A DNA stretch of 64,000 bases from Adineta ricciae (taxonomy: Eukaryota > Rotifera > Eurotatoria > Adinetida > Adinetidae): assembly GCA_905250025.1 (NCBI GenBank), contig CAJNOJ010000061.1, forward strand, positions 124,001-188,000, in the 5' to 3' direction. The translations under genes and the position numbers were made by a program. This document shows positions 1-64,000 of this stretch, piece after piece. Every line of letters begins with the position of its first letter. The stretch's first letter is position 1. The notes under the pieces are model-generated. The model ran no database searches. It worked only from the letters and a program-made list of their open reading frames with translations, and had not been told where the DNA came from.

Positions 1-3000
1 ATTCCATTAAGGTTTATATAAACCAATTTATTCATAATTTCGACTATGTCGACGCTGTCTTTCTTGCTGAACGTTTATACGCTGAAGGTAACTGACCATC
101 TTTTGAACTATTTTTGGCGTTGAATCGAACGAATTTTCTTCTAGTAAAAAACGATGAATCGACTTATTTATTAGCACGTACTTATTATTTGAGTGGTGAT
201 GTGAATAAATCTTATTGGCTATTGCGGAATTCTTCAATAGAACACTTGCCAGTCGCCAAACTGCTTTTAGCAAAATGTTGCTTCGATACAGATAAGTACG
301 TAGCACTACTTGTTCTAGAACTGATTGTATTCCATAGAGAATTTCAGATTGCATGAAGCTGAATCAGTACTAATTGGAAATTGCTCATCGATAAATACAC
401 TAGCACTAGATGACTTCGTCATTGATCATAATGATCAAGCAGCTTTTGCGTTGCAATTACTTGCAAAAGTTTGCGAGTAAGTTTTGGAAAGTTCGCTTTT
501 GACTCGCAAGGAGAAGAGTGATATTTAGAAAATCCGATCGTCATCAAAAAGCAAGCGAATGTTATCGAAAATCTTTGAAACTCAATCCATTTCTATGGTC
601 ATCCTTTGAAGCTCTTTGCCGTTTGGGTAAGTCGAACATTGTATTTGCGTTATTTTCAATCGAATTGATTGAATTTTAGGCGAACGCGTTGATACAAGTA
701 TATTTTGCTCCTCAGCTATAAAATCCAATCGAACAATCTCAGAAGCCAATCAACCGCAAATATGTGTGACACCATATACTGAACAAATAAAAGATATTCA
801 AAGTGAAAATCAAGCTATCGATAATGTGGGTTTTCAATCTCTAGATGCAATTATTTGAACTATTTTCAAAATCTCGTACATTTTAGTCGATGAATACAAG
901 TACAAATCAAGCAATCAAAGAACGGCAACAACCACGCATATTACAGGCACCAGCAACCGTAATGAAACTAACTGATTCTATACTCAATGTTGGTTCAGCA
1001 AATATTTCCGCTCTGATTACGTCAACACCCATCGCTTTACTTGCTGAACAACTACAAGATAACGATAAATATACTCCGCCAACTATTAAACCACCAGATT
1101 ACATTCCTTCCTTACGCAATCCTCCATTAGCACCCAAAAGACAGAATACTCGAAATGTGTATGTTAGACACTGAATGTGTGGATTCCTTGAAAAGTTTTC
1201 GTTTCTACTATTCTAGACAACAGTACGGATTCGATGACACAGCCGCATCCGGATCGACGGCGACACTTATACATAGACATGAACTGGCCTCGACCTCACT
1301 AAGTGATACTCGAAAAACGATTGGCACACGAAAGGTGAGTTTGGGTGAAATGACGGCGAAGAATGCGATTGTATCTATGATTGTTCTACTAGGAAAACAA
1401 ATCCACTCGCGCGCCAACAAAACGTACAACACGTTTAACAAAAACCACCAGTCGTCCACCATGTGCAGATATGAGTATAACCACACCAGCAACTCCAGCT
1501 GAATCACCAAACAAAATGACAACTAGATCTCAGGTGCGATCGAATAATTCAAGTTTAAATTGTGCCATCGATAGTGAATTTGTTGGTAAACGCGACCGAC
1601 AAAGAAAAAGTCAATCAAGTCAACATCAACGTACGCCAGGTAACTTCAATTTCGTAGAAAATCCTCCAACTTTTCTCGTTTATTCTATTTAGAAATTGTT
1701 GAAAATATTATCAACGTATTCAAATTACTTGGTCAAGGTCTTCAACATTTATCTCAATTTGAATGTCGACAAGCAATCGAATTATTTGAATCGATATCAC
1801 TGAAACACCTCGACACACCATGGGTTCTGTCCCATTTAGCTAACTGTTATTACCATTTACATGATTACCAGAAGTCCGCATTGATCTATCGAGAATTACG
1901 TACAAAGTATCCATATCACATCGATGGACTAGAATATTATAGTACAGTTCTATGGCATTTGAAAGACGATATTGCATTGGCAACATTAGCACATGAATTA
2001 ACTGAAACAGATCGTAAACATCCAGCTGTAAGTAGAATTTATTTATTTCTCTAAGATGAAAGAAGAACATGAAGATAAAAAGAAACGGACGATCTAATTC
2101 TTTATGTATCTGATCGGAAATGTAGATTTCCATCGTCTGTTTCGGGGAAATTATCATCTAATTCATTACGAATATCTAACCTCTGTGGCGTAACAGTCAC
2201 ATTGGCGTTACCTTGAAATCGTTTCATTGATTCGTATAACCATGCACGGATTTCTGGTCGAAAAACGAAAAACACTAAACCAATCAATAAGTTAACAAAA
2301 ATCGAAATAAAATCGCGTATATTCATTGCATAAATGATTTTGCTTGAAGGTGGTACATCGTCATTCGATAGACGTTTACTCCCAACGCCAATTAGATCGT
2401 CAAATAAGGTTCGCATCAAAAGATTCACACAGCTGAATACATTAATAATCAGAATTATTCGATTCATAGGAACTAATGTAGAATAACTTCGAGCTGAGTT
2501 TCGCCAGAGAAATATTCCAAGTAAGATACACGATAACCAAACAAATGGATGACCAAAACCAAAATAGATCCAATTGATGTACATCCTATAAGCCTTGTCA
2601 TCGTTCGGAATACATAGACCAAAGCTTTCGGAGAAATTTGAATGTGTAAATGTGTAGATTGGAATCGTAAAAGCCAGTATCATCGATATAAATGACATTA
2701 GAATCAGAAAGAGGTGCGCCTTTTGTAATAATGGATTGTGGACGCTTCTCGGTTGTTTTTTCAAATAAGCAAGAATTCGTTCGAGAGCTAAGATAAAAAT
2801 ATGTGTATAAATAAGAATTGATCCACTATCACGAAGATAAATCGACGATGAACAAAGTTGATCTGACGCCGAACTAGTTGTCCATCGTAAGAGAATTAAA
2901 TACATATGACCGTCAACATTTAACAGTGCACCAATACAAATCACAGCCAGGATGACGTTCGATAGATATTGACGATAAATTTTACCGATGAGAATCGAAT

Positions 3001-4483
3001 AGATCGTCAGAAAATTGAATAAAAGTGCGAGAGTATAGAATGGAAACACTACTAAGAGATAGGTAGTTAAATCGTTGGTATTTTGAGCAGTATCGTTATT
3101 ATTTGTATCGAGATCTGCAGGAGCTGTTGACAAAACTTCATCATAACCGTTTGTACTCGACATGACTTGTTCGTAAACGGGATAAAATCAAATAAGTGAA
3201 TGTTGCAAATGAATCAATGGTTTCTCTTATTTTAACATACGCTTGATCGAGAAGAAAAGATCATGTTTCTTTACTTTGAAAAAGAGAGAAAAAAGAATGT
3301 TTAGATATCTAATCAACTGTTCCGGTGTTTATATAAAATGGATCAAATTTCTTTTTCTTTATTGTACCTCGAAAATCAAACAATGATCGAACTGAGATTT
3401 CGTTTTTTTTTTCGTTAAATAGAGTTGGTGTGCATCTGGCAATTGTCTTAGTTTGAATCATGAGTACGACAAAGCTATTCAAGCATTCAAACGTGCTATA
3501 CAACTAGCGCCTGAGTCGGATTATGCATATACACTGCTGGGTAATGAATATTCACTTATCGATGAACTGGAACGTGCTATGGCATGTTTTCGAAAGGCGA
3601 TTCAATTGAATCCACGGAGTTACAAAGCTTGGTAAGTCAAACAATTGCTTTGGTAGAAAATGTCGATGGTTTTGGTTTGCTGCAGGAATGGTGTAGCGAT
3701 GGTTTATTTAAAACAGGAAAAATTTCAATCAGCTGAATTTCATTTCACAAAAGCAAAAAGCATCTTTCGAACGAATCCTGATCTTATCTGTCATTTAGCA
3801 GTGGTAGGAAAGAGAAATAAGAAAGACATTCTCATTCTAGTTATGCTTTTATTTGCTCACATAGGCTCAACACAAATGTGGTCGATCTGAAAGTGCACTA
3901 ACATTACTGAACGATGCGCTGATAATTGATTCCAAAAATGCTCTATGTAAATTTCATAAGTAAGTCAATTGAAGAGTGAAAACAACCTGTACGATATTGA
4001 GCTTGACTTTTAGAGCTGGTCTATTATTACATCTTGAGCGATATCAAGAAGCATTGACAGAACTAGAAGAATTACGACAAATCGCACCGAAAGAATCGCT
4101 TGTTTATTATCTACTTAGTAAAGTAAGTCGAATTCAATTCGAAAGATTTGCAATCCGACATTGAATTCCATTCAGGTTCATCGGCATTTGAAGAATTTTC
4201 ATTATTCCTACATGTACATGTCATGGAGTATGGACCTCGATCCGAAAGGTAAATCAACCTTGATTGTTGATTTTTGTATTTTCAATTCGCAAACGTTCTC
4301 TTTCCAGGTGCCAATAATCAACTAAAAGAGAATGCCGATAAATTTTATTCGAAAGACGAAGATCTCCTTCTCGGCATGGAAGACATGGCCTCTTCAGTAA
4401 CAGATGACGATAACAGTCAAATGCAATCGCAAAGTTCTCTACAAGATATCCAACCGATGGACTCAAGCGAAGAAATTCTTTGA
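1..4483 (+). CDS. CDC27: CDC27/APC3, TPR subunit of the anaphase-promoting complex (5' end missing)
   Basis: This is the TPR scaffold subunit of the APC/C ubiquitin ligase, which binds the IR tails of CDC20/CDH1 and APC10. The window opens inside the N-terminal TPR block (DAVFLAERLYAE at about 48-85, as in vertebrate CDC27). Recognisable exons follow: LLAKCC (about 265-285), NPFLWSSFEALCRLG (about 586-625), a Ser/Thr/Pro-rich linker (about 890-1660), then the C-terminal TPR superhelix (about 1693-2027 and 3423-4250; YAYTLLGNEYSL, NPRSYKAW, APKESLVYYLL). It ends in an acidic tail with the stop at 4481-4483. Introns are mostly 50-70 nt GT-AG, for example 88-144. The exception is 2028-3422, about 1.4 kb, which houses an antisense GPCR gene. 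The start codon and first exon lie left of the window. Exact splice sites in the linker near 1340-1520 are not resolved. Identity is very secure because the order and spacing of motifs match the family throughout. Confidence 0.95.
2102..3163 (-). CDS. Rhodopsin-like 7TM GPCR nested in a CDC27 intron
   Basis: A single-exon 353-residue protein with seven hydrophobic segments. The N-terminus is short and polar with an NDT glycosylation sequon. TM1 begins near residue 35 (LLVVFPFYTLALLFNFL). A cysteine ahead of TM3 pairs plausibly with the ECL2 cysteine (GLCIPN). The DRY box is replaced by ERI (ALERILAY). After TM7 an FRPEIRAWLYE segment fits helix 8, followed by a Ser/Thr-rich tail. There is no clear NPxxY, so it is a divergent class A receptor, perhaps for a peptide, of the lineage-expanded kind common in rotifers; the ligand cannot be told. 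It lies wholly inside CDC27 intron 2028-3422 on the opposite strand and has no intron of its own. The start is the ATG read leftward from 3163, and the stop is at 2102-2104. Confidence 0.85.
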   Translation of the reverse strand: MSSTNGYDEVLSTAPADLDTNNNDTAQNTNDLTTYLLVVFPFYTLALLFNFLTIYSILIGKIYRQYLSNVILAVICIGALLNVDGHMYLILLRWTTSSASDQLCSSSIYLRDSGSILIYTHIFILALERILAYLKKQPRSVHNPLLQKAHLFLILMSFISMILAFTIPIYTFTHSNFSESFGLCIPNDDKAYRMYINWIYFGFGHPFVWLSCILLGIFLWRNSARSYSTLVPMNRIILIINVFSCVNLLMRTLFDDLIGVGSKRLSNDDVPPSSKIIYAMNIRDFISIFVNLLIGLVFFVFRPEIRAWLYESMKRFQGNANVTVTPQRLDIRNELDDNFPETDDGNLHFRSDT

Positions 4484-7400
4484 AAAAAAAAATCAAACGA
4501 AACAATTCTGTTCGTGTTTTTCTTTTATACACATCAATCTTTCCTTTCCTTCTCTTTTTCATTTGTACATGCACGAGACTAAACTAAACCCCAATGAGTG
4601 AGTTTCTGTATATGTTTGTGTGAGTGTGTATATATATACATATATATCAAGCCCAACAGCAAAATCAAGCTGCTCAGGTCTGCGTGGCTTCTTTCTATTC
4701 TTCTTTATTTATCATATAGTGTGCTTATATTCAAAATTTGTCATCGATTGGATTTATCTTTTTTCGTTTCGTTCTTTTTTTTTCTTCTTTTTCTATCTTC
4801 ATTATATAACATACAGCACGATTTCTTGTCTTTATAATATACGTATATGTGTGCACACCTTCGACATTGATTTTATATTATATATAAACTAACATTCAAA
4901 ACGCGTGTATTCGAACAAAACAGACATTTCTGCAGATGAGCAACATTTTCCTTCGTTTTTCTTTTGTCGCCTTTTGTTGATCTTCTTTTCTTTCTGCTCT
5001 TTTTTCCTTTTCATTTGTCTATTCTTCCATTCTCAAACGAATTACGTTCAAACAAACGTCAATAAACAAAAAAGGTACATATTGCATGCAAAATTTAACT
5101 GATATCTCTTGCCAATCAAGGCAACACGAACGAGTCGAAAGTTAGAATTGAAACATTTGCATTCGGATGAGTCAATATTGGTTTTCAGATAATTTACCGA
5201 AATAATACATTAACTCGTATAATTATACACTGAATACGATTCGAAGAAAATGAATCTTTACCTGATGTTAACAACTAGTTTTGTAGTATAAAAATAGTTT
5301 TGTTTTTCTGTTCGGATTCATTTATCACATATTCAATTTCTTTTATCATGACTAGTTGATAATTGTGAGTACATTTTCTCGTAGTTTCAAGAGAAACTAA
5401 TATGTTTCTGAGTGAGTATTATGAAGTCGTTGATTATCATCGCGTCAGTAAGTATTCATTATCGTATATTCTTTTCTGCGTTTGAAATTATTCAGTGTAT
5501 AATTTTCATTTCTATACCCATTTAACATCAATCGACATACGGGTATCGTATGACTGTATTTTTCCCTTCCTGATCGATGAGAAACTCATATTGATAGTTT
5601 ACTAGATTAGCTTTATGGGAAGATTCAGTTTTGTTCTTTCATTTACTCTTTCATCATTGGTGATTGTTAGGAATTAATGTAAAGTGCAATCTAGAGAGCT
5701 GTCATTGATAATTTGATTAAACATCTAGTGCAATTTCCAGTCTTTCTGACGTCAGTCATTTCCTCTATTAAACATTTCAGAGATTTATTAAATCCTTCGT
5801 ATTTTTCTCGAACAGGTGTCTTCATAACCCATCAGAACATTTTTTTTTCAAATTACAAGATTCTTTCCTAGAATAATTACTGCGAATGTCCTGACCTGAA
5901 AAATGAATGACAAGAATTAGTTTTACAACTCACCAGAGAGTATAACTTTTTCCTTTCGCGGAAGATCATACTAGTTTATGTCTGGAAAAGACCGGTAAGT
6001 GAGTTTAGTGTTTGCTATCAAAACACTTAAGTTTTACAGCTGTACAAATGCTGGAACAGCTCGACATTTTGTTGATTTTTCTTTTGAAACATTGATTATA
6101 CTTGAAAATTTCGGTATGCTGCTGGGTCTCAACTATTGAGGCGCAGAACTTCCAATCCGTTGAGAAAAAGAAGAAAAAAAACATTTGAAACACATAGATA
6201 GCGTCATCTAATCTATCCTTTTCCAAGATTGGTTTTTTACTCAGACAAATAGATGATCAGATCTCTTCTTTTTTTTCCCATTGACTGAGTGATTTCCCTT
6301 TCGGTTCTTCATTCTCATTCTCTCAACTAAGGCTTAATCTAATCCATAATATTTCCCATACAAATATATCTGGTAATGTAATGATCAAAGCAATCGATAT
6401 AGTATCTGCTTTCATGATCATTACTCCCAATCAACGTTAGTTGTTTTTCATTTTCAAACTCGTTTTTTTTTCTTTCATACTGAAACACGAGTTGTTATTT
6501 CCTCTCGTTGAAATATCATGATGACTTTTTCTCTTTTTTGCTTGCTTCTTCTTCATTGTCTTCGCTCATCGTATACTATGACAATCAACCGGCGGAAACA
6601 ATGTCGAAAGTAGAGTGGAGAAAAGAGTATGTTAACATAATATAAATATTAAAACTGAGTCAGTGCTGTGTTTTTCATTACTACAACAATCGTCTGTTTC
6701 CCTGGATTTTTCTTTTTCGTTCTATATGTCAAGAAAATCGACTGCTTTGTATATCCAGGTACTCTCCAAGGGGTTCCCTATCTCTAATACGCGCATCATT
6801 AGCTTGATCAAGTAGCAAAATAACAACAACAGTGTCCACGTACTACGTATTTTCTTTCTTGTTCTGTTCTGTGTTTTTTTTGTATGCAACGGCATCAATA
6901 CACAGAGGCCTGGATGGTTGCTGTTGCTCGACCCTCGAGCTGTTCAAGGTTCTATACTACATGTAGCTGTCGTCATCCGGATGGCGAGGGAGTTATGCAA
7001 TTAAGAACAAGAAGAAGAGAAAAAGAAGAAGAAAAAAAAAAGCGAGGAAGAGAAATGACAGAGTATGAAGCAACAAAAAGAAAAAGACATAGAAAAATTG
7101 TCGTTGTCGTGCGTGTTGTGAAGAACGAAACATACTAAGTTACTACTAATTGTTTCAGGAAAACGAGAGAAAACAAACGGGTGTGCGACAGTCGATGAAA
7201 AAGACATTGTACTTAGTTATTTTGTTAGAAAATGCAATTGTAACAATCCAACTGATCAGACGTATGTGAATATTTGTTTATCTCTCTCTCTTTCTCTCTG
7301 CCTTTCTCTTTTTCTAATTCAAATGTTATTCATTTAATTGAAATTAGATCTTGAGAAAAGAACGAAAAACAAGGTTGAATAAATACACTACTGAAAAAAA

Positions 7401-8358
7401 GGAGCGTATGTTTGTTATTGAAAATATATGAGTAACTAACAAGTATTCGTCATTTTTGTCAGAATACTATTTCTTTCGCACAAAACATCATTACAGTTAG
7501 ACTGTCTATATCTAGATGTTTATTTGAAAAAATGTCGAGTTATTGCTGTATGATTGTCATGTCAATGTTTTCATTTGTCTGATAAGAAAAAAGAAATGAA
7601 GGAGATTCGTACGAGATAGATTTTGAAATAAAAAGCTGTCAGAGTGTTATTATCTACTACTACTACTACTACTACTATTACCCATCATACACCTTTTCGG
7701 ATATTTCAGGAAGAAGAACGGAAGGAAATAACGTCGACAGTAGTTCGTGAGGAAGTTCGCTTCATCGATCTTCATCAGAACGGCTGTTTTCTATTTTTCC
7801 GTGTTCCATTCTTTTTTTCTTCTTCTTTTGTTCCTTTTTGCTCTCTTCTCCCTTCTTTGTCTCTTAACACTTGAAAGATATGCACGGAATTTATTTTAAA
7901 CATCTGCATATATTCTAGGTCTTTTTCTTTGCTTTTTATTTTCTTTCACACGTATATATTCTATCACTCAAAAATAAAACGAGACAAAGGAGAACACGAA
8001 AAAAAAGAAGAAAAAAAAAGAGCGACAGAGAAAAACGCGATAGAGAGACAACACAAGAAAAAAAAAGAAAAAAAAATATATATATTAACAAAGGTTTTAA
8101 ATATTATCATAACATACCTAGATATACGTGTAAGTTAATCTTAGTCGTACTAACTTCCCACTTTTTCGAAATTTCATTGCAGATATATAGACATATGTAA
8201 ATATACTCCGTTCTCAAATGACATCATGAATAACAATCTCGATATAAAGGTAAACCTAACGTCATTGAAGTATTCTTTGAAGCATATATACCTATTGCTA
8301 TCTTCTCTAGACATTGTGAATTGTAATCGAGAGATAATCGTCTTATTTTCGTTTTTAC
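4484..8358. other. Intergenic gap with low-complexity DNA
   Basis: No gene is supported here. The sequence is T-rich downstream of CDC27 (4600-5080) and rich in A/G or C/T runs at 6990-7050, 7270-7320 and 7990-8080, with a (CTA)8 microsatellite at 7654-7677. Open frames in this stretch encode only Lys/Glu/Arg or Phe/Ser/Leu runs and show no domain. The right part may contain the promoter and 5' UTR of the Raf gene. Confidence 0.6.
7654..7677. repeat. (CTA)8 microsatellite
   Basis: Eight perfect CTA units in the non-coding region upstream of the Raf gene. Confidence 0.9.
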
Positions 8359-11300
8359 ATGGCTATGGTTCTACAAGCAAATCGTATGACAAGCGGCAAC
8401 AGCAGTACAGTTTCAATGGATGCATACAAGCCGCTGCATCATAAATCTTGTTCATCAACATCATCGACACCGCCTCGTTCTGCGTCACCAGTAAATAATC
8501 AAGAAGATAGTTTTCGTCGAATGATTTTCGATAAAGTCGATGAAGGCAAACGTGATATGGATCCGCACAAATGTCAACAGATCTTGGACGATCTTATGAA
8601 AATGTTGAAACATCTTACGGCAGATGTGAATAATTATAATTTAGCCTTCCGAGAAACCCGACCACCATTTTATATGCAAGTAAGTTAAAAAGAACTTGCT
8701 CAAACTAAGTTCGACTGTCTTTATCCCAGGAATTTCAACGTTTAACTGATCGAATCGAAATTCTAACGAAAGCTCGTGATAGTCTAACCGAATATCTTCG
8801 TGAAGTTGAACATCAAAACAATTCTCCAGTATTTCCGTCGTCTTCACCCATCAATGATGTCCCATTGGAAAATAGCCACTATTCGAATCAATCTCAATAT
8901 TCTCCATTAGACAAATCTCCTCAACAACCGAAAATATCTTTCTCACCTAATCAACTGAATTCGAAAGATATCTACATCCACGATTATTCCACGCCAAACA
9001 ATGATCAACAAACAACTTATCATTATTATCCTTTGACACCACCAATATCAACACATGTATCCCCTTATTCGGCAAGTTATTTTAGTCAACGATCACGCAG
9101 TCCAAGCATGACGCCAAGTAATTTCATACGTGTTCACTTTCCAAATAAGCATACAACAGCCGTAAGTTAATTACGAATGAACTTCGTCGAAATATCATTC
9201 TCTCTATCTTCTAGTTTGCGCCACGTAATGATGAAACACTTGAAATTGCACTTGAATCACGTGCTCTCCGACATTCAGTAACAAATCTAAGAGCCTATAC
9301 ACCTGTTTATATGATATCAAGGTAATAGATATCTAATCTGGTGAATAGCATTGAAATTGATTTGTTTATTTACAGACAACCGTGTCCATGGGATATAACA
9401 CTCGATCGAGTACTAGAAACTGAAATCGAACTTGAAGAGAAAACGAAACTTGATCACTCATTTGTAAGTAGAAAGTCGAGTCGTTGATCGATTCGATTAG
9501 AACAAACGACAACGAAAAAACTTCTTTGTTTTGTCATAGATTCGCAAAACATTTTTCGCATTAACATATTGTGACGCGTGTCATAAATTGTTATTTCAAG
9601 GACTACGTTGTCTTGTATGCGGTCATCGCATACATGCTCGATGCATTCGTAAATCTCATTTATGTCGTTTCGAATCTGGAGATATCTTTTTTCGGTACTT
9701 TATATCTCAATGTTTTGCTTACACGTCATGTGCTTTCGATGTTTGTCTATGTTGTGTCTCTTTCTGTCTAGGAAACGATATCAACATCTCGTTTCTCTTT
9801 TGTTCGTGTTCGTTGTGCTGTTTGCCACCATCGTATTCACGAGAGTCATAAACATTGTGTTCTATGTAAGAATCATTATCACAATCATTGTCATATCAAA
9901 GTACCAGTATGTTCACAACCGATCATTGAGTACGTGTTGTCTGATGTTTTGTGTAGAAAGACATGCTTCATTCTTCAAAGTAACAAAGTAGTTTAACGAT
10001 CTGTTTTCTTTAGCCATATTCAACATCGTAGTCCAAATCGATTAGATGTTGAACGCACGATAACACAAACTCGAACTAAAGAACAATCACGGAGTCTACC
10101 GCGAATTCCAGTATCGGTATGTCGAGTTGTCTTCTCTCAAAATAACGTTCAATTCTTGTTATGTGTTTCTTTTTTTTAAAGAGAGTTGACATCAGTGCAA
10201 ATCATGCAGTTGGTAAGTAAAAAAGCCTGACTTTCCGTTTGAACGTGTTTTGTTCTTTTGCCCCTGTCTACATTCTATTTTTAATTCTTTCATTGGTTGT
10301 TCTGCGTACGTGATGTAGGTGGATCGGATAACATTTTTCTATTAGCTTCGATTTGTTTTTTTTTCTGGCTTTGATTTCAATGAGGGATATCAGACATTTA
10401 TTTATTTTCCCCATGACTTGCATATTAAGTCAATATTCGTATGAAGCTATGAATCAGATTATTCTAATATTCTTTTGACAGATCCGCAAAAAGATATTAG
10501 TCAGGATTTACACAGTGTTTCATCCGAATCTTCATCGTCGTCATTATCATTATACATTCGTCGCACGTCTCCATTATTGTTGAGTAAGATATTTTCCAAT
10601 TATCTTGACACATTATGACATGCTTAGCACTTCTATGGAAAATATCATTTATCATCGCTTTTCTCCTATGTCGCGGGATGTACCAATGAATTCTTGTCAA
10701 GATAATTCATTTATCTCTTATTTAATTTCAGCTGTCAATGGATCAATTATTACCAGTCCGGAAAATCTTCGACCCAGCCTAACGAGACCATCAAGTGATG
10801 GAATTTCTGACGTCAAAAAATCGTCACATGTATGTTTCAATCGATTTTGTTCTTCGTCGAAACAGTTCACTGAACTTCGTTTGTTTGTTTTTGTCAAATA
10901 GAAACTAAGCGAATGGGAAATTCGACCTGAAGACTTGCTCAATCGTGGTCGAATGGTCGGTCGTGGCACCTATGGTAGTGTATATAAAGCGGAAGTTCGA
11001 TTACATGGTATGCTGAATTGCAAATATCGTTCTGTCGTCGACAAAGAATTCTTTTTCTTCTAGGTCTAGTCGCACTAAAAGAATTGAATTTTATATCACC
11101 AACACCTAGTCAATATCAAGCGTTTCGAAATGAAGTGATTGCTCTCAAGTATATTTAATAAAACATTCAGGAAAAGCAGCTGTCTTCTTATTTGATGTAC
11201 TTAGGAAAATCACACATCAAAATACATTGAACTTCCTAGGATATATGCTGTCACCTCGTTTTGCAATTGTCACGCAATGGTGCGAGGTAAAAATTTGATT

Positions 11301-12311
11301 AAACAAAAGTACGTTGAAGTCAGAAGACATATGTATGTAGGGTTCAACGCTCTATAAACATATTCATATACTGGATCGTCATTGGAAAATCACGCAATTA
11401 ATTGATATAGCACGACAGTTATGTCAAGGAATGTCGTAAGTTTGATGAAAAGTTTTCAATAGATTGCATATTCATTGATGTCATTAGATATTTGCATGAT
11501 CGTGGAATAATCCATCGAGATCTCAAATCGAGTAATGTCTTTTTGGATATGTGCGCTGAAACCGAAGATGTCGGTGTTTCTTGGCGTGTGAAAATTGGCG
11601 ATTTCGGCTTAGCAGCAGTCAAAACTGTTCTAGCTGAAGGTGTTAATCAACAATTTCAACCCACTGGTTCAGTTCTTTGGATGGTAAACTCACACCACCT
11701 TCATCCGGTCCTTTTTCTTGATATTAACGATCTTCTTCTTTTCACATTAGGCGCCAGAAGTTATTCAACAAAAGGATCCGAATTGTTATTCACCAGGTGC
11801 TGATATATACGCTTATGGCTGTGTGCTCTTTGAAATGTTCAGTGGAAAATTGCCACATACGCCATTAAGTAATAAAGAGCAGGTTAGACAAGCTTTTGGC
11901 ATTCAGTATGAATTCTGTATTCATATGGAATTTCATTTAGATAATGTGGCTGGTAGGGAAAGGTCGTTTAAAATTAAAAGTTGAACAGTGTCGTGACGAT
12001 ACACCAGCAACAATCACTAACCTTATACGACAGTGTACAGAATATGACCGCGAAAAACGACCGAATTTCGCTCCAGATGTACGACCTTTTTGTCATCCTA
12101 GTTGTTTTCTCATACTACGGATTCATTTTTCATTTAGATCAACGATACATTATCGAAATTCGAATGTGTATTTCCACGTCTACAACGTTCACAGTCCGAG
12201 CCGTGTCTCATTCGAACACATCATGACGACCTACTTGGTCTATCGATACATTTCGGTGTGCCCAAAACACCCGTCTCCATTCACCGACGCTTTAATGCTG
12301 AAGTTTCATGA
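8359..12311 (+). CDS. RAF: Raf serine/threonine kinase (B-Raf type)
   Basis: MAPKKK that couples Ras-GTP to MEK. The parts run in order. The N-terminus (about 8540-8810) resembles the B-Raf-specific BRS domain (PPFYMQ...[12 protein letters not shown]). A Ras-binding domain starts with FIRVHFPNK (about 9120-9320). A C1 zinc finger follows (H-x12-CxxC...CxxC...HxxC, about 9520-9670), then additional Cys/His-rich sequence to about 9925 and a Ser-rich linker. The kinase domain begins near 10905, with [24 protein letters not shown] (about 11515), DFGLA (about 11600) and APEV. The last exon ends with RSQSEPCL, the conserved C-terminal 14-3-3 site of Raf (about 12190), and a stop at 12309-12311. The catalytic Lys, HRD and DFG argue for an active kinase and against KSR. 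Introns are short. The reading frame between about 9690 and 9780 is unresolved, since the splice there does not join simple phases. ATG 8359 is chosen as the first Met in the frame of the BRS-like exon. Confidence 0.93.
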
Positions 12312-14783
12312 CATAGTTCTGTTCGATACATCCACACATACGTATTCTTCATTGACATAAACTCGGTGCAAACTCACACGTACATTCCTATCGATTTGAA
12401 TTTATCTTTCATGTCTTTCTCCCTCTTCTAATAATATAAATGAATTTCTTTTCGTTTCGTATGCTATTTACAAGACAGTGAAGAAACTCTTCTATGAATA
12501 TCTTTGTTTTGTTTTTGTATTTTCGTTTCTTTCTTGTTCCTGTTCGTCGCTTCATTACAATGTACATTTTTATGTGGAAATATGAAAAAAAAGTAACCTG
12601 AAAACTAAAAAGAGAAACGACCAATATTTCTGTACTCAATTTCGACAAAAAAAACTTGCTAGATATCATTGTCTTTTACCATATTTCCTTTCGTGTCGAA
12701 TTGAAAGACAAATTGCGCCTGAGGACGATTTATTCGAAGGTACTTTTTATGTGCTAACGAATCTATTTTCATTGACTTGTATCTCGTCGGACATCATAAA
12801 TGATTGAATCAATTTCTTATTCCATATGTTTATACTATGTCTTGCTTAGAATGGTTGCGCCCCAATTTTGTCACAAGCGAACACATGCAGAGCAAAAAGC
12901 AACGATCTTCATCAAACCACTAACTCTTTTCTCCTAAGACCAAATGAAATATCAAAAAAAAATGTTGCCTCTCGTCTGTTCATTCTACAATTCTACGCAG
13001 CACTGAACAATGCATGTGTGACGACCAGTGAAAGCATCTATATATGTCTTTTAGCATGAATGTGCCTTGTGTTATTTGCGCATTGGAAATCGCATCCTCT
13101 CCTATGTTGAACACCACTTGTATCAAAGTGATTACACATAATACAATAGTGAGAGAGAGAGAAGGTAAACATTCGACAAGGCGAACACATAGGTCGAGTC
13201 AATTGCATTGATTCTCACATCTGATTAGATACCATTGTTTTCATGATAAATACGTATCGTAGCAAATATGTCGATTAGATAAAATTCTGCAAATGTATCT
13301 AGATGTTAAATAAGTCACCTAGCAGTGTTACCTGTCGATCAAACAAGCGCTATACTTTAATACTCTAAATGTCATGTCAATTCGTCTTTGAATAAGTTTA
13401 TTTAAGAATAAATGACCTACAGTTTATAGAAAATAGGGTATGTCAATCAGTGAATAAGTTGCTCATTATTTTCTATCACGCTTCTTGTTTACTACTCGAT
13501 GTTTAATACTGAGATGGGAGGAAATTCAATGAAATAGATATTTCAGTTATTTCGTAAATTGATACATTAAATAAAAAATAATACGAATGTTCTGTACAGT
13601 TTGTATGACATACCTATACCTAAGTGATATGTTTTGAGATAATGCCAAATAAAATGGCACAGTAGATTGAAAAAGGTAAGAGTATTTAAATTAAGAAACC
13701 TTGACCTGTTCTGTTCACTGTATCATATTTTATTACAGCGAGGTATCCATGTTACTTTTTATTGGTGTATCGAACCAAAAGATATCTTATTGGTCAACGT
13801 ATACGAAGCCGTTAGATACCATACGATAATCACCTTCAATGTGAATTTATGTTGACCAGAATTCTTCACAATGATATTTAAGAACTTCGTATACTCAAAG
13901 AACATGAACTCATGTAGAAGTATGCAACTATGACCTAATTTGTTCAATTTTAGTCTTAGTAAATGCATGTTAGATATCCTTAAATAACACAAATTTTCTT
14001 TTGCATATATTTTCTATTTTGCGACTGACAAAAACAAGCCCGATCATACTTGACTTATTCGCACGACTATGACAATGATAATGTAGGTATCTCTCTTTCC
14101 TACTTTGATACTCACATAGACAATAGATAATTTACACGAAGCGAGGTCATCCGTGCGATTCAAACGTACATTCATGAATATATGTATACATCTATGCACA
14201 TGAACGATTGACAAACAATTTCTGTTCGTCTCTTTTCAACCACAACATACCCGCACGTTTTTTAGCAATTTCTTTTTCTTTTTCTCTATACTTCTCATGC
14301 GTGTTGTTTCGACTATGATAATCCCTATTGTGCGAGACTCATGACTCGACCTCGTATTATATGTTATCAGAATACATACTGTTGTCTGTTTACTATCTTG
14401 TTCAGTACAATTTGATACTCACATTACATTATAATCAAGATGGACTTTCAATATTTTTCACCGTGACCTATTTTTTGTAGTAGAATACGGATTGTAATGG
14501 CTACTAGAAAATAAATCGTGTAACATCCTAATTAATCTTTGTTCAAGTCTGCCGTATTCCCTGAGTAAAATGTTGACGGCCAAGTATATGTGAAATAAAG
14601 ATCACTGAGCAGTTATTTTAACAATATATGCAGAGAGAAAAACACATGTCTAATTATTATTCGATACATGACAGCTGAGCAATGCATTCGATTATTGAGA
14701 ACATGATTAGGAAATAATTACAAGGATCGTAATATTCTCTGTCGTATTGTAGCTCATTCCACTGTTCGTAACTCATCACCGTA
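12312..14783. other. Intergenic gap
   Basis: No coding sequence, RNA gene or repeat could be supported. It is AT-rich with short A and T runs, and probably holds the Raf 3' UTR on the left and Piwi promoter sequence on the right. Confidence 0.6.
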
Positions 14784-18884
<4,101 letters not shown>

Positions 18885-19026
18885 TAACTTAATCTGTTTT
18901 GTTTTTCTTCTTTTAATTCAAATCTTCTTTGTTGTTAGAAAAAAATCTATTCTTTACTTGTACAGTTCTTCTGTTTGTTTTTCCAATAGTTCTTTCTAAA
19001 ATAAAGAATACTGTGTTTTAGATGAA

Positions 19027-20222
19027 ATGAATCTATTCCAATTAATCAAGTGGACAGTTCATTCACAGAAATTTGCCGCTATTCCTGCAAAAGGATGGCT
19101 AGGAAATTTCAGACAAATTCGTTGGCAAACCACTGATGTTCCACCGAGAGAGGAACCAGCCGCTGATGTCAGCACGAAGGTGACACCGACGAAACAGAGC
19201 AATCTCATGGAATTTTTCGACACAAGTGATAATACGCGTGAAACAAAGGTTATTCATGGTAAGTTTCTCTATTGAACGCTCATGTTGACAAATGAAAATT
19301 TAGGTCGTTGGTGGTATTTGGATGAATTACGTTTGAAAAGTAATGAGGATTTACATAAACTCTGGTAAGAGACGAATGAAGTTAAGATAAATGTACTATT
19401 TGATGATTAGGTATGTGCTTCTCAAGGAACGAAATCGTTTATTAACGATGGAAGAAGAATATCGTTATCAATATGAACTATTTCCAAGTCCAGAGCGTAT
19501 TGATAAAGTAAAAGAACTTCATTCGTTGCTTTCATAATACAAATGTTAGCATAAATCTAGGTAGAGGAGAGTATGCGCAATATAATGACAGTTGTTCGTG
19601 AGCGGGATATTGCGTATAATCTACTGGAAACAGGTAAAACTGGCGAATTAACTCCACAGATTCGGTATAAACAATCAAACATGAAATTAAATCAAACTAA
19701 TTGTCAAACGTTTGTTTTTCAGTGAGACAAGTTTCGGCCTTCTACGATATTATCAACCAAAGGAACGTGTTTTACCATTCTATAAAAATCGTTACTATCA
19801 ACTATTATGGGGCAAACGTAGAGCAGCGGTTCGTATCTAATAAATCTTTTCTGTTTATTAATACAGTTCGAATACTTTAGTCGTGGACAAATATCTTCAA
19901 ACGACGTTACAATGAATTTCAAGAACATCAAGAGCATCAAGAAACTAATCGTATTCGAGAAATTGTTGCGAATGTTATACAAAAATATCCACATTTACGT
20001 AACGAAGAGGAACGTGTCATGGAGGAATATAAGAAACGTTTCGATTTCGAACAATATCATATACCAAAACGATTGGCACGAAGACCGAAGATACGTGCAC
20101 ATGAAACTGTTTGGAATGAACAAGAGTTCATTGATCATGGCGATTTGAAGGACTTGAATAGTGAAGATTATGAACGTTTACAACAAGAAAAAGCTAGTCG
20201 AATGCGTCGAAAGAAGAAATAA
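19027..20222 (+). CDS. MRPL47: Mitochondrial ribosomal protein uL29m (MRPL47)
   Basis: Component of the large mitoribosomal subunit near the exit tunnel. The N-terminus ([16 protein letters not shown]) is basic and amphipathic, as expected of a mitochondrial targeting peptide. The family signature follows: [10 protein letters not shown], then [17 protein letters not shown] (exons at about 19305-19365 and 19411-19510), [12 protein letters not shown] and [12 protein letters not shown]. The C-terminal extension ([21 protein letters not shown], then [12 protein letters not shown] and [10 protein letters not shown]) matches metazoan L47. It ends in a Lys/Arg tail with the stop at 20220-20222. ATG 19027 lies just after an acceptor-like TTTTAG; an ATG five bases earlier is followed at once by a stop. 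The C-terminal tail (about 20019-20222) is longer than in mammals. Confidence 0.92.
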
Positions 20223-20423
20223 ATTTAAAAAAATGTTTATTTCCTGTGTTTTTCTTTCAATAAGAATCTGTTCAAAGTGACTTGTTTCGTATTGAATGAT
20301 CTCTATCAACACAAACTTCAAGAAATATTCGATTAACATCAACATCACATTTATTGGAATAATATCTAAACTCATAAGGTTCATGCAATCACTCAATTCG
20401 TAGAGAGATAAAAAAAAACGATT

Positions 20424-21314
20424 TTATAACTCAATTTTTGATTTTTTGAATAATCCTTTGATGTATTTCGCTGTTGCATCGGAAAGCAGGTCTCGATGTA
20501 GTCGTTCTGTATCACCTTCGAAAAACATTGCTGCAGCTTTGGCATCCAGCATCCATATACCGAGAACTTCTAAGGCTTTTTCTTCTGATTCAACATTTTC
20601 AGCGTATATAATATGTTTGCCTTCACGTTTCTCACCGATTAGATGGTAAAAGTACGTCTTTTCCAGAAAGCCATGTCTTGCCGTTTTCGGTCCGATGATT
20701 GTTACTCTCAATGCATCACGCTCTGTTTCATTGAAACGCTCATAATACCAAACTCGAACTTTTTCATCGAGTAAATCCAGATGCATCTGTGCAGCTAATT
20801 CGATGTTTAATGCAAATAAACGATGTGCTTCTTCGCAGAATTGCTTCAGTTCCTTTCGATCAACAAGTTTCGTCGATAAGATCGTATTCAAGTATCTTAT
20901 CGATAGATCGATGATGTCATATTGATTTTGTAGAATATCTTGTGGAAATTGAAGAATATTTCGAATCGTTTGAATATTATCTAAATAACGTTGCAATTCA
21001 ATGGAATTGTCTTCAGACAAACCGACGGTATCGAACATAACTGTCAAATAGATTTTAAATGGAATATGTGAGATGGCTTTTAAGTCATGATACGATTTAG
21101 GTATGACTTGTTCTTCGTACCGTTTACCACGATAGTGGATAATAATATTATCTCTAATACAAATGATTAGCGGACTTGTTTGAGAAAGAAGATGATCGCG
21201 AGCGCGAGCATATGTAGCTAGAAAATGCTCATTAAGGTTAACTAGATCATTCGAACGAACATGAAGAATAAATAGGAAGAAGCAAATGATGAATCGATGA
21301 GTATTATTTTCCAT
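20424..21314 (-). CDS. Intronless secreted or ER protein of unknown family
   Basis: A 296-residue single-exon protein. An N-terminal signal peptide is visible (IICFFLFILHV, residues about 9-19) and the rest is soluble, mostly helical and rich in charged residues. Distinctive stretches are LIICIRDNIIIHYRGKRYEEQ (about 49-69), ETERDALRVTIIGPKTARHG (about 195-214) and EEKALEVLGIWMLDAKAAAMFF. I do not recognise the family. Lack of introns in an intron-rich neighbourhood, and the compact alpha/beta look, are compatible with horizontal acquisition or with a retrogene; the sequence alone does not decide. It is convergent with MRPL47, with about 200 nt between the two stop codons. Confidence 0.75.
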   Translation of the reverse strand: MENNTHRFIICFFLFILHVRSNDLVNLNEHFLATYARARDHLLSQTSPLIICIRDNIIIHYRGKRYEEQVIPKSYHDLKAISHIPFKIYLTVMFDTVGLSEDNSIELQRYLDNIQTIRNILQFPQDILQNQYDIIDLSIRYLNTILSTKLVDRKELKQFCEEAHRLFALNIELAAQMHLDLLDEKVRVWYYERFNETERDALRVTIIGPKTARHGFLEKTYFYHLIGEKREGKHIIYAENVESEEKALEVLGIWMLDAKAAAMFFEGDTERLHRDLLSDATAKYIKGLFKKSKIEL

Positions 21315-21777
21315 TTTTTCGATCGGCGAGGTATGAGTTTCAATTCAAGGGATATTGTATCGAAAATAGTTTGGCTCAATTGTTTCATTGATCGAGAAGA
21401 GAACGAATAGTAATTTCATAATTATAGATGGACTAAGACGCAATACTCATTTAGATTATAATATATTTGGGCAGCTTATCCGTGCTTTTATGAGTATTGA
21501 TGTAGGTTTTGAAAAACATTTTTAGATAATGTTTGAATTATCAGCAGGTTATTTTCGTCGAAGTCGGAGTCTTCCAACATGCAACAAAAATTGAAGTGTT
21601 TAAGGGTCACATGGCGCGCGACACACTTTTTGAATGACAGTAAAATAAATAGATTTCGCAACCGAATGTCATACAATAATGCATACGATTTCTATTAATA
21701 AGCTTTTTTAAAGTACCTCGTAAATATGTTGATATCAAAATAGTCACTTTGGATTTTTCCCTAGTTCCGACAAGTTC

Positions 21778-21786
21778 TATATAAAA
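21778..21786 (+). promoter_or_regulatory. TATA box of first CaaX-protein gene
   Basis: TATATAAAA about 46 nt before the ATG at 21832, the right distance for a start site near 21808-21812 and a very short 5' UTR. The tandem paralogue has the same arrangement. Confidence 0.6.
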
Positions 21787-21831
21787 CGAGATCAGTTATC
21801 AAAGGTTTTCATCCTATATCAGCACGAAAAC

Positions 21832-22332
21832 ATGGCCGTGTATCAAAAGAATGATTATGGTATTCGAGAAACAGGAGTCACAGCTAGTGTTCCTGATAAT
21901 GATGTCGCACGGTGTATGTACTATTTAAAATGCGTCTGTTCAGTTATAGAATGTAGCGATGCAGACATTCTACGATACACGCGATATCAAAACTATTGGG
22001 CTTTATCTGATGCGGAAGATGAAATTGTTTATAAACTTTGTCGGTTATTAAGTCCAGATGAATTTGAAGACAAAGTTTTTTTCGAAAGCGAAGCCATGTG
22101 TGGTTCATCAGGCAACAATTTCTTTGAGATCAGCCAAGTACAAAATCGATTGGGTGTGGTTGGATCCATTCTTATTGCTGGTCGAACTCGCCGAGTAACA
22201 AGCATCATGACTTACAAAATGTCGTGGATGAGAGCAAATTACATTTATCCAATGAATCGTCTAGCAAATCGATTCAATCGTGAACGACGTGTAGTGCTCG
22301 CTTTACAAGACGCCGATTGTACAATTTCATAA
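21832..22332 (+). CDS. Small CaaX-box protein of unknown function, copy 1
   Basis: A 166-residue intronless protein without signal peptide or TM segment. It is paralogous to the gene at 22759 along its whole length: both begin MAV, share VPDND(V/I)A, (M)MYYL-CVC, LSPD-F--KVFF-S-A, FEISQV/YEISQV, AG-TRRV and IMTYKMSWMR, and both end in CTIS-COOH. Cys-a-a-Ser at the extreme C-terminus is a good prenylation signal (Ser at X favours farnesyl transferase), so the product is probably tethered to a membrane. The two cysteines in CVC and one further conserved cysteine could be structural. I do not recognise the family. ATG 21832 sits 46 nt from a TATA box, which fixes the start. An AATAAA occurs about 100 nt after the stop. 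Confidence 0.8.
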   Translation: MAVYQKNDYGIRETGVTASVPDNDVARCMYYLKCVCSVIECSDADILRYTRYQNYWALSDAEDEIVYKLCRLLSPDEFEDKVFFESEAMCGSSGNNFFEISQVQNRLGVVGSILIAGRTRRVTSIMTYKMSWMRANYIYPMNRLANRFNRERRVVLALQDADCTIS

Positions 22333-22684
22333 ATGAACTAAACCTTGTGAATTATCCTATTTGAGAGTTTTTCTGCTAATTTTTTTTGCAATACGCTCTT
22401 CTATATGACACAATGTACGAAGAAAAGTCTATTTGAATAAAATCGTTCGATACGAATAATTCCTTGCCGTAACTTCAACTTCCGAGGAAGTAGAACAACA
22501 CTGTCATGTTATTTTTGACTAACACCTAGGAAATCGGCGGCACGTTTTTTTCTTCAAAATTTCCAACATGCAAACTTAAATAGCATTTCGAGCACTTAAA
22601 TCTCAAGAATTCACCAACGTATTCGAGTATGACCGTCATACCGTAATCAAATCATACTTCCTTGTCAATAAACAGCGCAAATGG

Positions 22685-22691
22685 TATAAAA
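22685..22691 (+). promoter_or_regulatory. TATA box of second CaaX-protein gene
   Basis: TATAAAA about 68 nt before the ATG at 22759, implying a start site near 22715-22720. This parallels the element upstream of copy 1. Confidence 0.55.
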
Positions 22692-22758
22692 GGTTGATGT
22701 TTTCGTCGCTGTTTACCAAAAAGCCTCAACCAACCTTCTTACTAATATCTATTCCATA

Positions 22759-23241
22759 ATGGCTGTTAGTATCGGTCGACACCAAATTGGCTTTGAACGA
22801 ACAGGTCAAACTGCAAATGTGCCCGACAATGACATTGCAAAAATGATGTATTACCTGCAATGTGTCTGTACAACGATTGATTGTAATAACGAACCTGAGA
22901 TTCGTCGCTTTACAGATTATTCCAAATGGTACAATTTATCAACTGATGAACAACAAGAGCTGTTCGCCTTATGTTATGCTCTCAGTCCGGACGTATTCAA
23001 TAACAAAGTGTTTTTCCAAAGTGATGCACTTAGTGGCAATTCATCGAACGAGTTCTATGAAATCAGCCAAGTCAGCAGCCAGATAGTAGCTGCACGTTCG
23101 ATTGTTGTTGCTGGGCAAACTCGTCGAGTGAACAAAATAATGACATACAAGATGTCCTGGATGCGAAACTACTATCTTGAACCAATGCAACGATTAGCAC
23201 AGCGGTTCACTAAGAAGAAAAGCCGGTGCACCATTTCATAG
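22759..23241 (+). CDS. Small CaaX-box protein of unknown function, copy 2
   Basis: A 160-residue intronless paralogue of the preceding gene, lying about 430 nt downstream in the same orientation with its own TATA box. The tail (RFTKKKSRCTIS) adds a polybasic patch directly before the CaaX box, a combination seen in proteins held at the plasma membrane by a prenyl group plus charge. Copy 1 has no such Lys cluster, so the two copies may differ in location. The shared cores (VPDNDIA, CVCTTIDC, LSPDVF, YEISQV, IMTYKMSWMR) suggest one globular fold under constraint. Overall the copies look about 45-50% identical by eye, so the duplication is old. Confidence 0.8.
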   Translation: MAVSIGRHQIGFERTGQTANVPDNDIAKMMYYLQCVCTTIDCNNEPEIRRFTDYSKWYNLSTDEQQELFALCYALSPDVFNNKVFFQSDALSGNSSNEFYEISQVSSQIVAARSIVVAGQTRRVNKIMTYKMSWMRNYYLEPMQRLAQRFTKKKSRCTIS

Positions 23242-23553
23242 ACAGCTTATTAAAAACGGATATTTCGATTGATTTTCTTTCATTTTTACCATTTTAATCG
23301 ATACGTAATTATTTTCATATTGTAAGGACATCTATGATTCAAAGAAAAACGGTTCTTTATTATTCGCGATAGAAGTCCTTCTATCCAGATGTATCAATTA
23401 CCAACATTTTTGCTTTATTACAAAAATAATAATAAACTAATTTGTTTTATCAACTGTTTAAAATTATCCATTGCCTGTTATTTTGATGAACACGAGAGAA
23501 TTCGATTAAAAAAAAACTATTTGATTTATTTCTTCCTCTTAGGTTATTTCAAA

Positions 23554-24347
23554 ATGGCAACTGCTGATGAGACACAGAGCACACCTTTACGAATATACAA
23601 ACTTAAAGCAAGCGATGATCAAATCTTTCAAGTTGATGAGAATGTTATTGAACAACTATCAACTGTGAAAGAATTACGCCAAAGTAACTTAATATGATGA
23701 AAGATATGTATATTCTTCATTTTTTAAAAATATCTCTCAGCATCAAATACAGGTGATGCTCCTATCCCATTGATAGCAGTCAGTGCAACAATGTTGGAGC
23801 AAGTAAGCGAAGAATCTAATCGACTGATTTGTTTTCAAACGTATGCACATGTTTTTGCTAGGTTATTGAATTTTATAATCACCATAAAAATGAATCTCAA
23901 GCGCCAGCAATTGGAAACGACAATGGTACCAATGGGAATGCAAACGAACAGAAAAAGTACAAGAATCTTTTGTTGCAAATTGGTAATCACAAGTCATAAT
24001 ATGATTGTATTTGTTCTCGTCTAGGTTCGATAGTACCAGTGAGTGGAATTTGAACTTTATGAAGCAATTTACCGTTGCAGACGGAACATTGTTTGAAATT
24101 ATTACGGTAACTTGCTTCTTGTTCCACAACCCATACGAACTTACTTTTCTTCTTTTAATTTCAGGTAGCAAATTATTTAGGTGCAAAATCTTTACTTGAA
24201 GTTGCTCTAAAGACAATTGTAGGTCTAGCTAGTAAAGACCAACAGAAAACTCATGCTCTCTTCGACACTTCATGTGGCTCACCCGCGCAAGCATCTAGTG
24301 CGCCGAGTTCTAAGAAAAATTCATCTGATACTGCTCCTTCTAATTAA
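23554..24347 (+). CDS. Skp1-like protein with a replaced C-terminus
   Basis: Skp1 is the adaptor linking Cullin1 to F-box proteins in SCF ubiquitin ligases. Starting at ATG 23554 (MATADETQ), the BTB/POZ-like part has IYKLKASDDQIFQVDE, IPLIAVSATMLEQVIEFYNHHK and EWNLNFMKQFTVADGTLFEIITVANYLGAKSLLEVALKT (split over exons up to about 24215), all matching Skp1. After KDQQKTHALFD the family's last helices, which normally run through NDFTEEEE to WCEEK and contact the F-box, are missing. Instead there is a Ser/Ala-rich tail to the stop at 24345-24347. Splicing near 23980-24025 is uncertain because the apparent intron would be only about 32 nt. It could be a Cullin-binding Skp1 paralogue with reduced F-box binding. 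Confidence 0.85.
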
Positions 24348-24787
24348 GATATTCCAGCTGTGATATCATATATGTCAGGTACATTTATTTATGACACAAA
24401 TGTGACTGCTGAATTATATTTTGTTCATTTATCGATATCAATAGTTTCTTTTTTTCTTGATAAGTTTAAAATAATAGTTCGGCTTGTTTGAACACGTAAC
24501 TCAGAAACTACATTAGAATCGCCATCTACACGAGCGAGTAGATAGACGATCCCTCGTTGGTTCTTTTGTTTTCTTCTTTTCATTGGATAATTTCATATAC
24601 ATGCGTTTTTTGTTTGTTTTTCGTTTTTCATTTCTTTGCAAGATGTGCTCGTGTATAGTCACTTGTTGTCCGAATGAACAACGAAACAAATCGATCATTT
24701 TGTTGTCTGTCGTGACGCATATGAAATCTAATAAATCATACTGATGTATCGTGTTTTCTTTCCAGATCTTCTGATTCTATAAGAAGA

Positions 24788-25460
24788 ATGACAACAGTTT
24801 TACGTAGTAAAGAGAACGAGTGTGATCTTTATCTGTTTAAAACGCCAAGTAATATAAACAGCCTACACGAATGCAGTCCGATGTCAGTCTGTTTTTTTAG
24901 AGCGTACCAGTGCCTTATCAGCAGCAACAATGAATGACCGTATGTTCTATTCAAATACCATCAAACACATTGCATTCACTAGTAAAACGAATACTACTGA
25001 TTTATCAATGCATGTCACGCCAATGATGACGCCAATACGTTCGAATAGAACAACGAAGTTTTCGACACCTGCATCGCTTCAACGGCGTCGTGCTTTAGGT
25101 CAAGTAAATTCAAATAGTAAACCAATCTGTCCGATATTGACAAGTGATGACCTTTCTCTATCGACTGATCTGAAAGATCTACATCTCAAACATGATGAAT
25201 TAGTTATCCTCCAAGCACCTTCTCCTGCAAAATCGTTCTCCTACGTAGAAGATGATCTTCCACATCGATCAGTTCATCATAACGCAGATACATTTAATGA
25301 TCTTATGCCAACGAATGAACGCATCGAATGTATGATACGCACAAAATCAACTGGCATAAATATTTTTACTTTCCACGGTGGAATCGAAAATACAATTCGT
25401 TATCAGTCACCACAATGTTCTCGTGTCGATGTTTTTACTTTGCTTGATATGCTTGAGTAA
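24788..25460 (+). CDS. Securin-like separase inhibitor and APC/C substrate (candidate)
   Basis: Two exons, 24788-24848 and 24901-25460 (52-nt intron), give a 206-residue protein, close to human securin (202). The order of short motifs matches securin: a KEN box near the N-terminus (RSKENE, about 24806-24820), a destruction box in context RRRALGQVN (about 25085-25115, compare RKALGTVN in PTTG1), Ser/Thr-Pro sites (TPMMTPIRS, FSTPASL), and a downstream LQAPSPAKSF resembling the separase-binding region (PPSPVK), followed by an acidic stretch. The rest is low in structure, as expected. Securin is known to diverge beyond easy sequence detection, so the call rests on motif order, spacing and length. 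Another KEN/D-box regulator is the main alternative. Confidence 0.6.
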
Positions 25461-25704
25461 ATGTTCACTTCAAAACTTGTCATTCTTCCTTCCATATTCG
25501 AATAGTAATTCTTATGTTTTATGTGTGTGTGTGTGTGTATAAACCTTCTGTTTGTGTTTCTTAACTTGTAGAGTATTCAACTCAGATGCAAATTTTCTTC
25601 CTTGCAATGAACAAACGACAAATAAATACCCAACAAATCTTCTTTTTATAGATTGTAGAACAAGAGAATATCTTGAGGAATATTAGACGATCTTGTTTCT
25701 TTCC

Positions 25705-26106
25705 ATGGAGAATTTACCAGCGATTGGTGATCGAAATACTCAAACAATTGTGTGTTCATTCTGTGATGACATTATCCTTCGTCCGCAAACAGCCACTTTA
25801 ACAAAAAACCCAACATTATTGCCTCAAATGCGTGTCGATAAAAACTCTTCAACAGACGCCGACACGAATCGTTTATCTATTAACGGAAGTGATCATCCAT
25901 GTGATTCATTAGAATTATTTTGGTTAGTATCGGACATGTTCACATTTGAAAACGTTGGCTTTTCTAATACAGTTAACAATCAAACTAAATATCTTGTTTG
26001 TGCTAATTGTGAACGTGGACCAATTGGATTCTCTCCTATCAATCCATCGACACGGCAGCTCGAAAAAGAATTTTATGTTGCTACTGATAGAATTAAATAT
26101 AAATAA
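25705..26106 (+). CDS. RABIF: RABIF/MSS4, Rab GTPase chaperone/exchange factor
   Basis: A 133-residue intronless protein of the MSS4 family, which stabilises nucleotide-free exocytic Rabs. The zinc-binding CxxC pairs are present (CSFC near residue 17 and CANC near 99). The diagnostic block LFWLVSDMFTFENVGFS (compare EHWLVEDMFIFENVGF in human) is followed by KYLVCANCERGPIGF and FYVATDRI. The start is ATG 25705 (MENLPAIG). The length matches human (123 residues) closely. It lies about 240 nt downstream of the securin-like gene on the same strand. Confidence 0.95.
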   Translation: MENLPAIGDRNTQTIVCSFCDDIILRPQTATLTKNPTLLPQMRVDKNSSTDADTNRLSINGSDHPCDSLELFWLVSDMFTFENVGFSNTVNNQTKYLVCANCERGPIGFSPINPSTRQLEKEFYVATDRIKYK

Positions 26107-26206
26107 ACATTCTATTAAGATTGATTCTACTGTGCATGAAAAACCTTTTTATTTCACGAAGCAAAAGTCTTATGGATGAAAAGCAAAGTTTCTGTTTTCT
26201 TTACAG

Positions 26207-28410
26207 ATGACTGCCCATATATGGGATTTAAAATCCAATTATATGCTTGCTTTCACAGTTTGTAAATATGCATCGCATTTTGAAGCATGGAATTCAATAG
26301 CCAATGATCTGGCGGATTATATCAACACGACGCCACAAGTAAAGAGCATACTGTTGCACACGGTGGCGGAATTTAGTTTCTCGTCGTAGGATTGTCAAAT
26401 GCAATTCGATTGCTTGTACCAACAATACGGACATGATTGGTGAGTGATTAACAAAGTATCTACGAACAGTATTGCAGTTTTGAATTGTCGAATTCTTCTC
26501 TTCAGGAACCAACAATCATCAGAATCGCTACAAAGTTATATTTTTACAATCATCAAACGTCTTTATTATGGTGATCTCTGCAATCGAATGACAGAATCAC
26601 GCGATTTACTCATGGTTACCTATGACTTTATACGACTATTTAAAATTGGTCGAATCACTTCAAAGGATATCAATGATATCTTACAAGATATTAAAAATAC
26701 GTACGAACATATTTGTCTTAATCGTTTGCTCATACACCACACAACATATTTTCCTCTTAGTGCGCCGTCTGGAGATAGTTTTCACGACGATGAACGAGAA
26801 CTCAAAATTAAAATGCTTGGCCGTCTCAAATCCTATATGACCAAGCAAAACGATCTGCCAACAGATCTACGAGTAACCTGTTGATTTCGACTTATCTCAT
26901 ATAACAAAATTTGATTTTCTAAACTAGAACTCATCATTTCCGGTTGAATTGTTGCCACCACCACCGTTCTTCCAAACACAAGTAAATTTCATACCGCAAA
27001 CACAAACAATTTCGCCACCAAATGCGAATGATCGTCAAGTACCTTCGCTTGATGCTCATCCAAAACTAAATCCACCGGAATTATCGTCATTTCCCATCAT
27101 AATTCAATCAAATAATCTGTTGATTGAAAACGATCGACCGTTTATAGCAAAAAACCAAACAACTACAGTTCATATCGAAGAAATTGAACTTAGTTCTGAT
27201 GATGACACTAATGAACAGCCGGTACGTGCGGATATAGGTCAAGATCAAGAAGAATCAACACTAATTTCCGACGAACTAACAGATACAAATCAATCAGCAA
27301 ATGCGTTACCAATAACATCGGAAACTTCCAATTCGAATGAACAAGATTTTTATGAACACGTCAGTGACACGAGTCTGAGTAATCAATCAACTGTGGACAC
27401 TTGCCTGTCAGCACAAGAACAATTAACAAACGGGTAATTTAATTGGATCTCGATGTTCGCATTGTGCAAAAAACTAACCAACTTGATTTTTCTTACAATT
27501 AGCGAGCAACGACAATTATCAAATTCTAACCTTAATGGAGATGGTAGTGCAACGAGTTATCATTCATCAGTACAAAATCATAGTCAACATCTGATTCGAA
27601 ACGAAATGACACCGGCAATTTCAGAACGAGATCGTGCTGATAACGATCTCGTTCAAATGGATGAAACGCCTGTCTCGAATGGTAATATTCTCAAAAGTTC
27701 GTCGAACTATATTGATAATTATATGACATCATCACATTCTGAAATGCAAGAAACGAATGATCTGACAACATCAAGAAATTCACGTCGACAAGCACGGTAA
27801 AGAAAATTTTCCATGAAAACAATACTAAAACTCAGAAATTGTTTAATTCAGAGTGATGCCTACCTTAACAAAAAATCATAACCGTAAATCGATCAATGCA
27901 GTTCTCAGTTGTTTAAAATCTGCTAAGTAATTATATTCACTGATTAAAACGAAGCCCAATGATGTTCTTTAGATATGGTTATGATTTTGCTCAATCGCTT
28001 GATTCTTTCAAATTATCAGATGAATACTATACTCAAATTAAGAATCCATTAGATATACCTGAAATACGCGAACGTCTGAATAATGGCGATTACGACGATG
28101 ATATGCTTCTATTTCAACGTGATATTTTAATGATGTTTACAAATGCTCTCTATGCTTATGAACGAGATTTAGACATCCATAAACATGCTCAATATATGAT
28201 AAAATATTCTATGGAATTATTCACAGTAAGATTATTTCTAGGATATACCTAATATTATTTCATTCTTAAACATTTAAGTCAATGGAAGACGCGCTTACTC
28301 CATGGGCTTACGATGAAAACAATCATAATCCATCCTCGAAGAATCTTCGACGACACACAATAGTAACTCATTCAACAACGACTAAACGTCAACGTAAAAC
28401 AACGAATTAA
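26207..28410 (+). CDS. BRD8: BRD8-like bromodomain protein (NuA4/TIP60 complex)
   Basis: Subunit of the TIP60/NuA4 histone acetyltransferase complex by homology. The N-terminal exon (26207-26338) carries a degenerate SANT-like segment (WDLKSNYMLAFTV...WNSIANDLADYI) followed by QMQFDCLYQQYGHDW, the arrangement seen in BRD8. A helical region and a long Ser/Asn/acidic linker (26950-27800) lead to a bromodomain at about 27850-28230: AVLSCLKSAKYGYDFAQSL, YYTQIKNPLDIPEIRERL and LLFQRDILMMFTNAL. The FQRDI-MF-NA core is closest to BRD8. In the canonical NAxxYN motif the pocket asparagine appears replaced (NALYAYER), so acetyl-lysine binding may be lost. It ends in a basic tail, stop 28408-28410. Splicing over 26339-26510 is inferred. 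Confidence 0.75.
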
Positions 28411-29150
28411 TTCATATCGTTGTTTTATTCAACTACACGTCTTTCGTTTCTTGTTTCATCTATGGTACATGAACCTGTATATAATTCTTTTCTTGTTATA
28501 GAATCAAAACAAAATGTGTTATTTGTTATGTTTTTGTGATTATTCACATGTAGACATTAAAAATGATTGAAAGAGCAAAACGCTAATAAAAATAGGAACA
28601 ATCGTGTTGAATATTGCTGTGTGTGTTCAAACATCATTCATATACATGTCTTCAATACATCTTTTGATAGGCAAAGTTGTACGACAGAACTTGAAAATAA
28701 ATATACCATTGAATAAACTAAGTATTTCTATGACAGTTGGAGTTTTATCGTGGGTCCTCAGCACTTGTTGGATCGTTCAACTTGAATGCAGATGAAATGT
28801 GCGAGCGATACTGCGCAGTTCGTGTAAAACTGCGATCATCGTCAATTACAGCGTACCGGTCGTACAGAAACGAAAACAGAATGAAACAGATCGTTTATAC
28901 CATTGGTTTTCAACACTGATTTCTGCCTTATGAGATTTATATTCTTGTCTAGATGTCTGAATCTTCGTTGCAAATGCACTCAATCAAAATAATGCTCAAG
29001 TATGCGAGTATTGTCTTTTACACTGAATCAAAAACTACTTTTCTCGGTGTTCTAGAATGTATAACCAAAGTGGTCGCTAAAGATATTCATGATGACAGTA
29101 AAAACTAGAATATGATCAATTATGTATATTATGCAAAGAAACAAAATATT
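28411..29150. other. Gap between convergent genes
   Basis: It lies between the BRD8-like gene and the minus-strand gene ending at 29151. Short open frames here have no domain or signal; I see nothing else in it. Confidence 0.5.
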
Positions 29151-30643
29151 TCATTTTGGTGTAAGATAAGTACAATTGGTATTATCACCTTTACTATACT
29201 TAAAATGAATAGGTTGTCTATTTGTGGATACAATCGAGTGTCGTCGTTGTTCAGGATGAACAAGTAATAATGGCAATGGCAAGGATCGTTTGGGATGATG
29301 ATGATCATTCCCATTCATGAGGTTTTGAGATAATGTCATTGAGTTTGGAGCATTGTTGGCACGATTAGGATGTATAATTAAACGTGAAGGAGACTTTGTA
29401 TTATCCACATTTCGAAAGGAGTCATCGATCTTTCTGGTTTGTATCGTAGGTAAAGTGGATACTCGATGATTGTTGAGTTTAGAACCATAATGTGTCGTTG
29501 TTGGTAAAGTTTCTGAATTTGATGAGCAACAATTGAGTAATTTCGGATCCATAATATTATATTCACCAGCAGATCGCAATGGTAGTGTATTACCGAGAAT
29601 GATTCGGAAGGCAACTGTTTGACGAGCTCTCAATTCTAAAATAGATACAAAGCGGTCGAAAAAAGTGTCTTCATGCAATATCTACCTCTGGTTATATGCG
29701 CATTATTTCCTGATGAATGGCGTACATGTTCAACCGGCTTTTTTGTTCGTATCATTCGTTGATTTGCTTGTCCTCGCGGAGATCTGTTCAACGGATCATT
29801 TATTGTTGTGTTAGTATTTGAACTAAGATTTTCTTTCATTCTCTGTACATAAAATATTTGATCGACATCCGGATGTGCGATTTTCGATGATTGAGATATT
29901 CCTGTTGTTGTCGATTGATGCGTATCTTGGGACAATCGTCGATGGCGTGAACGCTTGATACGAAAAGATTTATTCATTCGGACTGTTTTACTTGAACGTA
30001 TTCGTTCTTTCGATCTGTCATCATGAATATCCTTTACACAAGGAACGTAGGATGTAACAACCGTTTCCGAATTGTTCGACGATAATGCATTCTCCGATTT
30101 TGTATCACTGTACGCAGTGAGTAATGGCCTTTCATGTATTCCTGATTGATAAAATACTCGATTACTGATGTTTGAAACAGGGGATAATGTTCCAGTTGTG
30201 TTTGGAGCATCGTCATCAATATCACTGTAAGCATGGGGCAACCAAATTTCCACGGAACACTTTTGTTTCACGTCACCATTACGTGTTTGTTTTGCTTCAT
30301 AGGTGATTTTATCTGTTGGCTGGATGGTAAGAGATTTCTGCGATTTCACCAGCTTTGGTGATGCAACCGGTGGTGTGTACAAATCAGGATCCGAAGAACG
30401 TGATTCTTCGGGCGTCACAGGCTTTGATATGTGATCTGTTGGAATAATATTGACAGTGGATTTAAGATATTCATTAAGCTTCGTTCGTACGACTGTTAAG
30501 CATTCCAATGTTGGCGAATGAGATCGTAGACTTTGGATTTTAGCCTTTCGTGTCGGGCCAATCTGCGATACGACACAAGTTTCATTAGATCGAGCTGCTA
30601 TCCTAATCACCCCATCTTTTATTCGTCGATGATTCGCGTTCAT
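29151..30643 (-). CDS. Disordered, Ser/Arg-rich protein of unknown family
   Basis: Two exons: 30643-29686 and 29635-29151, with a 50-nt GT-AG intron (29636-29685). Joining them gives NNAHITR|ELRARQTVAF in frame and a protein of about 480 residues. It has no signal peptide, TM segment or recognised domain. It is rich in Ser, Thr, Asn and Arg, with an early acidic-aromatic patch (VEIWLPHAYSDIDDD), a strongly basic cluster (RIKRSRHRRLS) that could be a nuclear signal and kinase site, and a Pro/Leu/His tail. Start is the ATG at 30643. I do not recognise the family. Confidence 0.6.
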
Positions 30644-31903
30644 TGTTTTTCAAAGAGGAACTGAAGTACCGAACAACCGTATATTGTCAGTGAAAGATGA
30701 TCAGTACGTACCGTAACTCTTAGTGACAAGTAAAAAGTGAACATTTTGCTTCGTTATTAGTGTGCACTTTCATTATCAATACGAAGAGAATGTTAATTTA
30801 ATATATCTTAAAAGGAATGTGTGAGAATTTTTTCATGCATATTTAAGTGTAAATAAGAAAATAGAGTTTTAGCTAAACTCCGCCCATTTTTCTTCTTCTC
30901 TTTCTGTCCGCTTATTCCAATCAGTTATTGTCATTCTCTCGGACTGTTAAAAAAATTCGTAGACGTTTTTTTCTGATGTAGTATGTATTTTAAAGTTTGT
31001 TAATGTTTATGCAAGCAATTCGGCAAGCCATAGAGATGAAAATCAGTGTAGAAACCTATGAAACATCGTTTGAAACGATTTTATTCTCAAGTAAAGATGA
31101 AACGAATTAAGTTCAATATAAATCGAAAATTGATTTTTATTTGATCCTGTCTTAATCTAGTTGTTGTCTGACAAGAGAGAACGAATTGAAACCTAGATTT
31201 AATGTCTAGCAATTGTCTGTTTCTTGTGTTATTGTGTCAATATTTAGAAATCCTTTTTGCTGATCGTGCTGTTGTTGTTGATGATGTGAATATATGAGCC
31301 GAGACTTTTTCTTTGTCATCACATGATAAAAGAGAAAAGACCTTCGAAAGAAAATGAGATGATGAATAAACGCTTGGCCATGAATAAATACATTTTGATT
31401 TGTCAATGATATACGCATATGCTAGGTGCAGTCAACGATTACTTTGTACTGGTAACTATGTGTACGTATATTTATCTATTTGGAGGTCATGACTTATCAT
31501 TTAAATGCGTGTATCACATAGACGAGTTATCATTTAAATCGAAAAGATGAAGCAGTAGAAAGAAAAGAATAGATTGTAGAACGAAAAGAGATTTCGAAAA
31601 CAATGCATATGTCATCCATTATACCGAACAACGACTAAGTATGTATTGCATGCGCGTAGTGTAATATTCCAAAATATGTGTATACGAAACGGCTCGTTTT
31701 ACATTTATGAAGCGATTTGTCAAAAACGAAAGAAAATTAAAAAAATGCATATCAGATATGACTTGATATCGATGAAAGTAAAGTGTTGACAGAGCACAAC
31801 CAAGAATTTGCTTTGTCATGCGATGACTAGTAAAAAAAAATAATAGGCAAGATAAGAAAAGCTATTTTAATTCATACAAACCAAATTAATATCACTTTTT
31901 CAG
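30644..31903. other. Gap between divergent genes
   Basis: About 1.26 kb between the divergently transcribed unknown gene and the FRRS1-like gene, presumably holding both promoters. I see no coding sequence. A TTTTTCAG directly before ATG 31904 may be the end of a 5' UTR intron. Confidence 0.5.
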
Positions 31904-34900
31904 ATGATTCGATTTCTTCTTGTTTTAATCTGCATCAATTATGGATACGGATATCCCGAAGGTGCACCTACTGAGATATGTGACACGATGATGCCAAATC
32001 ATCATGTAGCACCGAAACAATGTCAAACAAAGTATATTATCGAAACGGATAAATCTGTATATTATCCTGATGATGTTGTTCGAAGTAAGGACAAAACTAT
32101 GAAGAGAAAACGTGATTTCACTGAGGTTCTTTTTCGATATTCTATGTAGTCACTGTCCATGGTGTAACAGATAACGATCATTTTAAAGGAATTCTTCTCA
32201 CGGCTAAAAATCAACCTGATCAACAAATTGTTGGAACATGGTCAACAACGAATTCACCAGTTAAAACAATCGATTGCGATGGCAAACAGAATACAGCTAT
32301 CACTCATACAACAGCCGATGAAAAACTACGAGTCGAAGCATTATGGCACGCCCCGAACGTTCTGTTACAAGGAGATACTATTATTAAGTAAATGAAATAT
32401 GATTTTACAACGAGAAATCCATTGAACATCGACAATTTTAGGGCAACTATTGTTAAATCATATGACGAAATTTACGTGGATTGCTTTAATATCACATTAG
32501 TACCAACAACACAAGTAGATTTAGGAGACACATTGATTCGAACAAATCGAATTCTTTTGGTTTTTAGAGCGATTCAGCTAATCAAAGCGGATCCGAACGA
32601 AATTCCTTCGTGAAAGCAAATACAAACGTATCATGGACATACACTAATGATACAGTAATGGTAAAAATGACTACCAACCAAGTCAATGTTAGTGAATGGA
32701 GAGCGATTGGTTTTTCTGACGATCGGGAAATGGTAGGACAAGGAAAACTTTGACATAACTCTCATTTGTTTTCATCTATATCAGGGTAATGAGTATATAT
32801 TCGTATGTAAAGTTTCATCAACAGGCGCTCCATTACTTCAGCGAATGCATACATTGGGTGGTAAACGACCGTAGGAGTTAAATTTTGTTTCTTAAATTGA
32901 CGGTTGTTTGGATTTTAATTTGCAGACCGAGTGCATCTGTTGCAGATGTTTCTATAATAAGTACTACGTATGAAAATGGTCAAGCAACGTGTGAATTCTC
33001 TTTCAATACCACTTCTGAACAAGTTGCAAATGAACCATTGCCTGTTGTCACAAACAAAAATTATTATCTCACCTTTGCTGCAGGAATTCTTCGCACAGGA
33101 GGTGGAATTTCTTGAGAATTAGTTGAATATTGTGAAAAAATAATTTTTCATGTCTCGCAATAGATTTAATAGGCAAACACAATTTTACATTTGTTTCATC
33201 GAAAACGTATCAACTACAAAATCCAGAAATTATTGACATTGACAAACCGGCAGTGAGTCAAGCAGAGTGAATAGACATTTTTTTAATCGAAACTATGTAT
33301 CGAAAGAAACAATCAATCTATTTCATATTCGATAGGCTAACGCAACTCTACCCGTGACAAGTGATATTAAAGCGAATATTAGTTGGACATACAATAATGG
33401 TACTACTAATATCAATATGAGAATCAATAATCTCAAAGCATTACAGTGGCTTGCAATTGGTTTTTCACGAGATCATAGAATGGTATAGATCAAACTTCTT
33501 TGTTTTAAACTTGGTGGTGTAGTCAACTGTATTTTCTACTTGTGTAGGGAGAAGATCATGTCTTCATCTGTCGACGCTTAGCTAATGATACAATATCTCT
33601 CCAGCGTTATATTAATCCAGGCGGTCATGCTCGACCTGTGCCACACAACGGAACTTCAGATTGGGGTGGTATTTTCGCTGTTAGTCGGGAAAGACTGGAG
33701 AATGGAGTTGTTGATTGTGATTTTACACTATCTGATTTTGTCCCTGCAGCCGATCAATCCGATCAGCTTACTTTTCCTGCACTTTCTCAATCAACTGAAT
33801 ACAGTCCATTGATTGCACTTGGAAATTTGAACGGCTCTAGTGAGTTACTCGATGTTCAGCATCGACAAGTTGCATAATTCTACTTCTATTTCACTAGATT
33901 ATTTTATGAGACATGCTTATCGTATAGCTCTTCCTCAAAACGTTACATTGAATCAAACAGAAGTGATCGATTTCGAGCAGATTATTGTAAGTTGTTTTAA
34001 CTCCTGCAACGGATTTGAGGTTCTCATATTCTAAAACATATTTTGTATTCAATAGACAACTACACCTAGTACTGGAGGTAATACAACGCCATCACCAGCA
34101 GGCGAGGTTGAAATAAACGTCGATTGGACATATGATGCTGGTACTACCAGTATCAACATGAAAATTGCTAATTTAAAAGCATCACAATGGATGGCAATTG
34201 GCTTTTCGTCAGATATGAAAATGGTACTAAGTTAGATTTTGATTGAACTGAGAATATTTAACTGTATTTTTCAATGAATTAAGGGAGAAGATCATGTTTT
34301 CATCTGTCAACATTCACCTGATGGTAAAGTATCTCTTCAACGTTATGTCAATCCAGATGGATATACGCGACCACGACCACCTGATGCAACTCTAAATGTG
34401 GGTGGCGTCCTTAATGTGGGCCGAGAAAGACTAGATGATGGAATTGTCTACTGTGATTTTACATTATCAAATTTTGATAACACAACAAGTCAATCTCGTC
34501 AACTTCCTTTTTCTCCACTTTCCCAAACAAGTACATATCATCCATTGATTGCAGTTGGATCTTTAGGCAGTTCAGGTGAGTTATAAAAATCAAAATATAA
34601 CCTTATTGAAAGCTGTCATCGATAGGCCAAGTTGAAAAACATTCGTTTCGCGACGCACTATCTCGAAGTGTCATGTTGAATCGAGCAGAGACAATTGTTG
34701 TCAATGCTCAATCCAATGGGCCTAGTTCTACTGATCTTATGAAAGCCCATGGTATTATCATGATTTTCACATGGATAGTTCTTGTTTCAACAGGAATACT
34801 TATTGCACGCTACTTCAAACGTTCGTGGAGTAATCGAAAAATTTGTGGTAAAGCAATCTGGTTTGCTGTTCATCGTACCATTATGAGCAGTGCGGCAATT

Positions 34901-35467
34901 TTGACATTGATTGCCTTTATTCTCATTCTTGTCTATAAAAAAGGCCAGTGGGTATCTCAAACGAATCGACGTGAATTTGCACATTCTATCATTGGAATGC
35001 TGGTTATAAGTTTTGCAATTATTCAACCATTTATGGCTTTATTTCGGTGCAATCCGGACGCTCGTTATCGTTTCATATTTAATTATGCTCATGCGACTGT
35101 TGGTTTCAGTGCCTTCATACTTTCCATAGCCGCAATATTTTTAGCGATGTTTTTCGAATATTTCGATTTCCGAACGCACAAAGAGTGGGCAATCGTTGCA
35201 GCATGGTCATGTTGGTTACCACTAATATTCGTAGCTTTTGAAATGCTCGAACTTTATTTTCAAAAGACTTCATTAATAGCAGAAAAAGCAGATTCGTTTG
35301 CAATGAATGATCGAAATGGAACAAATAATGCAAAAGTCGAAACAATATCGTCAGCGAAGGAACCGGTGAAGGATCGAATCAAAGTGATTTTCCTTTCTCT
35401 TCATCTTCTCATCGCTTTTGCATTAGCATTAGCATTGATGATCCTTATTGGTCAGTCACCAAACTAA
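31904..35467 (+). CDS. FRRS1: FRRS1-type protein: Reeler, three DOMON domains, cytochrome b561
   Basis: Membrane ferric-chelate reductase family, moving electrons across a membrane through b hemes. A signal peptide (MIRFLLVLICINYGYG) is followed by a Reeler domain (about 31960-32400; CDTMMPNHH, FKGILLTAKN). Three DOMON domains follow, each with the WTY...(W/R)(L/M/R)AIGFS-D--MG-(D/E)(H/Y) pattern, at about 32630-33060, 33350-33840 and 34100-34580. The last exon codes for six TM helices with the four b561 heme histidines in place: MKAHGIIM, FAVHRT, FAHSIIG and NYAHATVG. Stop 35465-35467. Human FRRS1 has one DOMON; here the second and third are much alike (GEDHVFIC, LQRY(I/V)NP, R-RLE(D)(N/D)G), pointing to internal duplication. 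Introns are 50-90 nt. ATG 31904 fits the signal peptide. Confidence 0.9.
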
Positions 35468-36527
35468 AATCATTCCGAATCATCTCCATCTACATAAATT
35501 TATAAATATTATTTCACTTATTCATCCGCTCGCTCTCTCTCTAATATTTCTTCTCTGTTCAAAATGAGTATTTTATATAATTGGAAAATAAATCGAACTT
35601 CAGCGCGAAAGAATTCATCATACACTAACACAACAAAAAGAAACCTTTCCTTTCATATCACCTTGATGTTTTATTCTGGAAATCTTCCAGTTGATTGACT
35701 GAAGTGTGCTTCACACTTCTTTCTCGATATCCTAGTTACGAACATATTGATGTATATTGTTTACATTTGCATAAAGTATGTTTATGGCAACGTCTAGGCT
35801 AGAGTTTTTCTTTGACTTCCTTGAAAAGATTCAGAAATTGAAGTTCATCGTTGAACGAATGCGAAAAGAAAACATCAGCTCGAAGATCAATAAATAAATC
35901 GTTTATTCAAGCATTTTTCGATGCATCCAATTATGGTTTTGCATTCAGTTTCTAAGACGCTTTTTCTATTTCGCTTTCACACTTTCTAACCAATTTGTTA
36001 TTTTAATAATTTTGTTTTCTTATTGTTGCCGGTGTCGTTCACAGTGAACACATTTCGTTGTTTTTTGCATATTGTTGTGTGTGGCAAAGCAAAGAACAAC
36101 GATGGCAGGCGACTTATTTTGCTTCTCTTAGAAAACATATACTTAACTATTTCAAAGAACATTTTTCTAATCAGCTAGAGAAGAAGAAAGTGAGAGAAAA
36201 AAGTTGGCACTCGACAACAAAGGAGAGAAAAATAAGATTTGATTATTTCTTCTTTTCTCTTCGTTGTTTGCTTGGCAACAATAAACGGCAAGCATGAAAT
36301 ATGCGGGGAGTGGCATGCTACTAGTTAACTGCGTATTGGTTAAGGGATGCTTTCGTTGAATAGCAACCGACCATAATACATCTAACATCATTTGCCGATA
36401 GATTGCAAGCGGTAATGGCTTCCTGCATTCTTTCTTTTCAAATCATTCCACTAGATCTTGATGTAGAAAAGCAAAGTGTTTTTTCTTCTTTCATCAAATT
36501 AAGCATTTCAGATTACAAAAATAAGCT
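35468..36527. other. Gap
   Basis: The left end looks like 3' UTR of the FRRS1-type gene (AATAAA near 35587). A short perfect inverted repeat, GAAGTGTG-CTT-CACACTTC, lies at about 35700-35718. No gene is seen. Confidence 0.5.
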
Positions 36528-38540
36528 ATGGCAACATCAGCCAGACAAGAAAATAACGGCTTTAATTCCTTTCTTGATAAATATCGTTCGAATTTAAATA
36601 CACCGCGAGGGTAAGTTCTCACTGCCCGTCTCTAAATGAAAATGAATGATTTCACAAAACGATATCGAAAGTCATACGTACGAACAGCGAAGAAAAATAA
36701 ATTCTGTATACATATACGTATATATCTCAGGCAGAATTCAATCGAATGTAAATAGAACGTTGTATTTCTTAATCTAGAGACACCGAATCCTTTTCTTTTT
36801 GAATGATCTGTATTCTAATACATTTTGTTTTTCTAATTTTATAGTCCAACCGGCTACGTACCAAGGTAAGACTGTGTGCCGAACGCTGAATACGTCTTTT
36901 GTTTTGAAAAGTATTTCCTACAGATTGAAATAGTGCCAAGCGTATTTCATTTGTTTTCGAGTTTTGTTCTTATTTAGTTGTTGTCAATGTACTTCACCAC
37001 GAGGGTAAATAGAAAGAAAGAAACTCCAGCTTCTAATGCTGCTTATTTACTCGAGAGATTTCTTTGAAATTTCTAACAAGCTTACTTTCTTTTGATTGTG
37101 TTTTCTCTTGTAACGTGTGCATTTTTAGTAATAATTTTCAACAACAAACTAATTATTTAACGTCGCAACAAAATTCGCAAAACTATGGAGCGAATGCTGA
37201 TACGACATTATTACGTGCAACAGGCAATGTTATTCGCGATGAACGCATGGGTAATGAAATTCTTGCTCGTGCTGGCCCAAGTCATCATTATCAGCGTTCC
37301 GATTATCGAACCCATGAAAGTAGGAAGACGAAACTTTACCGATTCGTACGTTCAATTAGTTTTCGTCTCATTTTCAATGTAGTCATTGCACCGGAAGGTC
37401 GATTAGAAAATTTAAATGTACAATCGGACCACGAACCGTTGAGAGTGGTCAAACCAACTGATCAAAATATTCATTATAAACAACAGGTTAATGTGCGATT
37501 TCTAGAACCACCACCAGGTCCTGAACCAGCACCCATCATTATCAAAGTATACCAAAATTTCTTCGAGTATATTTCATTCTGCATTAACTTAAGGAACGAC
37601 AAGCACCAGCTCCACCTCCACCGCCACCATTGGTTATTCGACAACGTCCACCAACACCGCCCACACCACCGCCACTTATTATCCGTAAGATTGCTTTCTA
37701 TCTACGAAAACACGTGCAACTGTGACTCCATCTAAATTTAAGGTGAGCGTCCGCCCACTCCACCAGTACAACAACAGCCACAAATTATTGAAAAGATTCT
37801 ACCAGCTCCCCCAGCGCCACCTCGGCAAGTTATTGTCGAGCGACTTCCACCACCGCCACCAAAACCACGGCAGGTTATTTATGAAAAATGGCTACCTTAC
37901 GAAGAAACAAAAGAGCGACCAGTTATTGTCCAACGAGCACCACCTGCTGAAATGTGAGTGTTGTTGTATGCTTAAGAATTCTTGTTGTCTCCTATGCAAT
38001 ACATTGATTCTAGGATTAAACCAGCAAAAAATCTGATTATCGAATATGAACAGCCAAAAGCTCATCACGAGCAAGTTGTCGTTGATGAAGGTGTCTTTCG
38101 CGCTGATCCTCAAACACACAATGCTACGAGTACACATGGGTATGAGGCAATTGTTACGTTTTTCTTCTCTTACTTATTTCCTTCAGTGAAATACGCATTG
38201 TTGACAAGATCACTGACCTCCCAGTGAATTATTCGAAATACTTAACAAATCGTCGTTCATCAACAAACTCATTACCACCGTCATCGAACCAAACACAGAT
38301 GGTTCAACCACAATTTAGTACAGCTGAACCAACACAACAATATCGTTCAACAGCATCGAATTATCCAGGTAAATACAGCGTCAAAAGGATTCTCTTACAT
38401 ATTTAAACTATCGTCTTCTAGGTGCATATACAACAACATATCGTTCATCGTATAAAAATCAATACGATCTGCGAAATGGTTTGGGGCAAGGCGGTGGTAA
38501 TAATGTTAATCAATCGGCATCCTTCTCAAAATATACTTAA
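36528..38540 (+). CDS. Proline-rich repeat protein, possibly cytoskeletal
   Basis: Start ATG 36528 (MATSARQENNGFNSFLDKYRS); the first exon ends at 36610 and further exons splice in frame to the stop at 38538-38540 (FSKYT). The N-terminus is Asn/Gln-rich. The centre (about 37490-37950) holds repeated units of the form (R/K)xVIxExxPPPPxxP, such as QVIVERLPPPPPKPRQVIYE and EKWLPYEET, followed by IIEYEQPKAHHEQVVVDEG and a Ser/Gln/Tyr tail. Similar Pro-rich VIxE units occur in alveolin-like and other submembrane or axonemal cytoskeletal proteins. I make that comparison only by repeat style, so function is not assigned. No signal peptide or TM segment. Confidence 0.65.
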
Positions 38541-38985
38541 ACAAACCTTCAAACTTCTGTTCTTAATACTAAACATGAATATATCTTTCCTAGAAAAGCA
38601 AAACAAATCAATAACGATCTGATTGTCTCTCTCTCTCTATATATACAGTTTAATCATTTCTTTTTCTTTACATAATTGCTTGTTTTTCCATAGCCCATTT
38701 TTATGAAACAAGCACACGACCGCTTTAGTTCTTTTTTGAATGAATTTTTTTTTACTTTGAAATAATCTTTTCAAATAAGTACACTATCGGTAATGTCATA
38801 TGAAAGATTAAGAATTAGCGAATATGAACTGAGCAGATCATTTTCATGCTCGCTTACATTTCCGGGCTTAGAAATTTTATTTCGTTAGAAAACTGACAGC
38901 GCAGGGTAATCGAAAGACTTTACGTATGGGAAAATTACATAATAATAGAGGACTTTTGTAAGTTCTAAGATTCAATATTATCGTA

Positions 38986-39690
38986 TCATTGCCGTTTGCA
39001 GGTAGAACAATAGAACTCATTACGGGCTGCAGAATTTACAACTCCTCGGCCATCAACATAGGTTTCGTAAGTGTTACCTTGCCTTCGTGGTCGACGATCT
39101 ATGGAAAAAATATGATATGAAGAAAATAAAGTCTCTATCTAGATAGTATTTTACCTGAACATGTACAACATCGTTGAGTCGTACGAAGATCGCATCGATG
39201 ACCGCAATTCTTTAGATAACCAACAGGTTGATTTTGTGCACTTGCGGCCTGACTGGCTTGCGGTGTCGGATCTATTACCACAGCTCGTTCTCTTCCGTGA
39301 AGAAGCTCTGCTTGCAAACGACGAGCATACAGTTCATCACGATGAATCATTTCTGCGGCATTATCACGACTAGCTGTTGCAGTAGGAAGTTTAATTGTCG
39401 ACCAGTCTACATTATTCTTAATTGCCTGAAATAAACGCGCAGCTTCTTCGAGATTATACGATACGTGATATTCCGTGACAGATTCTAATGAACATCGACA
39501 TATAGGACCTTTGTATGAAATGTTAATTATACATTGTTGTAGAAGGATGAACTTACGCACAATTTCGTAAGCGTTTAGTACCAACTGTATGATCAATACA
39601 TGTGGAGTGACCACAAGTAAATGTTGTTGGTCTGTGCTCTAGCGTATAATCCTCAAAACATATTGGACAACGGGACCATTCATCATTCAT
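38986..39690 (-). CDS. RING-finger protein, probable E3 ubiquitin ligase
   Basis: Reading leftward, MNDEWSRCPICFEDY starts at 39690. The RING continues with CGHSTCIDH and, across an intron whose donor is GTGCGT, NCPICRCSLESVTEY, giving a C-x2-C...C-x-H-x2-C...C-x2-C pattern. A helical region follows (EEAARLFQAIKNNVDW, RDELYARRLQAELL), then a second Cys-rich tail (CGHRC, RCCTC and, after a short intron near 39154, FYCSTCKRQ) to the stop at 38986-38988. The frame is open upstream to an ATG at 39798, so the protein may be 36 residues longer; the inner Met is preferred because RING proteins of this style start just before the finger. The substrate is unknown. Confidence 0.75.
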
Positions 39691-39983
39691 TATTAGTTTT
39701 GATGAGAATTTCAAATCTAAATCAAGGGAACACTTCCTCGTTTCAGAATCTAATGCATAAATGTGTTTACACACGATGTTACCAAGAAAAGCCAACATCT
39801 AAAATTACACATCGCATTTGCAGCATGTCATGTGACGCACCTTGGATGACGACATACTTCTGACTACTTGCGCAACTTTACGCATTGCGAAAGTTTCTAT
39901 CAAAAGGAGCAATACCTTCACGCTGATCGATTTTCACATATAATGTAATCGCCATCAACATACATCATATTTACATTAGACAT

Positions 39984-40379
39984 ATGCTTGCAATGAGCAT
40001 CGCGATTGTTTCAGCGATGATTTTCACAGAGAATACTCATCTCAACTACAAACTAACGATGAGTATTTTTCCAGACGCTCATAACCCATCAACTTCCAAA
40101 TATTATCATTTCATACGTGAAGTTATACTCACTGGTGACCATGATAAGTTTCAACATATATCCATGTCTGGTGAATGTTTCCGTGCAATGGATTTACATT
40201 CTGACTCTGTTGAAATTCATACCCACCTGTTTCCTTTTTCAGCTTTTCCAATCGTATCTGATGATGCTTATTTTGTCTTTCGAGCATATCATTGTGGCCT
40301 GGTTGAGTATGAACAATTTCAACGTCGCATGTCCGTAGAGAATAGTTATCGATGCATCGGCGACTATTACAATTGCTGA
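39984..40379 (+). CDS. Small putative secreted protein, left copy
   Basis: A 131-residue open frame starting MLAMSIAIVSAMIF, which reads as a signal peptide, and ending RCIGDYYNC. The mature part has three or four cysteines and many aromatic and acidic residues. It is unrecognised. It is almost base-for-base the same as the frame at 44930, with one amino-acid change (RAYH/RTYH). The opposite strand also has a long open frame here, so coding status is not certain; composition and the signal peptide favour this strand. Confidence 0.4.
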   Translation: MLAMSIAIVSAMIFTENTHLNYKLTMSIFPDAHNPSTSKYYHFIREVILTGDHDKFQHISMSGECFRAMDLHSDSVEIHTHLFPFSAFPIVSDDAYFVFRAYHCGLVEYEQFQRRMSVENSYRCIGDYYNC

Positions 40380-40394
40380 TTCTTGGTTGTACGG

Positions 40395-41004
40395 TTATAG
40401 AATGCAGTCTTGTAGAATATACACACTCTGAGATTTCCTTCCGAAAACAACAAATCGAACCAAAGTACAACGAGTCTTTGGACGTGTTCTTGTCCCACAT
40501 CTTCGTCTCACTCTAGTTCTTTGTGACGATAGATTCGAGAGTGGTGGTTCATCGATTAAGACGTAAGGTGCTGGATCACAAAATTGAACTGGATGAGTGA
40601 GAGAATACCTTAAGGCAATGACACTGATGAGGCTGCATAAAACCAGCAGTCCATCACACAGCACCACTCAAGAATATGACGGTAACCAACAATCGGAATC
40701 AATACAGTTAGCCCATAAACCATCTAGAGCTTTACACATCTCATCAGGTGGAAACGATATAACTGTATGTAGCACCACTGCTCCTAGAACCAAACCATAA
40801 AGCGTAGGATGGATCCTATTCCATCCAAAGTGACAGAATATGGCAAAGTAAACAAAGACCACGATCGTTGCGGCTACTTAATTCGACCACCGTGACAATC
40901 TGAAAAAAAGCTTTCATTTCATCAAAACTTTCTTTAGATGTGCAACATGTATTCGCAAAGAATCCACTCAGTTTCCAGTCTGAATTGGGTAGTATGAATG
41001 ACAT
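40395..41004 (-). pseudogene. Broken copy of the multi-TM gene at 45492-46112
   Basis: Homologous to the open minus-strand frame in the right copy, but disrupted. One extra A in the run near 40903-40909 shifts the frame. The CAA of the right copy's NQVAA is a TAA here (near 40878), and a TGG in PSYSWVV is TGA here (near 40668). The 3' end is also different because of a deletion. A host-type membrane protein gene in decay after duplication is the simplest reading. Confidence 0.65.
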
Positions 41005-41377
41005 CTAACGGTACCTACTCGTCTGATTAGATCAATGATATTAAGCCTACTCTGATAGATTATGTCTCCAAGTCCATGTGACGATAACTAAAGCATTTGG
41101 TATCAAGATAAGGAAGTAAAGATATCGATAGTTGACTGTTGTGCATCGAAAGATGAAAGAGACGACGGATGGGACTGATAATGACATAATGATTGGTCAA
41201 CAATATTCTGCACAGACACACGCACACCTATATACATTCGATGAACAATGAGACGTTTGAACGTCTATTTGTATAGTCGTTTATGTTCGTCCGAAAAGAA
41301 TAGCCAATGGAAGGTTTTATTCCGTCTGAACAGAGTGCAACAACATATGCGAGGAAAGTTTCCAGTGAACCTGTTGA

Positions 41378-43401
41378 AAGTATTTCGTAGAAGATGAATT
41401 ACCATAACAAGAAGCGCACTTCCACTGTTGCAATGTTGTCGCAGATTATGAGATTATGTCAAATCCGTGACATTGAATAGATTGCCACAATAATGATGAT
41501 CCAAAGAAGAATGCAGTTTTTTCTCTACAGAATTAACCTGCGACTACGTTATAATTATTCGAAAGAGAGTCGTGCGCCAATCAGTAGATAAACTGTATTG
41601 CGAATCACCAATACATCGTTTACACTTTCATACTGCCCAGTGCTTGCATAGATCTGTTCGAAGAATAGAGAACACTCAATTGCATGTTGATTTGTATCAA
41701 ATAACAGTTTCTTCTCTTTCAAATAAACAGGTTTCTATTTTCCGATACGGAAGATATCAACAGAAAAAACGAACACCGACGTTTTCGTGTATTCTAGTTT
41801 TTTGAAACGAAAAGTAGTCTCTATATGGTCAGTATGCACGAAATGAACTTGATCAAACGGAATCACTTTTGGATATAAGTAATGACAGCGTTTCAGGACA
41901 ACCTTAGTCATTGTAAAGTTTTGCTCGACGTTTCAAATACAATCAATCGAGTGTACGAGGAGAACAGAAAATGTTCGAAGCAAAATGATGAATGAGCAAT
42001 GCACGTTGTTGAAGCCAACGCTTTTACGTGCCGCCTACCTTCCTCCACAATCTAAACGTACGAGAGTATATGTCAATCATGTTTAGTTTCATGTGAGTTC
42101 GACTGTTGTCGAGAACAGTGACATATGTAGTTTGATTTCCGATCACGTTTCGTTTGCTTGGAAATCTGGCCAAAAGATTTTCGCTTCTTTCAGCAACAAC
42201 GGAACCTTTTGGATTGCATTTTACAGTTATTATCCTATCTTTAATATTCGATTTGATAATATTTCAATCTTTTCCTGAACATAAAACGAGAAAATCGTTT
42301 CTATTCGTGTAATTGAGATAGTTTAACTTAACTTTTTGAAGTAGCTCATAAAAAATAATGTCCTTAATATGAATTCATTCATTCGTGTCAATTGGGTACT
42401 CCGACACCCTCGAGAGAAATTTGCTTATATCAGCTTTAATCCAACCACGTCGAATCGAAGTTAAGGAAAGCGAAAAATCATTAAAGTCAAAGGAATGAAG
42501 AAAGGAAAACTTTTCAAGTGAATAATGAAAATATTTAAACAAAGGAATACGAAAGGGGTGATTCGTTTTCTCCCTAATAGTTTTCGTTGATCGTAGATAA
42601 AACCGTCATAATATGATTCGGTTCGATATTAACACGCAAAATTTTTGAATTTATGCGATAGTCATTGGAAAAGATCAAGTAGTTCGCTTTTCATTCCAGT
42701 TGAAGTTAAGATATCAAATCATTCTCCAGTCAATCTGAACGAAACAGATGACTAAAGAACTTCTACTTCATAGCTTCGTATATCGCTTCTTAATAACTAA
42801 ATAAATGATAGATAAATATGTTTTCTGTACAGATTTTATCGTTATACATCTCTGTACAGAACCACGTGAAATTTTCTTCTCTTTGTTTTTGTATTTCGTG
42901 TCGTATCTCCTTCACAATAAAATAGAATAAAGTCATTTTTAGAAATAAATTGGTCGTATCGAACGTTCAAACAACCAGAAAAGGTAAGAACATCGTATAA
43001 GTCCTTTGCGTCTAGTTGACTACTCCCTTCGCGTTTCTATAATGAAAATGATTTAGTTTTGTGAATAAACTCGAGAAAAAGTCCATGCATTGCTGATTGG
43101 AGAAAGAATAGATTATCATATATCTGCTGGTATGTCTCTTGTCTAGGCGCATATTTCTTTGGAATACGTTTTGTACCACGTTCTATGAAAAGAGCTTTTC
43201 ATTTACGTTCATTGTGGTCGTTGATCGAATTGAAATTGAGATCTGACTGAAACGATCAATCTTCTGTACCACGATCGAAAGACAGGATATCATAACAAGA
43301 CATATTTCATCTGTTTGCAGTTGAGGTTTTCGTTGAAACCCGAAAAATCAAGAATTTTGTGTTGACTAATGAGCTTGCCAAATTTTCGTATTTAGTGATT
43401 C
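41378..43401. other. Gap between duplicated block and TM gene
   Basis: About 2 kb. Read on the minus strand, around 41440-41530, there is a hydrophobic stretch (CILLWIIIIVAIYS) that might be a further, decayed exon of the neighbouring multi-TM gene. Otherwise I see nothing codable. Confidence 0.4.
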
Positions 43402-44558
43402 ATGTCGGTCGATGCTTCAGGAACAAAATTGACTCAATTGACAAAATATGCGTTGATTCAAGAAGTAAAACGTCTTCAAACAGAAAATACTGAATTGAGA
43501 CAGAAAATTCAGCAAACTGAAAGTGTTGCTGCTAGCAGACATGCGTTGTTTGAAGCAGCTAAACTACGGTCTGCAAAACATCGTAACGAAAAAGAAAGAC
43601 TACAACGGTTGGATCGTTTGTTGCAAATGGCATATATTATGGTTACATTTGGCAGTCTGTTGCTGACTATTTATGCTGTTGCTCTGGCCGTTGATGAACA
43701 TGGAGTGTCCGGATTCAAGTTACCATCGAAGCTAATTTCAACCAACTACAAATGGGCAGTTGATGATCGAATTGGAAGTTTTCTTGTTGGATGTTTAGGT
43801 TTCAGCATTTCTATTCCATCGCAATTAACGTTTCCAGCACCATATCTCTCGTTCGCTGGCGTTTCTCTTTTTGCTGCGAAGCAAATGATAGTCCTGTTTT
43901 TACCCAAATGGTATATTGGTTGCTTAACATTATTTGCGATGGCAGCAATGTTCGCCCTTAATTCTGATCGAAAAAAACAGGTTAGTCTTTCAAACTTGAT
44001 CTCAAGTAATCGAAATCATTATTTGATTCCACATGCCAAAATTCTTTGAGCATTTAGTTTGAGGTCGTACTGAATACTAATTGATCACGCTGTCTTTCAA
44101 CAGAGAGATTCAAGTTCGATCCCTTGACATAAGATATCTTAGCGTCCGATTCGAGTTTTTTCAGAATTTACTCGTTCGGATATGCGTTCCAACTCTGATC
44201 TCACTGGTTCCAATGATAACATATGCAGAGCTTGTCTTCCTTTCCGTTTGAAAACATTTTTAAAAAAACAGTAGAAAAATTCGAAAAGCCTTAAAGCGAT
44301 TCGCTTTTGCACTGTTCAGCGCAGTTCCAACATTAATCCAGAAAGAGTTCGACAATCTCTACCGATTCCAATCAAAAACTTTTTCACCTACGCGCATACC
44401 ACTAATTCGAAGCATCATCATTTGTTCTATTTCACACTGATACTCAGATCCCCACCGTATTCTTAGCTCTTTTCAATCTTATACAAAGCATTAAATCCTT
44501 TTTTTCTCTATTCTAGATTAAAATCGAAGACGACGCTGATGTCATGCCGCCAAACTGA
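43402..44558 (+). CDS. Coiled-coil plus multi-TM protein of unknown family
   Basis: Two exons: 43402-43980 and 44517-44558, joined as RKKQ|IKIEDDADVMPPN, giving about 206 residues. The N-terminus is a short coiled coil (LIQEVKRLQTENTELRQKIQQ) followed by a basic helix. A TM helix comes next (MAYIMVTFGSLLLTIYAVAL), then three more hydrophobic segments from about residue 125 to 190 (IGSFLVGCLGFSISI, LSFAGVSLFAAKQMIVLFL, WYIGCLTLFAMAAMFAL). The last exon adds an acidic cytosolic tail. There is no signal peptide. I do not recognise the family. The 536-nt intron is long for this window. It lies between the two copies of the duplicated segment but is itself single-copy here. Confidence 0.7.
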
Positions 44559-44929
44559 TAAACAAAACAAACTTTCCGATCATTTTTTTTATTGTTATTT
44601 TTATTCTTGGTTTTGTTCTGTGTTTCAATACAAACGTTCCACAGATAAACAGAAATTCAGTTTGTTCGGAGTTTTAGTTCCTTGCATCTACAGTTTTCTT
44701 GCCAGCCATTCGTAACAGAAAACTTCTCCACAATGGAAAATCTACTACTAAATAGAAAGCGTAATGGAGCTATTTTCCTGAATGGAATATTCAATTTAAT
44801 TACATAAACTCTAGTATAATCGTTCCTGAACTAAAAATAATCTCTATCACAAAATGAAAACTAACCTAAAGTGCCATTTTCATACGCACGGTAATCGCCA
44901 TCAATATACATCATATTTACATTAGACAT

Positions 44930-45325
44930 ATGCTTGCAATGAGCATCGCGATTGTTTCAGCGATGATTTTCACAGAGAATACTCATCTCAACTACAAACT
45001 AACGATGAGTATTTTTCCAGACGCTCATAACCCATCAACTTCCAAATATTATCATTTCATACGTGAAGTTATACTCACTGGTGACCATGATAAGTTTCAA
45101 CATATATCCATGTCTGGTGAATGTTTCCGTGCAATGGATTTACATTCTGACTCTGTTGAAATTCATACCCACCTGTTTCCTTTTTCAGCTTTTCCAATCG
45201 TATCTGATGATGCTTATTTTGTCTTTCGAACATATCATTGTGGCCTGGTTGAGTATGAACAATTTCAACGTCGCATGTCCGTAGAGAATAGTTATCGATG
45301 CATCGGCGACTATTACAATTGCTGA
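44930..45325 (+). CDS. Small putative secreted protein, right copy
   Basis: 131 residues, identical to the left copy apart from Thr for Ala in RTYHCGLVEYEQF. It has the same signal-peptide-like start and ends in DYYNC. The near-identity of the two copies means recent duplication or gene conversion, so sequence constraint cannot be judged from the pair. Confidence 0.4.
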   Translation: MLAMSIAIVSAMIFTENTHLNYKLTMSIFPDAHNPSTSKYYHFIREVILTGDHDKFQHISMSGECFRAMDLHSDSVEIHTHLFPFSAFPIVSDDAYFVFRTYHCGLVEYEQFQRRMSVENSYRCIGDYYNC

Positions 45326-45491
45326 TTCTTGGTTGTACGGTTATACAAAAACTCATCTGCTACTGACTGGTCATCGAAGTAAACACTGCAGTCTTGTAGA
45401 ATATACACACTCTGAGATTATTATTTATTCGATCAAAAAATTGTTTTGTTCAATAACAAATACAGTAGAATAACGATAGTTCACATTTTAG

Positions 45492-46112
45492 TTAATAACC
45501 CCATGTAAAGTGAGGAGAATCATATCGCCGACGACGATTGTGAATTCTTCCGAAAACAACGAATCGAACCAACGTACAACGAATCTTTGGACGTGTTCTT
45601 GTCCCACATCTTCGTCTCACTCTAGTTCTTTGTGACGATAGATTTGAGAGTGGTGGTTCATCGATTAAGACGTAAGGTGCTCGATCACAAAATTGAACTG
45701 GATGAGTGAGAGAATACCTTAAGGCAATGACACCGATGAGGCTGCATAAAACCAGTAGTCCATCACGCAGCACCACCCAAGAATATGACGGTAACCAACA
45801 ATCGGAATCAATACAGTCAGCCCATAAACCATCTAGCGCTTTACACATCTCATCGGGTGGAAACGATATAACTGTATGTAGCACCACTGCTCCTAGAACC
45901 AAACCATAAAGCGTAGGATGGATCCTATTCCATCCAAAGTGACAGAATATGGCAAAGTAAACAAAGACCACGATCGTTGCGGCTACTTGATTCGACCACC
46001 ATGACAATCTGAAAAAAGCTTTCATTTCATCAAAACTTTCTTTAGAAGTGCAGCATGTATTCGCAAGGAATCCACTCAGTTTCGCGTCTGAATCGGGTAG
46101 TATGAAGGACAT
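45492..46112 (-). CDS. Multi-TM membrane protein of unknown family (intact copy, possibly partial)
   Basis: Open frame of 206 residues from the ATG at 46112 (MSFILPDSDAKL). There is a Cys-containing loop (NTCCTSKESFDEMKAFFRL), three TM helices (VAATIVVFVYFAIFCHF, LYGLVLGAVVLHTVISF, LRDGLLVLCSLIGVIALRY), an extracellular-type loop with cysteines between the second and third, and a basic Arg-rich tail (RTRVRRRCGTRTRPK). Just upstream on the same strand (about 46155-46290) lies another hydrophobic open stretch, NYRYLYFLILIPNALVIVTW, which may be an earlier exon, so the real protein could have more helices. The copy at 40395-41004 is broken. Function unknown. Confidence 0.55.
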   Translation of the reverse strand: MSFILPDSDAKLSGFLANTCCTSKESFDEMKAFFRLSWWSNQVAATIVVFVYFAIFCHFGWNRIHPTLYGLVLGAVVLHTVISFPPDEMCKALDGLWADCIDSDCWLPSYSWVVLRDGLLVLCSLIGVIALRYSLTHPVQFCDRAPYVLIDEPPLSNLSSQRTRVRRRCGTRTRPKIRCTLVRFVVFGRIHNRRRRYDSPHFTWGY

Positions 46113-46485
46113 CTAACAGCACCTACTCGTCTGATTAGATCAATGATATTAAGCCTACCCTGATAGATTATGTCTCCAAGTCCATGTGACGATAACTAAA
46201 GCATTTGGTATCAAGATAAGGAAGTAAAGATATCGATAGTTGACTGTTGTGCATCGAAAGATGAAAGAGACGACGGATAGGACTGATAATGACATAACGA
46301 TTGGTCAACAATATTCTGCACAGACACACGCACACCTATATACATTCGATGAACAATGAGACGTTTGAACGTCTATTTGTATAGTCGTTTATGTTCGTCC
46401 GAAAAGAATAGCCAATGGAAGGTTTTATTCCGTCTGAACAGAGTGCAACAACATATGCGAGGAAAGTATACAGTGAACCTGTTGA

Positions 46486-47571
46486 TTGTAAATATTGAGA
46501 GATGTTGCTAAAAGTATATCTGGCTGGAAGGAATTATAACAATTGAACGCGTGAAGGAGTAAAAGACGGAGGAGAATACATATTCATCATTGGAAGTTTG
46601 TTGCAGACTAGAGGAATATGGCATGTCCGCGACGAAAAGTGCATGGAGAAGATTCTATCATCAATTTATGTCATTTATAGATCTATCTCGCAGTAGGAAT
46701 TGTTTTAAATTTCGAAATGATTGGTGGCACTGGATGACATCTGTTGAAGTTCTAAACAAATACGAAGATTGCAAGAATCCGATTGGTATTGATTCTACAA
46801 CACTTTGACAACAATAGCATAGAACAGAAATGACAGGAGTGTCTGCAAAACTCTAAGTATGAATACCATTATCATTTATCTTCAATGAAACACGAACAAA
46901 GTAGGCAATGTTAAGCATGTGTTTATTGTTGTCTACATACAATTACAACATAATTTGCATAGCCGACGTTGATACACGTAAATGATTATTTGTTTTCTTA
47001 TTTTTGTGAAATATTTTTTACGAACAGGAGCATTTTGTATCTTTTGGATATTTTTACTGAGGAGTAAAATCTAACAATTGTCTTCTTTATATAAATCATT
47101 GACATTGAAAACGTGCCTCATTTCTATTGTACGCAAACTAATCTGATTTTCATCTCTGAAGAATGTCCAATCAATGTCACATCTGAACAAAAGGCAACGC
47201 TGACGTAAATTTCTGTTTTACTCTTATTCTACCAATCAAGGCGAAGAAAGACAAACATGCCATGCATTTGTTCCTTTTTCTATTTTTTCTTGAGACTGCC
47301 ACGTCCTTACATTCTACCTGCCTAACAAAGTAAAAAAAGAACGACGAGAAATAGAAAGAAAAAAAATGAGACCGAATGTGTATGGTACATACAATATGAT
47401 TAGCATTCATCGTATACATATATTGTATTACATTGAAAACATATGCGTAACATTCGAACGATTATAGACACTCGGAAGTTTTTTTTCATTAACTCAGTAT
47501 ATGAAAAAGGAAGAGGTATCATGTACCTGTGTCTTTTTGTTGTATTTCAGATTTGATAAGGTGGATTGTAA
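46486..47571. other. Gap upstream of PDXDC1
   Basis: No supported gene. A 72-codon plus-strand frame at 46590-46808 (Trp- and Arg-rich) has no upstream promoter-like signal or domain. A weak resemblance to 41440-41470 suggests older homology beyond the clear duplication. Confidence 0.4.
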
Positions 47572-50096
47572 ATGGAGCAAAGATTGAACGGAATGGGCGA
47601 TTCACATATTCGAACAAAAACTTTCGACAATAATCATCAAACTGATGTTAATGACGACGATGATGAAGAAGAAGACGAAATTGACGATCATTCAGCTCAT
47701 TTAGTTGAATTGAATAATCGAATAAAGAATGATTTCATGTCTTATTGTTTATCATTTTTACAAGACGATGAAGACGCTCGAGAATGTGTACATGGTGTTT
47801 GGAATAAATATTTACAATGCGTTGGTGATGTGTCAATGGTAAACTTCAATCAATTTTCTTTTCATAGCCTATTTGGTTCTTTCTTTTTAGATTTCTGCAT
47901 TTTTCGATACGCTTTCGTACAGTGTCAAATCATCTGTATTTCCAAAATACCAAGATGAAATACTCGCATGGTGTCAAGATGTACTGCATATTCAATGCCA
48001 TGCAATAATTTATTCGACATTCTGTTCTGAGACATTCTCGCGCATTATTCGCTATGTGTTAAAACAATCAAATTTCGATTTGGAGACATCTGAACGAAAA
48101 GCAGTTATCTACGTGTCGGCTGATTTTGATCGTGATTTGAAACATGATTTATTAACGTCAATAGCAAGTATTCAGTTCGAGCACGTTCGAAAGGATGTTT
48201 TCTTCGAAGATATGATTGATGTCGACCAACTTCAGGAATTAGTTGAGCGAGATTCTAATAATTCGCATTTATATCCACTGATGATCATTGCAAATGCAGG
48301 TGCGATAATAAAGCAAACCGAGGAGAAATTTATTCAAATTTTTGTCATGATTTAGGCACGAATGTCTTAGGTCGATGTGATGAATTGACAAAATTAAAAC
48401 AATTTTCACGTCAACATAATCTTTGGCTTCACGTAACTGGAGATTTGCTGGGCTCATTAGCGCTACTGTCAACTGTGAAAGAAAATGTAAATATCAGTTG
48501 TGATAGTTTGAGTATAGATACGATAAAGTTACTTGGCATTAAAAATTTGCCATATTTAACTTTTTTTCTCCGGCCAATGGTGTCAATGACGAATGGAAAA
48601 CAAACCGAATCAAATTTTCGACAGGATGAACAAATTAATACCAATGATTCTTCAACACTCTCGACAACGAGTACGAATCGAACATCGTCGTCATCGTCAT
48701 CTAATTCATCTTCTACTACGACAAATGACAATAATTCGTCAGCATCTTCTCCATTTTATGATGCCATTCTACACAATCCATCCATTAGTTTCCTAAGTAT
48801 TTGGTCAATTAGTCAACGATGCTCGAAAGCGAATGTGCTCTATCACATGAAACATTCGTTTCAACTAGTAAATGTGCTATCAAAACATTTGAAACAAATG
48901 AAAACGATCAGAATATTAAATAATGATGATTATGTCCAAGGAGTCTTAACCTATCAGCGTATTTGTGAAGGTGATACACTCAACGATCCATTACCGAAGA
49001 CTATTGTTATTTTTCGTTTTGAAACAACTGATATACCAGATGTAAGTATAGAAATAATGAATGATATCGGTATAACTTTTCTATTCTACAATAATTCAGA
49101 TTGAACACTTGGATGATCTTCATGGTTATGTTGACCTGTTGAATCTTTGGCTATTTGATAAGCTATCTCAACAATATCCAAAAATGAATTTAGAACTCTT
49201 AAAGTGTATTCATTTCCAAATGCTTAATAATCCCAATGACAATTCGTCCACTCGAACAGCTGCACATGCGATTCGCTTTGCTCCATTAGAACATTTACTT
49301 GATACGATCGAAGAACAAAACATGCAAGCATTTGTCGATGATGTGCAACGTTATATAGATATTCTTGTGGCAACAATGACTGCCCGTGCGCGTCTGAAAA
49401 CAGTTGTAACAAAATATGAAAATCTTGTTTCGATTTCCATGCCACATTGGGCGGGTATCGGAGCAGTTCGTTACATTCCCAGTTATGAAAAAACCGACGT
49501 TTGTTCGTACGATACGAACACAATTCAAGCTGAGTTAGCTCGAAAACTTCAAACAAATGATTCGGCATTTTCTTTAGGCGGCGAACCAAACAATGAGCAA
49601 GAATCGATGTTCTATCTGCGACTAGGAATGATACGGAAACAGGATGATCTCGATATTTTGTTGCAGAAAATAGCTGTTAGCGGTAAAGAAACTGAAGTAG
49701 CATTGAAATATGTCGAAGATATGGCACAAAAAATCAAACAAGGAATTGAAAAAGTCCAAAAAGACCTACAGGACGAAAATCAACAGATGCTTGCACAAGA
49801 AGGTCTTCTCAGACAATTGCCTGTGATTTCAAGTATGATTTCTGACTATCTTCGAACTGAATACAATCGACACTCTTTCGCTTTCTTTAGATATCATGTC
49901 GTGGTGGAGCCCATCGCCAACTGCGTCGCCTTTGGCAACAAAAGGTCGATCATTTGATCTAAACTCTGGCCGTATTGAATCGACAGAAAATACTTACGCT
50001 TATCGGATGCAGATTAACAAGCAATCTCCACACGCTCCAATGCATAACGATGATCAAACTCCTGCATTATCACCGTCGCCATCCAATTCAGATTAA
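47572..50096 (+). CDS. PDXDC1: PDXDC1, PLP-dependent decarboxylase-like protein
   Basis: Group II decarboxylase-fold family of uncertain substrate. Start ATG 47572. An acidic N-terminal region leads to the fold (KAVIYVSADFDRDLK, LMIIANAGTNVLGRCDEL, NLWLHVTGDLLGSLALL), closely matching human PDXDC1 (LLVANAGTAAVGHTDKI, IWLHVEGVNLATLAL). A Ser/Asn-rich insert (about 48600-48745) interrupts the fold. The C-terminal half (ARARLKTVV, HWAGIGAVRY, LLRQLPVIS) and, after the last intron, SWWSPSPTASPLATKGRSFDLNSGRIEST also align with human. Lys at 48526-48528 (SIDTIKLLG) sits where PLP enzymes of this fold have their Schiff-base lysine (NPHKMMG), whereas human PDXDC1 has TPGPWLG. The tail is shorter than human's. 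Introns at 47838-47890, 48293-48355, 49044-49100 and about 49834-49891. Confidence 0.92.
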
Positions 50097-52737
50097 GTTC
50101 AATATTCCGTTGATAACAACCATGAACAAAAATCATAATTACATTCAATCTGTGATCAAGTTTCTCTCTGGCATATTATTTTATCAAAGATAATGTTTAC
50201 TGAACTCAGTTTTCCTTTTCTTTCGCTATGCTTGAGTGTATTTTCATGTTAAATATTTTATTTGTTTTCTTGCTTGGTTATGCTGCGATTCTAATATTTA
50301 CTTTTCTTTTGTTATAGTCGCTATTCAATTCTTTCACATAATAATAAATTATTTGCTTTCATCAAAGTTAATATAATTATCGGCAGGAATGTTCTCACAG
50401 TTAATCAGCTGCACAAGCAAAATTTCCCTAATTAATTCTCATTTCTTTCCTAGACAGAAAGATTTTTAGCGTTCGTATCACTTGTCTAGGACAAGTTTAC
50501 TCTCGCATAATCATATATCATATTTGATGCTCTGTATAAATTATTCAAATGTCTTCAACTCTAGCAAGATGAATGTTCCGTGAAATAATAATGCGAAGCG
50601 ATAATCATGTTGATGTCCAATAAATTAAGAGAAAGAAAAACGCGTCAGATATGATATCTTTAATACTCTCAAGGACGATGAAATAATCAGGGTGTTGTGT
50701 CATTAATCTTTTTCAACGTTGACACAGATGTTAATAATCAAAATACGATTAGACAGTTTCTATATATATTGAAATAAACTCGAATAAAGAAATTGTTCTT
50801 TATCTCTATCTGTCTAAACATATGTCAGTTGCTTGTTCGGTCGCTCGCTTGAATTCTCCTGAGATCGCTCGTAATAAAATATGTAAAAAAAAAAGTTTTT
50901 GCTTATGGAATAGTTCAGCGAGTATTTGAGACGTAGGGAAAGAAAACGATTCTTATGTTCAATAATTGATTGATCAAATAATGAAAGAAATTCTCGCCTC
51001 TCGTTCCAATAGTTACCCTTGAATCTTTTCCCTTTAAACTAAAAAAATTGATTGAATGAATATTATCAAACGCCTATTGATTTCCGTTGTATTCAAATGG
51101 AATTATTCGAAACGGAACAAACGATCGATTTTGACTACGAGTTCTAAGGATAACGAGTTGAGTTCGATTAACGAATGAAATTCGATGATATATTTTCACA
51201 TTTTATCAAGATGTTAATTGTGATCCTCTATGATGAGTTACATTCAGCATCTGATCTTTAATAATCTCTCGTACGTCCTGTCATCTTGAACATTTGTGTC
51301 ATTGATCAGCAAAAATTATATTAACGATGGGTTCGAGTTGTTGTTCATCAAGAATTTTTCTTCAAGTATCCGTATGTACATAGATGACGTCGAATGTACT
51401 CTTAGAAAATTTCTTAATTTGATATATTGAGAACTACTGTCATATTTTATTTGTATCCTTGTCATTCATTTGATATGATCATCTTATGAACACACTTATG
51501 CTCTTTTTGTTAGATTCAATGTCCTCATAGTTTTCATTAAAGTCGAGAGAGAAAAAGATTGTCATTAATTGTAAATCAATTGTTTTATTGACAACTTTTC
51601 TTCCTTAACACATTAGTTGGTAACAGCGAAAGTTCTCTAGCGGTTAGTTAATTGATTGAATTGCCATTGAATATATATTTTGTGTTATTTCGATTATAAG
51701 TAATCAAGAAGTATTCCCTTTATTGTTATGTTCTTTCTTTTTCACTTATTGAGTGACATCCATTTTGCTCTCGACGAGAAATATTAGCTTGAAAATGGAT
51801 CTTCTATTCATCTTTTCGCTCATTGATGGAGTTGTATTTAATTCATTCATTTTCAATAGAGCTGCTCAGGTATTACTTTTGTACTTATGTTCTTCTTTTT
51901 CTAACATTTTATGTTTTCATATACCGACATTGAATATTTGTCACCGAGAGAAAGAAAACTCAACGGATATCCATTCAAGCATGAAGAGGTTATGCAAATA
52001 AGCTTCATGGATTTTGTCCTTAAGATAGAAAAAGGATTTAATCCAGGACGGCTTATTTATTTATGAAAATCATTGCAAGATACAAAGATGTTCGGTAAAT
52101 TATTGATGTTTGCTTTAAAAAAAAACAACCAACAGTAGATCAAAACTGATGGCGGACGGTAGCCAAAGAAAACGAGAAAGAACGGAAGACATATGCTGGT
52201 AACAGTAAAAAGTTGAGATGGAAGGGGAAGACGGATCATCACTATCACCATCTCCTCCATTATCATTATCAGAAAAAGAAAAAAGATCTTTTCTTCTTGC
52301 TAGATGACTCGTGACACACGCAAAGAAAAGAGTCGAGAGAGAGAGAGAGAGAGGGGAGGGGGAGAAAAAAAGGGAAGAGAAACACACAGGAGCGATAGGG
52401 AGAGAAAAGAAGCAGGGGTATAATGTGGAAATGAACAAAACTGAAAATAAAAAATAACAAATCTGCTACGTTGTATGTAATACATCGCTGTTACTCGTCT
52501 GTTCTTTTCCTTTTCCTCATCATTCTCCTTTTTTTTGCTTCATTTTGTTCTTATCAACATCAAGTTTTTCTTTTGACTATTACAAATAAAACTACTAAAT
52601 CTTTTCCCTCTCTCTCTTTCTTTATGTAGAATTCTAACAAAACAAATGTCAGATGGCCAAGCGAATACAATGATATGGACGAATAATTCATCTCCAGGCT
52701 GACGTTTTGTCAGTCGGAACACATGTCGTAATGTACC
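50097..52737. other. Gap with purine-rich tract
   Basis: No gene supported. A GA run opens a pure purine tract at about 52335-52382. Minus-strand open frames across 52115-52485 are the Phe/Ser/Leu translation of this low-complexity DNA. Confidence 0.5.
52335..52382. repeat. (GA)n / polypurine tract
   Basis: About 48 bases without a pyrimidine: a GA dinucleotide run passing into G- and A-rich sequence. Tracts like this can adopt triplex structure, but no role is shown. Confidence 0.8.
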
Positions 52738-53115
52738 ATGCATCTCACACACTTCTTCTCAATGATTCTTCTCATTCCTATTTACAATCAAATCTTTTCA
52801 CTTGCCATGCAAATAATTAGCACGAGTACGAGTACAACAAAGACATTAACTACTAAAACAACATCGGATGTGATTGATTTACAAGATGGCCATCCAAATC
52901 ATCGATTATGGCAAAAGATGATTGATTCTGAACGTGCATCATTTCATGATTGGTATGTTATCTATTTCGATCAACTTCTCTCTAGTTTTTGTTGTTGTTG
53001 TTGCTCCTTTCCGTTTCGAGAATGTTGTACTTTGATCAAAGTAACAAGTATATATAGAATGAGAGCAGCGACGAAAGTGAAGAAGAATGATGAATGGCAG
53101 GTACATAGAAACTAA
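52738..53115 (+). CDS. Possible small secreted protein (weak)
   Basis: The frame opens at ATG 52738 with a hydrophobic leader (SMILLIPIYNQIFSLAM), then a Ser/Thr-rich stretch and DLQDGHPNHRLWQKMIDSERASFHDW to about 52952, where a good donor (GGTATGT) occurs. Past that point the translation (Cys run, Phe/Ser) looks non-coding. It could be a first exon whose partner I could not place. Low confidence. Confidence 0.3.
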   Translation: MHLTHFFSMILLIPIYNQIFSLAMQIISTSTSTTKTLTTKTTSDVIDLQDGHPNHRLWQKMIDSERASFHDWYVIYFDQLLSSFCCCCCSFPFRECCTLIKVTSIYRMRAATKVKKNDEWQVHRN

Positions 53116-55261
53116 TGGCTTTCTTATTGTTATCGGGAAAAGTATTTAAGTCTTTTGACAAGAAACATATTGTAAAATCAAGATAGACGAACAATAGAAT
53201 AACAGTCATCTCAATATATATATGCTCTTATTCATTTCGATCTCGTTCAGTTAAATCATTATATTCTATGGTTCTTATTTATTTACAACTTTTTTTGAAT
53301 GTCTCATTATTAATGCCTACAAGTAATAAGAAAGAATAGAAATATTTCCTTAATCGATGAAATGCATTTCGACGATGGATTTGATAGGTTATTAAAAGCA
53401 GTTGGAGGAAACAATCGGATATGAAGTCGAAGTTTCAGAAATTCATACGATAATTAGTCTTTTTCCTCACATCGAATACATACAAAAAAAAAAGGAGCGG
53501 AAAGTTTTCAGAAAAGGAACCATGGTTTGAAATTGCTAAAACATGCGAGCCGGATGTTCATTGCCAGTAAACACGTTGCCGATTCATTTTTTACCTCGAC
53601 TCTCCGAAGATGACTACTAAGTGACTGAATGAGTAAGAAAGAGGCAGAGAAAAAGCAGAAAACTTCGTTCGGCATGACATCTAATAGCGAGAATGCATTC
53701 TTCTCTATTATACAATCTCAGTAATAATGAAATGTAGTTGAAGACAATTTGTCTTCTTCGTTTATTCCAAATGCAAGACTATTTAGCAACATTTTGCACA
53801 TAAAATCTTTTTCGTGTAATCCTTCAGTGACTAACAGTAGTTAGTTTACAGTCTTGGATTTCACATGTCGATAAAAGCATTATCGGATTGTATTCATTTT
53901 TTTCTCTTATTTCGTTTCTTATTTTTAAAGCCTATTAGAGAAACGTCTAAGTACATTGTTGTTGTTGTTGTTTTCTTCTTGCGTCGTATTGAACACATTT
54001 CACCGAGAACTTAACAATGAAGTTATGTCGAAGGCAAATTCAATGAGAAAATCCTGCATATCTAGACGTATCGTTGACATTCATCGACGTTGTTGTTTTG
54101 TGATTGAATCAATTACGGCTCCTTAATATGGATACACATTCTTATGCTAATCAGTCGGAGACCTAAATACTGAAGCAGTCATGATACGATACATAAACAC
54201 ATGACAAGTGCGACGGCAAAAAGTTTTGACAGACAAGAATATGTCATTCAATGAAATTCTCATATTCATGGTGTATGCATGTTGACGACGACAATGTTAA
54301 GAAATAAATGTGGAGCAGATAAAGCTGAAATTCGATTATTCGCACGTCTGATTAAGTGCCAAAACAGTAATAGAGTTGCTAGGAAGATTCTTGTTCGTAA
54401 TGTATTTCAGTTAACATTAATCGTGAAAAGAACGATTATTTTTTATTTGACATGACATTAGATATAAATGTGCGAATGTCTATCATACTTAATCTTTCTA
54501 ATTATCAGAGAGTTTTTACGTGCAAACAGATTTTGGTTTTATGATGCAAAGTTCGACGGGTTTCTCAAACTTTAACGATTGATTTTTTGCATTTATTCTT
54601 GATTTTTCTCGTTGACATAGCCGACATTCTATTGATTGAAACGAGTCTACATCGAACTGGTGATTCTTCGTCGCCGTTTCTTTTTCTCCTTTCCCACTCT
54701 ATTTAACCGAAAGTGACGCTGATCCCAGTCGATGAAGACCAACAATAGAAAAGTGAACACTGTAAGAGGGTGTCGATAAAAGAGCGTAATCGTTTATTAT
54801 AGTTCTGTCTTGCCAAGAGTTGAATTGTACTGGTGTAAATTGATTTTGGGCATGACAAGCGAATACAATGATATAGAGAAATTTGAAAAAAACGAGGCTA
54901 CTAAGAAGAGAGGAGCGTGTGTATGAAAAAGATGAGGAAAAAGAAAGACAACAATGGAAAGAAAAACTGAAGAAGGGCAGAGGCAACGCCTTAATCGACT
55001 AACAACGTCTAAAAATACTTGTATGGCGGTTGTAGTGCGGTGAACAATTGCAAAGCAAAAATTGTTAAAAGAAGAAGCCCAGCGAATGGAAACAGAATTG
55101 TGAGAGGAATAAGGAGAGAGAGGGAGACAGAGAAAAACCAAATATAAAGAAAAGACGGCGTCAACAATGGAGCAACTGTTATAGTAGAGTGATTCTTATC
55201 TAGCTTGGTCGCAGTATTCCTTTAGTTCTTGTTTCGCTTGCCATGTTCATCGGTCTTATCC
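53116..55261. other. Gap
   Basis: Nothing codable seen. There are several TTG/GTT microsatellite-like runs (near 53958) and A/G-rich DNA at 54890-55140. Confidence 0.5.
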
Positions 55262-55528
55262 ATGGTTCAAAGCAATATTATAATCGCAGTTATTCTTGCT
55301 GCACTTGCCTCTCAATATCCGTTGTTGTGTGAAGAACAGTCAACAAATAAGAAGAATTTGATCACTAATGATCTCATCGGGTGGGTTTTTGATTGCTTTC
55401 GTTACTTAATTGCATTCACTTTAGATTTCTTCAAGAGTAAAATTTCCTCTCTTTTGCCTCTTTCGTTTCAACGTTTTCTTTGTAATTTAATCTGGTATCG
55501 ACATCAGTTAATCGAAGAACAACAGTAA
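55262..55528 (+). CDS. Possible 88-residue secreted or membrane peptide (weak)
   Basis: ATG 55262 opens MVQSNIIIAVILAALASQYPLLC, a credible signal peptide. It is followed by a polar stretch (EEQSTNKKNLI) and an amphipathic, aromatic region (WVFDCFRYLIAFTLDFFKSKISSLLPLSF). No homology recognised. Size and leader suit a small secreted peptide, but the frame is short enough to be chance. Confidence 0.3.
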   Translation: MVQSNIIIAVILAALASQYPLLCEEQSTNKKNLITNDLIGWVFDCFRYLIAFTLDFFKSKISSLLPLSFQRFLCNLIWYRHQLIEEQQ

Positions 55529-57377
55529 ACAACACTGAGACAGACGAAAGCGAATGTTAAAAAAGAAAATACATGGTTTCTCCCTGAGTTGTCTGACTAG
55601 AACGCCACGATATATTCAAAGTAACTAATGAACCAACATGAACATGTTCATTGTTCACAACATGTCTGATGTTTCCAGACTTCAGAACTTTAGCTATGAT
55701 CAGATCGTTTGTGTTTCTTCTCCCCGAAAACTAAAAAGGAAAATCAGACGAACGCAGACGTGAAGTCCTTGACCAATACGAAGCAATTCGATCTAAAAAG
55801 GACTGATCTTCTTACTAGATTAAGAAAACATCGCACCCTAGGATGCCATTTACTTCGGTCGTTTATATGATCCAAATTATTATAATAACATTTTCGACTA
55901 TGTAGTAAATACGTTCTGTCACATATGGACATTTTGCATCGCTTTTTCAGATGACATTCTTGCATTGACGTTTCATCGGCTCGGGATGTTTGTATCCCTT
56001 GACTAATACAAAATAACGACTGTATGACATCTTATTGTCGATATCTTGACAACTTTCATGTACGATGTTTTTATCAACTGATCTTGACTAATGACAGGAT
56101 CTCCTTTTTGCATGTGGCAAAGAAAGATAAAGGTGAATAGATGCTAGAGGAAGTAGCTTATGTATAAAGCTGAACACAGTTCCTCCAATGATGGCTCTTG
56201 CTAGAGAATCGTTTCGAGATAGTCGGTTATTTCATCAAAGCGAGCAAAGCTAGATTGACAAGTACTCAATAAGCTAACAGTATAGACTAAGCTTCCTGTT
56301 GACTGGCTTGATTGAAACAACGGAAACATTCTGAAACTAAAACCAGTATTCTATTAAGTCTCTCGAGCTTAGCAAGATTCCCATTCGTACTTAGCCAGCG
56401 TCTCCGACTATCATTGTCTGTTTTAAATATTCTGTCGAGCACAATGAGATGTTTTTTGTTAATTACATTGTCCTTAATAATAAACACAGATTGTTGTAGT
56501 TAACTACATGAATCAGTTTAGTAGGTAATGATAATGATCAAAGCAGAAAATCATATGTATTTATGTTAATTATGATACGTGTTACATCCAGTTTGGTATG
56601 AAAAGACGGTCCGTTATTCCATTGCAATTTTGAAACTCGTTTGAGAAAAATCAAGCAAAAAAGATCTCTTTTTTCATTAATATTTCCGTTTAACGACGAC
56701 AAGACAAGTTCTCTTTTCTCTGTCGGCTCTTCCTTCATCTTTTTCCTCTGCCCCTCTCTCTCTCTCTCTGCTTCTCTGTTTTGTTCGATCTCTTTTACTT
56801 TCTCTTTCTCGCTATGTTTGTCATTATCTCTCTATCACTCTCGTTTTCATTTCTTGCCGACTTTATGTGCTCGTCATTATTATTGTCGTCAATCGCTGCA
56901 TCTGTGCGTGTCTTTTCCCAAACATAACACGCACGCATTACTGTTATTGAGTGCCAGTCAAATAGTCAGATAAAACTTAACTCAATCGCGATCGAGAAGA
57001 AAAGAACAAACTTAGATTTGTCAGCGAAGCAAAACGAATCGCCAGTCAAATTAATTTTCACATTGATAGACTCGCCATAAGTGTTTATTTACCCTTTCTT
57101 TTATCCCGACGCGATGCTACTATTATCCGTATCAATATACTGTCATCATTATTTCTATCAATACACTGTCAACATCTTCTGTTCCTGATTCTCTCCTCGG
57201 TTTTCTTTTTGAAAAAGACGTATGTGTCTGTTATACCATCTTGGTTGGTTGAGAACTATCTTTGGCTTTTTCTTTCTCCTCATTCTACATATATTAATCG
57301 ATGCTATCTATCATTGTTGAAAACAACACGACGATAAATCGGAATTATCTATCTTATTTCGTGATTATCAAAGCACT
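55529..57377. other. Gap upstream of the GluCl-like gene
   Basis: No gene supported; includes a (CT)n run at about 56754-56769 and T-rich sequence. Probably holds the channel gene's promoter and 5' UTR. Confidence 0.5.
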
Positions 57378-60300
57378 ATGCGTCTACGTATTGATTTGCA
57401 TGTTTTAACAACAATCTTCACACTTATTTCTAGCACAAATTTACAACGCAGTGATGCATCAATAAAAACTGTCGAAGAGTTTCTCGATACTCTCATTAAT
57501 TCAAGTCGTTATGATAGGCGTATTCGACCATTTTTTGATCAGCAGAGTGAGTCGATTTCTTTTTCCTTTCGTTCATGATTTGTTAACTATTTCGCTTATA
57601 TTCATTGATAGAACCGTGCAACGTGACAATGACGATCCATATTAATACGATTTCAGCTATCAATGAAGTTAATATGGTAAGGCATAACCATTGAACAACT
57701 CACAATTATTCATCGGCACAAATGAATATTCAATATATATTTGTTTTCTCTAGGATTATAATACTGATATTATTTTCCGACAGTCTTGGTATGATCCTCG
57801 CCTAAATTATTCCGGAACTGATTGGGCACAACGATCACCGCAAATTACTTTGCATTATTCTCTTATCGATCGAATATGGGTGCCGGATTCATTCTTTCGG
57901 AATGCCAAAGAAGGTAAACGCAGTGATATTACGGTGCCCAATCGATTGATTCGTATTCATCGCGATGGCAAAGTACTCTACAGTCAACGGTTCGTTTGCT
58001 CTTCATCGATAAACAAGAATAAACGCAGTGTTTTATTCGAATTCTTTTTCAGACTCTTACTTAAACTTGATTGCCAAATGAAATTGCAAAAATTTCCACT
58101 TGATAACCAAACATGCGTAGTTAACATTGGCAGTTGTACGTTGAATTTCGTTGTCTTCCATTGTCGAATCATTTCTGATTATGATTTATGCTTATTAGAT
58201 GCATTTGGTACCAATGACTTGGCATTCTATTGGGATGAATCGCAAAATGTCAGTGCTATCCGAGTCAACGAAGATCTCGAAATGCCCGATTTTGTTTTAA
58301 GTAATCATGAAGCGAAGTATTGCAATCGAACAACAGCCACAGGTTAGATATACGATCTAAGTGTTAGCAAAGTATTATTCACTAAACAAAAAATAATCTT
58401 TCTTCATTTGTGTGATGTTGATGTTCATGCTGCTTATATAGAGAGGAACATATTGTTAATTTTCTTATTTAAACAAAGCTTTTCTTCACTCGGCTCATAG
58501 GCGCATTTGCTTGTATCGAAGTGCATTTGAAATTACAACGAAATCTTGACTTATATATTCAAGAACTTTATCTACCATCGACATTGATTGTAACATTATC
58601 TTTTATCGGCTTCTGGGTCGATTATAAATCCCATCCAGCAAGAACTCTACTTAGTTTACTGAGTATTGTCACTATCTCAACACAAGCCGCAGGTACAAAA
58701 ACTGAAACTTCTTTGCTTTTATCCCATATTCTTTATCAATGTTGTGTTATCTCGCTTATAAAGCCAATCCTCACGCGCATTTCGCTTTCACATTCATTTT
58801 AGCACAACCTATCATTTATGCACTAATGAATTCTTTTTAGTTTTCATTTCAATGCTTTGATTGACAGTTATTTTTCGTCGTGCTTGCTTTGTATATATTA
58901 TTATTTGCCTTTTCCGCTTCGTTCAGACATTCTATATATAAGCAGCAAAGAAAACAGATACTCCAATGAAGAAAGTTATTTTTGATTAGTACTAAGTACA
59001 AATTCGAGAGTCTTTGTCTACTTTTCTTGTTATTCTTTGAAATAATTGATTTTCTAGGCAGTTTTACATGCCTTCTCGTTGTTCTACATTTAAAGCGTTT
59101 GTTTGGTTATTATCTCGGTGAGTTTCTTCTGTTTTACTTGTTAAATTTGTTCAGAGAAAGTAAATTCTTTGAATCTCTCTAGTACAAGTTTATATTCCAT
59201 CGATGCTCATTGTGATCCTTTCTTTTGTTTCATTTTGGATCGATCATAAATCGGTAAGCCCGATGAGCAGACATTAACGATTCTTTATAATCTCCTTATC
59301 TCTCGATCTCATACGCAGGTTCCCGCTCGGATCTCTGTCGGACTTTTGACTGTTCTAACAGTTACCACTCAAAGCTCAGGTAAGGCGGAGGTGATGTGCT
59401 CTTATACCCTTTGCTTCATTCCGGCTTTTGCTGTTCGTTTTATTAGTTTTAAAAAAAACTATACAGTATAATGAATGTAACCTTATATTCCAATGTTAAT
59501 CTACGTTTATCTATCATTAGGTATTCGGTCTCAACTGCCGCGTGTCTCCTATATTAAAGCAATTGATGTTTGGATGTCAGCCTGTCTTGTTTTCGTCTTC
59601 GCCGGTCTGCTCGAATACGCCTTAGTCAACGTTATTGCCCGCAAAGGTGAATTGAGGCAACAAGTTCGATTTTCCAAAGAAGTAAGCCATTGTTTTCTCT
59701 TTCCTATCCGAGTGGCACAGAACAGCGAGATATCTGGATTTGAATCGTGTGACGATTGTCGCCGATGCGAATAAAAGGTATTGAACATCTTTATATTTTA
59801 TAGAGAAAAGGTACGGATAGACCGCCGAAATTAACTTTAATACAAAAACTTCAAAATGGCTCGACCTTTGCTGCTGAGAGAGTAATTTAATCATGAATAT
59901 AGATTCCTTATCATCTCCGTTCACTCACTCGCTCGTACATGCTCACAAATAGATATTGTTCTTTTCTTTTAACCATTCACATCCACTAAATGCACAACTT
60001 TCTTTATTCGTTCTTTTCGTTTCTCTTTTGAATGCATATGATTTCATACAAACTACTATATGTTGTTTCATTTGTGTTTTCTTGATTCGATCGGCGCGTA
60101 TAACACATTTAAGAATTCTTCCATTTGTCATTTAGGTTATTGGAAACCGTCTTGCTCAAGTTCAGTTCTATAAAAAAGAGGACGGAAATGACAGTGCTGA
60201 AACGATGGAGGCACTCGTTCACAAATCAAGCAGTGCTGATAGAAATGCAGGTGGCAATGCAAGTTCCCATGTTCAATACTCCGCTATGTCAAATTCAAGT

Positions 60301-60623
60301 GGTCCAATATCAACACAAGCAAATCCATTACCACAAGTTGTCTTAGCACAACCAGCACCGATTGCCAAAGCTGCCAAACCTGTCCGTGACAGCGCGCAAT
60401 TTGTAAGTTTAATTTAGAGTGCAAGTTAATTTAAAAGCACTCGTTCATTTTTCTTTTAGGTCGATCTCGTCTCGGCAGTTCTCTTTCCGGTCGCCTTTAT
60501 TGTATTCAATATTATTTACTGGTAAGTCAATAGTAATTCTCTTGGGCACTTTTCTCATTCGATTGTTCTCTTTCTTTCAGGATGGTCTATCTTAATATGC
60601 AAGTGGAATATGTCCTGAAATAA
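57378..60623 (+). CDS. GluCl-like Cys-loop ligand-gated chloride channel with alternative pore exons
   Basis: Pentameric anion-channel subunit. ATG 57378 opens a signal peptide (VLTTIFTLIS). The ligand-binding domain follows: FFRQSWYDPRL, WVPDSFFRNAKEG, the Cys-loop C-x13-C (CQMKLQKFPLDNQTC), and NHEAKYCNRTTATG, which with the next exon's cysteine forms the second disulfide typical of GluCl/GlyR. M1 and M2 exist in two versions (58501-58692, or three exons within 59058-59379). M3 is KAIDVWMSACLVFVFAGLLEYALVN (from 59521). The M3-M4 loop spans exons ending 59681, 59804-59881 and 60136-60402, and M4 is AVLFPVAFIVFNIIYW. Stop 60621-60623. Both M2 versions carry the PAR motif before M2, so chloride selectivity is expected. 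KYC...TG is closest to invertebrate GluCl, but ligand specificity is inferred. Confidence 0.9.
58501..58692 (+). other. Pore cassette A: single 192-nt alternative exon (pre-M1, M1, M2)
   Basis: One exon, phase 1 at both ends, bounded by CATAG and GCAG|GTAC. It codes GAFACIEVHLKLQ..., M1 (YLPSTLIVTLSFIGFW) and M2 (PARTLLSLLSIVTISTQAAG). It aligns residue for residue with cassette B. Relative to B it has Leu in place of Ser at 2' and Val in place of Leu at the 9' gate. Confidence 0.8.
59058..59379 (+). other. Pore cassette B: three exons totalling 192 nt (pre-M1, M1, M2)
   Basis: Exons 59058-59117, 59183-59253 and 59319-59379 (60+71+61 nt) splice to GSFTCLLVVLHLKR..., M1 (YIPSMLIVILSFVSFW) and M2 (PARISVGLLTVLTVTTQSSG). 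This is the canonical GlyR/GluCl sequence. It enters and leaves in phase 1, exactly as cassette A does. Confidence 0.85.
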
Positions 60624-61757
60624 GACTCGCGTGCGAGTACATATGACTAATGATGCGAATATAGACCCATCTGTAAAGCATCATGCCAGTCGAACCTCTA
60701 CTTTAAAGTTTTTCCTAATAATAAAGTTGTTGTTTCGTTACCCTGATTTTTTTTCTTTTCTTCATTCTCTCTCTCTCCCCATCTTTCTCTTCTTTTCATT
60801 TTGTAACAGTCATCATCGAACAGTATGTGTAAATGAATATGTTTCTCTTTTTTTTCTTTTTTTTTAATTGTGATATATGATGGATGTATTACATATTTTG
60901 ACAAAAAACTATATTCAAATAAGATCATTTACTTAACAATTGATGATTATATTCGTGCACAAGGACGTTGGTTTTCTAATCTCCGAACAGTGAATTGCAA
61001 GTCTAAACGATTTCTTAATGAGAGAAAAACAACCTATTCATTTATCTTAATCGCTATCGTTTTTTTTCTCGTTTGACATCCTCTTGGCATGTTGCGTATC
61101 TTTAGATTTAGATTAAACCAACCATTCTTCCTAGATAACGTTCTTGCTCGAAGAAAACCCAAATTACCCTCGTTAAAATCTCATCTCGTGATATGCTAAA
61201 TTAACTTGCGAAAAGTTATCTTAATTGCCAAACTTGTAGAGTTTGTTTCTAAGCGAAACGGTTGTCAGTCAACGTGATGAAATGTCAATATAATGAAAAT
61301 AAATATTATCTGAACTTGAAAAAGAAAGCGGCAAAGTCAACAGTGTATTCGGTCATCAAAACGAGAAAAAACATGCGCAAGAATGTCAATAGAAAGTGTT
61401 TCACGGTATCGATAGGAGATTTTACACCGGGCAAGATCGTTTATTTCTACGGATGATTAACGGTTGAAATTAAACCATGAATCTGGACATATACCTGTTT
61501 TCGCTTGTTTTATCAAAGGAAGGAAATGCTTTCCGCGTGTTGAAGCACAAAATAATCGAGAATGCCATCTTAACATTCTACTCTAGAAAAGTACTTCAAC
61601 TTAAACTAAACAACATCCGAACAAATACACTGGTAGTTTTTAGTTGTATACTGTTAGGTCTAGAACGGATAGTTCTTCGTCGAGGTGAATATGTTCATAT
61701 CAACTAAAAACTTGTTTTTTGAAAATTTATGAAATATCGAAGTTTATTTTGTTCAAA
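60624..61757. other. Gap between convergent channel genes
   Basis: 3' UTRs of the two channel genes and T-rich spacer; no gene seen. Short plus-strand frames at 61262-61707 are Lys/Asn-rich without features. Confidence 0.5.
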
Positions 61758-63509
61758 TTATGTCGGTTTATTTAATAATTTCGCTCTATTCTCTTCATCT
61801 TTACGACTAATAGCAGAACGTCGTTTATAAGGTACCCAAAAGGTCCATATAAGAATGAAGATTTGATAAACACAGAACAAGGCTAGAAAGAAAAAAAACG
61901 CATAACGATCTAAACGGCACAGGAAGTATTCGGGATAGAGTGATAGATGAAGTGCATTGGTCGTTATTGTTGGTTGTGATGTGGCAATATATAATTGATT
62001 GTAATAGATATAACTAATAATACCATGAAAAACATTTATTATACACAGAGCAACTATAGACGAGATAGCGTAAACTAAACAAAGAGAAAAGATCGAGAAG
62101 ATAAATGAATCAAGATGTTTACCATCTAAAGCTGTTAAATAAGATATCGTCCTGAAAAAAAGAAAATTTTGAAGTTATTGAACGTGTTTGAACTTACGGA
62201 AGAGATTTATTAACAACCCATCGAAAAGTGACCGATGTTAAGAGAAGAGTGCATGTAATTTGAAGACGTCCGTGGCCGTTTGATGGTGGAATAGCGAACG
62301 TACATAGTCCTGCCGATGTGATGAGAAATATTAAAAAGTATGCGTTCCTATGAAACTCAAATATAGACTAGCGACGGTTTGAAATCGATATTTACCAGAT
62401 ATAATAACCACATTTACGACCGACATGGCATGTGCAGACAACAACTGGATGAATTTGATTATAATTCAACGAGTATTCTTCTCGATGTTCTTCGTATGTG
62501 AATTCGACGTGTTCATATAAATGCCAAGATTGTTGATCGCTGAAGACTGTTCGATTGACACCAGATGGTTTGTCAACATTTTGGATAAAATAGAGATCGT
62601 TTTGGGTTAACGGAGTTGTGATTGATATCGATAATTCTTGAACATCGTAAGGAAAATGGTACAGTTCTAGACGTTCCCAAAAAACACTGCGAATTTTGTT
62701 GTGCTCAGTTATTTCTACTATATTTTCGTCATCTGTTCTATTGATCGAATACCATTTCTGCGAAGAAAGACAACAAGACAGATTAGCAATGACAACTCTT
62801 CGTATACTTCATGTCGCAATGAATCTCCGATGTGATTGAGAACAACTAGTTGAGGATTGAAATGACCCATTTGTGGATCGTATTTCGATCCGATTTTGTT
62901 ACTTGCGTCGTACCATGAAGCTTCAAAAAAGATTTCAGCATTGTAACGTTCGTTCAACGTATCGATTTCTCCCACTCGAGAAAAGATACATCGAACACGA
63001 ACTTCAATTGGTTCCTTTTTATCTTCAAGTCCATCCTGACCAGGCAAAGATATTGTTGCTCCTTTGGACAAACGAGACAAAGGTCCCTGCTCATCATCTT
63101 CTTGCGTACGAATCTTTGAAAACAATGAAATATTATCTATCCCGTACCGACTTGTTTCTAGTGGAGTAGTGTTCTGTTTCAACAATGAATTTGTCAGATC
63201 CGAATTAACAGATACTCCTGGCGGTGAAATTTGCTTTCGTACGACATGTTGTAGACGTGGATAGGATGTCGATGTCGACGGTCTTGAATTCGAAAATAGA
63301 TTTTGAAATGATTGTACCGATGATGCTCGACGATTTGCTGAATATGTATTATCAATTATCTGTATAACTGAGTCATTTAGGGAATTTTGGTGCCGATATT
63401 GCGGTCGAAGACGATTGCATTGAGTCGCACCAACTAATTTAGAGAAAAACGAACTATAGATACATATCGTTTCGGTAACGAACTTACGAAGGAGATTAGT
63501 ATCATTCAT
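61758..63509 (-). CDS. Pentameric ligand-gated channel subunit lacking the Cys-loop cysteines
   Basis: Reading leftward from ATG 63509 (MNDTNLL), a 52-nt intron, then a long Ser/Asn-rich N-terminal extension. The ligand-binding domain follows (EVRVRCIFSRVGEID, AEIFFEASWYD, GHFNPQLVVLNHI; next exon KWYSINRTD, RLELYHFPYDVQELSIS). The FPYDVQ core is that of the Cys-loop, but both flanking cysteines are replaced (Glu and Leu). M1 is YFLIFLITSAGLCTFAIPPS, M2 GRLQITCTLLLTSVTF, the M2-M3 linker SLPTISYLTALD, then M3 and M4 (FFFFLALFCVYQIFIFIW). Stop 61758-61760. M2 has no PAR motif, and the LP-x-SYLTxxD linker resembles prokaryotic and unusual eukaryotic channels. The frame is open to an ATG at 63575, so the start could be 22 codons further out. 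No clear signal peptide is visible. Confidence 0.82.
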
Positions 63510-63575
63510 TGCCAATTTTTTACTAACTAGAATACGAATAAAAGAAAAACAAAACAATGTATAATTATCATTCAT

Positions 63576-64000
63576 ATCAGAATAAATGTCAGAGGAAGAC
63601 GGAGAAACCGATGATTAAAGGTTAATAAAAGACTTTTTTCGAGAATCAATGCCATTTTCTCTCAACGTTGAACAAATATAGGGCAAAAAAACAGCTCAAT
63701 TCACTTCCAATAAAGATATCAACAGATTGAACTGGCAGGTTTATTGCTTGGAAAAACAAACAAACACTCGCATATTCCTCTGCCATGGTCGACTTGCTAA
63801 ATACAGTTAATGCATTAACACATTCGAGCACGCATAGATTATTTTTTATCTAGGATAACATTTCATAGCTTTTCTGGTTTGTTCGCAAGACAGTTCTATG
63901 GTTTATGACTGTTTATAGCATCAATAATTCTAAAACGTCACTAGACAATAGACGAAAATATAAGCAGACAAACATTGCCAATGTGTTGTTAATAGAATTC
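63576..64000. other. Right-edge gap
   Basis: Sequence upstream of the minus-strand channel gene; promoter or 5' UTR, or an intron leading to an upstream exon. Nothing else seen. Confidence 0.4.

Follow-up and report, generated by a model that had tools for sequence, protein, structure and literature searches.

Alternative pore-encoding cassettes in a putative glycine receptor/GluCl-type channel gene of the bdelloid rotifer Adineta ricciae, and an intronic helix that may govern the choice between them

A gene in which two complete versions of the sequence encoding a channel pore lie between single sets of exons for the ligand-binding domain and for the remainder of the membrane domain raises the question of whether both versions are functional and, if so, how one or the other comes to be included in the mature message. 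The gene considered here, a subunit gene of the glycine receptor (GlyR)/GluCl type, occupies positions 57378–60623 on the + strand of the window, the term used for the whole 64,000-nucleotide stretch that was analysed, which is part of contig C61 of the 130-Mb genome of Adineta ricciae. The spliced model of the gene, canonical (GT/AG) at every junction named, comprises the following features, the last of which is a probable addition.

57378–57546, 57612–57676, 57754–57989, 58053–58135 and 58199–58342, + strand: exons E1–E5, signal region and ligand-binding domain
58501–58692, + strand: cassette A, a single exon of 192 nt, phase 1 at both ends, encoding pre-M1, M1, the M1-M2 linker and M2
59058–59117, 59183–59253 and 59319–59379, + strand: cassette B (B1, B2 and B3), 60 + 71 + 61 = 192 nt, phase 1 at both ends
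59521–59681, 59804–59881, 60136–60402, 60460–60521 and 60581–60623, + strand: exons E7–E11, M3, intracellular loop, M4 and stop
52738–52952, + strand: probable upstream first exon, matching the N-termini of the intron-free contig proteins P0038 and P0040

Exons E1–E5, which gave a match to PF02931, are common to both potential isoforms and recur with the same lengths and sites in three further copies of the gene (L009, L010 and L011, vide infra); exons E7–E11 are present only once, serve both cassettes and are conserved in all four copies. The exon at 52738–52952, which lies 4.5 kb upstream, has a signal-peptide-like start and is joined to an acceptor inside E1 (57433|57434), is probably also used, and the 5′ start of the gene is uncertain; were it used, the ATG at 57378 would be an alternative start.

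Cassette A consists of one exon and cassette B is interrupted by two 65-nt introns, each edge of both falling inside a Gly codon. Inclusion of either alone results in an uninterrupted protein of 499 aa. All four possible combinations are in frame (1500 nt with either A or B, 1692 nt with the two together and 1308 nt without them), and consequently the reading frame does not enforce exclusivity. A preliminary description of this DNA had placed junctions at 58342, 58501, 58692, 59058, 59379 and 59521, all of which are present with canonical GT/AG sites; its account of two 192-nt cassettes with phase 1 at both ends was borne out, as was its reading of M2, in which A retains the PAR motif with Leu at 2′ and Val at 9′ and B has the canonical Ser and Leu at those positions. 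The cassettes share 46.9% identity over 64 residues, and the strength of the tblastn match between them within an 8-kb region (E 1.3e-19) indicates that the likeness is not due to chance: they are adjacent homologous exon units of equal length and phase, as in tandem-duplicated mutually exclusive exons. An unconstrained tree calculated from 64 columns placed A (100/100) outside a group comprising B and two monogonont-like sequences (97/82), although a tree keeping A and B together was not rejected (p-AU 0.31) and A forms a long branch.

Both PF02931 and PF02932 were detected in the 499-aa product, the membrane domain scoring 111.7 bits with A and 137.3 bits with B against a cut-off of 28.1 bits. 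The hallmarks of Cys-loop channels are present (13 residues between the cysteines of the Cys-loop, the loop-C Cys pair and PAR before M2), with C164 and C178 invariant in the alignment and C226 and C237 near-invariant. When the B form was compared with solved structures, glycine receptor alpha scored highest (350.8 bits), followed by GluCl (305.1 bits) and GABA-A beta (272.2 bits), and it is because the best solved relatives are glycine receptors, then GluCl, that the gene is named GlyR/GluCl-type; the earlier designation ‘GluCl-like’ was too specific. As judged from these sequence comparisons, the gene encodes an anion-type Cys-loop channel subunit of the GlyR/GluCl kind, an assignment that is putative on the ligand side. 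The AlphaFold model of an A-only protein (P0003) contains four membrane helices (mean pLDDT 71.7), and glycine receptors accounted for 50 of the 50 PDB matches among those listed for it.

Four copies of the gene were located, on contigs C61 (the window), C152 (L009), C69 (L010) and C20 (L011), which represent two allelic pairs that were anciently duplicated: C61 and C152 are approximately 95% identical over an aligned 8 kb, and L010 and L011 constitute the second, diverged pair. The degenerate tetraploidy of bdelloids was reportedly established before the bdelloid families diverged, to go by the title of a 2009 paper from Hur et al. Genome searches (17 matches for A and 31 for B, the best candidates being scored) located A and B together only at these four copies, and no second cassette was found at six related A. 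ricciae loci (L012–L017) picked from the best of 100 matches. These six loci carry SAR, ADR or NDR at the position occupied by PAR in the present gene.

None of the four copies has lost an exon or a GT/AG site, A and B retain their lengths throughout, and A contains neither stops nor frameshifts. Between the pairs, A has undergone 19 replacement changes (about 146 sites) and 33–36 silent ones (about 46 sites) (dN 0.143 and dN/dS 0.057 versus L011; silent sites saturated versus L010), B has undergone no replacements in 64 codons and 23 silent changes on 48 sites, the ligand-binding part exhibits a dN/dS of 0.05–0.06, and the introns are 46–61% identical after alignment. Because its dN/dS between the pairs is about 0.06, A is, by this comparison of copies, functional coding sequence under purifying selection, though freer than B. 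The contrary proposition, that A is a decaying relic and that B alone is used, accords with its divergence from B and its faster rate of change, but is effectively refuted by the selection result; the intact reading frame and splice sites in four copies, the 25 distinct intact versions found elsewhere and the joining of E5 to A in P0038 all oppose it, and its probability is virtually nil. The related possibility that A is a chance or decaying open reading frame (ORF) was ruled out by the four intact copies together with the dN/dS value.

Two further observations concern the silent sites. Neither cassette shows a single difference in its 192 nt between the window and L009, although the silent divergence of the ligand-binding exons of these alleles is about 0.08. 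Between the pairs, B exhibits fewer silent changes than A (23 on 48 sites as against 33–36 on 46), which perhaps reflects an extra constraint on the RNA, or gene conversion.

Among 240 database proteins listed, A was found 35 times, in 25 distinct 65-residue versions (23 distinct by the first 64 residues; in 3 of the 25 the end derives from a mis-spliced gene model), the hosts being Adineta ricciae, A. steineri, A. vaga, Rotaria species, Didymodactylos carnosus and environmental contigs. Thirteen A-bearing ORFs correspond to no spliced gene model, and in each of them A forms one exon with intron read-through on both sides. The M2 residues of A are highly uniform: Leu at 2′, Ser at 4′ and Leu at 6′ in 25/25 versions, and Val at 9′ in 24/25 (Ala in the other), the whole stretch from 2′ to 6′ being invariant. 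The comparison set consisted of the 124 distinct cassettes with >30% identity to B out of 203 distinct other cassettes and, being anchored on the P-x-R/K motif, places cation-type channels outside its scope; within it, Leu was never present at 2′ (0/124), 9′ was Leu in 121/124 (Val in 2, Phe in 1) and 4′ was Gly in 120/124. A profile of A recovered 7 proteins among 81 candidates, six of them bdelloid-type A and the seventh (P0243) having the canonical Leu at 9′ with Thr at 2′. A relative in the acanthocephalan Pomphorhynchus laevis (P0045) is represented by a gene model that stops within M1-M2.

One study of human GABRA2 assigns the desensitization gate to positions −2′ to 2′, treats as pathogenic a reported 9′ Leu-to-Val substitution by which the pore becomes wider at the activation gate, and links 9′ mutation to predominantly open channels (PMC7336760). 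Since A places Leu at 2′, in the region of the desensitization gate, and Val at 9′, where the activation gate lies, channels containing it should by analogy differ in gating, desensitization and conductance. An alternative is that the product of A does not form a channel of its own but joins B subunits as a partner that is non-conducting or dominant-negative, a role that would suit both its departure from near-invariant pore positions (9′ Leu and 4′ Gly) and the faster evolution of its protein sequence (19 versus 0 replacements). However, PAR, M1 and M2 are all retained, and the invariance of 2′ to 6′ in 25 versions suggests a working pore; the proposal, which was considered rather unlikely, is in any event compatible with the splicing component of the explanation preferred below.

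Evidence concerning the splice products was sought in database contigs and gene models. P0038 (JGI; 355 aa from a 1150-nt contig) has E5 joined to A, followed by 22 intron codons up to a stop, and is deemed to be intron-free upstream because it runs without a break across residues for which A. ricciae uses six or more exons; P0040 (336 aa from a 1436-nt contig) has E5, B1 and B2 joined before running into the B2-B3 intron. Both are probably incompletely processed cDNA, and together they indicate that E5 is able to splice to either cassette. The same read-through after A as in P0038 occurs in P0209, a genomic-looking ORF from a 3036-nt contig. Were such transcripts normally to end in the intron after A, as the stop 22 codons on in P0038 might imply, the outcome would be a truncated receptor comprising only the ligand-binding domain plus M1-M2. 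This was judged highly improbable, as the equivalent entry of P0040 into the B2-B3 intron argues that retention in such contigs is not special to A, the donor of A and its phase relative to M3 are kept in four copies, and six gene models join A to M3. No A-M3 junction in a transcript was found among the database proteins and contigs examined, and a 148-aa E5–A–E7 query returned no A-bearing match spliced at either edge of A among the best 120 of 188 matches (206 candidates).

The 37 bdelloid gene models (P0001–P0037) were divided between A only (6/37), B only (11/37), both cassettes (13/37), A plus part of B (2/37), M3 with neither cassette (4/37) and none of these (1/37). As described by Nowell et al. 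2021 (PMC7943196), these models were generated with BRAKER, supported by own RNA-seq for A. ricciae, R. magnacalcarata, R. socialis and R. sordida, by borrowed RNA-seq for A. steineri and two Silwood species, and by none for D. carnosus; as evidence for any particular junction they are weak. The four models lacking both cassettes (P0031–P0034) are from Rotaria and represent either prediction error or a real form in which both are skipped.

The 13 models with both cassettes, which include P0001 and P0006 of A. ricciae, raise the possibility that A and B are spliced in together to give a subunit of 563 aa with six helices and two M1-M2 hairpins. Such a product would be in frame and is compatible with membrane topology, M2 ending and pre-M1 beginning on the extracellular side. 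Several of these models nevertheless contain intron stretches (P0002, P0005 and P0011) and therefore look like automatic predictions, and in the AlphaFold model of P0001 (mean 63.7) the membrane part is ill defined, with pLDDT values for residues 251–320 of about 34–60 compared with 59–74 in the A-only model. Furthermore, A retains its own loop-C-partner Cys and pre-M1, as direct joining to the ligand-binding domain would require. A two-pore subunit was accordingly rated improbable. The mutual exclusivity asserted in the preliminary description accords with the E5-A and E5-B1 junctions of the two contigs, and is countered by the in-frame status of the both and neither combinations and by the models (13/37 and 4/37) that display them; A and B may be mutually exclusive.

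The introns on either side of cassette A contain complementary elements, as follows.

58398–58410, + strand: S1, CTTTCTTCATTTG, E5-A intron, docking-site-like arm
58965–58977, + strand: D, AATGAAGAAAGTT, A-B1 intron upstream of B1, selector-like arm
58428–58440, + strand: TGCTGCTTATATA, arm of a second pairing in the window lineage, a perfect 13-bp complement of 58935–58947
58935–58947, + strand: TATATAAGCAGCA, partner of 58428–58440

A scan for conserved blocks, in which the 13 introns of the window gene were compared with those of L010 and L011 and with 300 randomizations, detected identical blocks of 13 nt in two introns only, these being S1 (equalled in 1 and 0 of 300 randomizations) and D (1 and 4 of 300). 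The next-best block was one of 10 nt in the E7-E8 intron (7/300 versus L010, and not found with L011), and a further A-rich block of 10 nt was present in the B3-E7 intron (14/300 with L011). S1 and D, which flank cassette A, are reverse-complementary along 11 nt. The pairing extends to 19 perfect bp in L010 and L011, a length attained in 0/1000 and 0/200 shuffles respectively, and in the window it consists of 11 bp, a one-base bulge and 8 further pairs; a duplex as favourable in energy arose in 1/1000 shuffles for the window and in 0/1000 each for L010 and L011. Beyond the core, the arms read AATAA/TTATT in the window versus AAAAA/TTTTT in L010, which amounts to one compensatory change. When 78 intron pairs were compared, the longest perfect complement belonged to the S1/D pair in each lineage, and no other pair retained complementarity of at least 8 nt in both; the comparison covers two independent lineages of intron DNA. 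Folding of the whole region gave helix probabilities of 0.98 (window), 0.98 (L009), 0.80 (L010) and 0.08 (L011), and the minimum-energy folds of L010 and L011 lack the S1-D helix. The second helix of the window lineage was matched in length by 2/1000 shuffles.

No second selector was found after B, the pairing of D with that intron being matched by 114, 325 and 308 of 1000 shuffles; a CTTTGCTTCATT-like stretch (at ~59408 in the window) was considered as a competing selector and rejected, its pairing with D being no better than in shuffles. Two ORFs, P0209 and P0225, extend 31 residues or more upstream of A, and both contain FFIC there, as S1 would read; NEES, as D would read, occurs in 2 of the 8 ORFs with at least 45 residues downstream (P0195 and P0208) and in none of the other six. 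Read from protein, these environmental ORFs offer only hints of traces of S1 and D.

The reading preferred, to which a probability of roughly 0.8 was assigned, is that splicing selects either A or B for inclusion between E5 and E7, that the intronic helix steers the selection, and that two subunits with differing gates are the result. E5 and E7 would be constitutive, and insertion of A or B between them would produce two 499-aa subunits identical in ligand-binding domain, M3, intracellular loop and M4 and different in pre-M1, M1 and M2; the channels made from one gene would thus probably have a common sensor but differ in their gates. In the precursor RNA, pairing of S1, after E5, with D, ahead of B1, would loop out exon A with its splice sites and bring the E5 donor close to the B1 acceptor, thereby favouring B, and with the helix open or blocked the nearer acceptor, that of A, would be used. 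The position and conservation of the S1-D helix suggest that it may affect this choice. Within the elements examined, no mechanism was found that would stop A from joining to B1.

The claim of the preliminary description that one gene harbours two functional alternative pores is strongly supported by the four intact copies, the purifying selection on A, the occurrence of A in Adineta, Rotaria and Didymodactylos, the contigs that join E5 to A and to B1, and the conserved intronic helix; the survey of related rotifers and the dN/dS determination that it had proposed yielded an intact A in Rotaria and Didymodactylos and a value of about 0.06. A bolder extension, put forward tentatively and with the odds somewhat against it, is that an ancient bdelloid RNA switch replaces the entire gate of an inhibitory-type receptor without altering the sensor, and so supplies leaky, differently desensitizing or low-conductance channels on demand. 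If true, such a gate switch would bring in a pore with Val at 9′ and with a ring of 2′ Leu, the latter absent from the 124 other family members compared.

The locus offers a naturally occurring test of the activation gate in pentameric channels, with 9′ Val in one of the two pores of a single gene, a pore that strong selection has maintained from a time before the two pairs of copies separated. As two natural subunits that differ only within 64 residues are available, the question of gating is directly testable. To the extent that the relevant account (PMC6071210) names the insect genes concerned, the locus also offers a compact two-variant system outside them in which it can be asked whether one long-range helix suffices for the choice of variant.

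No print record of mutually exclusive exons in bdelloids was found in the open-licence literature, nor one of this gene among the matches listed for rotifer Cys-loop/GluCl channels and bdelloid splicing, matches represented in part by excerpts. The preliminary description had regarded a pore swap as unusual in this family, which overstated the case in view of precedents provided by avr-14 and the nicotinic acetylcholine receptor (nAChR) alpha6 gene. In the first of these, a nematode GluCl gene, the subunits AVR-14A and AVR-14B have a common ligand-binding domain and diverge thereafter, according to a passage of PMC3144221, whereas in the rotifer gene pre-M1 to M2 is exchanged and M3–M4 is common; an alternative membrane half of the avr-14 type is not matched here, since E7–E11 are single and common. 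In the second, mutually exclusive exons 8a, 8b and 8c of the insect gene cover part of TM2, as summarised in extracts of PMC6393475 and PMC2064938. The likeness lies in internal alternative exons that alter TM2, as the rotifer cassettes do; however, nAChR alpha6 is a cation channel from another branch of the gene family whose alternative exon is part of TM2, unlike the rotifer unit, which extends from pre-M1 to the end of M2 and consists of one exon in one variant and three in the other.

Within anion-channel genes, the variants of insect GluCl exon 3 and of RDL exons 3 and 6 sit in the ligand-binding domain, whereas the rotifer cassettes encode the pore. These insect exons are listed as tandem alternative exons in part of PMC2064938. 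With regard to mechanism, the closest parallel is Dscam exon 6, for which sections of PMC6071210 describe an element after the upstream constitutive exon that pairs with another ahead of a distal variant and loops out the proximal variant, together with a likely repressor as the mechanism invoked for preventing variant-variant joining. The rotifer helix has the layout of that system in its smallest form, S1 being docking-site-like and D selector-like, and the conserved complementary intron elements around the variants are the feature held in common; it differs in having two variants, one pairing and no supported competing selector, and in that the effect of the helix is a prediction made here. 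What is new relative to these precedents is the unit exchanged, its one-versus-three-exon make-up, the change at 9′, the bdelloid host and the conserved helix.
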